From: Meiothermus cerbereus DSM 11376
Lineage (GTDB): Bacteria > Deinococcota > Deinococci > Deinococcales > Thermaceae
Assembly (NCBI RefSeq): GCF_000620065.1
Contig: NZ_JHVI01000017.1
Span: forward strand, 1-64,000
Direction: 5' to 3'
Length of the DNA: 64,000 bases
The notes under the pieces were generated by a model, which saw nothing but the letters and a program-made list of their open reading frames with translations, searched no databases and was not told the origin of the DNA. A program made the translations under genes and the position numbers. How positions within the stretch are numbered: position 1 is the stretch's first letter; every line of letters begins with the position of its first letter. This document shows, in pieces, positions 1 to 64,000 of this stretch.

Positions 1-22
1 TCCAACTCCCCAAGTCGCAAAC

Positions 23-44
23 AAAAAGCCCCGTAAGGGGACTT
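23..44 (-). terminator. Weak intrinsic terminator after the first rhodanese gene
   Basis: Read on the minus strand, CCCC-TTAC-GGGGC is followed directly by TTTTT. The stem has only four GC pairs plus weaker flanking pairs, so this is a modest terminator, placed about 50 bases beyond the stop of the minus-strand rhodanese gene. Confidence 0.4.
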
Positions 45-91
45 CTGCTCTCACGGGGGTAAAGGTTTTTGGGGCTTGTGGGGTGTCTGGG

Positions 92-451
92 CTAGCGCTG
101 AATGTCGCCCTTTTTGATGGGTAATCCGGCGGCCTGCCAGGCCGAGATGCCACCGGCCAGGTTGTAAGCCTCAAAACCCTTCTCGGCCAGAAACTCGGCG
201 GCTTGCTGGCTGCGGCTGCCGCTTTCGCACTGGCAGATGATGGGCTTGTCTTTGGGCAGGCTTTCCCAGCGCTTGGCTAGCTCGGCCAGGGGGAGGCCCT
301 GGGAGCCAGGAATTTTGCTTAGTTTGCGCTCGAGGGGGGTACGCACATCAATCAGCACGGCCCCCTGCCTGAGCTTTTCCTGGGCTTCTTTGGGCGAGAT
401 GCGGGGCACTTTGGGCCCCAGTCCCAGCAGTTTTTTGAACGAATCCCACAT
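92..451 (-). CDS. Cytoplasmic single-domain rhodanese (sulfurtransferase)
   Basis: A 119-residue single rhodanese domain, predicted to move sulfane sulfur from persulfide or thiosulfate to acceptors. Seen: the CH2A-type stretch VLIDVRTPLE near residues 32-41, the active-site loop CESGSRS with the catalytic cysteine near residue 75, and the closing NLAGGISAW motif. No signal peptide is present. The start is supported by a -10-like TAGACT seven bases upstream of the ATG, which would give a leaderless transcript. It is divergent from the thioredoxin-fold/rhodanese/repressor operon, so the two may share sulfur-responsive control across the 100-base gap. The family is clear; the physiological donor and acceptor are unknown. 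Confidence 0.9.
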   Translation of the reverse strand: MWDSFKKLLGLGPKVPRISPKEAQEKLRQGAVLIDVRTPLERKLSKIPGSQGLPLAELAKRWESLPKDKPIICQCESGSRSQQAAEFLAEKGFEAYNLAGGISAWQAAGLPIKKGDIQR

Positions 452-478
452 AACTTTTAGTCTAGCGGTCTGGTGCCC

Positions 479-530
479 TTGCGAAATATATCCCCTGGGG
501 GTATACTAGGCATACCGGTGGGGGTATACA
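479..530 (+). promoter_or_regulatory. Promoter with two CsoR/CstR-type operators
   Basis: A -35 TTGCGA (479-484) and -10 TATACT (502-507) are spaced by 17 bases. Between them lies a near-palindrome, TATCCCCTGGGGGTATA (489-505). A second inverted site, ATACC-N6-GGTAT (512-527), covers the likely transcription start. C/G runs flanked by ATA/TAT are the known operator type of the CsoR/CstR repressor family, and such a repressor is encoded as the third gene of this operon, so autorepression is the obvious inference. Confidence 0.65.
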
Positions 531-554
531 TGGCCCCACACCAAAGGAGAAACC

Positions 555-1232
555 ATGTTTTTAGACGAGAAAATTCAAGCCCAGGTGCGCGAAATGCTGG
601 CCCCCATCCAAACCCCGGTGGAGGTGGTGGTCTTTACCACCGCGGGCCTCGAGCTGCCCGGGCAGGAAGTTGGGCTACAGGACGAAACCCTGGGCCTGCT
701 TAAGGAAGTGGTGGCCCTAAACCCCAATCTGAGCCTGGAACAGCGCTCGCTGCACGCCGACCCCGAGGCCCAGGCCCTGGGCCTGAACTATGCGCCCACC
801 ATACTGCTGCGGGAGAAAGGCTCACAGCGCCACAACATCCGCTTTTTGGGGCTGCCTGCCGGCTACGAGTTTAGCACCCTGATCGAGACCCTGCTGATGC
901 TAGGCACGGGCGAAACCAAGCTGGGCGAAAAGTCGCAGGCCGACCTGCAAAAGGTTACCTCGCCGGTGCGGATGCAGGCCTTCGTCACCCCCACCTGCCC
1001 CTACTGCCCGCAGGCCGTGCTGGCGACCTACCGGCTGGCCTACCACAACCCCCACATCATCGCCGAAGGGGTAGAGGCCAGCGAGTTCCCCCTGCTCTCC
1101 AGGCGCTACAACATCTCGGGGGTGCCCGACACCATCATCAGCGGGGCCACCCAGCAGCGCATCCTGGGCGGACAGCCCGACCGGGTTTTTGTCGAGGCGG
1201 CCATTAAGGCCAGCGCCGGGGTGGTGGCATGA
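555..1232 (+). CDS. Tandem thioredoxin-fold protein disulfide oxidoreductase-like
   Basis: 225 residues with two thioredoxin-like halves, resembling the PDO family of thermophiles. The C-terminal half has the redox motif CPYC near residue 150 after a VTPT lead-in and a later cis-proline segment SGVPDTII. The N-terminal half has the fold-like segment VVVFTTAGLEL but lacks a CxxC, so only one active dithiol is expected. A GGAG ribosome site lies about 6 bases before the ATG. The stop overlaps the next start by four bases (ATGA), implying translational coupling with a secreted rhodanese. Together they suggest handling of reactive sulfur species or disulfides. Distinct from full PDO, which has two CxxC motifs. 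Confidence 0.75.
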   Translation: MFLDEKIQAQVREMLAPIQTPVEVVVFTTAGLELPGQEVGLQDETLGLLKEVVALNPNLSLEQRSLHADPEAQALGLNYAPTILLREKGSQRHNIRFLGLPAGYEFSTLIETLLMLGTGETKLGEKSQADLQKVTSPVRMQAFVTPTCPYCPQAVLATYRLAYHNPHIIAEGVEASEFPLLSRRYNISGVPDTIISGATQQRILGGQPDRVFVEAAIKASAGVVA

Positions 1233-1591
1233 GGCTAGCAGCCCTTCTGCTGCTGGCTTTTTTCTCCTGGGGCCTGGCCCAGCCCAAAATCGTCACGGTA
1301 GACGATCTCAAGGCGGCTTTGTCCAACCCCAAAGCGTTTGTGATTGATGTGCGTACCCCCCAGGAGTTTGCCCAGGGGCACGTTCCCGGCGCGGTCAACT
1401 GGCCGCTGCAGGAGATTGAGCGCTGGTGGAACCGGGTGCCCAAAGATCGGGTAGTCTACATTCACTGCAACACCCAGAACCGCAGCGGGGTGGCGGTGCG
1501 CTACCTGATGGGCAAGGGCTACAACAACCTCAATCTGGTTACCGGAGGAATCCAGGCCTGGATGTCCCGCGGGTATCCCATCAGCCGGTAA
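1229..1591 (+). CDS. Secreted rhodanese-like sulfurtransferase
   Basis: 120 residues beginning with a signal peptide (hydrophobic residues 3-14, likely cleavage after GLAQ). A rhodanese domain follows: FVIDVRTPQEF near residue 40 and the loop CNTQNRSG near residue 82 with the catalytic Cys, then VTGGIQAW. It should act outside the cytoplasmic membrane, taking sulfane sulfur from substrates such as thiosulfate or polysulfide. It is the second gene of the repressor-controlled operon and overlaps the upstream gene by four bases. The cytoplasmic rhodanese at the left edge and this exported one would cover both compartments; that pairing is an inference. Confidence 0.85.
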   Translation: MRLAALLLLAFFSWGLAQPKIVTVDDLKAALSNPKAFVIDVRTPQEFAQGHVPGAVNWPLQEIERWWNRVPKDRVVYIHCNTQNRSGVAVRYLMGKGYNNLNLVTGGIQAWMSRGYPISR

Positions 1592-1604
1592 TAGAGGCTT
1601 TCCC

Positions 1605-1892
1605 ATGCCCACCTCTTCTGAACCAACCCCAAACACCAGCTTTGGCCTCAACGACAAAACCCGGATCATCCACCGGCTGCGGCGTCTGGAAGGGCAGGTG
1701 CGCGGTCTGCAAAAAATGGTGGAAGAAGACCGGGAGTGCCGGGAAATTCTGACCCTGTTGAGCGGGGTGAAGAGTGCGCTGGAATCGGTGGGGGAGGAGA
1801 TACTCGAGGCCTATCTGGCCCAGTGCCAGGCTGACCCAAAGCCCCCCACACCCGCGCAACTGGTGGAGGTGGTGCGGCTTTTGCGGAAGTAA
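1605..1892 (+). CDS. CsoR/CstR-family transcriptional repressor, probably persulfide-sensing
   Basis: 95-residue all-helical DUF156 protein. Seen: the DNA-facing basic stretch RIIHRLRRLEGQVRGL, the first sensor cysteine in DRECREIL, and the second in YLAQC. In copper-sensing CsoR the residue four before the second cysteine is the ligand histidine (HLETC in the Mycobacterium protein, from memory); here it is Tyr, so the C-H-C copper site is incomplete. Two cysteines without the histidine is the pattern of CstR, which forms interprotein di- and trisulfides. Co-transcription with a thioredoxin-fold protein and a rhodanese supports sulfur sensing. It probably represses its own operon through the operators at 489-527. 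No copper transporter is near. Confidence 0.8.
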   Translation: MPTSSEPTPNTSFGLNDKTRIIHRLRRLEGQVRGLQKMVEEDRECREILTLLSGVKSALESVGEEILEAYLAQCQADPKPPTPAQLVEVVRLLRK

Positions 1893-1909
1893 ACCTACCC
1901 AATATGTCA

Positions 1910-1936
1910 GGAGGGGCGAGCAGCCCCTCCTTTTTT
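1910..1936 (+). terminator. Intrinsic terminator of the repressor operon
   Basis: GGAGGGGC (1910-1917), a five-base loop, GCCCCTCC (1923-1930), then six T. A perfect 8-bp GC-rich stem just after the repressor stop codon. Confidence 0.9.
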
Positions 1937-2006
1937 GCTCATGGAAGTTCTAGAATGAAGCACCAAGGGATTTGTAGTTACGCAGGTCTTGGTTTGCTAA
2001 GTTCTT

Positions 2007-3374
2007 ATGCATTTTTTTGTTTCTGGACAGACCAGAGCGGTTGCGGGGCAGCCCCACTGGGTGCTGGCGGCTGCCGCGGGGGGCATTTTGCTGGGCGTGG
2101 CTGAACCAGAGCTGCGCCTGGGGCTGCTGTTGGGCATGGGGCTGTTTGTGCTTTTGTGGCGCAGCCGGTACCGCGATGGCTTTTTGTGGTTCGCTGCCTT
2201 TCCCGGCCTTTTGCACCTGCTCACCCCCCTGGCTTCCTGGGAAGCGGCCTGGCCCTACTGGTTCCAAACCACTTTTCTGCTGTGGGTATTTGGCGTGATG
2301 GCGGGCAGGTTTCAGCGGCAGGAACGCTGGGCTGTGGGGCCGGGGTTGGGCCTCTTGCTGCTGTACCCCTCGGGTGTGGTGCTGGCCTTGCTGCTGGTTT
2401 TGCATCTGGCCTGGGGGTTGGTGCGGGAGCTTTTGCTGGCCCAGAGCCTGGGGCGCAGGTTTTACTGGAGCCCTGCGGGGCTTTTGGCCTTGGGGCTCAG
2501 CGGAGCTCTTTTGTTGCTCGGCCTCGGGTTTGTGCAGCTAAACTGGCCGGGCTTGCCAGACCGCATCGAGCAGAGTCGGCCCCTCGAGTCGCCTTTAGCC
2601 CCTGCCCTGCCAGAAGCCCCGGAGGTCTCGGGGCCGGCAGTGCGCTGGGTGCGCCCTGGCAGCTCGCCTCTAGAACCCTGGCTGCCGCTCTTGAACCGCG
2701 CCTTGGAGGGGGTGCAGCTGGCTATGCTGCTGATTCTGGCCCTGGTGCTGGTGGCGGCCTTTTGGGGCCACCGGGCCAGGGGTGGGGTGTTCCGGGGCTC
2801 CTTTGTGCTGCCGGTGCTGGCGGTGGCCCTTACCTGGGTTTTGCTGCTGGGGGGCCTTAGGGGCAGCAGCCAGGGGGGTGGGTTTGCCTCGCCGGGTGGG
2901 CTCGAGCGTCCCACCGCCCCTTTGTTGGAATGGCAGGAACGCGCTGTGCCCCCTGGCCTCACCGAAGCAGGCTATTTGCTGGCTTTCTTGATGGCCCTGG
3001 GGGGTTTCTTTTTGCTGCTGGGCCTGCTGTACGGGGTGTGGCGCTTGCGGCAACCCGAGGCGGGTGAGCCTCCCGCCCCACCCCTTTTGGGCCGGCCGCG
3101 AGCACCCCGCCTGGCCCCATCCGACCCCATCCGCGAGGCCTACTGGACTTTCGAGCAGCGCATGCGCCAACTGGGTCTGCCCAGGCCCCCATCGGTGAGT
3201 CCTGCTTGCTACATGGAAGAGATTTCGGCCCGCCAGCCTCAGGTAAAGGCCATGTTGTTGCGGCTGCTCGAGCTCTACCAGCAGGTGCGTTATGGGGGAA
3301 GGCCGCTGCCCCAACACGCCCTGGAGGCCCGAGATCTGGCCGAGGAGATACCCCGGAGGTTTCCACCCCCATGA
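2007..3374 (+). CDS. Multi-pass membrane protein with C-terminal DUF4129
   Basis: 455 residues. The N-terminal 180 residues hold about five closely packed hydrophobic helices, then an extracytoplasmic Pro-rich stretch (about 190-225), two further helices near 235-285, another near 325-345, and a cytoplasmic tail. The tail segment around REAYWTFEQRMRQLG through QQVRYGG matches the DUF4129 type common in MoxR-DUF58 operons. The MoxR ATPase gene starts inside its stop codon (ATGA), so the three genes form one coupled unit. Such operons are thought to mature or assemble envelope or metal-containing complexes; the client here is not visible. The start is the first ATG, without a strong ribosome site. 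Confidence 0.8.
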   Translation: MHFFVSGQTRAVAGQPHWVLAAAAGGILLGVAEPELRLGLLLGMGLFVLLWRSRYRDGFLWFAAFPGLLHLLTPLASWEAAWPYWFQTTFLLWVFGVMAGRFQRQERWAVGPGLGLLLLYPSGVVLALLLVLHLAWGLVRELLLAQSLGRRFYWSPAGLLALGLSGALLLLGLGFVQLNWPGLPDRIEQSRPLESPLAPALPEAPEVSGPAVRWVRPGSSPLEPWLPLLNRALEGVQLAMLLILALVLVAAFWGHRARGGVFRGSFVLPVLAVALTWVLLLGGLRGSSQGGGFASPGGLERPTAPLLEWQERAVPPGLTEAGYLLAFLMALGGFFLLLGLLYGVWRLRQPEAGEPPAPPLLGRPRAPRLAPSDPIREAYWTFEQRMRQLGLPRPPSVSPACYMEEISARQPQVKAMLLRLLELYQQVRYGGRPLPQHALEARDLAEEIPRRFPPP

Positions 3375-4300
3375 TTTCATCCTGGTTCCAGCGTATCAAT
3401 CAACAGATCGAACAGGCCATTGTGGGCAAAGCAGAGGTCATCCAAGAAGCTCTGGCCGCGCTCCTGGCCGGAGGACACCTGCTCTTGGAGGATGTGCCAG
3501 GAACGGGCAAAACCACCCTGGCAAGGGTGCTGGCCCGCAGCCTGGGCCTGCCGTACCGCCGGGTGCAGATGACCCCCGACCTGCTGCCCAGCGACCTGAC
3601 CGGGGTTTATGTCTACCACAATGGCGAGTTCCACTTTCGTCCGGGGCCTATCTTTACCGGGGTGCTGCTGGCCGACGAGCTGAACCGCGCCACGCCCAAG
3701 ACCCAGTCGGCCTTGCTCGAGGCCATGCAGGAGGGCCAGGTTACCCTGGAGGGCCAGACCCACCCCCTACCCCGGCCCTTCTGGGTGATTGCCACGCAAA
3801 ACCCCATCGAACAGGAGGGAACCTACCGCCTGCCCGAGGCCCAGCTCGACCGCTTTATGTGTCGGCTGCGCCTGCAATACCCCGAACCCGAGGCCGAGCG
3901 GGAGATTTTGCGCCGCCTGAGGGAGGCCAGCCCGGAAGAGGCCCTGCAGCCGCTTACCAGCGCAGAGGAGATTGTGGCGCTGCAACAGCAGGTTCGTCGG
4001 GTCCACCTCGAGCCCGACCTCGAGGACTACCTGCTGGCCATTGTCCAGGCCACCCGGCAAGCACCCCAGGTCTTGCTGGGCGCGAGCCCCAGGGCTGCGC
4101 TGGCTCTGCAGCGCTTTGCCCAGGCCAAAGCCGCCCTGGCTGGGCGCGATTTTGTCTTGCCGGACGATATTCAAAGTGCGGTTGTGCCGGTGCTGGCCCA
4201 CCGCCTGCTGCTGCACTACGAGGCCCGGCTCGAGGGGGCCAAAGCCGAGCAGGTCTTGGAGGAAATCAAGCAGCACATTCCGGTTCCGGTGGAGGTTTGA
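3371..4300 (+). CDS. MoxR-family AAA+ ATPase
   Basis: 309 residues from the ATG overlapping the upstream stop. Walker A EDVPGTGKTTLA near residue 40, Walker B VLLADELNRATPKTQ near residue 105, sensor 1 in QNPIEQEGTYRLPEAQLDRF, and a C-terminal lid with arginine-rich GASPRAALALQRFA. This is the complete MoxR pattern and normal length. These ATPases act as chaperones together with VWA or DUF58 proteins, and the DUF58 gene follows at once. A longer reading frame opens at 3206, but it overlaps the DUF4129 coding tail and lacks AAA+ similarity there, so I rejected it. Confidence 0.92.
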   Translation: MISSWFQRINQQIEQAIVGKAEVIQEALAALLAGGHLLLEDVPGTGKTTLARVLARSLGLPYRRVQMTPDLLPSDLTGVYVYHNGEFHFRPGPIFTGVLLADELNRATPKTQSALLEAMQEGQVTLEGQTHPLPRPFWVIATQNPIEQEGTYRLPEAQLDRFMCRLRLQYPEPEAEREILRRLREASPEEALQPLTSAEEIVALQQQVRRVHLEPDLEDYLLAIVQATRQAPQVLLGASPRAALALQRFAQAKAALAGRDFVLPDDIQSAVVPVLAHRLLLHYEARLEGAKAEQVLEEIKQHIPVPVEV

Positions 4301-4308
4301 GCGAACCC

Positions 4309-5412
4309 ATGTGGCTTTGGTTGCTGCCGCTCTTCCTTGCGGCTTTGCTGGTGTTGGGGCCGCGCTGGACGCGGGCGCGCTGCGCCGTGATGGCCTCTAA
4401 AGCTTACCTTTTTGCGGGCCAAAAGGCCCAAGCCCAGCTCCAGCTTGTGCTTCAGAGCTGGATTCCTCTGTACGTCCGGGTGGAAGGGAAAGGCTCGGCC
4501 CCGCTGGGGGTGCTGGCTTGGGGCGGGCGGGCCCTGGTGTGGGGAGAATGGCGTCTAGAACAAGCCATCGCACTGCTGGCCCGGCGTCGGGGGGAGCATG
4601 CCCTGCCGGCGGTGCGGCTGTTTGTGCGCGATGTGCTGGGGGTGCTCGAGCGGGAGGTAGAAGTTCGCCTGGAGCGTGGCGCGGTGGTGGTATACCCGGC
4701 CATACACCCGGTTTTGCTGCCCAACCTCCGGCGCACCCTGCTGGCCGATGGGCACCCGGCGGTGGGGGGAATGGAGGACGCCACCCGGTTCGTGGGCGTG
4801 CGGGCCTACGTCCCGGGCGACCCCCTCCGTCACCTGCACTGGAAGGCTACGGCCCGGCAGGGCCAGCCGATGATGCGGGAGTTTGAGCAGGTTAAGAGCA
4901 GTGCGGTCTGGATTCATCTGGACATACAGGGAATGGGTAGGAGTGGGGCTGTTTACCTCGAGCACGCCACCAGCCTGGCGGCCAGTCTGCTGCGGGCGGC
5001 CTCCGAAGATGGGTTGGCGGTGGGGCTATCGCTGGGGAACCGCACCCTGTCGGTGGGTTTTGGCCCTGTGCACGAGCAGCGGCTGCTGGCCGAGCTGGGC
5101 CGCGCCCAGCCCCAGCCAGACCCCACGCCCGTGCCCATACCCGACCCCGGCACCAACCTGATTCTGCTGACCATGCTGGCCTCGGCCAGGGTTTTAGAAG
5201 GGGCGCTGCGCGCCCGCGCGCGGGTCTCCCAGGTGCACCTGGTGGCTTTGCCGGAAGGGTTTTTCCTCTGGCCGGGGGAAAAAGGGCGCCGGGTGTTTGG
5301 CCTGAGCGATGAGGTGCAGCGGCTTCTGCAGAAGCGGGCCTATCTGGTGGCAGAGGGCGTGCAGGTGCACATTCTGCGCGGCAACCAGAGCGTTTTGGAG
5401 CTGGGAAGCTAA
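4309..5412 (+). CDS. DUF58-domain membrane protein of the MoxR operon
   Basis: 367 residues. One hydrophobic helix at the N terminus (WLWLLPLFLAALLVLG), a beta-rich middle, and the DUF58 signature near residues 155-190 with VRAYVPGDPLRHLHWKATAR. DUF58 proteins are distant relatives of von Willebrand A domains and partner with MoxR ATPases. The ATG lies 8 bases after the moxR stop with GGAGG inside the end of moxR; a TTG at 4297 is an alternative start that would give a 4-base overlap. Third and probably last gene of the unit. Confidence 0.85.
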   Translation: MWLWLLPLFLAALLVLGPRWTRARCAVMASKAYLFAGQKAQAQLQLVLQSWIPLYVRVEGKGSAPLGVLAWGGRALVWGEWRLEQAIALLARRRGEHALPAVRLFVRDVLGVLEREVEVRLERGAVVVYPAIHPVLLPNLRRTLLADGHPAVGGMEDATRFVGVRAYVPGDPLRHLHWKATARQGQPMMREFEQVKSSAVWIHLDIQGMGRSGAVYLEHATSLAASLLRAASEDGLAVGLSLGNRTLSVGFGPVHEQRLLAELGRAQPQPDPTPVPIPDPGTNLILLTMLASARVLEGALRARARVSQVHLVALPEGFFLWPGEKGRRVFGLSDEVQRLLQKRAYLVAEGVQVHILRGNQSVLELGS

Positions 5413-5528
5413 CTTTACAGCTCGAGCAAATCCGCCGTGAGGCAGCTAAAGCGTGAACGGGGTAGACCTGCTCCCAGCCTGCCCTGCCGCAGCAGCCCCA
5501 ATCCCTGATAGTGCGATATATTCGGCAC

Positions 5529-6005
5529 ATGTTTAAGGTGGTGCTGTATCAACCCGAAATACCTCAGAACGCTGGCAACATCGCCCGCACCTGCGCGGCC
5601 ACCGGGGCCGAGCTGCACCTGGTGCGTCCGCTGGGCTTTCAGTGGAACAGCGCCAAGCTAAGGCGGGCTGGGCTGGACTACTGGCCCGAGGTGGAGCTTG
5701 TTCTGCACGATTCCTGGCAGGCTTTTCTGGAATCCTTACCCCAGGATGGCCGGGTCTGGGCCTTTAGCAGCAAGGTTTCCCAATGCTATGCCGAGGTGCG
5801 CTATCAATCGGGCGATTACCTGCTTTTTGGCCCGGAAAGCCGGGGCTTGCCGCCGGAGGTGCTGGAGCGCTTTCCTGGGGTAACCATCCCCATGCCCGGC
5901 AGGGGCGGGCGCTCGCTCAACCTGGCGGTGGCGGTGGGGGTGGGGCTGTACGAGGCCCTTAGGCAGGTGGGGTGGGGCTTCCAGGCCACTGCAAAGGGCG
6001 GTTGA
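5529..6005 (+). CDS. trmL: tRNA (cytidine/uridine(34)-2'-O)-methyltransferase TrmL, SPOUT class
   Basis: 158 residues. It should methylate the 2'-hydroxyl of the wobble base in leucine tRNAs with S-adenosylmethionine. SPOUT motifs seen: motif 1 QNAGNIARTCAATGAELHLV near residues 11-30, motif 2 LLFGPESRGLP near 98-108, motif 3 RSLNLAVAVGVGLYE near 130-144, which build the trefoil-knot SAM site. A TATATT -10 element lies six bases before the chosen ATG, so the transcript is likely leaderless; this argues against the in-frame GTG at 5511, which is upstream of that -10. Convergent with lysK. Confidence 0.9.
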   Translation: MFKVVLYQPEIPQNAGNIARTCAATGAELHLVRPLGFQWNSAKLRRAGLDYWPEVELVLHDSWQAFLESLPQDGRVWAFSSKVSQCYAEVRYQSGDYLLFGPESRGLPPEVLERFPGVTIPMPGRGGRSLNLAVAVGVGLYEALRQVGWGFQATAKGG

Positions 6006-6097
6006 GCCCGCCGAAGCCGATCATTATCGGGTTCTGGCTATTTTTGCGGCTTTGGGATGCGCTTTCTACCTGCCCTGAGGTAGCGCTCGAGGGCGCG

Positions 6098-7201
<1,104 letters not shown>

Positions 7202-7296
7202 TTAGCATAGCATTTTATGGGCCTGGCCCGCCTTTGCTGCAAGGTGCTTTTTGAGGAGGCTGCGGGCTTTCCCATGAGAAAGCGTCGCGCTGCCCC

Positions 7297-7325
7297 TTGA
7301 CTTCTCGCAAAATTCTTTAGAATAA
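7297..7325 (+). promoter_or_regulatory. Promoter of the ferredoxin gene
   Basis: TTGACT (7297-7302) and GAATAA (7320-7325) are 17 bases apart, followed by a roughly 50-base leader that ends in a GGAGG ribosome site before the ferredoxin ATG. Unlike many neighbours, this gene has a conventional leader and Shine-Dalgarno, in keeping with high expression. Confidence 0.5.
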
Positions 7326-7380
7326 GAACCAGTTTGGCGGCTTTGTCTATTTAACCCAAGCCCAACCAACGGAGGAAACC

Positions 7381-7620
7381 ATGCCCCATGTGATTGTCGA
7401 ACCCTGCATCGGCACCAAGGACAAGTCCTGTGTCGAAGTCTGCCCGGTTGAGTGCATCTACGACGGCGGAGACCAGTTCTACATCCACCCCGACGAGTGC
7501 ATCGACTGCGGCGCTTGTGTGCCGGCCTGCCCGGTCTCGGCCATCTACCCCGAAGAAGACGTGCCCGAGCAGTGGCACGACTACATCGCCAAAAACCGCA
7601 AGCTGGCGGGCCTCGAGTAA
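7381..7620 (+). CDS. Seven-iron ferredoxin [3Fe-4S][4Fe-4S]
   Basis: 79 residues, the usual length of the Thermus seven-iron ferredoxin, which it matches closely by eye. Electron carrier in the cytoplasm, for example for 2-oxoacid:ferredoxin oxidoreductases. The N-terminal cluster motif is C-x7-C-x3-CP with a later Cys, and the second motif is CIDCGACVPACP, a full 4Fe-4S set. A long acidic C-terminal helix (EDVPEQWHDYIAKN) follows. Strong GGAGG ribosome site. Its stop codon is shared with the left edge of the repeat element that follows. Confidence 0.95.
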   Translation: MPHVIVEPCIGTKDKSCVEVCPVECIYDGGDQFYIHPDECIDCGACVPACPVSAIYPEEDVPEQWHDYIAKNRKLAGLE

Positions 7621-7776
7621 TACCAGATTCGGTTAGTTCGTCACCGAACGGTGTCGAACTAACCCGACCGAAGGGATACGCTTTCTTCGCCGAGCGCAGC
7701 GAGGGGTGTGCTCTAGGATTCAAAAAGATAGCCTCTTAGCGCTTTTTATTTGAAGATTATCTTTTTGAATCCGGTA
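7621..7776 (+). repeat. MITE-like repeat, copy 1 (156 bp)
   Basis: Terminal inverted repeats TACCAGATTC (7621-7630) and GAATCCGGTA (7767-7776). Inside are two hairpins: one with arms GGTTAGTTCG and CGAACTAACC, and one with 14-base arms GATTCAAAAAGATA and TATCTTTTTGAATC around a 27-base loop. The same architecture returns at 48637-48761. This copy has an extra 31 bases between the hairpins. It carries no reading frame of note and abuts the ferredoxin stop codon. The small size, inverted ends and absence of a gene fit a non-autonomous element (MITE); no matching transposase is in the window. Confidence 0.75.
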
Positions 7777-7949
7777 TAATACCTCTGCAAGAGCCCCCAC
7801 CTAGGGCTATGCCAGGAGCCACCCCCAAATCTGGTCGGCTCCGAAAAGCCCCAGGTAGGCGTGGGAGGCGGCCTGCTGCCTGCAGCGGGAGCCTGCGTAC
7901 ACGCATGTTGGCATCCTACCGCAAGGGCCAGGGTTTCACGCCCTCGAGC
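7777..7949 (+). other. Gene-free stretch with promoter-like start; possible structured RNA
   Basis: TATAAT occurs at 7775-7780, formed at the right edge of the repeat, with TTGAAG 19 bases upstream. Downstream are AGCCC/GGGCT (hairpin near 7790-7808) and a long-range pairing ATGCCA (7808-7813) with TGGCAT (7910-7915). No convincing protein frame exists and the next gene is on the other strand. I compared it with SRP RNA, 6S RNA, RNase P RNA and common riboswitches from memory and did not find their conserved cores, so identity is open. Confidence 0.25.
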
Positions 7950-8837
7950 TCAGCGCAACCAGGCCCGAAGGAACCTTTCCGCTATGGCTTCCATGGCGGG
8001 AACCACGTCATGGTGTAGGTCGGGGAAAAGAACCAGGTGATCCTCGCCTAAGGGGCCGAAGCCCGTGGGTCTGAGGCAAGCCCGACCCTTGCTGAGCGGC
8101 TGGGTCCAGGTTTCCCCTTCCCGGGTGAGGGCTACCTGGTAGACCTTGCGCCCAATCTCCTCCCGTGCGTCCCTCAGTCGGCAGGCCTGGGTGGGGGGGA
8201 TGAGGGGGTCGTTCCCTGCCTGGAGGATGAGGAAGGGGGCCTGGAGCCGGGCGGCCTGGGGCAAGGGACTCTGACGGGCCAAGGCCTCTGGGCCCTCCCC
8301 AAACACCTCCCGCCAGCGGGCAAGCGCTTCAGGGCGACTGCGCCTTAGGATGGCCACCTGCTCTTCGAAGTCCACGGGGCCGATGGCAAAGACTACCCCC
8401 TTGGCGCTTCCCTCCAGGGCCGCTGCCTTTAGGGCCACGCAGGCCCCCAGGGAGTAGCCTGCATAGGCGTGCCGATTGGCCCCCAACCTCGGAAGGAGGC
8501 GGGCTAGGTGAGCTAGGTCCTCAGCCTCTTCCAGACATCCTGTGATCCTACCGTCGCTTTTTCCCCGCCCCCGGAGGTGGGGCACCACCCCCAGGAAGCC
8601 TTGCTCTGCCCAGGAGCGGCAGCGGGCCAGCATGCTGGCCGTAGGGGGGCCGAATCCCCCAGGAACCAGGAGGACTGCTCCCTGGATTGCTCCCAAAGGC
8701 CGGCAGATCTGGGCGAAGAGCCCTACCCCGGCTCGTTGGTAGCGAATCCCTTCCCCCTCCCAGGTAAAGGGTTGGGGTCTGAGGGCAGCCCAAAGGGCCA
8801 GGGCCAGCAGAGGGGGGAAAAGCCAGATGGGTTTCAT
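7950..8837 (-). CDS. Alpha/beta hydrolase, membrane-anchored or exported
   Basis: 295 residues. An N-terminal hydrophobic segment (IWLFPPLLALALWAAL) acts as signal or anchor. The fold is shown by an oxyanion-type VLLVPGGFGPP near residue 55, RGRGKSDG near 90, the nucleophile elbow AGYSLGAC near 128 (Gly-Tyr-Ser-Leu-Gly), an acid in LQAGNDPLIPP near 210 and a late His in LHHDVVPAM near 280, giving a complete Ser-Asp-His triad. The start is the ATG that overlaps the stop of the upstream acyltransferase gene by four bases; a longer frame to 9596 is only an antisense-like extension through that gene. Substrate unknown, perhaps an envelope ester made by the acyltransferase. Confidence 0.8.
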   Translation of the reverse strand: MKPIWLFPPLLALALWAALRPQPFTWEGEGIRYQRAGVGLFAQICRPLGAIQGAVLLVPGGFGPPTASMLARCRSWAEQGFLGVVPHLRGRGKSDGRITGCLEEAEDLAHLARLLPRLGANRHAYAGYSLGACVALKAAALEGSAKGVVFAIGPVDFEEQVAILRRSRPEALARWREVFGEGPEALARQSPLPQAARLQAPFLILQAGNDPLIPPTQACRLRDAREEIGRKVYQVALTREGETWTQPLSKGRACLRPTGFGPLGEDHLVLFPDLHHDVVPAMEAIAERFLRAWLR

Positions 8838-9850
8838 CGTCCGAAGAGGGCTAAAGAGACCCGGGCCCGGGTGAGGAGATGGGCCAGGAGAAGGGGGAGG
8901 CCAAAGGCCAGGAGGAGGTAGATCAAAAAGGCCGGCTTGAGCCCTAGAGGCTCGGGGAAGCCCGGATTTTTCTCCAGAAGGCGCATGACCATAGGGTGGA
9001 GGAGGTAGATTTGCAGGGAGTAGCGGCCCAGGAAGGCCATGGGAGCTTGCCAGCGGGTCTGGGCCAGACGGTAGGCCAGGGCCAGCAGGAGGAAGACCAT
9101 GGCGGTGGTGTAAAGCCAGTGGGCTAGCTGGTAGTGCATGGTGTTCACGGGACGCTTTTGGAGGACTTCCAGGGCCAGGGGCAGGTAGAGGCCAAGGCCC
9201 AGAAGGGCCAGGCCCAGGGCCAGGGGCCAGAGACGCAGAAAGCGGGGGAGGAGTTCCAGGCGGCTGGCTAGGTAAAGCCCCAGGGCGATGGCGGGCAGGT
9301 ACCAAAGAACGAAGCTCCCCGGATAGGGCAGAAAGCGGTAGTGGCGGTTGAGGAGGTAGATGAGGAGGGTAGCCCCCAGGCCCAGGAGAAGAAACCATCC
9401 CCCATGGACCCGCCTGCGCACCATGGGGAGGAAGAGCGGCAGGAGCAGGGTGAGCTGCAGGGCCACCACCAGGAAGTAAAGGTGAAAATAGGCCTTGCCC
9501 CAGAGCAATTGGTGCGGAACGCGCTCGAGCTGGAAGACCCCGTGGTCCCAGTAACGGAAGGCCAGATAGATCCCGCTCCAAAGGAGGTAGGGCCAAAGAA
9601 GCCTTAGGCTCCGGTTTCCTAAGTAGCGTCCTAGGGAGAAGGAGCGTAGGAAACTGGCCCCAATCACCAATGCGGTGAGGAAGAGGAAAGCCGGTACGGC
9701 GAAGTGAAGGGTGCGGTTTAGGGCGGCCAGGAGGAGCCAGAGGAGGGTTTCCGGGGATACCTCCCGCAGGAAGCGGCCTAGAAGGTGGTGGAGTACCACC
9801 TCTAAAATGGCTAGGCCACGGAAAACCTCCACCCAGGGAAAACGATCCAT
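8834..9850 (-). CDS. Acyltransferase-3 family integral membrane protein
   Basis: 338 residues with about ten hydrophobic helices. The N terminus WVEVFRGLAILEVVLHHLLGRF carries the FRGLA and histidine features of the AT-3 family (OafA/YrhL/NolX type), which acetylate or succinylate cell-surface glycans and lipids. It ends in a four-base overlap with the alpha/beta hydrolase, so the pair is translationally coupled. A -10-like GAGAAT lies six bases before the ATG. The two genes contain only one CTCGAG in 1.9 kb, against more than two per kb upstream, a slight compositional difference that could mean acquisition from a relative. Confidence 0.85.
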   Translation of the reverse strand: MDRFPWVEVFRGLAILEVVLHHLLGRFLREVSPETLLWLLLAALNRTLHFAVPAFLFLTALVIGASFLRSFSLGRYLGNRSLRLLWPYLLWSGIYLAFRYWDHGVFQLERVPHQLLWGKAYFHLYFLVVALQLTLLLPLFLPMVRRRVHGGWFLLLGLGATLLIYLLNRHYRFLPYPGSFVLWYLPAIALGLYLASRLELLPRFLRLWPLALGLALLGLGLYLPLALEVLQKRPVNTMHYQLAHWLYTTAMVFLLLALAYRLAQTRWQAPMAFLGRYSLQIYLLHPMVMRLLEKNPGFPEPLGLKPAFLIYLLLAFGLPLLLAHLLTRARVSLALFGR

Positions 9851-10022
9851 TGTCTCATTCTCACAAAGGAGGGTGAGAAAAGCCTAGGGCTGGTTGGCCT
9901 ACAAAAAGCTGCTACACAGCATGAAGGGCCTTGCCCCACCTGGGGATTGCAGTTCCTCGCCAGAAAATACCTGCTAGGGGCAATCCCGGGCTGCTCTGCG
10001 AGGAAGGCAGTGGGTGCGGCAC

Positions 10023-11270
10023 TCATGCCTGTGCTCTTAGCGCTGCAGCCCGCTTCTTATCACGCCGAATCCGCCACCACAGGTAGTATACCGCTACTAC
10101 CCGCAAAAGCATCGAGACCAGGATGGGCAGGTGGTAGGGGCTGGGGAACAGCTTGAGCTGCTGATGCAGGCTGCCCAGGGCCCCGCCCAGCAGCGAGCCC
10201 AGAATTCCACCCACCGCAAAGGCCATCCAGTACCAGGCCAGGTAGAGGTTGCGTTTTTCCGGCGAGGCGCTTTGCAGGGCTACGTTGGTCAGGGCGGTTC
10301 CGATACCCCCCCAGGCCAGGGCATCGCAAACCGCCGAGATCCAGATGGTTTGTAGTTGCCCTGGCCCCCCTGCCAGCCACAGCGGGGGCAATACCAGTGC
10401 TGCTACACTGCTGCTAAAGAGCAAAACCTGCCAGTGCCCAATCCGGTCGGCCAGGCGGCCCCACAAGGGGCTCAGCACCAGCCCACAGCTCGCGGCAATC
10501 ACGGTCCAGAGCCCCACCTGGGTGAAGTTCATGCGGGCGTACTCGAGGAACAGCGGAAACACAAACGGCCCGCCCACGCTCACCGCGCCCAAAAAAAGCA
10601 CCACAAAGCCCAAAAACCCCCGGAAGCGCCGGTCGGATAGGGGTTCTATGAACTCGGAGGGGCGGGGGGGTGTGCTTACCAGGGGTGGTTCATACTGCTG
10701 GCGCAAAATGAAGGTGGCGCCAACACCTGCGACCACCGCAAGGCCCAGCGCCAACAAAAAGCCCCAGGGCTTGCCCAGTGCGTCAATCAGGCCGCCCGCG
10801 GCCAGGTTGCCCAGGGTGCCCACCAGACCCAGCACCCCGTTGCGCAAACCAAAGTAGCGCCCGCGCTTCTGTTCGGGCACCAGATCGGCCATCCAGCTTG
10901 TCCAGAGCACACTGACCGGAGCCAGAATGAGCTGGGTAAGTGCGGCAATTATCAAGAGGCCAGGGATGCGCCAGGGTTCGGGCATCAGGGGCACGAACAG
11001 CACCAGCACAAACAGGCCGCGCCCAAAGGCCGAGAGGTTGGCGCTCAAATCCTTGCGGCTGCCGCGAAAAAAAAGGGCCAGGGGGGCGGCCAGTTGCCCT
11101 ACCATGGGCAGTGCGCCCAGAATAGCCAGGGCCACGGGGGGCGCGCCCAGCCATAGCGCATAGCCGGTCATGACCACACCGGTGCTCCAGTTGATAAACA
11201 GGATGGCCAGCACGCCCTCCCAGATAGCCAAAAGCTGTGAACGATGGGGCTCTCCCCTGGGCGGTGTCAC
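10023..11270 (-). CDS. Major facilitator superfamily transporter
   Basis: 415 residues, about 12 transmembrane helices. The central loop contains DLVPEQKRGRYFGLRNG, typical of MFS proteins that carry an E-x-R-G-R motif after helix 4, and the second half has LWGRLADRIGHWQ, a motif-A variant. Substrate cannot be told. The start is a GTG at 11270 with poor Shine-Dalgarno; the ATG at 11275 is in another frame. A TetR-type inverted repeat lies just upstream. No regulator gene adjoins. Confidence 0.8.
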   Translation of the reverse strand: MTPPRGEPHRSQLLAIWEGVLAILFINWSTGVVMTGYALWLGAPPVALAILGALPMVGQLAAPLALFFRGSRKDLSANLSAFGRGLFVLVLFVPLMPEPWRIPGLLIIAALTQLILAPVSVLWTSWMADLVPEQKRGRYFGLRNGVLGLVGTLGNLAAGGLIDALGKPWGFLLALGLAVVAGVGATFILRQQYEPPLVSTPPRPSEFIEPLSDRRFRGFLGFVVLFLGAVSVGGPFVFPLFLEYARMNFTQVGLWTVIAASCGLVLSPLWGRLADRIGHWQVLLFSSSVAALVLPPLWLAGGPGQLQTIWISAVCDALAWGGIGTALTNVALQSASPEKRNLYLAWYWMAFAVGGILGSLLGGALGSLHQQLKLFPSPYHLPILVSMLLRVVAVYYLWWRIRRDKKRAAALRAQA

Positions 11271-11283
11271 GAGAGTTCATTAT

Positions 11284-11297
11284 TGACCGGCGGGTCA
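11284..11297 (-). promoter_or_regulatory. Candidate TetR-family operator before the MFS gene
   Basis: TGACC-GGCG-GGTCA is a perfect 5-bp inverted repeat ending 14 bases before the start codon. TGACC/GGTCA half-sites are frequent in TetR/QacR-type operators that control efflux pumps. The regulator would have to be encoded elsewhere. Short, so chance occurrence cannot be excluded. Confidence 0.35.
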
Positions 11298-11465
11298 GTT
11301 TTGCAAAGGGCGGGCTTCCGCAAATCGGCATATATCCCATGCAGGGCCTTCACACCCCGCCAGCAAACTGCTTGCTTGGCCGGGGCTACAGATAACGGTA
11401 GTGAAGGTCGGGCTCGAGATGGCCGCAATCCTCGGGGGCTGCAGGGGCCCGCCCTCGAGCTGCAA

Positions 11466-12818
11466 CTACCCCTCGGTTAGCCTGATCCACAGCTCGGCCT
11501 GGAGCCCCTGGGGCTGGTTGGGCAAAAGCACCAGCCTGCCCTGGTGGGCCCGGGCTACCTGGGCCACCACCGAGAGGCCCAGCCCGTGGCCGGGCACCCG
11601 CACCCCAGGCGCACGGTAGAAGGGTTCGGTGGCCCGTTTCGTGACCTCCGGCAGCATTCCGGGGCCCTCGTCGCGCACCCGCAGAATAGCGAAGGCTTGG
11701 TCAGGTGTGGCCTCGAGCTCGACCTGCACGGCTGCTTTGGGGGCATACTTTTGCGCGTTGTTCAAAAGGTTTTCCAGGGCCTGGGCCAGCAGGAAGGGGT
11801 CGCCGGACAGCTTTAGGGTTTCGGGCCCCCGGTAGGGCACACCGGCCCGGCTGGCGGCCTCGCGGGCCAGCTGGGCCAGGTCCAGCCCCACCTTCTGTCC
11901 CCGCCCTTCCCGCGCCAGGGTCAGCAGCGACTCGCTCAGGCGGCTCATCCGCTCGACCTCCTCACGCACCACGGCCAGGGTTTCCTCGGGCGAGGCCAGC
12001 CCTTGCTGCTGTGTGTCGAGCTGCAGGCGCAAAGCGGTCAGGGGGGTGCGCAGCTCGTGGGCGGCATTGCGGGTGAACTCAGCCTCGCGCTGGCGAAAGG
12101 CAGCAAGGCGCTCGAGCATCTGATTGAAGGTCTGGCTCAGGTGGAAAAGCTCGCCGCTGCCCTCGGCGGGCACCCGCAGGCTCAGGTCGCCCGAGTCGGC
12201 CACCCGGCGTGCAGCTTCCTGCAGGTGGCGCAGGGGCCTGAGGGCCGGCCCGCTGACCAGCCAGGCCACCCAGGCCCCCAGCAGCGCCACCACCAGGGCC
12301 GTAAAGAGCACGGTTTGCCGGTAGCCGGCCAGGCTGGCCCGCACCTGGCTGGCCTCGAGGGCCCCCTGCAGGTAGAGGTTGGGGCCCAGGCGCAGGCTTT
12401 TGTAGAGCCAGTTCTGCTCGAGCCGGGCCTCGAGGTTGTCGGAAAGGGGAACTTCGGTAGGAAAACGACCCCACTCCCGCAATACTTCCCCTTCCCGCAC
12501 CAGCCGGGCGTGGGCGATGCTGCCGGCGGGGGTGGGGTTGGGGAGGGGCGCCAGAAGAGCGCCATCGCGCAGGTGATCCAGCGGCATCAAACCGGAAGCC
12601 CTGGACTCATCGTCGTCTCGCTCGCGTCGGAAGAGGCGCGGGGGGCCCCGGCGGCCCTCGAGCTGTAGGGCAATGCGACCCAGATAGGTATCGAGCTCGC
12701 GCTCGAGGTTGCCCATCTGCAAGCGCTCGAAGCTGGCGTACCCCAGAAAACCCTGCAGCAGCAGGGCCAGGGAAATGGCCAGGGCAATGAACAGGGCCAG
12801 CCGCAGGCGCAGGCTCAT
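11466..12818 (-). CDS. Two-component sensor histidine kinase
   Basis: 450 residues. Transmembrane helix near residues 5-25, an extracytoplasmic sensor of about 150 residues, second helix near 175-195, HAMP domain (PALRPLRHLQEAARRV), H-box NAAHELRTPL with phospho-accepting His near 255, N-box NLLNNAQKYAP near 355, G1 DEGPGM and G2 GHGLGLSV. All catalytic boxes are intact. The start is the ATG overlapping the regulator's stop by four bases, so regulator and kinase are co-translated. It should sense an envelope signal; the divergent secreted protein gene is a likely target. Confidence 0.93.
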   Translation of the reverse strand: MSLRLRLALFIALAISLALLLQGFLGYASFERLQMGNLERELDTYLGRIALQLEGRRGPPRLFRRERDDDESRASGLMPLDHLRDGALLAPLPNPTPAGSIAHARLVREGEVLREWGRFPTEVPLSDNLEARLEQNWLYKSLRLGPNLYLQGALEASQVRASLAGYRQTVLFTALVVALLGAWVAWLVSGPALRPLRHLQEAARRVADSGDLSLRVPAEGSGELFHLSQTFNQMLERLAAFRQREAEFTRNAAHELRTPLTALRLQLDTQQQGLASPEETLAVVREEVERMSRLSESLLTLAREGRGQKVGLDLAQLAREAASRAGVPYRGPETLKLSGDPFLLAQALENLLNNAQKYAPKAAVQVELEATPDQAFAILRVRDEGPGMLPEVTKRATEPFYRAPGVRVPGHGLGLSVVAQVARAHQGRLVLLPNQPQGLQAELWIRLTEG

Positions 12819-13477
12819 GTTTCCAACCCCAGCCGGTAGCCCCCCGGCACGGTGCGTACCACGCTGCTGTCCAGCTTGCTGCGTAGGTGGTGCACGCACA
12901 CCTTGACCACCCCCACATCCGAGGCCTCCTCGCCCCAGATCAGGTCGAGCAGCTCTTCCGGGCTATAGACCCGTCCCGGAAACAAAGCCAGCCGCTCCAA
13001 GAGGGCGTACTCACGGGGGGAGAGTTCTACCGCCCGCCCCCCCCAGCGTACGCTGCGGTCGGTCAGGTCGAGCTCGAGGGGGCCATACTGCACCCGGCTT
13101 TGCTTAACCTCGCTCACCCGACGCAGCAAGGCCCGCACCCGGGCCAGCAACTCTGGCAGATCGAAGGGCTTGACTACGTAGTCGTCGCCGCCTTCGTCCA
13201 GGCCCATCACCCGGTCGGCCAGGGCATCGCGGGCGGTCATGAACAGAATGGGGCCTTTGTATCCGGCGCTGCGGGCCTCGCGGGCCAGAATAAACCCACC
13301 ATCCTCCGACTCCGGCAGGCGCACGTCCAGAATCATCATGTCGGGCTCGGACTCGGCCAGCAGTTCACGGGCTTCGGTCAGATCGGAAGCGTGGCGAACC
13401 TGGTGCCCCTGGGCCTCGAGGGCCCGCTTGAGGGGGCGGGCAATGTTTGGTTCGTCTTCAACCAGCAACAGCCGCAT
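12815..13477 (-). CDS. OmpR/PhoB-family response regulator
   Basis: 220 residues. Receiver domain: acidic pair in VEDEP, phospho-acceptor Asp in MILDVRLPE near residue 52, and Lys in YVVKPFDLPEL near 102. C-terminal winged helix near 125-220 with ELSPREYALLERLA and VVKVCVHHLRSKLD, ending VRTVPGGYRLG. I chose the ATG at 13477 because the receiver fold begins there; an upstream extension in frame has no similarity to anything expected. First gene of the regulator-kinase unit, divergent from a secreted protein gene with a direct repeat between them. Confidence 0.93.
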   Translation of the reverse strand: MRLLLVEDEPNIARPLKRALEAQGHQVRHASDLTEARELLAESEPDMMILDVRLPESEDGGFILAREARSAGYKGPILFMTARDALADRVMGLDEGGDDYVVKPFDLPELLARVRALLRRVSEVKQSRVQYGPLELDLTDRSVRWGGRAVELSPREYALLERLALFPGRVYSPEELLDLIWGEEASDVGVVKVCVHHLRSKLDSSVVRTVPGGYRLGLET

Positions 13478-13591
13478 GATTCCAGCTTGCATTGTAGGGG
13501 TTATGGGCGGGTTATGTGGGCCGCAGGCCAAGAAGGTAGACCCGGCCCCCAAATGTGCAGTTGGTTGTGTATGAGAAACCCTCTCAGCGTG

Positions 13592-13609
13592 TCGTAACTG
13601 CCTCGTAAC
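13592..13609 (+). promoter_or_regulatory. Direct-repeat box, likely binding site of the adjacent response regulator
   Basis: TCGTAAC occurs twice (13592-13598 and 13603-13609) with an 11-base period, the one-turn spacing used by OmpR/PhoB dimers. It lies between the regulator gene and the divergent secreted-protein gene. Confidence 0.5.
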
Positions 13610-13671
13610 CACCCTGCCCCACACTTCTTCTCGGGAAAGCAAGAAGGCTTTCCAGCCGAAGGAGGAAGATT

Positions 13672-14136
13672 ATGAACAAGACCATGAAAACCCTGTTGGT
13701 GGCCTCGAGCCTGGCCTTGGCGGGCGCCTTTGCCCAGCAGACTCCGGCACCCCAGCCTATGCCGATGCAGCCCAGGGCCATGCAGCGCATGATGAAAGCC
13801 CCCATGGGCCTGATCGGTAACCTCTATTTCAGCGCGGCCCAGTTCCTGGGCGTGACCCCCGCCGAGCTGGCGGTGCTGAGCGGTGGCACCAAGACCCTGG
13901 CCCAGGTAGCCACCGACCTTGGCAAAACCCCCGCGGCTCTCGAGGCCGCCCTGGTCACAGCCCGCAACCAGGCCATCGACCAGGCGGTGCAGGCCCAGCG
14001 CCTCACCACCGAGCAGGCCAGTACCCTCAAAGCCAGCAGCCAGGCCGTGGCCAAGGCCTTTGTAGCCCAGCCGGTTCAGCTGCGCCTGGGGATGGCCGGT
14101 CGCGATGGACGGGGGCCCCGGGGGTGGTGGCGCTAG
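13672..14136 (+). CDS. Secreted small helical protein, possible two-component target
   Basis: 154 residues. Signal peptide at residues 1-22 (KTLLVASSLALAGAFAQ). A Pro/Met/Gln-rich linker (about 23-48) precedes a helical region: AAQFLGVTPAELAVLSGGTK-type and later RNQAIDQAVQAQRLTTEQAS, a two-unit arrangement reminiscent of DUF2680-like helical repeats in secreted proteins. It ends in a Gly/Arg/Trp tail. Strong ribosome site GGAGGAAG. Divergently placed next to the response regulator with the repeat box in between and followed by a strong terminator, so probably a monocistronic target of that system. Function unknown. Confidence 0.75.
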   Translation: MNKTMKTLLVASSLALAGAFAQQTPAPQPMPMQPRAMQRMMKAPMGLIGNLYFSAAQFLGVTPAELAVLSGGTKTLAQVATDLGKTPAALEAALVTARNQAIDQAVQAQRLTTEQASTLKASSQAVAKAFVAQPVQLRLGMAGRDGRGPRGWWR

Positions 14137-14160
14137 ACCCCTGAGGGTGTGTGGATTGCA

Positions 14161-14197
14161 GCGTGTGGTTGAACCACCAACCACACGCCTTTCTTTG
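14161..14197 (+). terminator. Intrinsic terminator after the secreted helical protein
   Basis: GCGTGTGGTT (14161-14170), eight-base loop, AACCACACGC (14179-14188), then CTTTCTTTG. Perfect 10-bp stem. Confidence 0.9.
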
Positions 14198-14275
14198 TAT
14201 TCCCCCGGTAAACCTTTCTTCCTAACCCATTTACCACTATTTATGCCCAGAATGTAGGTCAAGCGGGAGGTTGGT

Positions 14276-14983
14276 ATGGATAACGACGATAAGCCGATTG
14301 GAACGATATTGAACCGCCGCAAGGTGCTGGCCGCGCTGGGTTTGGGCGGGCTCGCCGGGGTGAGCGGACTCTTAGGGCAAAAAGCCGAGGCACAGAACAC
14401 GCTGCCCTCCTGCATTGTGCGCCCGGCCCTGACCGAGGGGCCTTACTTTGTGGACACCCAGCTCAACCGCTCCGACATCCGTTCCGACCCGGCTACGGGT
14501 GTGGTGAAGCCGGGGGTTCCACTGGTGTTGCGCTTTGTGATCTCGAGGGTCTCGAGCAGCGGCTGCACCCTGTTGCCGGGGGCCATGGTGGACATCTGGC
14601 AGTGCGACGCCCAGGGCCTCTACTCCGGGGTGCAGGATCGCTTTGCCGACACCCGCGGGCAAAAGTGGCTGCGCGGCTACCAGGTCACCAATGCCCAGGG
14701 GGTGGCCGAGTTCACCACCATCTACCCCGGCTGGTATCCGGGCCGCACCGTGCACATCCACTTCAAAATCCGCTACCAGAATCGCGACTTCACCTCCCAG
14801 CTCTTCTTCGACGATGCCCTGAGCGACCGTATCCTGGCCAACCCGCCCTACGCAAAAGCGGGCATCCGCACCCGCAACGCCAACGACGGCATCTACCGCA
14901 ACGGCGGCAGCCAGCTCCTGCTCAACCTGACCCCAAGCGGGGCGGGGTATGCGGCCACTTTCGATATCGGCCTGAACCTCTGA
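14276..14983 (+). CDS. Secreted intradiol ring-cleavage dioxygenase-like protein (Tat signal)
   Basis: 235 residues. The N terminus has a twin-arginine signal (NRRKVLAALGLGGLAG near residues 12-27) suggesting export of a folded metalloprotein. The core follows intradiol dioxygenases: EGPYFVD near 55, GAMVDIWQCDAQGLYSGV near 103-120, RGYQVTNAQGVAEFTTIYPGWYPGRTVHIHFK near 142-172. Candidate Fe(III) ligands are the Tyr in LYSGV, the Tyr in YPGWYPGR, and the two His of VHIHF, so the Y-Y-H-H set seems complete. Cytoplasmic catechol dioxygenases are longer and not exported; exported ones of this length are of unknown substrate, perhaps lignin- or humic-derived phenols. No aromatic pathway genes are nearby. 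Confidence 0.8.
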   Translation: MDNDDKPIGTILNRRKVLAALGLGGLAGVSGLLGQKAEAQNTLPSCIVRPALTEGPYFVDTQLNRSDIRSDPATGVVKPGVPLVLRFVISRVSSSGCTLLPGAMVDIWQCDAQGLYSGVQDRFADTRGQKWLRGYQVTNAQGVAEFTTIYPGWYPGRTVHIHFKIRYQNRDFTSQLFFDDALSDRILANPPYAKAGIRTRNANDGIYRNGGSQLLLNLTPSGAGYAATFDIGLNL

Positions 14984-15084
14984 GCGGATAAAAATCCTCT
15001 TGATTAGCTCTCATTCTGGGGCCCCCGCCTGAAGCGCGGGCAGTAGAGAACACGAGAGATCATCCTGCGCTCAGGCGGAACGAT

Positions 15085-16800
15085 TCAGGCGGGGTTCAAG
15101 CGACTGCCCGCCGCAAGCGCGTAGGCGATGAAGCCCGCCAGCGCGGCAAACCCCACCCCGGTGCGGGCCTGGCCGGTTTCGGGGTCGAAGGACTCAGGGG
15201 CGTAGCCCTGGTCGAGGGGGGCCTGCTCGAGCACCATCAGCGCGTCCCCCGCAGGGCGCAAGAGCCCCGAGAGAATCCGGTTGGCCAGTCCAAAGCCCGA
15301 GGGGAAGGGAAAGTGGGCCGAGCCCTCGCCGGGAAAGCGCCCTTTGTAGTGGTGGGGGTTGTCGTTGCCCAGAATCCAGAGCGCGGTGGCCTGCCAGATG
15401 GGGTCTTGGCGGCTGCAAAAGCCCAGGTGGGGGAGCAGCAGCAGGCTGCCCGCGGGCTCGTCGGAGAAAGTATGGGCGCCCCCCGGCTCGAAGCTAAAGA
15501 CAAACCGCCCGTTGCGCTCGGCCTGGCGGTAGAGGGTCTCGCGGATGGCCCGGGCCTCGAGCTTCAGTGCCTCGCCGCCCTGCCAGAAGGGCGAGAGGCG
15601 CTCGAGGGCCACCGCCCACAGGGCGTTGTCGTAGGTCAGGTAGGGCTCCTGCACCGGGTCGTCGGTGGGGGAGAGGAAGGTGCGGTAGAGGGGCAGCGAG
15701 GGGTGTTTTTCCTCGGCCACCCGCGCCAGCACCCCCTCCAGCGGCGCGCGCAGCTCGCTCACCAGCTCGGGGTTGGGGCCGGTGGCCTCCAAATACCGGG
15801 CCAGCGCCAGCGGATAGGCCGCAGCCTGGTCGAGCTCAAAACCGGGGTACAGGGGCGGCCCAGCCAGGTACTGGGCGTGCTCGCCCGGCCAGCGGGCCTG
15901 GCGGCGGAAAGCCGCTTTGAGCACCTCCCGGGCCCGCTTGCGGTCGGCCTTGAGCAGGGCCGGGAAAAACCACAAGAGCGCGTCGCGGGCCCAGTAGGCC
16001 CCCGAGACGTAGTAGTGGGGGCTACGGGAGGTCAGCAGCACCGGCTCGCCCTCGAGGGTGTCGGCCTGGGCGTAGAAGTAGCTGAAAATCAGATGCCGCC
16101 GGTAGACCTCGTAGAGGGGGCCCGTGTAGTTGGTGGTCAGAAGGGCCAGCTTGTGCAGGGTCTTGCGCAGCAGGCCCTCCCAGCCCACGCGCCGCAGGTG
16201 CAGGGCGGTGGTGCGGGCCCCGTCGGCCTCGGGGGCCAGGCCCAGGTAGAGCGTGACCGGGCCATGCGCCCACTCGAGCACGAACTGGGGGCCCCAATCT
16301 ATTCGGGTGGGGGGAGGGTCGGCCTGTAAGCCCAACGCCAGCAGGGTGCGCTCGCTGCGGGCTTCCAGCACATAGCTGCCAGTCCAGGCATCGTGCCCGG
16401 TGCGGAAAGCGGCCTCGAGCCTCTCTTCCCTAAAACGCCTAAGACCCAGGTACTCCAGGTTGCCCGCTACCTGCAGGGGGCCGTTTTGCTTGGGCTCCAG
16501 CCTGAGCGCCAGCCCCCGCTCGCCGTAGGGGGCTAAGAGCGTCACCGTGAGCTGGGCGTTCTCCCAGATGGGAATCCAGTCCGACAGGCGCGAAACCTGC
16601 CAGCCCTGGCCGGACACCTCCAGCAAAGGCGCCCCCACCCAGTCCAGCAGGCCATTGAGCCCCAGCGAGGCCACCCCCATGCGCGAGATGGTGGGGGCTT
16701 GGGGGCTGGCTTCTACGTGCACCTCGAGGTTGCCAGTGGGCAGGTGCGCGGGGGGGGTGTCCAGGATGGGGGCGGGGGTCATGAGTTCCATAAAGCTCAC
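15085..16800 (-). CDS. Glycosidase-like protein, (alpha/alpha)6-barrel type
   Basis: 571 residues. The N-terminal 230 residues are beta-rich; the C-terminal 330 look like an (alpha/alpha)6 barrel of the kind found in debranching enzymes and exo-mannosidases: HYYVSGAYWARDALLWFFPALL near 270-291, with the Arg-Asp typical of such sites, then repeated helical pairs and DNPHHYKGRFPGEGSAHFPFPSG near 475-497. Family assignment (amylo-glucosidase, GH125-like or other) is unsure. No signal peptide, so it would work on imported oligosaccharide. Its start overlaps the small membrane protein's stop by four bases, making it the last gene of the sugar ABC operon. Confidence 0.65.
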   Translation of the reverse strand: MSFMELMTPAPILDTPPAHLPTGNLEVHVEASPQAPTISRMGVASLGLNGLLDWVGAPLLEVSGQGWQVSRLSDWIPIWENAQLTVTLLAPYGERGLALRLEPKQNGPLQVAGNLEYLGLRRFREERLEAAFRTGHDAWTGSYVLEARSERTLLALGLQADPPPTRIDWGPQFVLEWAHGPVTLYLGLAPEADGARTTALHLRRVGWEGLLRKTLHKLALLTTNYTGPLYEVYRRHLIFSYFYAQADTLEGEPVLLTSRSPHYYVSGAYWARDALLWFFPALLKADRKRAREVLKAAFRRQARWPGEHAQYLAGPPLYPGFELDQAAAYPLALARYLEATGPNPELVSELRAPLEGVLARVAEEKHPSLPLYRTFLSPTDDPVQEPYLTYDNALWAVALERLSPFWQGGEALKLEARAIRETLYRQAERNGRFVFSFEPGGAHTFSDEPAGSLLLLPHLGFCSRQDPIWQATALWILGNDNPHHYKGRFPGEGSAHFPFPSGFGLANRILSGLLRPAGDALMVLEQAPLDQGYAPESFDPETGQARTGVGFAALAGFIAYALAAGSRLNPA

Positions 16801-16988
16801 TGCTTCTTGAGCTTATCGAAATAGACCCACACAAAGTACAACGCCAGCAATACCAAAAGCACAAACAGCGCGGTTACGATGCCCCGCAGCCAGTCGGCAA
16901 ACATCACCCCCACCAGCACCCCAGCGGCAAAACCAAGCAGGTGCCCGCGGTACTGCTGCCATAACAAGCGGGCCAGGTTTTTGTTCAT
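16797..16988 (-). CDS. Small membrane protein between ABC permease and glycosidase
   Basis: 63 residues with hydrophobic stretches at about 16-30 (LLGFAAGVLVGVMFA) and 36-54 (IVTALFVLLVLLALYFVWV) and a basic C terminus. Coupled to the glycosidase gene by ATGA overlap and 27 bases downstream of the permease gene. No family recognised. It might hold the glycosidase near the transporter; this is inference. Confidence 0.65.
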   Translation of the reverse strand: MNKNLARLLWQQYRGHLLGFAAGVLVGVMFADWLRGIVTALFVLLVLLALYFVWVYFDKLKKQ

Positions 16989-17015
16989 GCCGACCAGATT
17001 ACCAGGAAAACCGCC

Positions 17016-17828
17016 CTAGCCCTTGACCCCCGTCAGTACTACGCCTTCGATAATCTGACGCTGGAAGAACAAGAAGACCAGCAGCACCGGCAGCACTGCC
17101 AGGCTGCTGGCGGCCATGATCAGGTTCCAGGCGGTGCCGGCCTCGCTCGAGAACAGCGCCACCCCCACCGGGATGGTGCGCATATCGGCGGTCTGTACCA
17201 CAATCAGGGGCCACAAAAAGGCGTTCCAGTTGCCCAGGAAGGTAAAGATACCCAAAGCCGCCAGGGCCGGGCGCACCAGGGGAAAGGCAATGCGCCAGAA
17301 CACCCCAAACTCACTCAGCCCATCAATTCGCCCGGCGTCCAGCAGGTCGGTGGGCAGGGTCTGGAAAAACTGCCGCATCAAAAACACCCCAAAGGCACTG
17401 ATGAGGCCGGGAAACAGCAAGCCCCAGTAGGTGTTGCTCCAGCCGTACTGGGTGCTCATCACATACCAGGGGATAATGAGCATCTCGGTGGGCACCATCA
17501 GGGTCGAAAGGATCAGCACAAATACCAGCCCCCGTCCGGGAAAACGCAGCTTGGCCAGGGTGTAGCCCACCAGCGAATCGAACAACAACACCGAAAAAGT
17601 GGTGATGAGGGCCACAATCAGGCTGTTTAGGAACCAACGGGGAAACTGGGTTTTGAAGAGCACCTCGCGGTAGTTGTCCAGGGTGGGGGCCTGGGGCCAG
17701 ACCTTGAGCTCGAAAATTTCGGCAAAAGGCTTGAGGGAGGTCAGGAACATCCACACAAAGGGAAAAAACATCACCAGGCTGCCCAGAATCAGGAGCGCGT
17801 AGACGAGGAACGTAGATAGGCGCTTCAT
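17016..17828 (-). CDS. Sugar ABC transporter permease, MalG type
   Basis: 270 residues, six helices, with the EAA loop near residues 155-175 containing DAGRIDGLSEFGVFWRIAFPLVRPA (EAA-x3-G pattern, here DAGRIDG), which docks the ATPase. N-terminal KRLSTFLVYALLILGSLVMFFPFVWM is typical of the carbohydrate-uptake CUT1 MalG/UgpE subfamily. It abuts the MalF-type gene with a one-base overlap (TGATG). Forms the channel with that protein. Confidence 0.92.
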   Translation of the reverse strand: MKRLSTFLVYALLILGSLVMFFPFVWMFLTSLKPFAEIFELKVWPQAPTLDNYREVLFKTQFPRWFLNSLIVALITTFSVLLFDSLVGYTLAKLRFPGRGLVFVLILSTLMVPTEMLIIPWYVMSTQYGWSNTYWGLLFPGLISAFGVFLMRQFFQTLPTDLLDAGRIDGLSEFGVFWRIAFPLVRPALAALGIFTFLGNWNAFLWPLIVVQTADMRTIPVGVALFSSEAGTAWNLIMAASSLAVLPVLLVFLFFQRQIIEGVVLTGVKG

Positions 17829-18745
17829 CAGTATTCCACCCGCCGCGACAAGAGCCGTAGTTGCACCAGGGTGATGAACAGGATAATCACAAACAGCAAG
17901 ACCGTGATGGCTGCGGCATAGCCCAGGTCAAACCGAGCGAAGGCTTGTTGGTAGATGTACAGGGCCAGCGTCAGGGTGGAGCCCAACGGCCCGCCCTGAT
18001 CGGTAAAGTTGAGGTTGACCACCTGGGTGAAGAGCTGCAAAAAGCCAATGGTGCCTATCACTGCCGAGAAGACCATCACCGGGTTCAAAAGCGGAAGGGT
18101 GATATGGCGGAATAGCTGCCAGTTGCTGGCCCCGTCAATGCGAGCGGCCTCGTAGTAGTCGCGGGGGATGTTTTGCAGACCCGCCAAGAACAACACCACC
18201 TGAAAACCCAGGTTTTGCCATACTACAATCATCGTCACGGTTGCCAAGGCCTGCGAAGGCTTGGTCAAAAAAGGTTGAGGAGGGATACCAAACACACTCA
18301 GGATCTCGTTGACAATGCCGAAGTTGGGCGAGAGCATCCAGCTAAACACCCAGGCAATCGCCGCCGCGGGGGTGACGTAAGGCGCAAAATAGATGGCCCG
18401 AAACACGTCACGAAAACGAGTGACTGCGTTGAGCATGAGGGCAATGCAAAGCCCTAATAGCAGTTGCAACGGGACGCCCAACAAGGTGTAGGCCAGCGTG
18501 TTCTGCAAGGCTTTGAGCAGCAGCCGATCGTCCAACATCTGATGGTAGTGTTCCAGCCCTACGAAAGGCCTTTTGCTGGGGTCGGCGTGCCAGTCAAATA
18601 GCGAAAGCCAAAGGGCCTGAAACGCAGGCCAGATGCGGATGAACAAGAAGAAGGCCAGCGGGATGGCCAGGAAAGCAAAAGCCCATAGCGCTTCGCGGGT
18701 GGCCAGCGATATCCCTCGTTTGGCGGGTTCGATTGGTTTGTTCAT
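17828..18745 (-). CDS. Sugar ABC transporter permease, MalF/UgpA type
   Basis: 305 residues, six helices, EAA loop YYEAARIDGASNWQLFRHITLPLLNP near residues 197-222. The length lacks the large periplasmic insertion of true E. coli MalF, as usual for CUT1 systems of Gram-positives and Thermaceae. Second gene after the binding protein. No ATP-binding subunit is encoded in the operon; a shared MalK/MsmK-like ATPase elsewhere would be needed. Confidence 0.92.
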   Translation of the reverse strand: MNKPIEPAKRGISLATREALWAFAFLAIPLAFFLFIRIWPAFQALWLSLFDWHADPSKRPFVGLEHYHQMLDDRLLLKALQNTLAYTLLGVPLQLLLGLCIALMLNAVTRFRDVFRAIYFAPYVTPAAAIAWVFSWMLSPNFGIVNEILSVFGIPPQPFLTKPSQALATVTMIVVWQNLGFQVVLFLAGLQNIPRDYYEAARIDGASNWQLFRHITLPLLNPVMVFSAVIGTIGFLQLFTQVVNLNFTDQGGPLGSTLTLALYIYQQAFARFDLGYAAAITVLLFVIILFITLVQLRLLSRRVEY

Positions 18746-18910
18746 GGTGGGGTACGAGGGTGATGGACGGGCGAGTGGGTCGGTAGATCGGCTTGGGCAA
18801 GCTCGTGCCGGGGCTCTCTAAGCTGGATTAGCCCAACGTTTGGACAGCCAGCTATCGGTGGCCTTGCGCTGCACAGTGACACAACCAGCGCGATAGCTCC
18901 AGATTATTGT

Positions 18911-18925
18911 CGGCTGCGCCAGCCG
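18911..18925 (-). other. Intercistronic hairpin after the sugar-binding protein gene
   Basis: CGGCTG-CGC-CAGCCG forms a perfect 6-bp hairpin 14 bases beyond the binding-protein stop and has no T-run. Such hairpins in ABC operons often protect the upstream binding-protein message from decay, giving more binding protein than permease. The remaining roughly 170 bases to the permease start show nothing else clear. Confidence 0.4.
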
Positions 18926-18938
18926 TACGCAGACCTCG

Positions 18939-20183
18939 TTACTTCCAGAAGTTGTCCAGCAGCTTTTGCTCCTCGGCCACGGCCATTCGCCAGGACTCCG
19001 CCGGGTCTTTGTTTTCCAACAGCACCCGGTTGATGGCATCGGTCATGACTTTGCGTTGCCCAATTTCATCTACAAAAGGCGTGGCTTTGGCATAGGCCAG
19101 CGAGAGCACGAAGGGGCCAAAGACCTTGTCCAAGGTGAGCTTAGGGTCTTTGATCAGGCTTTTGCGGGCGGGCAGCTCGCCTACCTTCTCGAGCCAGTAG
19201 CGCTGTGTATCTTCCGAGACCAAAAACTCCAAAAACTTAAGCGAGGCGGCTTGCTTGGGCCCGGTGGCCAGGGGGGTCAGGCCGTGCATCCAGAAGGAGC
19301 CATAGTTCACCTTGCGCGCACCGGCTTTTTGCAGGGGTAGCTCGGCGACGCCCCAGTTGAACTTGGCCCCGTTGCGGATGGTGCCGATGGCAAAAGAACC
19401 GTCAATAATCATGCCCACTTTGCCAGCGATAAAGGCGTCGCGGTAGGCGTTGTTGCCAGGGAATAACTGGTTGCCCAGGGTGCCCACGTTGTATTTCTTG
19501 AGCCAGTCGGTATAGAAGGTGAAGGCTTTGAGGCCAGCGGCATCGCCATAGAGCACCTTGCGCCCATCGTCGGAGTAGGGCCGCCCGCCAAACTGCCGGA
19601 TCAGTACCTCGCGCACCAGGTGGTGGTCTTGCCCATCGGGGGCCATGGCGTAGCCCAGTTGGGTGAACTTGTTGCCGTCCTTGATGGTGAGCTTAGCTGC
19701 GATGTTGAGGAACTCATCCCAGGTTTTGGGCGGGTTTTTGAAACCGGCGGCGTTGAGCAGGTCACGGTTGTAGAAGAGCGCCAGCGAACGCACCGCCGTG
19801 GGCATACCATACAGTTTGCCGCCCACTTTGGCAGCCTGGGCCAGGCTGGAGAACTCGCTGTCCAGCACCTTGATGTACTCATTGGGCATGGGTTGCAGAT
19901 AGCCGGCCTTGACCCAGGTGGGCAGCCAGCCATAGAACAGGTTGACCACATCGGGCCCCTGGCCGGCAGGAATCGAAGAGGCCACCTTTTGCTGATAGGC
20001 GTCGAAGGGGAAGGTCTGGTGCTGTACCTTGATGCCAGGGTTGGCCGCCTCGAACCGCTTGATGAGCTCGTCTATGGCCTCCACTTTGCTCCTGAAGTCG
20101 TATTGCCAGTAGGTGATGGTGACCGAACCCTGGGCCAGCGCCGCTCCCAACAGGGCGACCAAGATGAACAAAGCTCTGCGCAT
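18939..20183 (-). CDS. Extracellular sugar-binding protein of ABC transporter (CUT1)
   Basis: 414 residues. Signal peptide at 1-18 (LFILVALLGAALAQG), apparently cleaved rather than lipidated because there is no lipobox Cys. Family-1 features: ITYWQYDFRSKVEAIDELIKRFE near 24-45, GQGPDVVNLFYGWLP near 85, YGMPTAVRSLALFYNRDLL near 125-143, and a late AFIAGKVGMIIDGSFAIG near 250. Aromatic residues near the presumed cleft suit an oligosaccharide ligand, whose identity is not determinable. AGGAGG ribosome site at good spacing. First gene of the operon binding protein-permease-permease-small protein-glycosidase. Confidence 0.92.
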   Translation of the reverse strand: MRRALFILVALLGAALAQGSVTITYWQYDFRSKVEAIDELIKRFEAANPGIKVQHQTFPFDAYQQKVASSIPAGQGPDVVNLFYGWLPTWVKAGYLQPMPNEYIKVLDSEFSSLAQAAKVGGKLYGMPTAVRSLALFYNRDLLNAAGFKNPPKTWDEFLNIAAKLTIKDGNKFTQLGYAMAPDGQDHHLVREVLIRQFGGRPYSDDGRKVLYGDAAGLKAFTFYTDWLKKYNVGTLGNQLFPGNNAYRDAFIAGKVGMIIDGSFAIGTIRNGAKFNWGVAELPLQKAGARKVNYGSFWMHGLTPLATGPKQAASLKFLEFLVSEDTQRYWLEKVGELPARKSLIKDPKLTLDKVFGPFVLSLAYAKATPFVDEIGQRKVMTDAINRVLLENKDPAESWRMAVAEEQKLLDNFWK

Positions 20184-20279
20184 GAACTTCCTCCTTCAAC
20201 CTCGAGGGGTCGTAGGCGATTATACGGCGAATCTGCCCCTGGCCCAAAAGCCCTCCTGCTGGCTTGCGGGAAGTGAAGA

Positions 20280-20708
20280 TTATTCGCTTAACGGAGGGGC
20301 TGCTGTGTTTCCGTGGGGGATGAGCTCGAGCTGTCGCCCCTGCGGGGTGGGGGTCAGGCGAATTTCCAGGCTATCGGGAAACACCTCGGGCTTCCCCCAT
20401 TCGATGAGGATCAGGCGAGCCTCGGGCAGGTAGTCCTCGAGGCCCAAGTGATAAAGCTCCTCCTGGTCGGCCATGCGGTAGGCGTCAATGTGAACAAGCA
20501 GGCCCTCTGCGGTGGGGTATTCGTGGATCAGGGTGTAGGTGGGACTGGTAACCTCACCTTTGAACCCCAGGGCCTCGGCGATGAACTTCACCAGGGTGGT
20601 CTTGCCTGCCCCCATGGGCCCCGTAAGCAGCACCAGCGCCCCTTTGGGCAGGCGCTGTACGAGCTGTTGGGCAAAGGAACGGGTATCTTCCAGATGCTTC
20701 AGAAGCAC
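20280..20708 (-). CDS. tsaE: tRNA threonylcarbamoyladenosine biosynthesis protein TsaE
   Basis: 142 residues, GTG start. P-loop GPMGAGKTTLVKF near residue 31, SPTYTLIHEYP near 56, HIDAYRM near 73, and the terminal IEWGKPE motif, all diagnostic. TsaE is the ATPase that works with TsaB and TsaD in forming t6A37 on ANN-decoding tRNAs. Located alone here, divergent from an MFS transporter gene. Confidence 0.93.
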   Translation of the reverse strand: MLLKHLEDTRSFAQQLVQRLPKGALVLLTGPMGAGKTTLVKFIAEALGFKGEVTSPTYTLIHEYPTAEGLLVHIDAYRMADQEELYHLGLEDYLPEARLILIEWGKPEVFPDSLEIRLTPTPQGRQLELIPHGNTAAPPLSE

Positions 20709-20788
20709 GTCTACTAGCTTATCGCGGTTGCGTAGTTGAGCCTATGCTTCCAATCCGCTGGAACCTCGGGTGTCATAATTGCGCGGTC

Positions 20789-21994
20789 ATGTCGAAGAAC
20801 GCCTCTATTCCCTTCATCCTGATTTCGGTACTTATCAACGTGATGGGCCTGGGTTTGGTCATTCCAGTCTTGCCCAAGCTCATCGAGACCCTGGCGGGGG
20901 GCGTGGAGCTGGGGGCCCGGCTCAACGGCCTGTTTTTTGCGGTATATGCAGTGATGCAGTTTGCCTTTGGCCCCATTCTGGGCATGCTTTCCGACCGCTA
21001 CGGGCGCCGCCCGGTGCTGCTGGCCTCGCTGGTGGGGACTGGCGTGGATTATTTGATTGCCGCCCTCACCCAGTCCATCTGGGTGCTGTTTGCGGCTCGA
21101 GTGATTGCCGGAGCCCTGGGGGCCAGCCTCTCCACTGCCAACGCCTACATTGCCGATATCTCCAAGCCCGAAGAGCGCGCCCGCAACTTTGGCCTGATTG
21201 GGGCCACCTTCGGGATGGGTTTCGTGTTGGGCCCGGTGCTGGGGGGATTTTTGGGCAATATCGACCTGCGCCTGCCCTTCTACTTTGCTGCAGGGCTGGC
21301 TTTTCTGAACTTCCTGTATGGCTACTTCGTGCTGCCCGAGTCGTTGAAGCCCGAAAACCGCAGTACCCAGACCCGCTCGCTCAACCCGTTTGTGGCCCTC
21401 CTGGTCTTGCGGAAAACCCCTATCCTGCGGGGCTTATCCCTAAGCCTCTCGCTTATCTTTCTGGCTTTTGGGATTCTGCAGAGCGTGTGGGTGCTGTACA
21501 CCGCCTACAAGTTCGGCTGGAGGCCGCTCGAGGTGGGCTTATCGCTGTTTCTGGTGGGGTTGGGCGGGGTGATTGTACAGGCCGGGTTGGTCAGGCCGGT
21601 GGTGGCCCGCCTGGGCGAGCGCCGGGCGCTGACCCTGGCCCAGAGCGTGGGGTTTTTCTCCTTTACCCTGTATGGCCTGGCCACCCAGGGCTGGATGATG
21701 TACGCCACCATCGCCCTGGCCGCTTTGAGCAACCTGGGCCAGCCCCTCATCCAGTCCTTTCTAACCCGCGAGGTCTCGCCGCAGGAGCAAGGAACCCTGC
21801 AAGGGGCCCTGGCCGGGCTGCAAAGCCTGACGGTGGCGGTGGGGGGGTTGCTGGGCGGGGTGCTGTTTTCCCTGGTGGCCAAGCCCGACCTGGCCTACGG
21901 GCTGCTGGGGCTGCCCTTTTTTGCTGGGGCCATGCTCTATGCGGTGGCGGCGGCCAATACGGCCCGCCTGTTTCGCTCGCTTCGGCAAGGCTAG
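20789..21994 (+). CDS. MFS efflux protein, TetA-like
   Basis: 401 residues, 12 helices. Motif [14 protein letters not shown] between helices 2 and 3, motif C-type [19 protein letters not shown] in helix 5, as in drug:H+ antiporters (DHA1, TetA-like). The chosen ATG lies nine bases after a CATAAT -10 element, consistent with a leaderless transcript; a longer in-frame start at 20744 lies upstream of it and would add an unlikely soluble piece. Substrate not determinable. Confidence 0.85.
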
Positions 21995-22124
21995 CGGCGC
22001 TTTGTCGGCGCCTGTCAGGTTGGCCTGGGAGATCAAGCCTTTGTTTTGTTGACGGCTTCTTGCCCTCTTTTCGCTGTCCATCGCTCCAAGAGGGGGGCAA
22101 GAAACTTGCTTTTGGGGCAACCGC

Positions 22125-22394
22125 TCAGCGGTAGATGTCCCGCCGGTGGCCCACCCGCAAGACCAGAATGCTGATGCTTTGGTCGCGGATGTGGCAGACC
22201 AGCCGGTAATCGCCCACGCGGTACTTCCAGAATTTGCCCAGCTCCGGCCCGTGCAAGGCTTCTCCAATGCTGCGCGGGTCATCCAGAACCGCCACCCGCT
22301 CGCGCAAGAAGCGCAGGATGCGGCGGGCTGCCTCGGGGTCTAGCTTTCCAAGCTCTTTCTCGGCTCGCGGGTCGAACTCAATCCTGTAGCCCAA
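22125..22394 (-). CDS. RelE/ParE-superfamily toxin
   Basis: 89 residues with the full RelE pattern: [20 protein letters not shown] at the N terminus, [17 protein letters not shown] near 53-69, and the terminal VGHRRDIYR carrying Arg/His/Tyr residues used for ribosome-dependent mRNA cleavage in RelE. It overlaps the antitoxin gene by 17 bases, antitoxin first, the usual order. Appears intact. Confidence 0.9.
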
Positions 22395-22590
22395 GGCGGC
22401 GCTCCACTTCGTCTAAGGGGATGGCGGGGAGGTGAGCCTCGAGCCGTTTTACCGCAAGGTAATAGTCCTCGAGATCGTCCAGGTGCTCCAGGATGGCCTG
22501 GCGCACGTAGTAGCTCTTGCTGCGCCCGGTCTTCTGGGCGAGCTTTTCGAGGCGCTCCTCGATTTCCCTGGGCAAGCGGATGGCAAGCAT
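22378..22590 (-). CDS. Ribbon-helix-helix antitoxin (RelB-like)
   Basis: 70 residues. [20 protein letters not shown] gives the RHH beta strand and first helix, [18 protein letters not shown] the second helix, followed by an acidic toxin-binding tail. It should dimerise, bind its own promoter and neutralise the RelE-type toxin. A perfect inverted repeat sits at its promoter. TATACT lies nine bases upstream of the ATG. Confidence 0.88.
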
Positions 22591-22599
22591 TGCTTTACA

Positions 22600-22614
22600 A
22601 GTATAGCACTATAC
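22600..22614 (-). promoter_or_regulatory. Autoregulatory operator/promoter of the RHH-RelE pair
   Basis: GTATAG-CA-CTATAC (22601-22614) is a 6-bp inverted repeat. On the coding strand its right arm forms the -10 TATACT (22600-22605), nine bases from the antitoxin ATG, so a bound RHH dimer would block the promoter directly. Confidence 0.55.
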
Positions 22615-22769
22615 CGCCAGCCTAACTTCCAGGCCCGGGTGGGTGGTTCCTGTCTTCTGCCACAGCGCTGAACGCAGTTCTTATCCCCGACCTGGCAAGG
22701 GGGGCGGCCATGCCAAGGCCCTGGCTTATAGCTGGAGCCTGGTCAGACCAGACCTGATATGCTGAGGGT

Positions 22770-23024
22770 ATGGCTGTGGTAACCAACATCTCCGAGGCCA
22801 AGGCCCGGCTCTCCCAGCTGGTGGAACGGGCCGAGCGCGGCGAGACCATCATCATCGGGCGCAACGACCGCCCGGTAGCCATGCTGGTGCCCTACCAGGA
22901 GACCAGGGAGCCGCGTCCTTTGGGGGGACTCAAGGGGCAGATCTGGATTGCGCCGGACTTCGACGCGTGCGATCAGGAGATCCAGCGCATCTTCGAGGGG
23001 GGCGAGGTTGAACCTGCTTCTTGA
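22770..23024 (+). CDS. Phd/YefM-family antitoxin
   Basis: 84 residues: VTNISEAKARLSQLVERAERGETIIIGRNDRPVAMLVP, the complete Phd/YefM DNA-binding N domain, and an acidic tail (DFDACDQEIQRIFEGGE) that normally wraps the toxin. A -10-like TATGCT lies six bases before the ATG, giving a leaderless message. Its last 17 bases overlap the start of a PIN-type toxin frame that is broken by a stop codon, so this antitoxin seems to lack an active partner. Confidence 0.9.
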   Translation: MAVVTNISEAKARLSQLVERAERGETIIIGRNDRPVAMLVPYQETREPRPLGGLKGQIWIAPDFDACDQEIQRIFEGGEVEPAS

Positions 23025-23385
23025 TACCCACATGCTGTTGTGGGCATTTGCAGATGATCCACGGCTTTCTCCTGAGGCCCGCGACCTCATCACCGATGGC
23101 GAAAACCTGGTCTAAGCCAGTGCGGCTTCCGCCTGGGAAATCGCCATCAAAAAAGCCCTGGGTAAGCTCAGCCTGCCCGGGGATTTCGAAGCCCACCTGC
23201 GCTACCACCGCTATACCCCCCTTCCCATCAGCGTATCCCACGCCCTGGCTGTGGAAACCCTGCCCCAGTACCACAGCGATCCTTTCGACCGGCTCCTGAT
23301 TGCTCAGGCCCGCCAGGAGCGGCTGGTTCTGCTCACTGCCGACCACCGGCTTAGCCGATACGGAGACTGGGTGCGGCCCATCTAG
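23008..23385 (+). pseudogene. PIN-domain (VapC-like) toxin interrupted by one nonsense codon
   Basis: Reading from TTG 23008 the frame is open to 23385 except for TAA at 23113-23115. The conceptual protein of 125 codons has every PIN hallmark: LLLDTHMLLWAFADDPRLS (first Asp), SAASAWEIAIKKALGKL (Glu), HSDPFDRLLIAQA (Asp) and LTADHRLSRYG (Asp). The stop falls just before ASAASAWE, where related toxins usually have Tyr or Phe, so a TAC or TAT to TAA change is the likely event. No other damage is visible, which suggests recent inactivation, or a read error. The overlap with the antitoxin is the normal arrangement. Confidence 0.85.
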
Positions 23386-23617
23386 ACCACATCCCTGGAT
23401 TTTGTCCGGCCCGAATGCATATACAGCCCCAACCTCGCCCAACTTCCGTCACCAACCCCTACCTCACACAACACGGTTTGGAGGCGGCCTCTAAAAAAAG
23501 GCCATTATAGCCAGGCCTGGTCGTTCCAGGCGCAATGGGAAGACTTCCCCGCGGGCGCAGGGCTCGAGGGGGTACGGTTTTGGAATCAGCAAGCGGAACC
23601 TTTTGGCTAGACGGCCA

Positions 23618-24724
23618 TCAAACCTGGTAGCGGGTGTAGGGGTTTTCGTGCGGTGGCCCGTCGGAAATCCACAGCTCCAGAGTGCCCAGGTTCATAATCA
23701 CCGAAGCCAGGGTGCGGTAGGGTTCGCCTAGCGCGTATTCCTCCTGACTGGCGGTGCGGCAGACCGCGTAGGGTGCCCCCTCCCGATCACGCAGTGCAGC
23801 TTGCAGGTCTTCCAGGCCGGGTTTTTCCACCTGAGCAAGCCGCAGGGCCAGCCGTTCGGCCCGGTGGTGTGAGCGGTCGAGCCACTCGATGGGCGGCACC
23901 TCGATGCCGAAGCGCTCGGGGGCCAGGTAGTGGTTGGCGTGCACCAGCTGGCGTGGGTCTTCCCACTGAGCCACCCCGCTGGGCGAGACCTCGAGGTCGA
24001 GGGCTTGGGTGCCCTGCCCCAGCAGGAAATTGCCTGAAGCGGTACGGGGTTCTTCCAGCACCACGGCTTGAGCGGCCCGTAAGGTTTTCTGCCGCAGCAC
24101 CTCGTAGGTGCGCAGGTGGAAGGGCTTGCCCAGCCCGGCCCAGTTGTCGCCCAGCGAGACCAGCCCGTTGATGCACAGGCCCAGGCCGTGGGAGTTGAGC
24201 CCGATCTTGCCGCCAAAGATGCCCGCCTCGGTAAAGGCCAGTATCCGGGTTCCGTCGGGCTCGGTGATGTGCTGCAGGGCCCCCTGCACCCCTTCCATCC
24301 AGTCCCAGTTCTGGCCCAGCCACAGGTGGCCGTCGGCGCTGTGGGCGGGCATCAGGGCAAAAGCGGTGCAGCCGTTGGGGGCCTCGTGGGGTAGGTAGAC
24401 CGGGGGGGTGTCCTGGGCAAACTGGTAATAGATGATCTCGTAGCGCACGTTGAGGGTGGCGATGTCCACCAGCGGCTGGCCCGACCCTGCTGCGATGCCC
24501 TCGAGGCCCCTGGCATAACCTGGGTTTTGTTGCCGGATGGCCTGGAGGTAGCGCGCCCCCCGCTCGCGGGCCTCGGTGGGGGAGAGCTTGCACTCGACCT
24601 CGAAGCGGCGGAAGTAGAGCTCGAGGTTGTGGGCAATCCGCTCGGCCCAGGCCGCACCCTGCTGGTGGCCCTGGTCGTAAGGGGGGCCGGAGAGTCGCAA
24701 ATAGGGCAGCATATCCCCTGCCAT
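23618..24724 (-). CDS. C45-type Ntn hydrolase (acyl-CoA:6-aminopenicillanate acyltransferase-like)
   Basis: 368 residues. The likely autoproteolysis site is Gly-Cys in APNGCTAFALMP near residue 117; the Cys would become the N-terminal nucleophile. Downstream blocks fit the family: LWLGQNWDWMEGVQ near 133-146, GKIGLNSHGLGLCINGL near 170-186, VHANHYL near 260. These enzymes hydrolyse or transfer acyl groups on amides; substrate is unknown in Thermaceae. Start chosen at ATG 24724 with AGGGCG upstream; a second ATG at 24712 is nearly as good. The long frame up to 25087 continues over another gene on the other strand and is not credible. Confidence 0.8.
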   Translation of the reverse strand: MAGDMLPYLRLSGPPYDQGHQQGAAWAERIAHNLELYFRRFEVECKLSPTEARERGARYLQAIRQQNPGYARGLEGIAAGSGQPLVDIATLNVRYEIIYYQFAQDTPPVYLPHEAPNGCTAFALMPAHSADGHLWLGQNWDWMEGVQGALQHITEPDGTRILAFTEAGIFGGKIGLNSHGLGLCINGLVSLGDNWAGLGKPFHLRTYEVLRQKTLRAAQAVVLEEPRTASGNFLLGQGTQALDLEVSPSGVAQWEDPRQLVHANHYLAPERFGIEVPPIEWLDRSHHRAERLALRLAQVEKPGLEDLQAALRDREGAPYAVCRTASQEEYALGEPYRTLASVIMNLGTLELWISDGPPHENPYTRYQV

Positions 24725-24892
24725 TATGCGCCCTGGCGGCTCAGATTGAACACAAAGCCTGGCCCACCCCGCCGCAGGGCGTGGTTCACGCTCAGACAAG
24801 CCTCGGTTGTACTCCGGCGGAACCATCTGAGGAGGCAGCCCTTTATGTCGCAGACGACGTAATGCACCGCCGAAAAGTGTATCATCCGGGGC

Positions 24893-25468
24893 ATGAAAGT
24901 GCCGCTTGGTAAGCTTTTCTGGGCGTTTTTGCAGGTGGGGCTGGTGGCTTTTGGCGGTGGGGGCACGGCCCAGCTGTACCAGGCCATTGTGCTGAAGCGG
25001 GGCTGGATGGAGGAGCGCGAGTTTCTGGAAACCACCGCCCTGTGCCGCATTCTGCCGGGGCCGGTATTCGCCAATACTGCAGCTCATCTGGGGATGCGCC
25101 TGGGGGGTGTGCCGGGGGGCCTGCTGGCCCTGCTGGGGGTCTTGACCCCAGGGGCCCTGCTGATGCTGTTGCTGAGTTTTGCCTACTTCCGCTTTGGCGC
25201 AGTCCCCGGCTCAGTGGCCGAAAGCGCCCTGAATGGGGTGGCGGCTGCCGCTATTGGTTTGATTCTGGCCACCATGCTGCGCCAGGCTCCCCTTGCGCTG
25301 GACTCGCTCAAGGCCATGGGGCTGGCCCTGGGGGTCTTTGCGACCTATGGCCTGCTGCACTGGCCGTTGTTGCTGGTGCTGCTCTTGTTTGTGCCGGTGG
25401 GCATGGCTTTGTACTGGCAAGAGGCCCGTCTACCCATGCTGGAAACGGAGGCCGAGGGGCGTGGGTGA
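24893..25468 (+). CDS. Chromate transporter (CHR family), N-terminal half protein
   Basis: 191 residues with about six helices. The opening FLQVGLVAFGGGGTAQLYQAI and a following EFLETTALCRILPGPVFANTA segment match the conserved FxxxGxxxFGGG...PGP pattern of CHR half-domains. Coupled by an 8-base overlap to a second half gene. Short-chain CHR proteins work as a pair of oppositely oriented subunits. TATCAT lies seven bases before the ATG, again leaderless. Whether the substrate is chromate or sulfate-like anion cannot be said. Confidence 0.85.
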   Translation: MKVPLGKLFWAFLQVGLVAFGGGGTAQLYQAIVLKRGWMEEREFLETTALCRILPGPVFANTAAHLGMRLGGVPGGLLALLGVLTPGALLMLLLSFAYFRFGAVPGSVAESALNGVAAAAIGLILATMLRQAPLALDSLKAMGLALGVFATYGLLHWPLLLVLLLFVPVGMALYWQEARLPMLETEAEGRG

Positions 25469-25979
25469 AACCCTCGAGGTCTTTCTGGCCTTCCTGCGTT
25501 TTGGGGTGCTCAGCTTTGGCGGGGGCATGGCCAACCTGCCCGAGATGGCCCGGGTCATCATTGGCAACGGCTGGGTAACCCGCCAGGAGTTTGCCGACGG
25601 CTTTGCCCTGGGGCAGTTTGTGCCGGGGCCCAATATGCTGGCGGTGCTGTTCTATGGCCTGAGCGCCGCGGGGCTGGGCGGGGCTCTGGCCGCTGCCCTG
25701 GGCATGTTTTTGCCGGGCGCGGTGGGGGCCATGTGGTTGGTGTGGGGCTGGCAGTGGATGGCCAGGGCCCAGTGGAGCCGGGCCTTACGCAAGGCGTTGG
25801 TGCCCATCAGCATGGGCTTGAGCGCCAGTATGGTCTTGGTGCTGGTTCAGCTTAGTGTGGACTCGCTTTTCTGGGGCCTGGGGGTGTTGGTGGGCTGCTT
25901 CCTGATTTACCGCGGCGTGGGGGTGGCCGCCGTAATTGCTGGAGGGGGGCTGCTGGGGCTCTTGCTGGGGCTCGGATAG
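25461..25979 (+). CDS. Chromate transporter (CHR family), second half protein
   Basis: 172 residues from GTG 25461, which overlaps the first half's stop by eight bases and follows GGAGG-type sequence. Signature AFLRFGVLSFGGGMANLPEM near the N terminus and FALGQFVPGPNMLAVLFYG near 50, the second copy of the CHR half-domain. A frame opening at 25293 merely extends into the first gene. Together the two genes equal one full-length ChrA. Confidence 0.85.
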   Translation: MGETLEVFLAFLRFGVLSFGGGMANLPEMARVIIGNGWVTRQEFADGFALGQFVPGPNMLAVLFYGLSAAGLGGALAAALGMFLPGAVGAMWLVWGWQWMARAQWSRALRKALVPISMGLSASMVLVLVQLSVDSLFWGLGVLVGCFLIYRGVGVAAVIAGGGLLGLLLGLG

Positions 25980-25982
25980 GGG

Positions 25983-26957
25983 TTACGAGGGGCTCGAGGT
26001 CTCTTGAAGGGTCAGCACATAATCGATCCAGGCAGGCTGTTTGACGAAGCCCAGCGCCTCGTTGATGGCGAGCATGGCCCGGTTGCCCGTTTCGTTGCCG
26101 GTGCGGATTTCTTTTGTGCCATAGGCTTGGGCGAAGCGGATCGCCTTCAATTTGAGCGCCAGGGCCAGGCCTTTGCGGCGGTAGGCCCGGCGGGTGCCGG
26201 TGAGGCCGGTTTGCAGGTAGTCGCCATCGGTTTTCCAGAGGGTGCTCAGGGCTACATACTGGCCGGTGGATTTGTCTATGGCTACAAAATGACCTTCGGG
26301 CAGGTAGTAGCGGCTCTCGAACACCCACTTGCAGTAGTCCTCGAAGCTCACCTCGCTCATCTCCTCGGGGCGGGGTACGTCCAGGCGGGCCTCGAGCCAG
26401 AGGTCGTAGAGCTTTTGCCGGTGCGCTTTGTCGGCCTCGAGCTCCTTCAAGCTCTTTAGCTCAAACCCCGCTGCTTCCACCGCCTCTATCCGGCCCGCCC
26501 AGGGGCTGAAGTCGAAGCTCTGCACGTTCAGGCGCGACTCCCAGTAGCGCATCTTCTCGGCAAAGCCCAGCTTTTGGAGCCAGGCCAGGGCCTGGGGCTG
26601 ATCCTCGCGGGTGCTGCTCAGAATCGAGATGGGGTGGTGGGGCTTTAGGGCGCTTAACACCTGCCGGTACAGCGCCTTGCCAATGCCCTGGCTGCGGAAC
26701 GCAGGCTTCACCGTGACCCAGACCCCAAACTTCTGCGGGTGGTACATGCCCTCGAACTGGGTGTAGTCGCCCACACCCACCACCTGGCCTTCTACCTCGG
26801 CCACAAAGCGGCCCCACTTAATCTGGGGGGCGTGGTCGTCGTGCTCGCGCAGGCTGGCTTCGCTGTGCGCTTCGTCGGGCCAGGCGGTTTTCAGCACCTC
26901 GGCAAGGGCCGGGTAGTCGCGGTCTTCGAAGGGTCGGATGACAAGGTTGAAAGACAT
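25983..26957 (-). CDS. Double-GNAT N-acetyltransferase, paralogue 1
   Basis: 324 residues with two GNAT-like halves. The N half contains FRSQGIGKALYRQVLSAL (acetyl-CoA binding R/Q-x-x-G-x-G/A) near 88-105; the C half contains YRRKGLALALKLKAIRFAQ near 250-268 followed by MLAINEALGFV. Two-domain GNATs of this size include mycothiol-synthase-like proteins, but the substrate is unknown. GAGGAG ribosome site. It is convergent with the CHR genes and paralogous to the gene at 27159-28106, with which it shares nearly the same C-terminal motif order. Confidence 0.8.
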   Translation of the reverse strand: MSFNLVIRPFEDRDYPALAEVLKTAWPDEAHSEASLREHDDHAPQIKWGRFVAEVEGQVVGVGDYTQFEGMYHPQKFGVWVTVKPAFRSQGIGKALYRQVLSALKPHHPISILSSTREDQPQALAWLQKLGFAEKMRYWESRLNVQSFDFSPWAGRIEAVEAAGFELKSLKELEADKAHRQKLYDLWLEARLDVPRPEEMSEVSFEDYCKWVFESRYYLPEGHFVAIDKSTGQYVALSTLWKTDGDYLQTGLTGTRRAYRRKGLALALKLKAIRFAQAYGTKEIRTGNETGNRAMLAINEALGFVKQPAWIDYVLTLQETSSPS

Positions 26958-26989
26958 GAAGGCTCCTCGGTGAGTGCTATCCTGAAGGG

Positions 26990-27187
26990 GTGAGCAAGAA
27001 GACCCGCCAAAAGCTGGCCGCCATCGTGACCACGGTGGTGTTTGGCTTTTTGTTGTTCAAGCTGCTCGAGCGCACCTTCGTGCTGATCTGGGTCAACACC
27101 CCCTGGTGGGGTGCGCTCTTGATGTTGATTGTGCTGTTTTTGCTCATCGACTACCTCATCAGCCGGGCCTTTGGGGTACGGGACTGA
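26990..27187 (+). CDS. Small two-helix membrane protein between the GNAT paralogues
   Basis: 65 residues, GTG start, six bases after a -10-like TATCCT. Hydrophobic segments near 10-24 (LAAIVTTVVFGFLLF) and 40-56 (WGALLMLIVLFLLIDYL). Basic N terminus suggests it faces the cytoplasm. Its last 29 bases overlap the 3' end of the convergent second GNAT gene. No family recognised. Confidence 0.6.
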   Translation: MSKKTRQKLAAIVTTVVFGFLLFKLLERTFVLIWVNTPWWGALLMLIVLFLLIDYLISRAFGVRD

Positions 27188-28106
27188 GGCGTAAAAACAC
27201 CGTGGCCGGCTCCTTGACAAAGCCCATCGCCTCGTTGATGGCCAGCATGGGCCGGTTGGCCTGGTGGTTGGAGGTGCGGATGTACCGCGCCCCATAGGCT
27301 TTGGCGAAGGCTGCGGCCCGCAGCTTGAGAGCCAGCGCCAGGCCCTTGCGGCGGTGGCTTTTGCGCACCCCGGTGAGGCCGGTTTGCAGGGTCTGGGGGC
27401 GATGGGACTTGAAAAGCATACTCACCCCCACCAGCCGCTCGCCTTCCAGGGCTACAAAGAACCCCTCGGGCAACAGGTTCGGGTCTTCCAGGGTGCGCTT
27501 CTGCCAGACCTCAAAGGGCCAGGGGGTGATGGGCTCGGCTGCTGGCACATCGCCCAGGAGCTCGATTTCCAGCTCGTATAAGGCCCGCAGGAAGCCCTCC
27601 TCCTGCCAGGGCAACTCGCTCAGGGAGGCCAGCGCAATGCCAGGCGGCAAGGGGCGCACCAGGGGGGTGGGGTCGAAGGCGGCCAGATCCAGCACCGACG
27701 GCCAGCGGCGCTCCACCTCGGTGAAGCCCTGCTCGAGCCAAAAGCGGTACTCCGGCCAGTTTTCCCTGACCTGTGCCCAAAGCTCCTGGGGCTGGTGGGG
27801 AGTCAGCCGTTCCAGCAGGAAGTCCCAGAGCTGCGCCTGCAGGTTCTGGGCTTCGGGGCGCAGGTAGTACTGCACCTCGAGGGCCCCCGGCTTGGGGTCG
27901 TAGTAGGGGGTGGCGTACTCCAGCATCCCCACCACCTGACCATTTTGTTCGACCAAGAAGCGCTCGAGCAGGTCGCCTTCTGCGCGGGTCTGATCCAGGT
28001 GCTTTAGCCCGGCGAGGTTCAGGGGGCTCTCGGGGTGGGCGGCCTGGCGAATGGAAGCATAGGCCTGGTAGTGCTCCAGAGTGAACTCAAAGGGGTGTAT
28101 GCGCAT
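27159..28106 (-). CDS. Double-GNAT N-acetyltransferase, paralogue 2, attenuator-controlled
   Basis: 315 residues. Same build as the neighbour: N half with EQNGQVVGMLEYATPYY near 52-68, C half with HRRKGLALALKLRAAAFAK near 254-272 and MLAINEAMGFV. The C-terminal 65 residues are very similar to paralogue 1 while the N halves have diverged. The ATG has a GGAG four bases upstream, itself just after a T-run of an intrinsic terminator, so expression should depend on transcription passing that terminator. A leader ORF lies further upstream. A longer frame to 28460 runs through the leader region and is rejected. Confidence 0.82.
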   Translation of the reverse strand: MRIHPFEFTLEHYQAYASIRQAAHPESPLNLAGLKHLDQTRAEGDLLERFLVEQNGQVVGMLEYATPYYDPKPGALEVQYYLRPEAQNLQAQLWDFLLERLTPHQPQELWAQVRENWPEYRFWLEQGFTEVERRWPSVLDLAAFDPTPLVRPLPPGIALASLSELPWQEEGFLRALYELEIELLGDVPAAEPITPWPFEVWQKRTLEDPNLLPEGFFVALEGERLVGVSMLFKSHRPQTLQTGLTGVRKSHRRKGLALALKLRAAAFAKAYGARYIRTSNHQANRPMLAINEAMGFVKEPATVFLRLSPVPQRPG

Positions 28107-28114
28107 AGGGCTCC

Positions 28115-28148
28115 AAAAAAAGCGGGGGGCATTCGGTTTGCCCCCGCC
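28115..28148 (-). terminator. Intrinsic terminator/attenuator in the GNAT leader
   Basis: Minus strand: GCGGGGGCA (28147-28139), seven-base loop, TGCCCCCCGC (28131-28122; one bulged C), then seven T (28121-28115). It ends only four bases before the GGAG of the GNAT gene, so it cannot serve any gene other than as an attenuator or as terminator of the leader transcript. Confidence 0.85.
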
Positions 28149-28164
28149 TGGATTAAAGGCGCTT

Positions 28165-28236
28165 TTATGGCATTCGTGTACCCATGGGGCGGCAAACCAC
28201 CGATGTTGCGGGGATGGACTGAAAATGAACGGGCAT
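28165..28236 (-). CDS. 23-residue leader peptide ahead of the GNAT gene
   Basis: ATG-to-TAA frame of 24 codons preceded by AAGGAGGTG, the strongest Shine-Dalgarno in the neighbourhood, at seven bases spacing. The peptide starts MPVHFQSIPATS and ends RPMGTRMP; it has no run of one amino acid. Codons 13-17 contain GGTTTGCCgCCC (28198-28187), which can pair with GGGGGCAAACC (28145-28135), that is, with the 5' arm of the terminator. This is the layout of a translation-dependent attenuator. Expression of the peptide itself is inferred only from sequence. Confidence 0.6.
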   Translation of the reverse strand: MPVHFQSIPATSVVCRPMGTRMP

Positions 28237-28277
28237 CGTAGGTTCACCTCCTTGGTGCTGCTTGCGCGACTGCTGGG

Positions 28278-28307
28278 AGTGTAGCACGGGGTACGGGAGC
28301 TTGGCAA
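28278..28307 (-). promoter_or_regulatory. Promoter of the leader-peptide/GNAT transcript
   Basis: On the minus strand TTGCCA (28307-28302) and TACACT (28283-28278) are 18 bases apart. Transcription would start near 28271, giving a leader of about 165 bases before the GNAT ATG. Confidence 0.6.
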
Positions 28308-28374
28308 GGCAGTTTTGGTTGTTGTTGTCACTTGGTTACGCCCCACACAGCTTTTTGCGCTATGATAAGGGGCA

Positions 28375-29094
28375 ATGGTCGAATTTTCACGAGATTTGTT
28401 GGGTTTGGAGCAGCGCATCGTGATGGTGACGGGGGCGGGGCGGGGCTTTGGCCGCTCCATCGCCCGTTCCTATGCCCGCAATGGGGCCACCGTCATCACC
28501 GTTGACCCCGACGTAGAGATGGCGACCGCCATCGCCTCCGAGGTTGAGCAGCTAGGTGCCCCCGCCATTCCCATCCGGGGGGATATGTCGGTGGTGCTGG
28601 ACGTGATGAACACCTTCGAGAAAATCGAGGAGCTTTTCGGAGTGCTGGATGGGATTGTCCACGTAACCAGTGCCGAGAGCAAAACCCCCTTTGTGGAGCT
28701 GCTCGAGGGGGAGTGGTACGACCTGCTCAATGCCGACGTGAAGTCGAGCCTGTACGTGTTGCAGCAGGGCTTGCGCTACCTGAGTGGGGGCGGCTTCGTC
28801 ACCCTGGTGCTGCCCCCCCTGCAGCGGGAACAACCCCACGTTGCTGCGATTCGTGGGGCGGTGTCGGGCCTGATCGAGGGGGCCACCCGCATCTTCCCTA
28901 CCAACGTGCGGGTCAATGGGGTGATACCCAGCCGTGATCCCGTAGGGGAGGAGCACGATCGCTCCCTGGTGCGGGTAGCTGTGGCCCTGGGCTCGATGGT
29001 CTCGGAGGGGGTTCGGGGCCAGCTCCTGGAGGTTTTGCTACCCGAGCCGCCCCACCAGCCCGAAATCTACGACCTGCTGAGGGAGCTGCCCTGA
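28375..29094 (+). CDS. Atypical short-chain dehydrogenase-like protein lacking the catalytic YxxxK
   Basis: 239 residues. A Rossmann N terminus is clear: MVTGAGRGFGRSIARSYARNG near 17-37 and an Asp after the second strand (VITVDPD). The usual NNAG is HVTSAES, and where active SDRs have Tyr-x3-Lys this protein reads HVAAIRGAVSG, so normal SDR catalysis seems lost. It may bind a nucleotide as a sensor or structural protein. TATGAT lies eight bases before the ATG (leaderless). It precedes nrdR by 35 bases on the same strand, possibly one transcript. Confidence 0.75.
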   Translation: MVEFSRDLLGLEQRIVMVTGAGRGFGRSIARSYARNGATVITVDPDVEMATAIASEVEQLGAPAIPIRGDMSVVLDVMNTFEKIEELFGVLDGIVHVTSAESKTPFVELLEGEWYDLLNADVKSSLYVLQQGLRYLSGGGFVTLVLPPLQREQPHVAAIRGAVSGLIEGATRIFPTNVRVNGVIPSRDPVGEEHDRSLVRVAVALGSMVSEGVRGQLLEVLLPEPPHQPEIYDLLRELP

Positions 29095-29129
29095 GGGAGC
29101 GGGGCGCTCTGGCCCCTTGGATTGAGCCT

Positions 29130-29660
29130 ATGAACTGCCCTTTTTGTGGAAACCCCGATAGTCGCGTGCTGGACTCGCGCCCTTCTGACGAGGGCTCGGT
29201 AATTCGCCGCCGCCGCGAGTGCCCAGCCTGCAAGCGCCGCTTTACCACCTACGAGCGGGCCCAGGTGGAGCCGTTGCTGGTCATCAAGCGTTCGGGGCGC
29301 AAGGAGACCTTCGACCCCAACAAACTGCTGCGGGGTTTGACCTTAGCGGCCCGGAAGCGGCCCATCGACCCGGAGGTTTTGCAGGAGTTCGCCTTTGGCT
29401 TTGAAGATACGGTCAAGGAAATGGAAATTGCCTCCGAGGAGATCGGCCTGCGTTCGCTGGCTTTCCTCAAGGAGCTGGATCCGGTGGCCTACATCCGCTT
29501 TGCCTCGGTCTACCGGGAGTTTGATAGCCTGGAAAACTTTATCGAGGAAGTGCGTAAACTCGATCGCAAACCGGGTAAGGGTAAAAAAGCACATAAAGAA
29601 GAAAAGTCCGAAGAAGAAATGTCCGACCTGGCTGATGAGGCCAAGCTGGGGACAGTCTGA
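29130..29660 (+). CDS. nrdR: Transcriptional repressor NrdR
   Basis: 176 residues. N-terminal zinc ribbon with CPFC and CPAC pairs and the basic SVIRRRRECPACKRRFTTYER, then an ATP-cone (VIKRSGRKETFDPNKLLRGL through DPVAYIRFASVYREF). NrdR senses ATP/dATP and represses ribonucleotide reductase genes through NrdR boxes. A Lys/Glu-rich tail of about 30 residues beyond the normal 150-residue end is an unusual extension. Confidence 0.95.
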   Translation: MNCPFCGNPDSRVLDSRPSDEGSVIRRRRECPACKRRFTTYERAQVEPLLVIKRSGRKETFDPNKLLRGLTLAARKRPIDPEVLQEFAFGFEDTVKEMEIASEEIGLRSLAFLKELDPVAYIRFASVYREFDSLENFIEEVRKLDRKPGKGKKAHKEEKSEEEMSDLADEAKLGTV

Positions 29661-29733
29661 TGACAGTCTGGGTTGGCTGGACAAAATCCCAATCCCTGGC
29701 CGCTGACCTGCTCGGGGGTGTTAGACTATGGGT

Positions 29734-30471
29734 GTGAGTGACCCGCTGGCCGAGTTGAACCGTCTGCAGGAACGTGACCTCGAGCTTGACCAGATTCGCG
29801 AAGACCAATCCCGCATTCCCGAGGAGCTGGCCCAGGCCCGTCTGCACTTGAGGCAATTGGAAATTCATCTGGGCGATTTGCAGGAGCAGCTGCGTGAGGT
29901 GCGTATGGCCTACCATAAGGCCGACCTCGAGCTGCAAGACCTGAAGAGCAAGCGTGAAAAAGCCAAGGCCGCGCAGGCTCAGGCCACCGGGGCCAAAGAG
30001 CAGACTCAGTACGGCGAGCAGATACGTCAGCTTTCGGGTCTGATTGAAGACCTCGAGGGCAACAACAAGGACATCGTGGGCCAGATTATGCCCCTGCTGG
30101 AGCAGATCGAGAAGCTGGAAGAGCAGCTAATCCAGGTAAAAGCCCAGGTAGATGAGGCCAGGCCCAGGCTCGAGGCCCTGGAAACTGCCAACCAGCAGCG
30201 CGTGGATGCCCTCGAGGCCGACTACCAGTCCAAAAAGGCCGACCGTGACCAGCTTGCAGCCACCATCCCGGCGGCCATCGTCAAGGAGTACGAGTCGATT
30301 CGCAGGGCCCGCAAAGGCACGGGTCTGGCCAAAATGGCCAAAACCGGCAACGGCTACCGCTGCACGGCCTGCAACGTGCAACTTCCCATGCACGTGGCCC
30401 AGCAGGTTCACCAGGCCAGCAAGGTGGTGCGCTGCCCCTCTTGTGGGCGCATCCTGTGGAAAGGCGAATAG
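29734..30471 (+). CDS. Coiled-coil protein with C4 zinc ribbon (DUF164/CdsZ type)
   Basis: 245 residues. Residues 1-190 are a long antiparallel coiled coil rich in Glu, Lys and Gln; the C terminus has CTACNVQLP and CPSCGRILW, a C4 zinc ribbon. Such proteins are widespread and have been linked to nucleic-acid or Nif3-related functions. I chose GTG 29734 because TAGACT (29722-29727) lies exactly six bases before it, the spacing seen at many leaderless genes here; the ATG at 29728 directly follows the -10 and would start upstream of the transcript. Followed after 8 bases by the Nudix gene. Confidence 0.85.
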   Translation: MSDPLAELNRLQERDLELDQIREDQSRIPEELAQARLHLRQLEIHLGDLQEQLREVRMAYHKADLELQDLKSKREKAKAAQAQATGAKEQTQYGEQIRQLSGLIEDLEGNNKDIVGQIMPLLEQIEKLEEQLIQVKAQVDEARPRLEALETANQQRVDALEADYQSKKADRDQLAATIPAAIVKEYESIRRARKGTGLAKMAKTGNGYRCTACNVQLPMHVAQQVHQASKVVRCPSCGRILWKGE

Positions 30472-30479
30472 CCCGCCAC

Positions 30480-30971
30480 ATGCCCTATACCCCCATCCTG
30501 GCTACCCTGGGCTTCGTGCTTTCGCCCAGCGGACGAGAGGTTTTGCTGGTTCATCGCAATGCCCGGCCCCAGGATCCGGCCTATGGCAAGTACAACGGCC
30601 TGGGGGGCAAGCTCGAGCCCCACGAAGACGTGGCGGCGGGCATGCGGCGGGAAATCCTGGAAGAGGCCGGCCTAACCCCGCTGCAACTCAGCTTGCGCGG
30701 CACCATCTCCTGGCCAGGGTTCGGCCAGGGTGGTGAAGACTGGTTTGGCTTCATCTTTCTGGTCACCCGCTGGTCGGGGGTACCCTTTGCGGCCAACACC
30801 GAAGGCGAGCTGCACTGGGTTCCTATCCAGAAAATTCTGCGCCAGGAGCTGCCCATGTGGCCGGGCGACCGCTACTTCTTGCCGCTGGTCTTCGATGCTG
30901 ACCCGCGCCCCTTTCATGGGGTGATGCCCTACCAAAACGGCCAGCCGGTTTCCTGGCAGTACCACCGTTAA
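30480..30971 (+). CDS. Nudix hydrolase, MutT/8-oxo-dGTP diphosphatase-like
   Basis: 163 residues from ATG 30480. Nudix box GKLEPHEDVAAGMRREILEEAG near 40-61 is complete (G-x5-E-x7-R-E-x-x-E-E-x-G). The preceding KYNGLGGKLE context is typical of the MTH1/MutT 8-oxo-purine group, so sanitation of oxidised nucleotides is likely. It follows the zinc-ribbon gene by eight bases and is probably co-transcribed. Confidence 0.88.
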   Translation: MPYTPILATLGFVLSPSGREVLLVHRNARPQDPAYGKYNGLGGKLEPHEDVAAGMRREILEEAGLTPLQLSLRGTISWPGFGQGGEDWFGFIFLVTRWSGVPFAANTEGELHWVPIQKILRQELPMWPGDRYFLPLVFDADPRPFHGVMPYQNGQPVSWQYHR

Positions 30972-31086
30972 AGTTAAGCCCTGCTGTGGGCTCTCATGCG
31001 GCTTTTCTGGCATCGTGCTACTATGGCGTTACGTTTTCGTACTGCTTTACGGTTTTATATCACATTAGAGGGGCGTTCAAGGTCTT

Positions 31087-31365
31087 ATGATTACTCTTCA
31101 TCGTTCGGGACAGTATCGCTTCTACGTCAACTCGGGCTACAACCTCGAGCAACCCTACATTTGCGTCAAGCACGAGGGACATTTCGCTAAATTCAGCTTG
31201 CAGCCGCTGGCTTTACAGTCCAACAATGGTTTTTCCCGTACCGAACTGGGCCGCATCCAGCAGGCCATTCTGGATGCCCGCGACCAGTTGCTCAAACACT
31301 GGGCCAACGCCAGGGGCACCGAGGGCGAAAAGCCCAGCGGCGAACTCTTGCTGCACGAACAGTAG
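31087..31365 (+). CDS. Small protein, possibly DUF4160-like
   Basis: 92 residues. An N-terminal beta region (GQYRFYVNSGYNLEQPYICVKHEGHFAKFSL) followed by a helix with LGRIQQAILDARDQLLKHW. The order resembles DUF4160 proteins, which often occur with toxin-antitoxin-like partners, but no partner is seen. Family call is tentative. Confidence 0.6.
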   Translation: MITLHRSGQYRFYVNSGYNLEQPYICVKHEGHFAKFSLQPLALQSNNGFSRTELGRIQQAILDARDQLLKHWANARGTEGEKPSGELLLHEQ

Positions 31366-31372
31366 GCCCAGG

Positions 31373-32137
31373 CTAAACCGGCCTTCCCGCCATCATAAAG
31401 CTGGCCGTCATGCCGCCATCCACCGGCAGAATCGCCCCGGTGATAAAGCTGGCTTTTTCGGAGGCTAGAAATACCACCGCCTGAGCGACTTCTTCGGGTT
31501 TTCCCAGGCGGCGCAGGGCGTGCAGGTCTTCCCAGTCCTGGCGGGTCAGCTCGGGGTGCTCGGAGATCTGGATGGCTTCCAACACGCTCTCGGTGGCGAT
31601 GGCCCCCGGCGCGACCGCATTGACCCGGATGTTCATGGGGGCCAGGTCGAGGGCCAACGAACGGGTCAGGTTGACCAGGCCCCCTTTGGAAGCGTTGTAG
31701 GCGGCGTTGTTCTGCTCAGCAAAAAGCCCCTGCACGCTGGCCACGTTCACAATCGCACCCCCGCCGTTTTTGACCATCTCCCGTGCCGAAAGGGCCGAGA
31801 GGTGCATGGGGGCGGTCAGGTTGACCTCGAGGGTGCGCTGCCACTCGTCCAGCCCCACCTTGAGGGCCGAGCCCGGCGCAGCAATGGCGGCGTTGTTGAC
31901 CAACACATGGATGCTGCCCCACTGCTTGACGGCCTGCTCCACAAAGCGCTCGCGGTGTGTGGCCTGGGCCAGGTCGGCGTAGACGAAGAGGGCGCCTAAG
32001 CGCTTGGCGACCTCGAGGCCTTCGGGTCGAATGTCACACAGCACCAGCAGGGCCTGCTCTTGGGCAAAGGCCTCGGCAATGGCCCGCCCAATGCCCCTTG
32101 CGGCCCCCGTTACCAGCACCACCTTGCCTCGAAACAT
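31373..32137 (-). CDS. Short-chain dehydrogenase/reductase
   Basis: 254 residues, classical [20 protein letters not shown] near 10-26, VLVNNAAIA near 80, catalytic Ser in [22 protein letters not shown] near 150, and the C-terminal [14 protein letters not shown], a tail common in 3-oxoacyl-ACP reductase or glucose dehydrogenase-like proteins. Start set at ATG 32137 because TAAACT lies six bases upstream; the in-frame TTG at 32143 would precede the transcript. Substrate undetermined. Confidence 0.88.
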
Positions 32138-32289
32138 GCTCAAAGTTTATCCAAAACCAGGTTATTGCGCTCTCCGCTTTGCTATCGCAATCCGAAGAGG
32201 GGTTCAAGCGCTTTCTTGATTTTTGAGCTCGAGCGGTAGCAAACCTGGGGCCGCGTACCTGATTTTCAGGTTATAGTTCTTTTTGCTCC

Positions 32290-33171
32290 TCAGGAGCGGG
32301 GAGGGCGGGTTTTGCCGTCCAGGGTCAGGAGGGGGCCGTAGAGGTCGGGCCTGCGGTCGCGGAAGAAGCCAAAGCTGGCCCGGAAGGCGCGGGCTTCTTC
32401 CAGGTTCAGGTCGGCCAGTAGAACGGTCTCTTCGCTGCGACCGGCCTCGGCTAGCTTGTTGCCCATGTAGTCGGCGATGAAGGAAGAGCCGTAATAGGTC
32501 TGGCTATAGCCCTCCACCACCTCGGTGCCCACCCGGTTGGCCGCCGCCAGGTAGCAGAGGTTTGCCACCGCGTGGCCGATCATGGCGCGCTGCCACATGT
32601 CTTTGGTGTCGAGGCCCCCGGCCTCGGCGGGCTCGGAGCCGATGGCCGTGGGGTAGAGCAGCAGCTCTGCTCCCAACAGGGCCATGCTGCGGGCGCACTC
32701 GGGGAACCACTGATCCCAGCAGATGCCCGCTCCGATGACGCCAAAACGGGTCGAAAAGGCCTTGAAGCCGGTATCGCCGGGGTTGAAGTAATACTTTTCT
32801 TCGTAGCCGGGGCCGTCGGGGATGTGCGATTTGCGGTAGATGCCCAGGATTTCGCCCGAAGCGTCCACCAGGGCCAGACTGTTGTAGTAAGCCTGTCCGG
32901 CTTTCTCGAAAAACGAGATAGGCAGAACCACGCCTAGCTCCTGGGCCAACCGCTGGAAGTGGGGTAGAAAAGGGTGGTTTTCCACCGGGTGGGCCAGGGC
33001 AAAGAACTTCTCCCGCTCGGCCTGGCAAAAGTAGAGGTTCTCGAACAGCTCCGGCAGGAGCACGATGTGGGCCCCCTGGGCGGCGGCCTGGCGTACCATC
33101 TGGGTGGCCTTGGCCACGTTTTGGTCGCGGTCGGTGGTCATGGACATCTGAACCACGGCTAGCTTGGTCAT
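32290..33171 (-). CDS. aguB: N-carbamoylputrescine amidase
   Basis: 293 residues, nitrilase superfamily. The Glu-Lys-Cys triad is visible: LLPELFENLYF (Glu), RKSHIPDGPGY (Lys) and GAGICWDQWFPE (Cys near 146). Length and the sequence around KYYFNPGDTGF fit AguB, which cuts N-carbamoylputrescine to putrescine, CO2 and ammonia. Start ATG 33171 overlaps the aguA stop by four bases, so the two steps are made together. Confidence 0.9.
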   Translation of the reverse strand: MTKLAVVQMSMTTDRDQNVAKATQMVRQAAAQGAHIVLLPELFENLYFCQAEREKFFALAHPVENHPFLPHFQRLAQELGVVLPISFFEKAGQAYYNSLALVDASGEILGIYRKSHIPDGPGYEEKYYFNPGDTGFKAFSTRFGVIGAGICWDQWFPECARSMALLGAELLLYPTAIGSEPAEAGGLDTKDMWQRAMIGHAVANLCYLAAANRVGTEVVEGYSQTYYGSSFIADYMGNKLAEAGRSEETVLLADLNLEEARAFRASFGFFRDRRPDLYGPLLTLDGKTRPPRS

Positions 33172-34229
33172 GACAGCTCCTCTGTGGTGGGCGAAACTTT
33201 CCATATTTTACCGGCGGGCTGTTGCTGGGTGACGCAGTGGAAGCTACCCCCGCCGGTAATCAGGTAGCGGCTTTTGAGGCCGATAACCTCGCGTCCGGGG
33301 AACAAAGGCCGCAAAATTTCCAGGGCCTTTTCGTCGTGGGGGTCGTCGTAGATGGGCACCAGCACCGCCCCGTTGGCGATGTAGAAGTTGGCGTAGGTGA
33401 GGGGCAAGCGAGTATTGCCGTCCAGCCAGCGGGGGTTTTTGGGCAGAGGTAGCTCCACGATGCGAAAACCCTCCAGACTGCGCAGAATTTCCAGGTTCTC
33501 TTGCAAAGGGCGGTGGTTGGGGTCGTCGGGGTCGGGCGAGACCGAGGTAACGATGGTGTGGGGCGAGGTAAAGCGGGTAAGGGTATCAATGTGGCCGTCG
33601 GTGTGGTCGCCCTCGAGCCCGTCCCCCAGCCAGACCACATGGTCAATGCCCAGGAACTGATTCAAGTAACCCTCGAGCGCCTCCTCATCCAGGCCGGGGT
33701 TGCGCTCTGGCGAGCGCAGGCACTGGCGGGTGGTGAGGCATACGCCCTCCCCGTTGACCTCGAGCGAGCCCCCTTCCATCACGATGCCGGCATGGAATAG
33801 CCGCATACCCAGGATGCGGGCCATGTGCAGGGGCATCTGGTTGTCCTGCTGGGCCGGGTACTTCCCCCCCCAGCCGTTAAACTCCCAGTTGACGGCGGCC
33901 ACCTCGGCTCCAGAAGCCGTGGCGCGGGAAACAAATATGGCCCCGGAGTCGCGCAGCCACAGGTCGTCGTGGGGGATGTGGTGGAAGTGAATGGGGCCAC
34001 TAAGCCGGGCCTGGGCGTCTTGCTCGGATTCCTCGTCGTTTACTACCAGGTGCACTGGCTCGAAGCGGGCCAGCGTGTTGACAAAGGCTGCGAACTCCTG
34101 CCGCACGGGTTCCAGGTAGCCCAGCCATTTCTCTTCGTCGTAGGGCCAGGCCGTCCAGGTGGCGGCATGGGGGGCCCACTCGGCGGGCATAGCAAAGCCC
34201 AGGGCGCGGGGGGTGAGGGTCTTCTCCAC
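33168..34229 (-). CDS. aguA: Agmatine deiminase
   Basis: 353 residues. Guanidino-modifying fold with PAEWAPHAATWTAWPYDEEKW near 15-35, DDLWLRDSGAIF near 88, GDGLEGDHTDGHIDT near 200, and nucleophilic Cys in GGGSFHCVTQQQPAG near 332. Converts agmatine to N-carbamoylputrescine, feeding the coupled aguB. The start is a GTG nine bases after TATACT. This gives a two-step agmatine-to-putrescine route, distinct from the aminopropylagmatine route described in Thermus thermophilus; both could coexist. Confidence 0.92.
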   Translation of the reverse strand: MEKTLTPRALGFAMPAEWAPHAATWTAWPYDEEKWLGYLEPVRQEFAAFVNTLARFEPVHLVVNDEESEQDAQARLSGPIHFHHIPHDDLWLRDSGAIFVSRATASGAEVAAVNWEFNGWGGKYPAQQDNQMPLHMARILGMRLFHAGIVMEGGSLEVNGEGVCLTTRQCLRSPERNPGLDEEALEGYLNQFLGIDHVVWLGDGLEGDHTDGHIDTLTRFTSPHTIVTSVSPDPDDPNHRPLQENLEILRSLEGFRIVELPLPKNPRWLDGNTRLPLTYANFYIANGAVLVPIYDDPHDEKALEILRPLFPGREVIGLKSRYLITGGGSFHCVTQQQPAGKIWKVSPTTEELS

Positions 34230-34322
34230 AAAAGCTAGAGTATAACAGCTTGGTGAACAGCCGCGTCAGCGGTCTGTCCCAAAGGGGATCGTCCGCTGGT
34301 GAACCGCGATGAAATGACCCCG

Positions 34323-35435
34323 CTATAGGGCCTGCAGGGCGGCCTCGAGGTCGGCCCAGAGGTCCTCCACGTCCTCGATGCCCACACTCAGCCGCAAAAG
34401 CGAGGGGGGCAGGTGGGTCTGGCCGGGGATGGCCGCCCGCCGCTCCATGGTGCTCTCCACCCCCCCCAGGCTGGTGGCGTGGCGGATGAGCTGTACGTTG
34501 CGGCAGAGCGCATCGGCCTCGGCGGCCCCGCCCAAGAGGTCGAAGGAGATGATGGTGCCGAAGCCCTTGAGCACCCGTTTGGCAATGGCGTGGGTGGGGT
34601 GGGAGGGCAGGCCCGGATACCGCACGCGGGCCACCTGGGGGTGCTGCTGTAGGCGTTCGGCCAGCGCCTGGGCGTTTTCCTGCGCTTTTTGCAGGCGGAG
34701 CGCCAGCGTGCGCGCCCCCCGCACCGCCAGGAAGGCCTCGAGGGTGCCGGGGGTGGCCCCGTTTAACGTCCGGGATTTTTGCAGGGTCTGCCAGAGGGCC
34801 TCGTCGCGGGTGGTGGCGATTCCGCCCAGCAGGTCGGAGTGGCCGCCAATAAACTTGGTGACCGACTGGATCGAGACCGTGGCGCCAAACTCGAGCGGCT
34901 GCTGGTTCAGGGGGGTGGCAAAGGTGTTGTCCACCGCCAGTATGGCCCCGGGTTTGCGTGGGGCCGAGCCAATGGCCGCCAGATCCACCACCGTAAGCAG
35001 GGGATTGGAGGGGGACTCGAGCCAGATCAGGTCGGCCTCCGCGCAGGCGCGAATCCAGCCCTCGGTATCCTCCAGCGCCAGCCGTTGCACCGACCAGCGC
35101 CCTTTTTCGGCCCCCACCAGGGCCAGCCCCACCACCCCCTGGTAGCAGTCGTCCGGCAGCACCACCACTGCCCCTGGCGGAAGCTGGTCGAAGACCGCCG
35201 CCACCGCGGCCATGCCCGAGGCGAAGGCCACCGCCCGACCGGCCTCGAGGCCCCCCACGATCTCCTCGAGGGCCTCCCAGGTCGGCGTGCCGCCGTCGCG
35301 GGCATAGGCCCGCTCTTTGCCCAGAATAAAGTTGGAGGCCGGAACCAGCGGGGTGTTCAGGGGTTGGCCGGGCTCGGAGGGGCGGCCGGCCGCCACCAGC
35401 CAGGAGGCCGGTTTGAGTTGGGAGGGCTTGTCCAC
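34323..35435 (-). CDS. PLP-dependent cystathionine gamma-synthase/lyase family enzyme
   Basis: 370 residues. Fold type I trans-sulfuration enzyme: AFASGMAAVAAVF near 75, IWLESPSNPLLTVVDL near 150, PLP lysine in SVTKFIGGHSDLLGG near 205, and a late RLSVGIEDVEDL. Cannot separate gamma-synthase, gamma-lyase or methionine gamma-lyase by eye. Start set at GTG 35435, seven bases after TATACT; the frame extends to 35453, but that lies upstream of the -10. Divergent from a small gene whose own -10 is next to it. Confidence 0.88.
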   Translation of the reverse strand: MDKPSQLKPASWLVAAGRPSEPGQPLNTPLVPASNFILGKERAYARDGGTPTWEALEEIVGGLEAGRAVAFASGMAAVAAVFDQLPPGAVVVLPDDCYQGVVGLALVGAEKGRWSVQRLALEDTEGWIRACAEADLIWLESPSNPLLTVVDLAAIGSAPRKPGAILAVDNTFATPLNQQPLEFGATVSIQSVTKFIGGHSDLLGGIATTRDEALWQTLQKSRTLNGATPGTLEAFLAVRGARTLALRLQKAQENAQALAERLQQHPQVARVRYPGLPSHPTHAIAKRVLKGFGTIISFDLLGGAAEADALCRNVQLIRHATSLGGVESTMERRAAIPGQTHLPPSLLRLSVGIEDVEDLWADLEAALQAL

Positions 35436-35469
35436 GCCCGCAAGTATACCCACCTGCTACACTGAAGAC

Positions 35470-35703
35470 ATGGTTCAACTATTCAACGCCGAGACCGGCG
35501 AGCACATCGGCGAGATCAGCCAGGCACAGCTCGAGTTTCTGGTCGCGCAGATGGAAGAAGAGCATCCCGAAGACCAGGACTACTACCTGAACGCCGATCT
35601 GCTCGAGGCCTGGCGCCAGCAGGGCGCCGACCCCGCCCTGCTGGACTTGCTGCAAAAAGCCATGGCAGATAAAGAAGAGCTAACCATCCGCTGGTCGAAG
35701 TAG
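35470..35703 (+). CDS. Small conserved acidic protein of Thermaceae type
   Basis: 77 residues, very acidic. It opens VQLFNAETGEHIGEISQAQ, then a Glu/Asp-rich helix and a C-terminal helix ending EELTIRWSK. I recall similar small proteins in Thermus, some labelled galactosyldiacylglycerol synthase, a label not supported by this size. TACACT lies six bases before the ATG. Back to back with the PLP enzyme promoter. Confidence 0.75.
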   Translation: MVQLFNAETGEHIGEISQAQLEFLVAQMEEEHPEDQDYYLNADLLEAWRQQGADPALLDLLQKAMADKEELTIRWSK

Positions 35704-35712
35704 CGTTGGACT

Positions 35713-36351
35713 TTACGAAAGCGTGGCTTCGTCCATCAGCCCCTCGGCCCAGGCCTCGAGGTGGCCCACATCGCCAATCGAGAGCGCGACGCCCTCGGGA
35801 TAGAGCAGGCGGGTGATGGAGGTGTTCTGGATCTGGAACTTGCGCCAGGTACCGTTCTCTAGCTCGAGCACCATCTTGAGCGCCGCTCGGATGACCCCGC
35901 CGTGGGTCACCACAATGAACCGCCCTTCTGGTAACTCCTCGAAAAATTCCTGCACCCGCCGGGCCAGGTCGGCCATGCTTTCGCCGCCGGGGCGCCGGGT
36001 GTTCCAGGGGTCGCGCTGGATGGCTTGGTGGAACTCGGGGTAGAGCTTTTCCATCTCGCTGCGCAAGAGCCCCTGCAGTTCGCCCGCATAAATCTCGCGC
36101 AGGCGGGGGTCGTAGACGGGCGTGAGGTGCAAAGCCTCGGCGATGGGCTTGGCGGTGAGGGCGGCCCGTTGCAGGTCGGAGCTGTAGAGGCCATCGAAGC
36201 CCTGGCGGCAGGCGGCCAGGCGTTCGGCCACCCGGTAGGCCTGGTGCAGACCCTGGGGCGAGAGATTGACGTCAAAATGCCCTTGAAAGCGCCCTTCGGC
36301 ATTCCAGGGCGTCTCCCCGTGGCGTAGAAGCCATAGCTCTTTCGTTTGCAT
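35713..36351 (-). CDS. Histidine phosphatase / phosphoglycerate mutase-like
   Basis: 212 residues. Catalytic LLRHGETPWNAEGRFQGH at 9-26 (phospho-His in RHG), YSSDLQRAALTA near 57, and the second His in VVTHGGVIRA near 150. The branch includes alpha-ribazole phosphatase and cofactor-dependent mutase-like phosphatases; substrate unclear. Nineteen bases after purM on the same strand, so likely the third gene of gatB-purM-phosphatase. Confidence 0.85.
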   Translation of the reverse strand: MQTKELWLLRHGETPWNAEGRFQGHFDVNLSPQGLHQAYRVAERLAACRQGFDGLYSSDLQRAALTAKPIAEALHLTPVYDPRLREIYAGELQGLLRSEMEKLYPEFHQAIQRDPWNTRRPGGESMADLARRVQEFFEELPEGRFIVVTHGGVIRAALKMVLELENGTWRKFQIQNTSITRLLYPEGVALSIGDVGHLEAWAEGLMDEATLS

Positions 36352-36370
36352 AAGGGTGGGGGGCAGGGTT

Positions 36371-37374
<1,004 letters not shown>

Positions 37375-37378
<4 letters not shown>

Positions 37379-38799
37379 AGCTCGACCCCCAGCATTTCGC
37401 CCAGCATCTTCTTGACCACGTCGGCCTTGGCGGTGCCCCGGGTTTCCTTCATGATGGGCCCCAGCAGGGCGTTGGCGGCCTTGAGGTTGCCCCCCTTGAC
37501 CTGCTCCGCCACCCTGGGGTTGGCCGCCACCACCCGTTCCACAATGGGCCGCAGTGTGCTTTCGTCCGAGACCGAGCGCAGGCCGCGCTCCTCCACCAGC
37601 TGCAACGGGCTGGCCCCTTGCATCACCTCGGGCAGAAGCTGGCTCAAGACCCGGTTGGTGATCTCGCGCCTTTCGAAGAGGCCGGCCAGCGCGGCCAGGT
37701 GTTGGGGGGTGAGGGCGGTTTGCTGCACCTCCAGTTGCCGCTCGTTCAGGTAACCGGCCACATCGGCGTTGAGCAGGTTGGCGATGGTCTGGGGGTTGCC
37801 CTGGTAGTGGGCCAGTGTTTGGTCGAAAAACTGGGCCAGCGAGGGGCTATAGGCCAGAATTTCCGCGTCATAGGGGCGCACCCCGGCTTCCACGTAGCGG
37901 GCATACTTCTGGGCCGGCAGCTCGGGCATGCTGGCTTGGAGCCGCATAAGCCAGGCCTCGTCCACCACGATGGGGGGCAGGTCGGGGTCGGGAAAGTAGC
38001 GGTAGTCGGCCTCGCCTTCTTTGAGGCGCATGACGTAGGTTTTGCCGGCGGCCTCGTCCCAGCCTAGGGTGGCCTGTTCCACCTTGCGGCCACTGCGCAG
38101 CAGTTCTTGCTGCCGCTTGATCTCATACTCGAGGGCCCGCGCCACGCTGCGGAAGGAGTTGAGGTTCTTGATTTCCACCTTGGTGCCCAAAGGCCCCCCC
38201 ACGGGCCGCACCGAGACGTTCACATCGGCCCGCATCTTGCCTTCCTCGGGGTTGGCATCCGAAACACCCAGGGTCTGGGCAATGGAGCGTATGTGGGAGA
38301 GGAAGACCCGGGCCTGCTCGGGGGTGCGGATATCCGGCTCGGTCACCATCTCGATGAGGGGCGAACCGGCCCGGTTGAGGTCTATGAGGGAGTAGGAAGC
38401 CCCCTCGGGGTGGGTGGACTTGGCCGCGTCTTCCTCGAGGTGCACCCGTTTGATGCGGATGGTCTGCCCCTCCACCTCCAGATGCCCGTGCTCGGCGATG
38501 GGCAGGTCGTACTGCGAGATCTGATAGTTTTTGGGCATATCCGGGTAGTAGTAGCTCTTGCGGTGAAACTGTGTCCAGGGGGCAATCCGGCAGTTCAGAG
38601 CCAGCCCAAACAAAATGCCATAGTCTACCGCCTGGGCGTTGACCACCGGCAGCACCCCCGGCAGCCCCAAGCAGACCGGGCAGGTGTGGGTGTTGGGGGG
38701 GTCACCGAAATAATCGGCGTCGCAACTGCAGAACATCTTGCTTTTGGTTTTGAGGTGCAGGTGGACTTCCAGTCCCACCACCGCTTCGAACTCCGGCAT
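37375..38799 (-). CDS. gatB: Aspartyl/glutamyl-tRNA amidotransferase subunit B
   Basis: 474 residues. Start EAVVGLEVHLHLKTKSKMFC with zinc ligands (CSCDAD, CPVCLGLPG), KSYYYPDMPKNYQISQYD near 80, RAGSPLIEMVTEPDI near 150, and the C-terminal YqeY-like tail domain. Transamidates mischarged Asp- or Glu-tRNA with GatA and GatC, which are not in the window. TATAAT lies eight bases before the ATG. Confidence 0.96.
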
Positions 38800-38935
38800 A
38801 CCCGGATATTATAGGGCGCTCTTCCTTGCTAATTTCACTGCTGTGTTCTGTGCAAGCTGCGATAGGGCGACAACTGTCTTCAGGCCCACGTTTAAAAAAA
38901 GCTCGCTGGCTAGTATGGGCCTGGAGGTCATAAAG

Positions 38936-39364
38936 ATGTCTGAACCGATGCGCAAAGCAACACCCGGCGTAGCGATGGACAAGATCTGGCGGGCCGCCCT
39001 GATTGGGGGGGTGCTGTCGGCGGTGGGCAACGTGGTGGTGTTTTTGGTGGCGGGCTGGCTGGGAATTAGCCTACAGGTTACCGCTGCTCCGGGCTCGAGC
39101 ACCCTGGTGCCGCTACAAATTGGGCAGGTGATTGTGGCCAGCCTGCTTCCGGCCCTGCCCGCGGGCTTGCTGCTGGTGGTTCTGGCCCGCTTTATGCCCA
39201 ACCCCTGGACCGTGTTTATGGCGGTTGCGGGGGTGTTTCTGCTGGTTTCCTTTATGGGCCCCATCAACCTTCCCACCGACCCCGCCAACGAGCTGGTGCT
39301 GAACCTGATGCACGTGGTATCGGCGGTGGCGATTGTGGGCGCTTTGTGGAGGTTTGCTCGCTAA
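38936..39364 (+). CDS. Four-helix membrane protein, DUF6069-like
   Basis: 142 residues with four hydrophobic segments (near 25-50, 62-82, 88-108, 120-138) and a GPINLPTDPANELVLNLMHVVSA stretch in the third loop. This fits small polytopic proteins of the DUF6069 type with no known function. Start chosen at ATG 38936 with GGAGG eight bases upstream; a longer frame to 38738 overlaps the gatB promoter. Lies just upstream of tRNA-Arg. Confidence 0.7.
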   Translation: MSEPMRKATPGVAMDKIWRAALIGGVLSAVGNVVVFLVAGWLGISLQVTAAPGSSTLVPLQIGQVIVASLLPALPAGLLLVVLARFMPNPWTVFMAVAGVFLLVSFMGPINLPTDPANELVLNLMHVVSAVAIVGALWRFAR

Positions 39365-39436
39365 AAGCCCAAGTGGCCGTGGAAGTCAGCGCGAGCAGGT
39401 GCTAGAATCTGGGTTGCTTGCCTGGGCAAGCCCTTT

Positions 39437-39514
39437 GCGCTCGTAGCTCAGCTTGGATAGAGCGAAGGTTTCCTAAACCTTAGGTCGCAGGTTCGAGTCC
39501 TGCCGGGCGCACCA
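39437..39514 (+). tRNA. tRNA-Arg, anticodon CCT
   Basis: Acceptor GCGCTCG (39437-39443) pairs with CGGGCGC (39504-39510, one G-T pair), discriminator A, encoded CCA. D-arm GCTC...GAGC, anticodon arm AAGGT/ACCTT with loop TTCCTAA, T-arm with GGTTCGAGTCC. TAGAAT at 39403-39408 is a plausible -10. A 7-bp hairpin in the leader (GCTTGCC/GGCAAGC) precedes the mature 5' end. An integrase remnant lies next to it, so it is a plausible past attachment site. Confidence 0.95.
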
Positions 39515-39530
39515 GTACAGGACGTAAAAA

Positions 39531-39557
39531 CCCGAGGGTAAGCATCCCTCGGGTTTG
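39531..39557 (+). terminator. Terminator downstream of tRNA-Arg
   Basis: CCCGAGGG (39531-39538), seven-base loop, CCCTCGGG (39546-39553), then TTT. Ends the tRNA transcript 17 bases past the CCA. Confidence 0.8.
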
Positions 39558-39588
39558 TCCTTTTACGGTGATTTTACGGTTTATGGAT

Positions 39589-40120
39589 TCAGGCCTTAGC
39601 GCGGGGTTGCGTTAGTAGGGCTTCAAGGTCAATCACCCAGCCCCGGCGCTCTTGCTCCAGCAGATGCCGGTACACCCCTAGCGTGATGTTGGGGTTGGCG
39701 TGTCCCATCCGCTCCGCTACCAGTTCCAGTGGTGCACCGTTAGCCAGCAGGTGGCTACCGTAGCTGTGCCTGAGGTGGTGCACCCGCAAGGGCGGGATAC
39801 CCAGCTTAGCCACAATGCGGCGCAAGGCATGGCCCGGCGCGTTGTAATCCAGCGGCTTGCTCGAGTTGTTGCCAGGGAATACCCACATGCCGGATTGGGG
39901 TTCTCGCCCAGCAGTTCCGCATACCAGGCCCGGTACTGTTTCAGGCGCTCCAGGGTAGCGTGAGGTATGGGCATGGTGCGGGCGCTACTGGCTGTCTTGG
40001 GGGCCTGTGATGCGGTAGGCGCTATAGGCCCGGCAAATGCTCAGGGTTCCGGCCTCGAGGTCGGGGACGCGGAAAGCGGCTTTGGGCGGCTCGCTATCGT
40101 CGTCGTCGTTGATGCTAAGG
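39589..40120 (-). pseudogene. Decayed tyrosine recombinase (integrase), catalytic part only
   Basis: Three reading frames in series give recognisable integrase pieces. Nearest hrpB: VPDLEAGTLSICRAYS. Then, in a second frame, PKTASSARTMPIPHATLERLKQ, the usual beta strand before the core. Then, from about 39888, MWVFPGNNSSKPLDY, HHLRHSYGSHLLANG (H-x-x-R box), ERMGHANPNITL (His/Trp position) and a Tyr in GVYRHLL. At least two frameshifts separate them and the N-terminal arm domain is absent. The final 99-codon frame is open and could be mistaken for a gene. It lies 75 bases from tRNA-Arg, the typical place of an integrating element, which has otherwise gone. Confidence 0.8.
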
Positions 40121-42601
40121 TCATCGCGGCTTGGTTTTGCGGGTGGGCACAGCATTCCAGGGGTCTTCGGGCCAGGGGTGTTTGCTGTAGCGCCCGCGCA
40201 GCTCCTTGCGAACCTCGAGGTAGGTGTTGTTCCAGAAGCTTTTTAAATCCTGGGTCACCTGGATGGGCCGCCCGGCGGGGGAGAGCAGGTGCAGCAAGAC
40301 CGGGGTGCGACCCTCGTTGACGGTGGGGGTATCGGCCAGACCGAACAACTCCTGCAGTTTGACTGCCAGCACCGGTGGGCTGCCATCGGGGTTGTAGGTC
40401 AGCCTGATGCGCGAACCGCTGGGCACCTCGAGCCTCGTAGGCGCCAGTGCTTCCAGCCGGGCCGGGAGCGGCCAGGGCAAAAGCCCGCCTAGGATGCGGC
40501 CAAGCTCGAGGCGAGCAAAGTCTTCCCGGCGCGAGACCCCGTTCAGCCAGGGGGCCAGCCAGTCCTCGAGGGTCTGGAGCAGGTGCGTATCGGAAACATC
40601 GGGCCAGCCCTCCTCGGGCCGCCAGCTTCTAAGGCTCAGCACACGGGCCTGCCACTGGCGCAGCTCCTCCGTCCAGGGCAGCAAACCCAGGCCCTCTGTG
40701 CGTACCACCTGGCACAACACCTCGCGGCGCTTGCTGGGCTCGAGGTGTAGGAGGGGCTTCCGGGCCAGCACCACCTCCCCGATCCGCAGCTCGCGCTGGG
40801 CCAGCAGAACCCCGTTGCGGGCGTCCCAGGCAACGTTCTCGACGGGGCGGGCCAGGGGGGATAAATCTTCTGGCTCAACTGGTGCAGCCAGAAAGATGCG
40901 CCCTTCCTCCTGGCCAGCGTCCAGGTGCGCCACGGCCAGCCAGGGCGTGCCGGCCAGGGGGTCGTCCTCCCCCAGGCGTACCCCACGCCCCCCCGAGAGG
41001 CGGTAGCGCAGGCGTTCCCCTTCGCGTAGGCGGGCCAGACGGTCGGGGTAGGCCAGGGCTACCAGCAGCCCCACCATGTGGGGGTCGGTGGGGCGGCTAT
41101 CCGCAACCACGCCCAACCGCCTGCGCCACTCCTGGCTCAGCCGCTCGACCCTGGACAGCGCGCCGGGCTCGGCCCCGTGCAAAGCCTGCTGGTGTTGGCG
41201 CCAGTGCCGCAGGGCTTCCAGCCGCAAACCCAGATCGGCCCCGGCCTCCCTGGGCAGGGGGTCGCGCTCCTCCAGCAAGGCGGCCAGATCGGCGGCCAGG
41301 GCGCTTTGCTGCAAGGCCTGGCCTTCCAGTAGCAAATGGGCCAGCCGGGGGTGGGTGGGCCACTCGAGTAGGGCCTTGCCCCGCTCGGTCAGACTATGGT
41401 TTTCCAGCGCTCCCAGGGCCTCCAGCAGTTCGCGGGCCTGTCGGAGGGCCCCGGCGGGGGGTGGTGTGATCCAGTCCAGCGCGTAGGGGTCTCGCACGCC
41501 CCACCGGGCCAGCTCGAGCAAGAGCGGGGCCAGGTCGGCCTCCAGAATCTCCGGCGGGCGCTGGGCCAGAAGCTGCCCGTCGGTGGCCGGGCTCCACAGG
41601 CGGTAGCAGACCCCCGGCCCCAGGCGTCCGGCCCGTCCGGCCCGCTGCATTGCGGCATCGCGGGTGACCCGCGTGGTGACCAGGCGGGTCAGGCCGCTTT
41701 TGGCCTCGAAGCGGGGGAGCCTCGAGTACCCCGCGTCCACCACCACCCGGATGCCCTCGATGGTCAGGCTGGTCTCGGCAATGGAGGTCGCAAGCACCAC
41801 CTTGCGCCGGGCCGGGTCGGGCAGGATGGCGGCCTGCTGAGCCGAGAGCGGCAGGTCGCCGTAGAGCGGAGTGAGCTTAACCTCAGGGTGGCGCAGGGCC
41901 AGCAGCCGCTCGACACGGGTAATCTCGGCGACGCCTGGCAGAAAGACCAGCACGTCGCCCTCGTGCTCGGCCAGAGCCCGCGAGACCGCACCCGCCACTA
42001 CCCCCGGCAGGGGGCCTTCGGGGTCTTTGGGCAGGTAGCGGATTTCTACTGGGTACTGCCGCCCTTCTGCCGTTAGGACGGGTGCCCCCAGGTGTCGGCC
42101 CAGCCCCTCCCCATCCAGCGTGGCCGACATCAGCAAGAGGCGCAGATCCTGGCGCAGGGTCTCTTGTACCTCGCGGCACAGCACCAGGCCCAAATCGGCC
42201 TGGAGGCTGCGCTCGTGGAACTCGTCGAAGATAACCAGCCCCACCCCCTCCAGGCCGGGGTTATGTTGCAGGCGGCGGGTCAGGATGCCCTCGGTAAGCA
42301 CCTCGATGCGGGTGGCGGGCCCTACCCGGCGCTCGAAGCGCACCTGGTAGCCCACCGTCTGGCCCACTTGCTCCCCCAGCAGGTCGGCCATCCGCGCCGC
42401 CACGTTGCGGGCGGCTAGTCGGCGGGGCTGCAACATCCAGATCTTCTGGCCCTTTAGCCAGGGCTCGCCCAGCAGTTCCAGCGGCAACACCGTACTCTTG
42501 CCTGCGCTGGGCGGTGCTTGCAGGATGGCTGTGCGGTGCGCCTCGAGGGCTTTTCGCAACGCGGGCAGAACCGAATAGATGGGCAGGCTGGCTTCAGACA
42601 T
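40121..42601 (-). CDS. hrpB: ATP-dependent helicase HrpB
   Basis: 826 residues, DExH RNA-helicase family. P-loop PPSAGKSTVLPLELL near 36, motif Ia RRLAARNVAARM near 62, motif II FDEFHERS near 125, motif III LLLMSATLDG near 158, motif VI QRAGRAGRLGPGVCYRLW near 320, and the C-terminal HrpB region. Length matches HrpB. Bacterial role is unclear (RNA processing; required for complex colony or stress phenotypes in some species). Its end touches the integrase remnant. Confidence 0.93.
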   Translation of the reverse strand: MSEASLPIYSVLPALRKALEAHRTAILQAPPSAGKSTVLPLELLGEPWLKGQKIWMLQPRRLAARNVAARMADLLGEQVGQTVGYQVRFERRVGPATRIEVLTEGILTRRLQHNPGLEGVGLVIFDEFHERSLQADLGLVLCREVQETLRQDLRLLLMSATLDGEGLGRHLGAPVLTAEGRQYPVEIRYLPKDPEGPLPGVVAGAVSRALAEHEGDVLVFLPGVAEITRVERLLALRHPEVKLTPLYGDLPLSAQQAAILPDPARRKVVLATSIAETSLTIEGIRVVVDAGYSRLPRFEAKSGLTRLVTTRVTRDAAMQRAGRAGRLGPGVCYRLWSPATDGQLLAQRPPEILEADLAPLLLELARWGVRDPYALDWITPPPAGALRQARELLEALGALENHSLTERGKALLEWPTHPRLAHLLLEGQALQQSALAADLAALLEERDPLPREAGADLGLRLEALRHWRQHQQALHGAEPGALSRVERLSQEWRRRLGVVADSRPTDPHMVGLLVALAYPDRLARLREGERLRYRLSGGRGVRLGEDDPLAGTPWLAVAHLDAGQEEGRIFLAAPVEPEDLSPLARPVENVAWDARNGVLLAQRELRIGEVVLARKPLLHLEPSKRREVLCQVVRTEGLGLLPWTEELRQWQARVLSLRSWRPEEGWPDVSDTHLLQTLEDWLAPWLNGVSRREDFARLELGRILGGLLPWPLPARLEALAPTRLEVPSGSRIRLTYNPDGSPPVLAVKLQELFGLADTPTVNEGRTPVLLHLLSPAGRPIQVTQDLKSFWNNTYLEVRKELRGRYSKHPWPEDPWNAVPTRKTKPR

Positions 42602-42669
42602 GGTCGCAACTTCCGCCCTGGTATTTTCGCACAGGTGCCCCCCTACAGGGCTGCTACCCTAGGGGCAAG

Positions 42670-42891
42670 GTGTTCGGGTTTATTTGGCTTTTGCTCACGG
42701 TATTTGCCGCTTGGATGGCCGCCCAACTGGTGCGGCAACCCCGCTTCTGGCGCACCGAGTCGCCTGCTTTGGGCGAGGTCGTTTCGGTTTGGCTCATTCT
42801 GACCCTGGTGATGGCCGGTAGCCTGGTGGGTTTGGGGGAGTTTCTGGCGCAGCTCTGGTTTCATAGCCCCGTCTGGCTGAGCCTGCGCTAA
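42670..42891 (+). CDS. Small two-helix membrane protein
   Basis: 73 residues from GTG 42670. Helices near 2-20 (FGFIWLLLTVFAAWMAAQL) and 39-60 (VVSVWLILTLVMAGSLVGLGEF). A weak -10 TACCCT lies nine bases upstream. Divergent from hrpB. No family recognised; the upstream part of the open frame overlaps hrpB and is not used. Confidence 0.55.
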   Translation: MFGFIWLLLTVFAAWMAAQLVRQPRFWRTESPALGEVVSVWLILTLVMAGSLVGLGEFLAQLWFHSPVWLSLR

Positions 42892-42928
42892 AATGAGAGA
42901 AGTATAAGAAACGCTCGAGGGGTTTTTG

Positions 42929-43195
42929 ATGTCGGATTTCGACACGGTCTTCTGTTTTCCTGCCATATCTTTTATGGGTATGAGCAGAGCCGAGGAATAC
43001 CTACCCTGGGCCGAGACCTTCATCCGGGCCCGGCGGGTGGTAGCAGTGCGAATAGACGACAAGCAAGGTGAGTACGAAGCCCTGAGCGAGACCGGCTCGA
43101 GCTACTTTATCGAGCGGCTCGAGCAGGCCCAGGCCTTGCTGCTGGTTTTGCAGGGGCACTCGAGCGAGACCCGGCTCGAGGGCCTGGCACAGTAG
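42929..43195 (+). CDS. Hypothetical 88-residue soluble protein
   Basis: 88 residues from the second of two adjacent starts (TTG-ATG), preceded by GAGGGG. Mixed alpha/beta, with FCFPAISFMGMSRAEEYLPWAE at the N terminus and an acidic helical end. Followed by a strong terminator, which supports a real transcript. No family recognised. Confidence 0.6.
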   Translation: MSDFDTVFCFPAISFMGMSRAEEYLPWAETFIRARRVVAVRIDDKQGEYEALSETGSSYFIERLEQAQALLLVLQGHSSETRLEGLAQ

Positions 43196-43224
43196 CGGGG
43201 CCAACCCAAGGTAATTTTTCCCCA

Positions 43225-43257
43225 GAACACCCGCCTCTTCTGGCGGGTGTTCCGCTT
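43225..43257 (+). terminator. Strong intrinsic terminator
   Basis: GAACACCCGCC (43225-43235), TCTTCT loop, GGCGGGTGTTC (43242-43252), then CGCTTT. Perfect 11-bp stem 30 bases beyond the hypothetical gene. Confidence 0.85.
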
Positions 43258-43324
43258 TAGTGGCTCAAAAATTCCCAAGGACGCCCCAAACCTAAGGTTC
43301 AAACGGGCGCGATAGGATAAAGCC

Positions 43325-44515
43325 GTGGAACTGCTGGCCTACGCTGTTTTGCTGCTCACCTATCTGGGCCTGGGCCTGGGCTACTGGCCCGGATATCGTA
43401 TGAACCGGGCCGCCATTGCGCTTACCGGCGCGGCCTTTCTGATTGTGCTGGGGGTGCTCAACTTCGAGGAGGCCTGGCGGGCTTTGGAGCCCCATACCCT
43501 GGGGTTTTTGTTCGGGGTGATGGTGCTCAACACCCACCTGGCCTATGCGGGCTTTTTTCAACTGGCGCTGAATGGGCTGGTACACCTGGCCCGCTCGCCG
43601 CTGGGCCTCTTGGTCTGGCTGACCTTCGGCACGGGCATTCTTTCAGCTTTGTTCCTCAACGACACCATCGCCATCCTCTTTACCCCGCTGGTGCTGGCCC
43701 TCACCCGCACCCTGGGGTTGCCCCCGGTGCCCTACCTGCTGGCCCTGGCCGGGGCCACCAACCTGGGCAGCGTGGCCACCCTGACCGGCAACCCCCAGAA
43801 CATTGTGGTGGGGAGCCTTTCGAAGATCACCTACCTCGAGTTTGCCGCGGCCCTCACCCCGGTGGCCCTGCTGGGCTTGCTGGTGCAGGTGGGGCTGTTG
43901 TATGCGCTGTATCCGGCGGTGCGCTCGAGGGCCCCCCTGCCCCCCCTGCCTGCGCTTCGTTTTCGCTTAAACCGGGCGCTGTTGTTCAAGGGCCTCTGGA
44001 TTACCCTGGCTCTGCTGGCCGCCTTTGTGCTGGGCTACCCCCTGGCCCAGGCCGCCCTGGTGGCCGCCGGGCTGCTGCTTTTTAGCCGCCGGATTCGCTC
44101 CGAACGATTTTTTATGCGGGTAGACTGGGAGCTGCTGGTGATGTTTTCGGGGCTGTTTATGGTAACGGCCTCGGTGCGGGAGCTGGGCATCCTGTCCCTG
44201 ATGGAGCCCCTGGCCACCACCGCCCCCGGCCTGGCGGGCGTAACGGTGCTGCTTTCCAACCTGATTTCCAATGTTCCGGCGGTGCTGCTCTTGTACCCTT
44301 TGATACCCGCAGGCGACACCCAGGGCTGGCTTTTGCTGGCGGCGGCCTCGACCCTGGCGGGCAACCTGACCCTCCTGGGTTCGGTCGCCAACCTGATCGT
44401 GGCCGAGGCTGCCCGGCGCGAGGGTTACCACCTGAGCTTTTTGGAGCACCTGCGCTTTGGCCTGCCGCTTACGCTCCTGACCTTGCTTTTGGCCTATGCC
44501 TGGATCTTCCGTTAA
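43325..44515 (+). CDS. SLC13/ArsB-superfamily anion transporter, YbiR-like
   Basis: 396 residues, about 11 helices with an inverted-repeat build. Signature FLNDTIAILFTPLVLAL near 113-129 and ATNLGSVATLTGNPQNIVVG near 147-166, and in the second half LISNVPAVLLLYPL near 316 and GNLTLLGSVANLIVAEAAR near 340. These twin NxxN-type hairpins are typical of ion-transporter superfamily members (YbiR, ArsB, NhaD). Cargo unknown. GTG start six bases after TAGGAT. Its end overlaps trmK by 20 bases. Confidence 0.82.
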   Translation: MELLAYAVLLLTYLGLGLGYWPGYRMNRAAIALTGAAFLIVLGVLNFEEAWRALEPHTLGFLFGVMVLNTHLAYAGFFQLALNGLVHLARSPLGLLVWLTFGTGILSALFLNDTIAILFTPLVLALTRTLGLPPVPYLLALAGATNLGSVATLTGNPQNIVVGSLSKITYLEFAAALTPVALLGLLVQVGLLYALYPAVRSRAPLPPLPALRFRLNRALLFKGLWITLALLAAFVLGYPLAQAALVAAGLLLFSRRIRSERFFMRVDWELLVMFSGLFMVTASVRELGILSLMEPLATTAPGLAGVTVLLSNLISNVPAVLLLYPLIPAGDTQGWLLLAAASTLAGNLTLLGSVANLIVAEAARREGYHLSFLEHLRFGLPLTLLTLLLAYAWIFR

Positions 44516-45158
44516 GCTCGAGCCCCGCCTACAAGCGGTGGCCCAGGAAATAAAGGCCCCCACCCACGCCGACATCGGCTCCGACCACGCCCTGCTGCCC
44601 CGCTACCTGCTTCTCTCCGGGCGGGTGCAGCGGGTGATTGTGGTGGAGAAGAACCAGGGGCCCTGGGAGAACTCCAGGCGGGCCTTGGAGGGCCTCGCTG
44701 CCGAGGTACGGCTGGGCGATGGTCTGGGGGCTTTGTCGCCTGGCGAAGCCGACTCGCTCAGCCTGTGCGGGATGGGGGCCCGCCTGATGGTTCGGATTCT
44801 CTCGGCCCACCCAGCACGCTTACCGCCCCGCCTGGTGCTCCAGCCCAACGACAGCGCCCTGCCCCTGCGCCAGTGGGCGCTGCAGGCTGGCTATGCCCTG
44901 CGTAATGAGCAGATGGTGGAGGGTTTCTGGCGCTACAGCATCCTCACCCTGGAGCGGGGCGCTTGCGCGGCCTACAGCGGGCTGCCGCTCGAGCTGGCCC
45001 TGCGCTTTGGGCCTTTGTTACTCAAAAGCAAGCACCCCCTGCTCAGCGCCGAGCTGTTGGCGCGACGGCAGCAGCTCGCCAGACTGCCACAGGTGGAGCC
45101 GGTGCGGCTCGAGCTCGAGCACATAGAGCAAGCCCTAGCGCTTTTGCAAGGGTTCTGA
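44496..45158 (+). CDS. trmK: tRNA (adenine(22)-N1)-methyltransferase TrmK
   Basis: 220 residues. SAM-binding DIGSDHALLPRYLL near 27-40, acidic end of strand 2 (VVEKNQGPWENS), RLGDGLGALSPGEAD near 72 and LCGMGARLMVRIL near 90, then LVLQPNDSALPLRQW near 113, all standard for TrmK (YqfN). Methylates N1 of A22 in the D-loop. Overlaps the transporter gene by 20 bases, an unusually long coupling for unrelated functions. Confidence 0.85.
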   Translation: MPGSSVKLEPRLQAVAQEIKAPTHADIGSDHALLPRYLLLSGRVQRVIVVEKNQGPWENSRRALEGLAAEVRLGDGLGALSPGEADSLSLCGMGARLMVRILSAHPARLPPRLVLQPNDSALPLRQWALQAGYALRNEQMVEGFWRYSILTLERGACAAYSGLPLELALRFGPLLLKSKHPLLSAELLARRQQLARLPQVEPVRLELEHIEQALALLQGF

Positions 45159-45163
45159 CGGAC

Positions 45164-45646
45164 TCAGTGCGGTAGCCGCTGCTGCACCAGCCCGTACACA
45201 TACGTGCCCAGCAGTGCTCCGAGTAGTATCACTGCTGCCCCGGCGTAGCCGCTGCCCAACAGCGCATAGATGGGGCCGGGGCAGGCCCCCACCAGCCCCC
45301 AGCCCAGCCCAAACACCACCCCCCCCAGCACATAGCGGTAGCGCCCTGGGTCAGCCGGGCGGACGTGCAGGGGCTCGCCGTCGCGCGACTTTACCCCCAG
45401 TCGCCGTAAGAGCCACAGCGCGAGCAGGGCGGTCAACACTGCGCTACCAATCACCCCGTACATGTGAAACGACTCGAAGCGGAACATCTCGTAGATGCGG
45501 TACCACGAGGCAATCTCGCTTCGGATGGCCACCAACCCAAAAAAAGCCCCGGCTAGTAGATACGGTACGAGGGTCAGTAGGCCTGAGCCGCTACCGGGGC
45601 CAGCCTGTGTCTGTACTTCGAACTCATCACGGATGGGAAGCGCCAT
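45164..45646 (-). CDS. YeeE/YedE-family membrane protein, C-terminal half
   Basis: 160 residues with four hydrophobic segments. The signature [17 protein letters not shown] near 118-134 carries the conserved Cys of YeeE/YedE sulfur-compound transporters. Paired with a separate N-terminal half four bases upstream, so the two together make one thiosulfate or other sulfane-sulfur importer. Fits with the rhodanese/CstR genes at the window's left end, though 43 kb away. Confidence 0.85.
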
Positions 45647-45649
45647 GGT

Positions 45650-46213
45650 TCACCTCAGCCAGAAGAGCGCCCAGGGCAGGATGATGTGGGCCGCTATCAG
45701 TCCGCCCGCAAAGAAGCCCAGCGTTGCCAGCAGCGAGGGCAGTTGCAGCGCCGCCAGACCGGTAATGGAGTGGCCCGAGGTGCAGCCCGCCGCCCAGCGG
45801 GCCCCAAAGCCAATCAGGAATCCGCCCAGCAGCAAAAATAAGAAGCCTGCCGGGTTCAACACCGCCTGCCAGGAAAAAAGTTCCCTGGGCAAGAAGCCCG
45901 AATCCGCCGAGACCCCCATCTGCTCTAGCGCCCCTACGGTCTGGGGATTGAGCTGCACCGGGTTGGGGTTGCCCAGGAGCACCCCCGCCACAAACCCCCC
46001 CAGCACGATGCCCAGCACAAAGGCCAGGTTCCAGCTTTCGGCCCGCCAGTTGTACTGGAAGAAGGGCAGCCGGCTGCCCAGCGCTGCGCACACGTGCCTT
46101 AGTGAAGAGGAGATGCCAAAACGCCGGTTGCCCACCAGGAGCAACAGGGGTACGGTCAGGCCAATCAAGGGGCCGGCCACATACCAGGGCCAGGGCTGGG
46201 TAAGCCATTCCAT
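45650..46213 (-). CDS. YeeE/YedE-family membrane protein, N-terminal half
   Basis: 187 residues, about five helices. Contains [13 protein letters not shown] and [22 protein letters not shown] near 140-160, the first half's Cys-x-Ser-Gly-His motif that binds thiosulfate in YeeE. Read first; the partner starts four bases after its stop. Split YeeE pairs are common in many bacteria and often follow a sulfur-responsive repressor elsewhere. Confidence 0.87.
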
Positions 46214-46261
46214 AGTTCTCTATCTTCCAGCAAAAGCTGATAAAGATTGTAAACTAATCTT

Positions 46262-46299
46262 CAAAAAGAGAACCTCGAGCCGCTAGGGGTGGCTCGAGG
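46262..46299 (-). terminator. Terminator of the PEGA-protein operon
   Basis: On the minus strand CCTCGAGCC (46299-46291), nine-base loop, GGCTCGAGG (46281-46273), then TTCTCTTTTTG. Nine-base-pair perfect stem made from two CTCGAG palindromes. Confidence 0.85.
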
Positions 46300-46308
46300 T
46301 CAACCAGG

Positions 46309-47601
46309 CTAAATACGGCAGTTCGACAACACCACCTGGCCCCGCACGATCAGGCGGCCCACCTGCCCAATTTCCCAGGTGTAGGTGTTGTTGGAGTAAA
46401 CCAGCTCGGCCCCGCTGCGAACCAGGGGCAGGGTCTGGAAGGCCCCGTCGTAGAACAGGCGCACCTGGTTGCTGCTGATGTAGTTCACCACCAGGGTGCC
46501 ACCCTGGCAGGTGTAGGTGAAGGAGCCCGAGGGTGGGCGCACCGGCTGTACGGGTTGCACGGGCTGTACCGGCTGGACGGGTTGCACCGGCTGCACAGGT
46601 TGTGGGGGTGGCGCGATACCGACCAGGTTGATGCTCAGGCGCGTAGTACGGCCTGCCTGGATGGTGACCAGGGTGCGGAAGGGGCTGAAGCCGCTGCGCC
46701 GCAGCTCCACTGTGTAGCTGCCGGGGTTGAGGGTGACGTTCAGGGGGGTATTGCCCACCAGCCGGCCGTTCACCAGCACCTGGGCGCCCCTGGGATTGCT
46801 GTCTACCGACAGCACGCCGGTGGGCGGAGGTGTGGCTACGAGCGGCAGGTTGAGCTGGGTCACCTGCCCGGCCTGGATGGTGAAGGGGGTACGCAGGGGG
46901 TTGTAGCCGCTGCGACGGAGCTCGAGGGTATAGCTACCCGGCAATAGCTCGACTGTAAGGGGGGTATTGCCCACCACGCGCCCATTAATCAGCACCTGGG
47001 CCCCGCTGGGGATGCTGTTCACCGACAGGGTGCCGGTAGTGGGCGGGGGTGGGGGCAGTTGCCCGGCGATGTAGTAGGCCTCGTCCGAGACCCAGTCGTT
47101 GGTGGGGATGGGCGTGACCACAATCGAGAGGGCCCGGGCCAGGTTGCTCTCGCCCTGGATGCGGGCTTCGCCGGTCTGGATGTTGATAATCTCCGAGACA
47201 TCCAGCGGGCGGCGGCTGGCCACGGCCAGCACCCGATCCTGCCCGGCCGGGCCTTCCACGGTAAAGGTGTAGCGGGCTCCGGGGCCGGGGAAGGTACGCA
47301 CCTCGCCGGCGCGCAACAGGTTCTGCTGCTCAAAGGCGTTGGGGAGAATGCCGCTAATCTCGCCGGTAGCCCGCACGCTAAAGAGATACACATAGGCCGG
47401 CTGGCTGACCTGCACCGAGATCTGGATGTTCTCGCCAAACTGGTAGACCGGGTTGCCGGTTTTGTTGGGGTCTTTGTCCACCCAGACGCGCACCTGAAGG
47501 TCTTGCGGGGGCGTGGGGTTCACGATAATGCTCTGGGGGCGCAAAGGTTGCGCCAGGGCCGAAAGCAAAGCCAAGCCCAAAATACCCACGAGTTTTTTCA
47601 T
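46309..47601 (-). CDS. Secreted DUF4384 / PEGA / MliC-like multidomain protein
   Basis: 430 residues. Signal peptide 1-18; DUF4384-like domain about 33-120 (QPAYVYLFSVRATGEISGILPN); two PEGA domains near 195-260 and 265-330, each with GAQVLINGRVVGNTPL-type hairpins that bind surface glycan; a Gln-Pro-Val tandem of about seven units near 338-358, encoded by 9-base repeats; and a C-terminal MliC-like domain (FTYTCQGGTLVVNYISSN, ending in a Cys) near 360-430. Likely cell-envelope protein. Last of three co-oriented envelope genes, and its C-terminal domain is duplicated in the lipoprotein just upstream. Confidence 0.8.
   Translation of the reverse strand: MKKLVGILGLALLSALAQPLRPQSIIVNPTPPQDLQVRVWVDKDPNKTGNPVYQFGENIQISVQVSQPAYVYLFSVRATGEISGILPNAFEQQNLLRAGEVRTFPGPGARYTFTVEGPAGQDRVLAVASRRPLDVSEIINIQTGEARIQGESNLARALSIVVTPIPTNDWVSDEAYYIAGQLPPPPPTTGTLSVNSIPSGAQVLINGRVVGNTPLTVELLPGSYTLELRRSGYNPLRTPFTIQAGQVTQLNLPLVATPPPTGVLSVDSNPRGAQVLVNGRLVGNTPLNVTLNPGSYTVELRRSGFSPFRTLVTIQAGRTTRLSINLVGIAPPPQPVQPVQPVQPVQPVQPVQPVRPPSGSFTYTCQGGTLVVNYISSNQVRLFYDGAFQTLPLVRSGAELVYSNNTYTWEIGQVGRLIVRGQVVLSNCRI
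46548..46610 (-). repeat. 9-base tandem repeat encoding Gln-Pro-Val units
   Basis: About seven imperfect copies of a 9-base unit such as GGTTGCACG or GGCTGTACC (plus strand) encode the Gln-Pro-Val linker of the PEGA protein. Copies differ mainly at third positions. Such arrays can change copy number and so linker length. Confidence 0.75.
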
Positions 47602-47611
47602 ACCACCTCCA

Positions 47612-47989
47612 CTACAGCGCGCAGTTGCTGAGCACCACCTGGCCGCGCACGCTCAGGGTGCCGCGGCTGCCCGTCCACTCCCAGGTGTAGGCCCCCCCGC
47701 TAAACAGCAGGGTGGGGCTACGGCGCACCAGGCTTAGGTTTTGGAAGGCCCCATCGTAAAAGAGTTGCAGGCTGTTGCTGTCCAGGTAGCGCACCACCAG
47801 GGTGCCCCCGCTGCAGCGGTAGGTAAAGCTACCCGGACCCGGCGTCACAATGCTGGGCTGTACGGGGGTCACCGGGGTTACGGGCTGCACCGGCTGGGGG
47901 CGCGGGGGCTCGTCTTCCACCAGCAAGATGCAAGACGAAAGGGCCAAAGCCAACCAAAGAAGCAAGAGCGAGCGCTGCATAGGGTTCAA
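47612..47989 (-). CDS. Lipoprotein with MliC-like domain
   Basis: 125 residues. Lipoprotein signal with lipobox LALSSC (Cys near 20), a Pro/Val/Thr-rich linker, then an MliC-like fold: FTYRCSGGTLVVRYLDSN near 55, LFYDGAF, YTWEWTGSRG and a final Cys. In other bacteria MliC proteins inhibit C-type lysozyme. It resembles the C terminus of the downstream PEGA protein over about 70 residues, a clear within-operon duplication. Ten bases separate the two genes. Confidence 0.78.
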   Translation of the reverse strand: MNPMQRSLLLLWLALALSSCILLVEDEPPRPQPVQPVTPVTPVQPSIVTPGPGSFTYRCSGGTLVVRYLDSNSLQLFYDGAFQNLSLVRRSPTLLFSGGAYTWEWTGSRGTLSVRGQVVLSNCAL

Positions 47990-47998
47990 AAGTCCTTT

Positions 47999-48502
47999 CT
48001 AGGGGCAGTTGGAGTAGACATCATAGTCATACGAGCCCGAGTACTGGCTACCACTGAGCGTAGTAACCGTGACCGTGACGGTGGTTTTACCGCTGTTGGA
48101 TGGGGGTGGGGTGATGGGGCTTACGACGATGGACTGCTGGCTCACGCCCGAGGGCATGCGCTGGGGTACGTTCACCTGACCAAAAGTCAGCGTGCCGACA
48201 AATACCAGGTCGTTTCCATCGCGGCTGAGGTCGTTCAGGGGGCGCTTGCGGGTAAGGGTATCTCCAGATGCAAAGCCTTCGTACCTTTCTTGGATAGAGA
48301 CGATCACCGAGGGGTCTGGTGCGCGGAATTTGTAGCGCATCTGGGTGGTTTTGTTGGTGCAAAAAACGTAGGCTCCATCGGAGTTGCGCTGCCAGTTGCT
48401 TTCGAAACGGAAGTTGGAGACCGGTAGGTCAAGCACCACGATACAGCTCGAGAGCGCTACGGCCAGTGCTGCCAACATGCTCCACAGTAGGGTTCGTTTC
48501 AT
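47999..48502 (-). CDS. Putative lipoprotein, first gene of envelope cluster
   Basis: 167 residues. Signal with lipobox ALSSC (Cys near 20), then a beta-rich domain with NSDGAYVFCTNKTTQMRYKF and a Ser/Thr-rich C-terminal part ending SGSYDYDVYSNCP. The C-terminal end resembles a short beta-sandwich. Function unknown; co-oriented with the MliC-like lipoprotein nine bases downstream. Confidence 0.7.
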   Translation of the reverse strand: MKRTLLWSMLAALAVALSSCIVVLDLPVSNFRFESNWQRNSDGAYVFCTNKTTQMRYKFRAPDPSVIVSIQERYEGFASGDTLTRKRPLNDLSRDGNDLVFVGTLTFGQVNVPQRMPSGVSQQSIVVSPITPPPSNSGKTTVTVTVTTLSGSQYSGSYDYDVYSNCP

Positions 48503-48636
48503 GCCTCGAGCCTAGCACATGAGCAACCCCCGGCATAGAGCAAGGACGCCTTTCTTAAGCGAAGTTAAGCGGAAGCGTTTATTAGACGCGCTTTTTGCAG
48601 GTTTTACACAGCTCCAAAGCTAGAATCAAAATCTTA

Positions 48637-48761
48637 TACCAGATTCGGTTAGTTCGGCGCCGGATGGCGGCGAACTAACCCGACCGAAGGGAGTGCTCTA
48701 GGATTCAAAAAGATAGCCTCTGGGGACTTTGGTTTGGATGATTATCTTTTTGAATCCGGTA
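48637..48761 (+). repeat. MITE-like repeat, copy 2 (125 bp)
   Basis: Same ends as copy 1: TACCAGATTC (48637-48646) and GAATCCGGTA (48752-48761), same outer hairpin arms GGTTAGTTCG/CGAACTAACC and same 14-base inner-hairpin arms, but with the 31-base segment of copy 1 missing. The 27-base loop of the second hairpin differs between copies while the arms are identical. It lies 12 bases beyond the stop codon of the E2-like gene, so both copies flank gene ends. Confidence 0.75.
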
Positions 48762-48773
48762 TTACCGCCGCCC

Positions 48774-50132
48774 TCAGGCCAACAGGATAGGCCGCTCGAG
48801 GTAGTAGGCCACCCGCTCCAGCAGCTTTCCGGCCAGTTCGGTGCCCAGGTCGCCGCTTAGGGTGAGCAAAGCATGGCCTCCGCTGGCCCGGCCCAGGGTG
48901 AGGGTGGACAGGCCGGGGAAGATGACCTGATCAAAAGCGCTGTCTACCAGCGAGAGCACCACCAGCCCCTCGGCGGGGTCGGAGGCCATGCGCAAAGAGT
49001 CCAGGGCTCCGCGCAGCGACTGGGCAGGGGCCACCCGCAGGCTTTTGAGTGTGTCGCCCTCGAGGCGGCCTTTGGTGGGGCGCAGGGGGGTCTGGGTATC
49101 GGCCAGGGCTTTGTCGGCTGCGCGGTAAAGCAGGGCCTCGAGCCCAACTTCCATGTTCCAGGCCTCGCTCAGGGTCTGGGCGGCCTCCTGGGCCGGGCCA
49201 ATGGCTACCAGACGTTGCCAGGCCTGTATCCGCAGCATGGTTGGCGGGGCCGCCGGAGCGGGCGCTTCCACAGCGAGTTCGGGGGCTGGTGTCTCCGAGG
49301 GGGTCGGGGGCTCAGCTACTTCCTCTGCGGGGGTTGGGGATAGAGTAGGTTCTTCTGCTGGAGCGCTGGCTTCCTCGGGGGCCACGGGGGGTGCTTCTCC
49401 CGGAAGCTCGGCGACGGGGAAGGGGGCTGGGGTGTTGCTGAAACTCATGCCGGCCTGCAAAGGGCTGGGTGCAGGCGCGGGTGTTTCCAGATTGGTCAGA
49501 ACCTCCTGGGTTTCCCAGATGAGCTTGGGAGAGGCGCTGGAGGGCTCGAGGTCGGGCTCGGGGGGCAGCGGGGGCAGGTCGGTCAGGGCGGGGTTGACCT
49601 CCGCTACCGGGTTGATGGGGGGAGGGAAGGGCTCGGGTTCTTCCCACTGGAGCGGGGAAAGGGGCTCGCTGGGTGTGAGCGGCTCGGGCTCGTCGAAGCT
49701 GGGCACAATTTCGGGCTCGGGGGCCAGGGTGGGGGCTTCCTCGAAGGCGGCCGCAGCCGGAGGCACCGGGGGAGGGGTTGTGTCGAGGTCGAGATCGAGG
49801 TCAAACTCGATGTCTTCCAGGGTGGGCAGGGCCGATTCTGCCGGTGGGGCTGGGGAAGCGGGCGCCGAAGGCACCAGATCGCCAAGCTGTACCCCCTCCT
49901 TTTGCAAAAGGGCCTGGGCCTGGGCCATATCGGGAACGGCGCTGGGGGGAGGGGCGGCTTCTTCGGGGGCTGGAGGCAGATTAACCTCACCTGCCATTAC
50001 CTTTGCCAGAAAAGCCAGAATATCCCGCTCGACCACCGTGCCATCGGGGCCGGTGCCCTTAATTTGACGCCAGTCTATGCCGTTTTCTTCCGCCAGACGA
50101 CGGGCCAGCGGGGTGATTTTGACTTCGCTCAT
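48774..50132 (-). CDS. E3-binding-domain protein with E2-like C terminus lacking the catalytic motif
   Basis: 452 residues. Residues 3-43 are a peripheral-subunit-binding domain (ITPLARRLAEENGIDWRQIKG...GTVVERDIL), the part of 2-oxoacid dehydrogenase E2 that binds E3. A 240-residue linker rich in Pro, Glu and Ala follows. The C-terminal 150 residues follow the E2 catalytic-domain order, but where active E2 has His-x3-Asp-Gly this protein reads LSGDLGTELAG, and there is no lipoyl domain. It should bind dihydrolipoamide dehydrogenase yet not act as an acyltransferase. TATGAT lies nine bases before the ATG. No E1 or E3 gene is near. Confidence 0.7.
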   Translation of the reverse strand: MSEVKITPLARRLAEENGIDWRQIKGTGPDGTVVERDILAFLAKVMAGEVNLPPAPEEAAPPPSAVPDMAQAQALLQKEGVQLGDLVPSAPASPAPPAESALPTLEDIEFDLDLDLDTTPPPVPPAAAAFEEAPTLAPEPEIVPSFDEPEPLTPSEPLSPLQWEEPEPFPPPINPVAEVNPALTDLPPLPPEPDLEPSSASPKLIWETQEVLTNLETPAPAPSPLQAGMSFSNTPAPFPVAELPGEAPPVAPEEASAPAEEPTLSPTPAEEVAEPPTPSETPAPELAVEAPAPAAPPTMLRIQAWQRLVAIGPAQEAAQTLSEAWNMEVGLEALLYRAADKALADTQTPLRPTKGRLEGDTLKSLRVAPAQSLRGALDSLRMASDPAEGLVVLSLVDSAFDQVIFPGLSTLTLGRASGGHALLTLSGDLGTELAGKLLERVAYYLERPILLA

Positions 50133-50280
50133 GCTTTCTACATCATAGCGCAGAAGCTACGAAATACACGTGCATATGCGCTCGAGGGCCCACCGGGGCC
50201 AAAAAACAGATCTGGGTGCTCAATTTTTGCGCTTGCGCTTCAGGGGTGGAAGTTTTTCTCGATGGGTATAACCTGGGGGT

Positions 50281-51354
50281 ATGGAAAGCCGTTTTGCCTC
50301 TCTGCTGGCCCGCTACTGCCTGGATTTACAGCCGGGCCAGACCGTCCTGATTGAAGCCGAAGCCGCTGCGCTACCTTTGCTCGAGGCCTTGCAGGAGGTG
50401 GTTTTGCAGTGCGGCGCTTACCCTGTGGTGCAGCTTTTCCCGGCGGCGGTCTCGAGGCCTTTTTTCCTGTATGGCGAAGCCTGGCTGAACCAGACCCCGG
50501 CGCCCCAGATGGCGCTGATGGAGCACGTAGACGCCAGCCTGCGTATCGAGAGCGCTTTGAACCCGCTCGAGCTCAGCGAAGTGCCCCCGGCCCGCATCGC
50601 ACAGTTTCGCACCGGGTGGCGGCCTTACATCCAAAAGCGAGCCCGCAAGCGCTGGTGCCTGACCCTGTACCCCACCGCAGGCTACGCCCAGCAGGCGGGC
50701 ATGTCCACCGCCGCTTTTCGGGCCTTGGTGGAGCGGGCCCTGTACCTCGACCGCGCCGACCCCATCGCGGCCTGGAACGAACTATCGGCCTTCCAGGCCG
50801 CCCTCATCGAGCGGCTGCAAAAGGTAAAGGAAATCCGTATTCAGGCCGACGGAACCGACCTGCGCCTGCGGGTGGAAGGGCGCACCTGGATTAACTCCGA
50901 TGGCAAGCGCAACATGCCCAGCGGCGAGGTGTTTACCGGCCCCCTCGAGGCCTCTGCCGAGGGTGAGGTGCGCTTTAACCTGCCGGTGGTGGTTTCGGGG
51001 CAGCGGGTGGAGGGGGTGCGGCTGCGCTTCCGGGAAGGCCGGGTGGTGGAGGCCAGCGCCCAGACCGGGGAGGAATACCTGCAAAGGATGCTCGAGGCCG
51101 ACCCTGGGGCCCGCTATCTGGGAGAGCTTGGCATCGGCACCAACTTTGGCATCAGCCGCCCCACCGGCCTGATTCTCTACGACGAAAAAATCGGCGGTAC
51201 GGTGCATCTGGCGCTGGGCCAGAGCTACCCCGAAACCGGCGGAAGCAACACCTCCTCGATTCACTGGGATCTGATTCTGGACCTGCGCCAGGGAGGGCGG
51301 CTTTTGGCCGATGGCGAGGTGTTGCAGGAAAACGGGCAGTTTGTGGGTCTATAG
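50281..51354 (+). CDS. M29-family aminopeptidase (aminopeptidase T-like)
   Basis: 357 residues, shorter than aminopeptidase T (about 410). M29 features: R-x-G-x-x-x-W-S-like substrate region, TDLRLRVEGRTW near 198, NMPSGEVFTGPLE near 212-224 (Glu ligand), LGELGIGTNFGI near 280, and the C-terminal GGSNTSSIHWDLILDL near 320 with the His and Asp metal ligands. Two-metal exopeptidase. TATAAC lies eight bases before the ATG. Followed by an unusual hairpin-rich region. Confidence 0.82.
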   Translation: MESRFASLLARYCLDLQPGQTVLIEAEAAALPLLEALQEVVLQCGAYPVVQLFPAAVSRPFFLYGEAWLNQTPAPQMALMEHVDASLRIESALNPLELSEVPPARIAQFRTGWRPYIQKRARKRWCLTLYPTAGYAQQAGMSTAAFRALVERALYLDRADPIAAWNELSAFQAALIERLQKVKEIRIQADGTDLRLRVEGRTWINSDGKRNMPSGEVFTGPLEASAEGEVRFNLPVVVSGQRVEGVRLRFREGRVVEASAQTGEEYLQRMLEADPGARYLGELGIGTNFGISRPTGLILYDEKIGGTVHLALGQSYPETGGSNTSSIHWDLILDLRQGGRLLADGEVLQENGQFVGL

Positions 51355-51358
51355 AGCG

Positions 51359-51426
51359 CTCTTCACAATTATTGAAGCTTGCATAGCACAGTTGCCTTCT
51401 GGATAGGAGGCAACGCCTGTGAAGAG
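51359..51426 (+). promoter_or_regulatory. Nested hairpins hiding a Shine-Dalgarno and start codon
   Basis: Outer arms CTCTTCACA (51359-51367) and TGTGAAGAG (51418-51426) pair perfectly. Inside, GTTGCCTTCT (51391-51400) and AGGAGGCAAC (51405-51414) form a 10-bp stem with a GGAT loop and one G-T pair. The AGGAGG lies wholly in the inner stem and a GTG start in the outer stem. The fold looks like a translational switch for the small ORF that begins at 51419. Confidence 0.6.
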
Positions 51427-51490
51427 TGCGATATGGGGTCAGGTCATGCAGGCTGAAGTTTTTTTGTGCGGTTATATCCAGTGCCTATAA
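51419..51490 (+). CDS. 23-residue small ORF under hairpin control
   Basis: GTG to TAA, 24 codons, with AGGAGG eight bases upstream. The peptide begins VKSAIWGQVMQAEVF and ends in GYIQCL, moderately hydrophobic, no known family. It lies between the aminopeptidase gene and an intrinsic terminator, so it could be read on the aminopeptidase transcript. Coding status is not proven; the main support is the perfect ribosome site and its sequestration. Confidence 0.4.
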   Translation: MKSAIWGQVMQAEVFLCGYIQCL

Positions 51491-51492
51491 GG

Positions 51493-51521
51493 AAAAGCCG
51501 CCCTCTTGGGGCGGCCTTTCT
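51493..51521. terminator. Bidirectional terminator between the small ORF and rpsA
   Basis: GCCGCCC (51497-51503), TCTTG loop, GGGCGGC (51509-51515), followed by CTTTCTT on the plus strand and by TTTTCC on the minus strand. Serves the aminopeptidase/small-ORF transcript and rpsA from the other side. Confidence 0.85.
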
Positions 51522-51532
51522 TGCTGTAAAGG

Positions 51533-53209
51533 TCAGGCCTTTTCTTTGTCCTTGTCCTGTTCAAGGGTGAGCTGGCTCAGGAGGTCGCCAAAGACGTCGC
51601 CCAGCTTCACGTTGGTGTTGGAAGCGGTTGCCACGCTGGGGTCGTAGTTGGTGTAGGCTGCCGCCCCACCACCCAGGCCGTAGTCGTAGTCACGGTCGCG
51701 GCCACGGCCTTCGCGGGAACCACCTTTGCCCTTCGCACGCTTGGGGCGCTCGCCATCCTTGCCCTCGCGGCGGCCTTTGCGTCCCTCGCCTTCCTCGCCG
51801 CTGGGCGCCCCGACCGCTTGAGGGGGTGGGGTTAGGAGGCGCTTGCGCGAGAGGCTGATGCGCTGCTCTACCGGGTCAATCTGCAGGATGGCGGCCTCGA
51901 CCTCGTCCCCCTTCTTGAACATTTCAGAGGGCTTCTCGATGCGCTCGTAGGCCAGCTCGGAGACGTGGATCAGGCCTTCGATGCCCGGCTCGATCTCCAC
52001 AAATACCCCGAAGTCGGTGAGGCCGGTAACCTTGCCCTTGACCGGGGTGCCAGGGGGGTAACGGTCGGGCAGGCTCTTCCAGGGGTCGGGCTGGGTCTGC
52101 TTCAGGCCCAGCGAGAGCCGGCGCTCGACGGGGTCGATACGCAGCACCTGGGCCTCCACTTCCTGGCCCTCCTTCAGGATCTCACCGGGGTGCTTGGGGC
52201 GCTTGACCCAGGACAGCTCGGAGATGTGAATCAGACCCTCGAGGCCAGGCTCCACTTCCACGAAAGCCCCGAACTGGGTCAGACCTACCACCTTGCCGGT
52301 GAGCCTGGAGCCCACGGGGTGCTTTTCCGAAACGGTCAGCCAGGGGTCTTCGCTGAGGGCTTTCATCGAGAGGTTGACCCGCTCGCGCTCGGTGTCCACC
52401 GAGAGCACCTTGGCCTTGACGGTCTGGCCCTTTTGCACCACGTCCTTGGGGTGGTTGAAGCGGCCCCAGGTAATCTCGCTGCGGTGTACCAGGCCGTCCA
52501 CGCCGCCCAGGGCCACAAACACGCCAAACTCGGTTACCTCGACAACCTGCCCTTCGACGATGTCGCCTTCCTTCAGGCTGGCGAGTATCTGGCTGCGGGC
52601 CGCCTTTTGTTCAGCTTCCAGAACCGTGCGCCGCGATAGGATAATCCGGCCCTTTTTGCGGTTAAGCTCGATGATTTTGACCAGGAATTTCTGGCCTACA
52701 TATTCGTCGAGGTCTGGGGTGCGCTTCAGATCCACTTGGCTGGCAGGCAGGAAGGCACGAATTCCTTCGATGGTAGCAACCAGTCCCCCCTTAACCTTTT
52801 CCTTCACCTCCACCATCACCGGCTCGCCCTGCTCGTAGAGGGCCTGAATCTTGACCCAGCTCTGGTCGGCTTCGGCCCGTTTTTTGGAGAGCACCACCTG
52901 GCCGTTCTCGAGGTCGGCCCGCACCACGTAGGCGGTTACGGTGTCGCCTGGCTTGAGGAGGTTCTTGAGTTCCTCTTCGGGCAGGTTCTCCTCGGTAAGC
53001 TGGTTGAACGGAATGATGGCTTCGGTGCGCGCCCCGATGTCTACCATTACGCCATCGTTGGTGACGAGCACCACTTTGCCGCTGACAATCTGGCCGCGCT
53101 GGACGGTCTTCTCGAGCCTTGCCTCTGCATCTTGCAGGGCTTGCTCCATGCTAAAAACTTGGGGTTCTTTTCCAGTTTCCACTGGAGTCTGGGTAGCTTG
53201 GTCTTCCAT
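51533..53209 (-). CDS. rpsA: 30S ribosomal protein S1
   Basis: 558 residues with five S1 (OB-fold) domains, near 38-105, 120-190, 205-278, 292-366 and 378-452; the last three are the most similar ([28 protein letters not shown] and like). The C-terminal 90 residues are a highly charged Gly/Arg/Lys/Glu tail (for example GRRGRD-like stretches) ending in Leu/Glu/Asp/Lys residues. Binds mRNA on the small subunit during initiation; in a genome with many leaderless genes its importance may differ from E. coli. Long leader with a hairpin upstream. Confidence 0.95.
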
Positions 53210-53247
53210 TCGCCTGTTTCCTCTCTGCCTTTGCCGTTTATCGCGCC

Positions 53248-53285
53248 AAAACCCCGCCCAGATTGCTCTGGGGCTGGGTTTTTGT
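53248..53285 (-). promoter_or_regulatory. Terminator-like hairpin in the rpsA leader
   Basis: On the minus strand AAAACCC, CCCAGA, a short loop, TCTGGG and GGGTTTT form a two-part stem about 40 bases before the rpsA start. The trailing GGGTTTTGG resembles a weak terminator. It might serve S1 autoregulation or attenuation. Confidence 0.4.
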
Positions 53286-53346
53286 GGTCTGCGCGACGGA
53301 TTGTCTCCCCAGGGGTACTAAACCCTATGCTGAGACATACCTGTCA

Positions 53347-53376
53347 TTTATAGCACAGGTGTTCGCATTTGTCCAA
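53347..53376 (-). promoter_or_regulatory. rpsA promoter
   Basis: TTGGAC (53376-53371) and TATAAA (53352-53347) on the minus strand are 18 bases apart. The start near 53340 gives a 130-base leader that includes the hairpin at 53248-53285. Confidence 0.55.
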
Positions 53377-53479
53377 CGCGACAACCCAATTGGCTATGTG
53401 TGGATAGCCAGTCTGGGGCGGGCTTTCTCATATTTCAGGGCTATGCCCGGCGGTGTGGTCGGTGGAATGGCCTGCAGGG

Positions 53480-54172
53480 CTAAAGCCGGTGCCCTTCGGG
53501 TGCGTGCCCTTCTACCCAATAGGAGCCATCGGGCAGAAATTCTTTCTTCCACACCGGTAGAATCTGCTTGACCCGCTCAATGGCGTAGCGACAGGCCTCG
53601 AAGGCCTCGGGGCGGTGGGGCGCCGAGACCACAATCAGGATGGAGCCTTCGCTGGGGAGAACCCGGCCCAGGCGGTGCCAGAGCGCCACCCGGCCCAGCA
53701 CCCAGCGCGCGCGCATCTCGGCAATAATTTGCTGCATGACCTTTTCGGCCATGCTGGGGTAGGCTTCGTATTCCAGGTGGGTGACGGCCAGGCCTTTGTT
53801 GGGGCTGCGGGTGGTGCCCAGAAAGCTGATGACTGCGCCATAGGGGTCGTCGGAGGCCCAGTCTACCCAGGGTTGCACGGCCAAAGCCTGGTAGGTTAGG
53901 CCAAAGCTGTCGTTGGCGGTTACCTGGCTTTGTGTGGAGCCACCCGACACCGGGGGTAAGAAAGCTAGCTCGTCGCCGTCTTTCAGGGGGTCGCTGGGCT
54001 GAGCGAGCTGCTCGTTGATGGCAGCCAGCCCACCGGTGAGCTGTAAGGGGTACTGGGCTTCCAGCAGGGCTTTGGCATCGGCAACGCTCGAGCCTTCGGG
54101 CAGCTCGAGCTGCAGCCGGGCCTGCCCTGCTTGCTCACGGTAAAGGGCAAATAACAATACCTGTACACGCAT
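53480..54172 (-). CDS. MoaD-MoaE fusion, molybdopterin synthase
   Basis: 230 residues. Residues 1-78 are a ubiquitin-fold MoaD ending in the double glycine PPVSGG (77-78); residues about 90-230 are MoaE (GAVISFLGTTRSPNKG near 113, WVLGRVALWHRLG near 150, and WKKEFLPDGSYWVEG near 208 with catalytic lysines). Together they make the two-subunit molybdopterin synthase in one chain. MoaD must present a free C-terminal Gly for thiocarboxylation, so the fusion must be cleaved after Gly78 to work in the usual way, as known for mycobacterial MoaX. Minus-strand gene 18 bases from hrcA. Confidence 0.9.
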   Translation of the reverse strand: MRVQVLLFALYREQAGQARLQLELPEGSSVADAKALLEAQYPLQLTGGLAAINEQLAQPSDPLKDGDELAFLPPVSGGSTQSQVTANDSFGLTYQALAVQPWVDWASDDPYGAVISFLGTTRSPNKGLAVTHLEYEAYPSMAEKVMQQIIAEMRARWVLGRVALWHRLGRVLPSEGSILIVVSAPHRPEAFEACRYAIERVKQILPVWKKEFLPDGSYWVEGHAPEGHRL

Positions 54173-54190
54173 AGTTAAAGATTGTCTGGA

Positions 54191-55126
54191 TTAATGGGCC
54201 GGGTGTCCAGAACCGGGCGCCCACTTTCCCATGTAGACCTGGCTCATGGTAAAAGCCACCGATAAGGCCCTTTCGTAGCGCATACGCACCGGCCCCAGAA
54301 GCGTAAGCTCGCCCACCTGGTCGTTAACTTTGATGCCGGCCTGCACCAGCGAAAGCCCTTCCTCCTCACCCACCCGAACGTTCATGCCGCCTGGGGGGGT
54401 AAAGGTGGGGTCGCTGGGGGCCTCGAATACCGCAATGGCCTGGCGCAAGAACAGGGGGTTCTGGGCTTCCGGCTCGCTCAGCAAGAGGCCCATTCCCTCG
54501 CGGTACTCCTCCTGGCTACCCTGGGCAAAGGCCCTTCCGATGGATTCGAATAGCTCCATCATGGCCGGTGTGCTGGCCCTGATTGGCTCGGCGGCTTTGT
54601 ACAGGCGCTGCTCTGCTTCGTTGAGCTGTGCTTCGGTGGGCGTGAAGGACAGCTCGACGCGGGCCTCGCGCACCCGCCCACCTTCCAGAACCGCAACCGC
54701 CAGTACCTTACCGGGTGTCAGGTTGGAAAGGTGCACCTGCAACAGTTTGGGTGCACGCTGGGGCCGCAGCCGCAGCATGGCCGGGTAGCCGGCGAGCTTG
54801 GAAGCCACCTGCACCAGCAGTGTTTCCCGCCTCGAGCCAGCCCCATCCAGCACCTGGGCCAGCTTGTCCAGCGTGGCCTGGGGTAGGGGGCTGGGTGGCA
54901 GTTTGGAGAGCGCATAGTGGCGGAAGCCGGCGCGGGTGGGGACGCGCCCGGCTGAGGTGTGGGGCTTGCCGATTAGACCTTGCTGCTCGAGCTCAATCAG
55001 CTCGTACCGCACCGTAGCAGGCGACAGCGACAATTGCTGGGCCAAGACCCCCGAAGCTACTGGGGCCTGGGTCTGGATATAGCTATCCACCAGAAGGTGC
55101 AGTATGCGCCGTTGCCGTTCGGTCAT
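54191..55126 (-). CDS. hrcA: Heat-inducible transcription repressor HrcA
   Basis: 311 residues. N-terminal winged helix (RQRRILHLLVDSYIQTQAPVASGVLAQQLSLSPATVRYEL) and a GAF-like C-terminal part with SGRVPTRAGFRHYAL near 65 and EGLSLVQAGI near 275. HrcA represses groESL and dnaK operons through CIRCE elements in many bacteria, but I found no CIRCE in this window. Start at ATG 55126; an in-frame TTG at 55132 is possible. A TTCTA-AAC-TAGAA palindrome overlaps the -10 (TAAACT). Confidence 0.92.
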   Translation of the reverse strand: MTERQRRILHLLVDSYIQTQAPVASGVLAQQLSLSPATVRYELIELEQQGLIGKPHTSAGRVPTRAGFRHYALSKLPPSPLPQATLDKLAQVLDGAGSRRETLLVQVASKLAGYPAMLRLRPQRAPKLLQVHLSNLTPGKVLAVAVLEGGRVREARVELSFTPTEAQLNEAEQRLYKAAEPIRASTPAMMELFESIGRAFAQGSQEEYREGMGLLLSEPEAQNPLFLRQAIAVFEAPSDPTFTPPGGMNVRVGEEEGLSLVQAGIKVNDQVGELTLLGPVRMRYERALSVAFTMSQVYMGKWAPGSGHPAH

Positions 55127-55224
55127 GTTCAACTTCTAGTTTAGAACCAAACCGGCCTTTGGGGGTATGTCGGGTTGCATTTGTGGGGGTGAGGGCCACG
55201 GGGATTCCGAGTCGGCTGTGCGCG

Positions 55225-55350
55225 TGTATACATATTGCACAAAATAATCAAACAATCAACAAATGTATCGAACTAATCTGCAATATGTAATCAAAAATAT
55301 GAACATTTGTTACAGAACATATTGACATTTTGCATAACATACCGTTAGCC
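55225..55350 (+). promoter_or_regulatory. AT-rich regulatory region of amt-glnK
   Basis: About 110 bases of unusually AT-rich sequence before amt. TACATATTGCA (55229-55239) and TGCAATATGTA (55279-55289) are a perfect 11-bp inverted repeat 50 bases apart centre to centre; ACATATTG returns at 55317-55324. A -35 TTGACA (55322-55327) is followed 17 bases on by the poor -10 TTAGCC, as at activated promoters. A nitrogen-responsive regulator is likely. Confidence 0.55.
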
Positions 55351-55374
55351 TTTTGCTCAGGAGGTGAAGGGTTG

Positions 55375-56736
55375 ATGAAAAACCTTCGAATACCGTTGTT
55401 TCTACTGGCCCTGCTAGGAAGTCTGGCTTTTGCCGAGGACCTCGAGTTCAGCGCTGCCGATACCGCCTGGATGCTGGTGGCTACCGGCCTGGTGCTGCTG
55501 ATGACCCCCGCGCTGGCTTTCTTTTATGGGGGGCTGGTGCGCTCCAAGAACGCGCTCAACACCATGATGATGAGCTTCTCGGCGCTGGGCTTCGTGGCGG
55601 TTGCCTGGGCTTTGCTGGGCTATACCCTGGCGCTCTCAGGTGAGGGCAACTTTATCGGCGACCTGCGCTACTTGTTCCTGAACAACGTCGGCCTGGAGAA
55701 TAAAGGGGCCATCGCGGATATCAGCATCCCCCACATGCTCTGGATGATCTTCCAGGGTACTTTTGCCATCATCACGGCTGCCCTTATTTCGGGCGCGGTG
55801 GTAGAGCGGATGCGCTTCCCGGCCTTTTTACTGTTCATCACCCTGTGGAGCCTCTTCGTTTATGCCCCCCTTGCCAAGTGGGTCTGGGGCGGCGGCTTCC
55901 TGGCCGACCTGGGGGCGTGGGACTTTGCCGGCGGTACGGTGGTGCACATCAACTCGGGGATCGCCGCCTTAGTAGCAGCCCTGGTACTGGGGGCCCGTAA
56001 AGACTTTGGGCGGCAGGCCATCCTGCCCCACAACGTGCCCTTTGTGCTTCTGGGAGCGGCCTTGTTGTGGTTCGGCTGGTTCGGTTTTAATGCCGGCAGC
56101 GCCTGGGCGGCCAGCGCAACCGCTGGCCTGGCCCTGACCAACACCATTCTGGCTCCGGCGGCTACCATTGTGGCCTGGTCGCTGATCGACCTTGGACGCA
56201 CAGGCCGCGTGACCGCTGTGGGTCTGGCCACCGCCATTGTGGTGGGCCTGGTGGTGATAACCCCTGCGGCTGCTTTTGTCTCACCCCTCTTTGCCCTGGC
56301 GATGGGTGCGATTGGGGCTTTCCCGAGCTACTACGTGCTGCTGTGGCGGGCCAGGAGCGGCCTGGACGACTCGCTCGATGTGTTCGCCGCTCACGGTGTG
56401 GGTGGCATCACCGGTGCCATCCTGACCGGGGTTTTTGCGCAGAAATCGGTCAACGGTTTGTTTGACGGCTTAATTGCTGGCAATCCCGCTCAGGTGCTGA
56501 TTCAGGCTTTTGCTGTGCTAATCGCGGTGGTTTTCAGCGCTGCCATGACCTTTGTGCTGCTGAAGTTGGTGGGGGCCATTATTCCGCTCAAGGCCGCAGC
56601 CAAGGAAGAAGGGGTGGGTATGGACATCACCCAGCACGGCGAAGAGGCCTACACCAGTGGCGAGGGCGCAATTTTGCTTAAGAGCGAAACCCCTGTGCCA
56701 GTGGCCAGGCCCAAGCCTGCGGGTGGTACCGACTAA
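55375..56736 (+). CDS. amt: Ammonium transporter Amt
   Basis: 453 residues from ATG 55375 after AGGAGGTG. Signal-like N terminus LRIPLFLLALLGSLAFAED, then 11 helices. Diagnostic AFFYGGLVRSKNALNTMMMS near 44-63, WALLGYTLALS near 75, DFAGGTVVHINSGIAALVAALVLG near 180 (twin-His region), NAGSAWAA near 242 and FAAHGVGGITGAILTGV near 338 (second pore His). Conducts ammonium into the cell; followed ten bases later by its PII regulator. Confidence 0.95.
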   Translation: MKNLRIPLFLLALLGSLAFAEDLEFSAADTAWMLVATGLVLLMTPALAFFYGGLVRSKNALNTMMMSFSALGFVAVAWALLGYTLALSGEGNFIGDLRYLFLNNVGLENKGAIADISIPHMLWMIFQGTFAIITAALISGAVVERMRFPAFLLFITLWSLFVYAPLAKWVWGGGFLADLGAWDFAGGTVVHINSGIAALVAALVLGARKDFGRQAILPHNVPFVLLGAALLWFGWFGFNAGSAWAASATAGLALTNTILAPAATIVAWSLIDLGRTGRVTAVGLATAIVVGLVVITPAAAFVSPLFALAMGAIGAFPSYYVLLWRARSGLDDSLDVFAAHGVGGITGAILTGVFAQKSVNGLFDGLIAGNPAQVLIQAFAVLIAVVFSAAMTFVLLKLVGAIIPLKAAAKEEGVGMDITQHGEEAYTSGEGAILLKSETPVPVARPKPAGGTD

Positions 56737-56746
56737 GGAGGGTATC

Positions 56747-57097
56747 GTGAAATTGATTGTTGCTATCGTCCGCAGCGAGAAGCTCAACGATGTTCTGGAA
56801 GCCCTCTTTAAAGCCGAGGTGCGGGGCCTGTCGATTAGCCGGGTACAGGGCCACGGTGGCGAGACTGAGCGGGTCGAGACCTACCGGGGTACTACCGTCA
56901 AGATGGAGCTTTCGGAGAAGGTGCGGCTGGAAATCGGCGTCTCGGATCACTTCGTGGAGCCAACGGTGCGGGCCATTATGGAGGGGGCGCGTACTGGCGA
57001 AGTGGGTGACGGCAAAATTTTCGTGCTGCCAGTAGAAAAGGTCTACCGCATTCGCACTGGCGAGCAAGACACTGCTGCCGTCACGCCGGTTTCATAA
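56747..57097 (+). CDS. glnK: Nitrogen regulatory protein PII (GlnK type)
   Basis: 116 residues, GTG start with GGAGG upstream. VKLIVAIVRSEKLNDVLEALFKAEVRGLSISRVQGHG at the N terminus, T-loop with Tyr in ETYRGTTVKMEL near residue 50 (uridylylation site), and GKIFVLPVEKVYRIRTGE at the end. GlnK blocks the Amt pore when nitrogen is plentiful; it senses ATP/ADP and 2-oxoglutarate. Overlaps no gene; co-transcribed with amt and closed by a terminator. Confidence 0.95.
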   Translation: MKLIVAIVRSEKLNDVLEALFKAEVRGLSISRVQGHGGETERVETYRGTTVKMELSEKVRLEIGVSDHFVEPTVRAIMEGARTGEVGDGKIFVLPVEKVYRIRTGEQDTAAVTPVS

Positions 57098-57228
57098 AGC
57101 CTTTTGCTGTCGTTGCGCCAGGGTAGATTGGCAAAACCCCGCGGAATGAGTATATGCGTGCCTGGCGCAATTCCTAAAGCGATCTTTCGGAACAGTAGCT
57201 TGCATTTCAACTCTGGAGAAACTACTTT

Positions 57229-57255
57229 GCCAGGTGGACACCACCTGGCTTTTTT
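57229..57255 (+). terminator. Terminator of amt-glnK
   Basis: GCCAGGTGG (57229-57237), ACA, CCACCTGGC (57241-57249), six T. Perfect 9-bp stem with a tri-loop. Confidence 0.92.
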
Positions 57256-57266
57256 GTCGAATCGGC

Positions 57267-57521
57267 TCAGTTTAACCAGCGGTTTCGCTGATAGGGGCAG
57301 CGGGCCATTTCGGGGCATTTTCGCCTGCCCTGGCGCAAGGCGGCGGCTTCGGAGGGGTTGAGCACATCTTTGCAGATAGGGCACCTTTCGGGCCTGTGCA
57401 GCAGCCGCATACTGCGCGGGCCGAACCGGGCGCTAAAGCCTGCTGGCAGCACCCCCCGCAACACCCGGAAGAGAAAATAGAACACCAGGCCCAGCAGCAG
57501 CGCAGCTACAATCAAATCCAT
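57267..57521 (-). CDS. Small membrane protein with zinc-ribbon-like tail
   Basis: 84 residues. One hydrophobic helix at 3-22 (LIVAALLLGLVFYFLFRVL), then RPERCPICKDVLNPSEAAALRQ with CxxC and later Cys residues in RKCPEMARCPY, a C4-like zinc ribbon. TACTAT lies six bases before the ATG. Convergent with amt-glnK. Function unknown. Confidence 0.65.
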   Translation of the reverse strand: MDLIVAALLLGLVFYFLFRVLRGVLPAGFSARFGPRSMRLLHRPERCPICKDVLNPSEAAALRQGRRKCPEMARCPYQRNRWLN

Positions 57522-57532
57522 CGAGGTATAGT

Positions 57533-57709
57533 ATGACCCCTGGGAGCGATTCCCTCGAGTATCCGGTACGACAGTTGCTGTATTGCGCCGCAGGCCAGGC
57601 AGCGTACACCTGGGTGTGGAGACGAGAAACCCAAAGGCAGGGCACAGGGGCCTGCGGGGGCTCTTGCTGCAGCACCGAGTGTTTTACTGGGGTGCGGATA
57701 GGCTGCTAG
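57533..57709 (+). CDS. Possible 58-residue Cys-rich small protein
   Basis: ATG 57533 to TAG 57707, with GAGG six bases upstream. It starts MTPGSDSLEYPVRQLLY and has a Cys cluster near the end (CGGSCCSTECF). It is divergent from the zinc-ribbon membrane gene and overlaps no other gene. Codon support is limited and there is no recognisable family, so coding is uncertain. Confidence 0.3.
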   Translation: MTPGSDSLEYPVRQLLYCAAGQAAYTWVWRRETQRQGTGACGGSCCSTECFTGVRIGC

Positions 57710-57785
57710 GGCAAACCGAACAATTGCAGTTTTCACCCTTGTCTTCTTGTGAAGAAAAGAGCATATTGAGCAAGTTTTTGCTGAT

Positions 57786-59990
57786 ATGTTTGCCCGTCTT
57801 GCTCAACTGGTTACCCGCTACCCTGTTCAGGTCATTCTGGTATGGGTTGCGCTGGTGCTGCTGGCCGTACCTGCGGCCCGCCTGGCCCCGCAAGGTCTGG
57901 TGGCCAATGCCAGCGATGTGAAAAACAGCGAAGCCCAGAAGGTGATAAAGCTTCTGGCCGAGGACTTTGCTCTACCTTGGGTTGACCGCACGGTGCTGGT
58001 AAGCGAATCCAGCCTGCCCGAAAGCGATCCCCGTTTTCGCCAGGCGTACAACCAATTAATTGCCAGGATAGCGGGGCTCGAGGGTGTAGTCCGCTTGAGC
58101 CGCTACGACGCACCCAGCCCTTTGCAGCAAAAAAGCGCCGACGGCAAAGTGACCGCAACCCTTCTGGATACCCGTCTGGAAGACGGAGAGGCCGTGATTG
58201 AGGCCCTGCGGCGCGAGGCCCGTGCAGCCCAGACCCCCGAAATTCGCTTTTATGTGACGGGGGCTACCGCCGTTACCAAAGACTTTTTGCATTTGCTGGA
58301 AGCCGATGTCAAGCGCAGCGAACTAATGGCCCTTCCCCTGACCGGGCTGGTCTTGCTGCTGGCCTTTGGGGCCCTGGTGGCCAGCGGGCTACCCCTGATG
58401 GTGGGGGTGGTGGCCATCACCACGGGTTTGGCCTGCCTGTATTTTCTGACGCAGTTTGGCGAGGTCAGCAGTTTTGCTCTTTCGGTGATTACCATGCTGG
58501 CCCTGGGGGCGGGAATCGACTACGCCCTTTTGATGGTCAACCGCTTTCGCGAGGAGCTGGCTTCTGGCCGTTCGGCGCAGGCTGCAGCAGCCATCACCGC
58601 CCGAACCGCCGGGCGGACGGTGGCCTCGAGCGGGCTGGTGGTGGCCATTGCCATGGGGGCCCTGCTGGTGCCCGACCTGACCTTTATTCGTTCGATGGGG
58701 GTGGGTGGGGTAATGTCCATTGCCCTGACGGTGCTGGCCTCGATTACCCTGCTTCCGGCCATCCTTTCGTTGCTGGGCGAACGGGTTAACTCACCGCGCC
58801 GCTGGTCTTTCCGGGCTACCAGCAGCGGCCAGGCCAGCCCCTTCTGGGGCCGCTGGGCCGGGAAGGTGACGCGGCACCCCTGGATGTGGTCGTTTGGGGT
58901 GGCCGGGCTGCTTTTGGCGCTGGCCTGGCCGATGACCCAGATGAAGCTGGGCTATACCGGTGCTTTTGGGCTGGGGCCTAATGTGGAGTCGCGCAAGGGC
59001 CTCGAGCTCATCCGGCAGCTCGAGCTGGGCGGGGCCTTGGATGCTTTCGAGGTGCTGCTCGACCTGGGCCAGGAGGGTTTCACCCCGGAAAACCGGGCCC
59101 GCTGGCGCGACCTCGAGGCCCGCATCTCAGCCTGGCCCGAGGTGCGGCTGGTGATCTCACCCTTTCTGGCTGGGCGGCAAGAGGCCCAGGGCGGATTTGC
59201 CGAGCTGGTGGGCCTATCCAGCCAGTACATCAGCCACAACCGCCGCTACCTGCGCCTGACTGTTATCCCCCGGGACGCTGTTCGTGCGCCCGATATCCCC
59301 GACTGGTACGCAAGGCTCAAACAGGAAGCCAGAAGCGCCGGCTTCCAGCAAGTGCTGCTGGGGGGTGCGCCGGTGGGTTCGATGGAGTTTACCCAGGCCC
59401 TGGTGGGGGCCATGCCTGCGGCCATCGGGACGGTTTTTGTGGCGACCTTTGTCCTGCTGGCGGCTGCTTTCCGCAGCCTGGTGATTCCCATCAAGTCCAT
59501 CCTGATGAACACCCTCACGGTGGGGGCGGCCTACGGCCTGATTACCCTTATCTTCCAGGAGGGCTGGGGGGCTGGGCTGGTGGGGGCCCCGACCGATGTG
59601 GGGGGCATAGATAGCTCGCTGCCCATTGTGCTTTTTGCAGTGATCTTCGGCCTCTCGATGGACTACGAAATCTTTCTGCTTTCCCGCGTGCAGGAGGCCC
59701 ACCTGGCCGGCATGGACACCCCTCAGGCTGTGCGCTATGCCCTGGAGCGCACCGCGGGGGTGATTACCAGCGCGGCCCTGATCATGATTATTGCGTTCTC
59801 GGCTTTTGTTTTTGGGCAGGTGGTGGCCAACAAGACCATTGGCCTGGGCCTGGCTTTTGCGGTCTTGCTCGACGCCACCCTGGTACGTCTGGTGCTGGTG
59901 CCGGCGGTGCTGGTGCTGGCAGGGCGGTGGAACTGGTGGCTGCCCGAACCCCTGCGGCGGGTCATGCCAAAAGTGAGCCTCGAGCCCTGA
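57786..59990 (+). CDS. MMPL/RND-family membrane exporter
   Basis: 734 residues, two RND halves of six helices. [31 protein letters not shown] at the N terminus, [26 protein letters not shown]-like helix 4 segment near 238-262 and [20 protein letters not shown] near 272-291; the second half has [22 protein letters not shown] near 617-637 with the Asp-Tyr pair. Proton-driven export of lipids or drugs. No clear ribosome site. Confidence 0.88.
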   Translation: [734 protein letters not shown]

Positions 59991-60007
59991 AGAGGGGTGC
60001 TCTGGCT

Positions 60008-61171
60008 TCACTGCGCGATGGCTTTGAAGGCCTCGAGGGCTTTGGGCAGTGCGGCCAGGGGCAGCACCCCCAGCTTGACCAGAGCCCCCCCGCCCCTGGC
60101 CCCCAGGGGTTTTAGGGCTTGCTCCCAGATGGCTTGCAGGTCCTCAGAGCGGGTGGGGTGTTTGAGCAGTACGTAGCGGGCTTTGTCCTCGGCCTGGGCA
60201 ACCAGCAGGGCCAGTACCCCCGGCCACTCGGCCAGGCGCTTGCCCACCATCTCCAGCACCGTGTGGGGAACCTGGGCGGCCATGGTCAGGCTGGGGAACT
60301 CAGCCAGCAGCTCGCGCATGATGCGCTCGGCCAGCTCGTCTTTGAGGGCGGTGTTTTCGGCCCGTACCCTGTACCACTCCTCGCGTAGGTTGCCGATGGG
60401 CTTTTCCAGTTCAAGGGGACTCGAGCTAAACTTCTCGCCCAGGCGGGCCAGCAGGCGGTGCTCCTGGTCGAAAAGCTCGAGGGCCTCCCAGCCCGCCACA
60501 AAGTAGATGCGTGTGCCGCCTTTGTAGCGCTCGAAGCGGGTTATTTTGATGGGGCCGGCTTCGCCCGTGCGGGCCACGTGCAGGCCGCCGCAGGCCACTT
60601 TGTCCCAGCCTTCTATCTCCACCACCCGGATGGTTCCAGTCACCTTGGGAGCGCGGCGCAGGCCGTGGTCTGGAATATCTTTATCTTCGATGAAATAGGA
60701 GCGAACCACCGTATTGGCATACACTGCCCAGTTGGCCAGGGCCTCGGCTTGCCGAACCACGGCCTCGCTGGGCTCGCCATCAAAGTCCATGGTGCAGACC
60801 GGACTGCTCATGTTGACCGCCACCACGTTCCAGCCCGCGGCCCGCAAAAAAGCCTGGCCTAGCATGTGTTCGGCAGTGTGGCGCTGCATGTGCCGGTAAC
60901 GCCGGGCCCAGTCGAGCTTGCCCACCACGCTCTGCCCTTCGGAGAGGGGGCTTTCCAGGCGGTGAATGATGTTGCCGCTGGCCTTGGCTTCCTCGAGCAC
61001 CTCCAGCACCGCCACCCCCCCCAGGCTGCCAGTATCGCAGGCCTGGCCGCCCGAGGTGGGGTAAAAGAGGGTGTGGTCGAGCACCGCGTAGTGCTGCCCG
61101 CCTATGCTCCAGGCCCGCACCACCCGGGCCTCGAACTCACTGGCGTAAGGTTGTTCCCAGTAGCCGCGCAC
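60008..61171 (-). CDS. AlaX-type alanyl-tRNA trans-editing protein with DHHA1 domain
   Basis: 387 residues, GTG start six bases after TAAGCT. Editing-domain features: LDHTLFYPTSGGQACDTGSL near 32-51, HMQRHTAEHML near 93-103 (two His zinc ligands) and CGGLHVARTGE near 196 (Cys and His ligands). The C-terminal 150 residues resemble the DHHA1 domain of AlaRS. It lacks the aminoacylation and tRNA-recognition parts, so it should act in trans to deacylate Ser- or Gly-tRNA-Ala. Convergent end to end with the MMPL gene. Confidence 0.88.
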   Translation of the reverse strand: MRGYWEQPYASEFEARVVRAWSIGGQHYAVLDHTLFYPTSGGQACDTGSLGGVAVLEVLEEAKASGNIIHRLESPLSEGQSVVGKLDWARRYRHMQRHTAEHMLGQAFLRAAGWNVVAVNMSSPVCTMDFDGEPSEAVVRQAEALANWAVYANTVVRSYFIEDKDIPDHGLRRAPKVTGTIRVVEIEGWDKVACGGLHVARTGEAGPIKITRFERYKGGTRIYFVAGWEALELFDQEHRLLARLGEKFSSSPLELEKPIGNLREEWYRVRAENTALKDELAERIMRELLAEFPSLTMAAQVPHTVLEMVGKRLAEWPGVLALLVAQAEDKARYVLLKHPTRSEDLQAIWEQALKPLGARGGGALVKLGVLPLAALPKALEAFKAIAQ

Positions 61172-61213
61172 GCTGACAGCTTACCCAAAAAAGCCCAGAC
61201 CTTTGCCAGGGCA

Positions 61214-63094
61214 TCAGGCCCCGCCCAGGTTGGGCTTGATCTTGGGCACAACCCGCGGGGGCTCTTTTTCTTCTTTGTCTTTGGGGGGTTCGCCGGAGGC
61301 CTCGAGGCTTTCCAGCTCCTGGCCTTCCACCACCCGCACAAACTCCTCGGCATTCAGGGTCTCGCGCTCGAGCAGCACCCGCGCCACCCGCTCGAGCACC
61401 TCTCTTTTCTCGGTGAGCAGGTGCAGTATCCGGTCGTGCTGCTCTTGCAGTAGTTTTTGCACGGCCTCGTCAATGCGCCGGGCGGTGTCTTCGGAGTACT
61501 GCCGGGTGTCGTAGCCGCCCAGGTAGGTGTCCTCGCGCACCTGATAGGCCACCATGCCAAAGTCGGGGTGCATACCCCACTCGGTAATCATGCGCCGGGC
61601 CAGGTCGGTGGCCTGACGGAAGTCGTTCTCGGCACCGGTGGTTACGTCGTCGAAAATCAGCTCCTCGGCCACCCGGCCCGCCAGGGCCACGGCGATCTGG
61701 TCGGTCAGGCGCTTTTTGCTCCAGTGCAGGGTGTCCTGGCGGCTGGGCATCATAAAGCCCATGGCCCGACCCCGCGGCACAATGGTTACCTTGTGCACAT
61801 TGTCGGCATGCTCGAGGAAGTGCGCGGCCAGGGCGTGTCCGGCCTCGTGGTAGGCGGTTACCTCGCGGTCTTTTTGGGTAATCACCATGCTCTTTTTGGC
61901 CGGGCCCATCACCACCCGGTCGGCGGCTTCTTCCAGGTCTTTCATGGTGATTTTCTTGCGGCCATCGCGGGCGGCCAGCAGGGCGGCCTCGTTGAGCAGG
62001 TTCTCCAGATCGGCCCCCACAAACCCAGGGGTGCGCTTGGCCAGCAGGGCCAGATCCACGTCTTCGGCCAGAGGCTTGCCCTTGGCGTGAATCTTGAGGA
62101 TTTGTTCGCGGCCCCGCACATCGGGGGCGTCTATAGCCACCTGACGGTCGAAGCGGCCTGGCCGCAAGAGGGCGGGGTCGAGCACGTCGGGGCGGTTGGT
62201 GGCGGCCATAATGATGATGCTGGTATCTTTCTCGAAGCCGTCGAGCTCAACCAGGAGCTGGTTGAGGGTCTGCTCGCGCTCGTCGTTGCCGCCCCCCATT
62301 CCGCCCCCACGTCGGCGGCCCACGGCGTCAATCTCATCGATAAAGATGATGCAGGGGGCGTGGCGTTTGGCGGTCTCGAACAGGTCGCGTACCCGGGCTG
62401 CCCCCACCCCCACGAACATCTCTACAAAGTCCGAGCCCGAAGCGGCGATAAAGGGCACTTTGGCCTCACCCGCCACCGCCCGCGCAATGTGGGTTTTGCC
62501 TGAGCCCGGCGGTCCAACCAGCAGCACCCCTTTGGGGATGCGGGCCCCCATCTCGTGAAAGCGGCCCGGGGCTTTGAGAAACTCCACGATTTCTTTGAGT
62601 TCCTCTTTGGCCTCCTCGCACCCGGCCACGTCTTTAAAGCTGGTTTTGGGTGCTTCGGTCAGCACCTTGGCCCGGCTCTTGGTGAAGCTAAAGGCGTTGT
62701 CGCCCGAAGGGCCACGGTTGCGGGAAAAGAAGATGAAAATGCCTATTAATAAACCGATGAGCAAAAGCGGAACAAGGAAGCCAAGCAAGGGATTTTCTCG
62801 TTTGGGTGCAGCAATCTCTACCTGGATTTTCTTTTCTCCCCATTCGCGAATGGTGCTGGTGTCAACCGGGCCTGGCGCAAAGGTGATGTACTGGTCGCCG
62901 TCTTCCCGGCGGGTTATGCTTAGCTGCCGTCCATCTACCGCAATTTTAGCTACCCGACCCTGGTCAATTTCGTTAAGAAAAGTGGTATAGGCCACCTGAT
63001 TGGCGGGCTGCTGATTGGCGGTCAGGCTAAAGGCCCAGGCAATCACAATAGCAGCAAGTAAGATAAACCATAAGTTGAGCGGCAGGCGGTTCAT
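61214..63094 (-). CDS. ftsH: ATP-dependent zinc metalloprotease FtsH
   Basis: 626 residues. Transmembrane helix near 6-24, small extracytoplasmic domain, second helix near 110-128, then AAA: Walker [13 protein letters not shown], Walker [19 protein letters not shown] around [21 protein letters not shown]. Peptidase motif [14 protein letters not shown] near 415 with the third zinc ligand Asp in a later [12 protein letters not shown] segment. Membrane protein quality control. Divergent from dnaK over 255 bases. Confidence 0.96.
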
Positions 63095-63252
63095 TGTTTT
63101 TTTAGCGTACACTGATTCGCGGGTACAAAGGTAGTTAAAAGAACTGTGTTGTCTAAGGTATCGGATATGCCCTCGAGAATGGATCAGGGTTACTTTCGTG
63201 GCCGAGTTATGGCAACCCTGGCCTGATGGGATAGGTTCCACGGGCTGACAAA

Positions 63253-63306
63253 CTTGATAATGGTAGACTCAACTCTATTGACTATAACTCTAATAGAAGC
63301 TATCAT
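63253..63306 (+). promoter_or_regulatory. dnaK promoter with HAIR-like element
   Basis: CTTGATA-N7-ACTCAAC (63253-63273) closely resembles the HspR-binding HAIR consensus CTTGAGT-N7-ACTCAAG (11 of 14 bases). Just behind it are -35 TTGACT (63278-63283) and -10 TATCAT (63301-63306), spaced by 17. A protein on the HAIR site would cover the -35 edge. No CIRCE was found here. Confidence 0.5.
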
Positions 63307-63319
63307 ATTTAGTAAGTGA

Positions 63320-64000
<681 letters not shown>

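Follow-up and report, generated by a model that had tools for sequence, protein, structure and literature searches.

The window analyzed here, i.e., a 64,000-nt stretch of Meiothermus cerbereus DSM 11376, carries on its minus strand a gene for a GNAT-family acetyltransferase that is preceded by a short leader (Table 1). The promoter, the Shine-Dalgarno (SD) sequence, the 23-codon open reading frame (ORF), and the intrinsic terminator that an earlier note had described were all found in place. The TG in front of the −10 hexamer makes this an extended −10 promoter, and GTGCTA of the −10 element is invariant across the 10 leaders aligned first; within 4 kb, three promoter-like sites were found versus 0.5 expected from shuffling. 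One detail of the note was wrong: the T-run does not stop four bases short of the GNAT SD but abuts it. A small hydrophobic protein encoded on the opposite strand separates the second GNAT gene of the window from the first, and a similar protein lies between two GNAT genes in several relatives.

Table 1. Features of the leader region in the window and of related loci named in the text
Feature	Position or locus	Strand	Description
Promoter	28278–28307	−	−35 TTGCCA (28307–28302), 18-nt spacer, −10 TACACT (28283–28278); extended −10 (TGC-TACACT)
Predicted transcription start	~28271	−	
SD of leader ORF	28245–28253	−	AAGGAGGTG; strong SD
Arm 1	28241–28252	−	AGGAGGTGAACC; SD of leader ORF; pairs with arm 2 (anti-antiterminator), as seen in the MFE fold
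Leader ORF	28165–28236	−	23 codons; peptide MPVHFQSIPATSVVCRPMGTRMP; stop TAA (28167–28165)
Arm 2	28187–28198	−	GGTTTGCCGCCC; within codons 12–17; pairs with arm 1 or arm 3
Arm 3	28135–28146	−	CGGGGGCAAACC; terminator 5′ arm and loop; pairs with arm 2 (antiterminator) or arm 4 (terminator)
Antiterminator pairing	28198–28187 with 28146–28135	−	GGTTTGCCgCCC with CGGGGGCAAACC
Intrinsic terminator	28115–28147	−	GC-rich stem, 28147–28140 with arm 4 (28130–28122); seven-T run (28121–28115)
SD of GNAT gene	28111–28114	−	GGAG; T-run (ends 28115) directly 5′
GNAT-family acetyltransferase	27159–28106	−	315 aa, double-GNAT type; controlled gene
Small hydrophobic protein	26990–27187	+	65 aa
Second GNAT gene	25983–26957		
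Ktedonobacterial leader loci	L170, L181, L182, L184, L187, L188; L235–L250, L265		
Genes after leader-preceded kinases	L160:4325–5493, L157:3965–5906, L181:3854–5641		GNAT, AadA_C-type or other nucleotidyltransferase-like, methyltransferase; resemble a drug-modification set

The earlier note had also proposed that a segment of the leader codons pairs alternatively with the 5′ arm of the terminator. This pairing proved real: arms 2 and 3 can form an antiterminator of −22 to −23.5 kcal/mol, and only 0.4–0.7% of random synonymous-codon draws encoding the same peptide gave one equally strong. We further identified an element absent from that note, i.e., an anti-antiterminator in which the leader's own SD (arm 1) pairs with arm 2, more strongly in the window than under the synonymous-codon null (p = 0.012). 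The folding energy of the whole region in the window is unremarkable (z −0.27), and the case therefore rests on comparison rather than on stability. Apart from a truncated fragment at the edge of the searched stretch, Rfam gave no match with an E-value up to 1.

R1, a sequence model for the leader, detected homologous leaders in 15 Thermaceae genomes, of which 12 are among the 18 genomes of the genus and three belong to two further genera; the same model found none in the 27 genomes of genus g4 and no second strong copy in the window's own genome. Conservation of the ORF and pairing in close relatives, on which the earlier note had partly staked its proposal, is thus mostly kept. Most genomes of the genus carry a GNAT ortholog; those of G017, G013, and G004 (L007, L009, and L010) have no leader and carry a promoter-like sequence directly in front, which makes them natural comparators for switch loss. 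Weak R1 matches in other genera or families (L108–L111, L123, and L124) revealed no matching leader when their sequences were inspected, and a degenerate pattern, AGGAGGN{45,75}TNTGYCNNCCNGC, was dropped because its matches across the family were mostly due to chance.

The SD, start codon, and frame are kept in all leaders, with homologous ORFs in 14 genomes besides the window's, and indels in the leader ORF occur only in multiples of three. The peptides are variable, but a V-V-C-x-x-A-V-like segment recurs in them at a fixed spacing from the stop codon; its Cys is replaced by Arg in G007 and by Ser in G019, and the residue itself is therefore not essential. TnaC-like arrest at a conserved C-terminal Pro-stop motif was rejected, with the last residue being P, A, S, or T and this Cys not being kept. 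Constraint on the peptide is weak (pN/pS of 0.66–0.76), and pS is 0.39 in the C-terminal part of the ORF versus 0.58 in the N-terminal part. In all 14 leaders analyzed, the stop codon lies 20 nt past the end of arm 2 and 18–22 nt before arm 3. The elements are not intact in every leader: G005 has lost the terminator and G016 has a degraded one, the T-runs of G009, G020, and G021 are poor, and the antiterminator is weak in G009, with imperfect versions in G007 and G001.

Across the alignment, the terminator helix is paired in 88% of cells and displays a covariation of 0.262 versus 0.147 after shuffling (0/500), while the antiterminator is paired in 82.7% of cells versus 38–54% when slid, with a covariation of 0.135 versus 0.104 (21/500). 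Judged on the whole alignment, covariation of the terminator helix is clear, and support for the antiterminator is moderate. G019 is a highly informative case: its arm 2 (GGTATCCCTTCG) pairs at 12 of 12 positions with arm 3 (CGGGGGGATACC), and at the one position that arm 3 needs for pairing with arm 2 as well as with arm 4, arms 2, 3, and 4 have changed together, which preserves both exclusive pairings. Summed over 14 leaders, the arm 1:2 pairing amounts to −232 kcal/mol (null means, −135 to −171) and the arm 2:3 pairing to −290 kcal/mol (null means, −195 to −220). Both exceed four nulls, the synonymous-codon and permutation nulls among them (z −4.8 to −9.3 overall, −4.9 to −9.3 for arm 1:2, and −4.8 to −6.7 with one genome per clade), in genomes that are related by shared ancestry and hence not independent. 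The codon choice of arm 2 is therefore tuned to both partners. Matching of arms 2 and 3 within a genome beats random cross-genome matching only at the ~4–5% level, mainly via G019. A local hairpin within the ORF indicated by RNAalifold was not adopted, as it was not evident by eye in G019–G021.

The leader thus combines an SD-led short ORF between promoter and gene, an intrinsic terminator, and an ORF segment that can form a terminator-excluding antiterminator, which are the features of the attenuator class, and its anti-antiterminator includes the start region of the upstream ORF (uORF), as in the vmlR type. We consider it highly probable that this is a real, conserved, ribosome-dependent transcription attenuator of vmlR logic with three alternative structures. 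The attenuator layout put forward in the earlier note is accordingly well supported by the conserved leader, the better-than-null pairing, and the compensatory change. At the level of sequence and comparison, we could show the ORF, its SD, the terminator, and the two competing pairings together with their conservation.

In the proposed mechanism, a ribosome normally translating the leader would cover arm 2, or the arm 1:2 pairing would re-form behind it; arm 3 would thereby be left free to form the terminator with arm 4, and transcription would stop at ~28115. A ribosome stalled at the start or at early codons (approximately codons 4–8) would instead cover arm 1 and expose arm 2, which could then capture arm 3 before arm 4 emerges, so that the GNAT gene would be transcribed. 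The dependence of read-through on ribosome position was modelled with transcripts ending after arm 3 and before arm 4 and with a simple ribosome footprint. The antiterminator probability in this model was at least 0.49 at some early ribosome position in 14 of 14 leaders and 0–0.04 in all 14 when the P site was at codon −12, −9, or −6 from the stop, and it varied with no ribosome or with a ribosome at the stop; the ribosome-free model gave the antiterminator in several leaders, including that of the window, which leaves the untranslated state uncertain. The model thus predicts the antiterminator with a ribosome on approximately codons 4–8 and the terminator with the C-terminal half covered, and it fits induction by an early stall. 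When full transcripts were folded at equilibrium, the terminator prevailed against the antiterminator in almost every leader, and the decision must therefore fall during transcription (i.e., in the kinetic window before arm 4), as in known attenuators.

The RNA layout described above would equally serve a classical amino-acid-sensing attenuator, in which a scarce aminoacyl-tRNA stalls the leader ribosome, and some of the N-terminal blocks do contain His, Cys, or Phe (e.g., SHF and SHC). However, the absence of an amino-acid run from the peptide, which the earlier note had pointed out, extends to all 15 leader peptides, which neither carry the single-residue run of the trp or his type nor have any residue common to all, and the controlled genes encode GNATs and kinases rather than biosynthetic enzymes. 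We regard this reading as very unlikely, and only slightly better odds can be given to the view of the 23-codon ORF as an independent small gene, with the hairpin as its terminator, GNAT expression by read-through, and no switch. A strong terminator, an ordinary whole-region fold, and a mildly conserved peptide would all suit such a gene, but it would not account for two alternative pairings of one codon segment that exceed the synonymous and permutation nulls, for the three-way compensatory change in G019, or for the 18–22-nt spacing kept between the stop codon and arm 3.

The least probable of the readings we weighed makes the ORF incidental to a ligand riboswitch or protein-binding leader. 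The third positions of the ORF are as conserved as an RNA element would lead one to expect, given the lower pS of the C-terminal part, but against this stand the lack of an Rfam match, the lack of a conserved aptamer-like core outside the arms, and the retention of SD, start, and frame in all leaders with indels in threes.

For the ribosome-dependent attenuator that we favor, the stall would be caused by translation inhibitors or other ribosome stress, with translation inhibitors as the leading guess. The drug signal suggested in the earlier note is plausible from the enzyme-like neighbors and known analogs, and we would put the chances of drug induction at roughly even, as a reasonable guess.

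The earlier note had named GNAT as the regulated gene, which holds for the window, although GNAT is a secondary client of the leader. In G002, G007, G015, G020, and G021, the leader is followed in one array by a RIO1-like kinase (PF01163) and then by double-GNAT genes. The kinase is retained with an internal deletion in G014, reduced to a C-terminal remnant before GNAT in G011 and G012, and lost in the window's genome and several others, so that the leader now lies directly before GNAT. The ancestral target is the RIO1-like kinase followed by double-GNAT genes. In G020 (C3:1274578–1284959; L083), approximately nine double-GNAT genes are arrayed downstream of leader and kinase. The GNAT protein matches only generic acetyltransferase models, its best solved relative being 2wpw (ORF14). 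We infer that the proteins encoded by the controlled genes modify either a compound or a component of the ribosome.

RIO1-like kinases are preceded by short ORFs beyond Thermaceae as well. In other Deinococci, SD-led short ORFs of unrelated sequence precede these kinases without clear terminators. Trueperaceae-type leaders (L145, L146, L147, L149, and L151; L171, L173, and L174) share the core HRRxETxPA*, and in L146 an ORF segment (CCGAGACCGA) is complementary to the downstream TCGGTCTCGG. Other Deinococcales (L130, L131, and L133–L136) have an additional short ORF, led by an SD of its own (AGGAGT..GTG type), that shares part of the leader ORF's sequence in a different frame and whose stop codon touches or overlaps the start of the kinase gene; this arrangement suggests a translation-coupling variant. 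A kinase subgroup in Ktedonobacteria (Chloroflexota) has an unrelated leader of 20–28 codons, followed in most loci by two intrinsic terminators with T-runs. Leader codons there are complementary to terminator 5′ arms, most strongly in L248 (TGCATTGCGACTCC with GGGTCGCAATGC) and L236 (CCGAGACGGCC with GGCCATCTCG), where 0 of 300 synonymous draws were as strong in either case; in most other Ktedonobacterial leaders the complementarity was not significant individually. None of the six loci of PA4780-like kinases examined in Proteobacteria had an SD-led short ORF upstream.

Outside Thermaceae, the neighbors of leader-preceded kinases include GNATs, an AadA_C-domain nucleotidyltransferase, other nucleotidyltransferase-like genes, and methyltransferases, a mix that suggests small-molecule modification. 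In eukaryotes and archaea, RIO1 proteins take part in the maturation of ribosomes, and ribosome-related roles are therefore also possible. We tentatively propose, at somewhat less than even odds, that control by uORFs is common to RIO1-like kinases of at least two phyla (Deinococcota and Chloroflexota), a theme that has gone unrecognized, and in which the kinase and a varying GNAT, nucleotidyltransferase, or methyltransferase would form a stall-induced stress cassette that modifies ribosome-targeting compounds or acts on the ribosome.

The mechanism itself is of a known kind; the novelty lies in the controlled targets and the breadth. In the Bacillus subtilis vmlR leader, a short uORF lies inside an anti-antiterminator hairpin, followed by a competing antiterminator and an intrinsic terminator, and a stalled ribosome favors read-through, a three-structure logic equal to that of the Meiothermus leader (PMC9226507). 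However, vmlR belongs to another phylum, is unrelated in sequence to the Meiothermus-type leader (whose ORF has 23–28 codons), and controls an ABC-F protein rather than a RIO1-like kinase and double GNATs; its induction by antibiotics has been shown, whereas that of the Meiothermus leader is a conjecture. The tlrB (yxjB) gene of B. subtilis likewise has a leader peptide with an intrinsic terminator that is read through when a drug stalls the ribosome, but the stall at its C-terminal RYR motif blocks the terminator directly, with no overlapping antiterminator identified (PMC6851288). In the E. coli toiL-topAI-yjhQ-yjhP operon, a uORF that senses ribosome-targeting antibiotics precedes the operon genes, as the Meiothermus uORF does (PMC12121999). 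Unlike the Meiothermus leader with its intrinsic terminator, toiL hides a ribosome-binding site and involves Rho-dependent termination, and its operon consists of toxin-antitoxin genes. The gene mix is similar, with YjhQ being of the GNAT type and YjhP of the methyltransferase type.

In the open-access literature, we found no leader described upstream of RIO1-like kinases or in Meiothermus, and no assigned role for either the bacterial RIO1-like kinases or the double-GNAT proteins. Our results suggest that these acetyltransferase and kinase genes belong to an unrecognized family of genes that is switched on by disturbed protein synthesis. If so, both protein families would gain a testable context, i.e., induction by ribosome stalling, a thermophile would supply a ready-made reporter of translation stress, and two phyla with unrelated leader sequences and similar logic would offer comparative targets for learning what drugs or states cause stalling on each leader.
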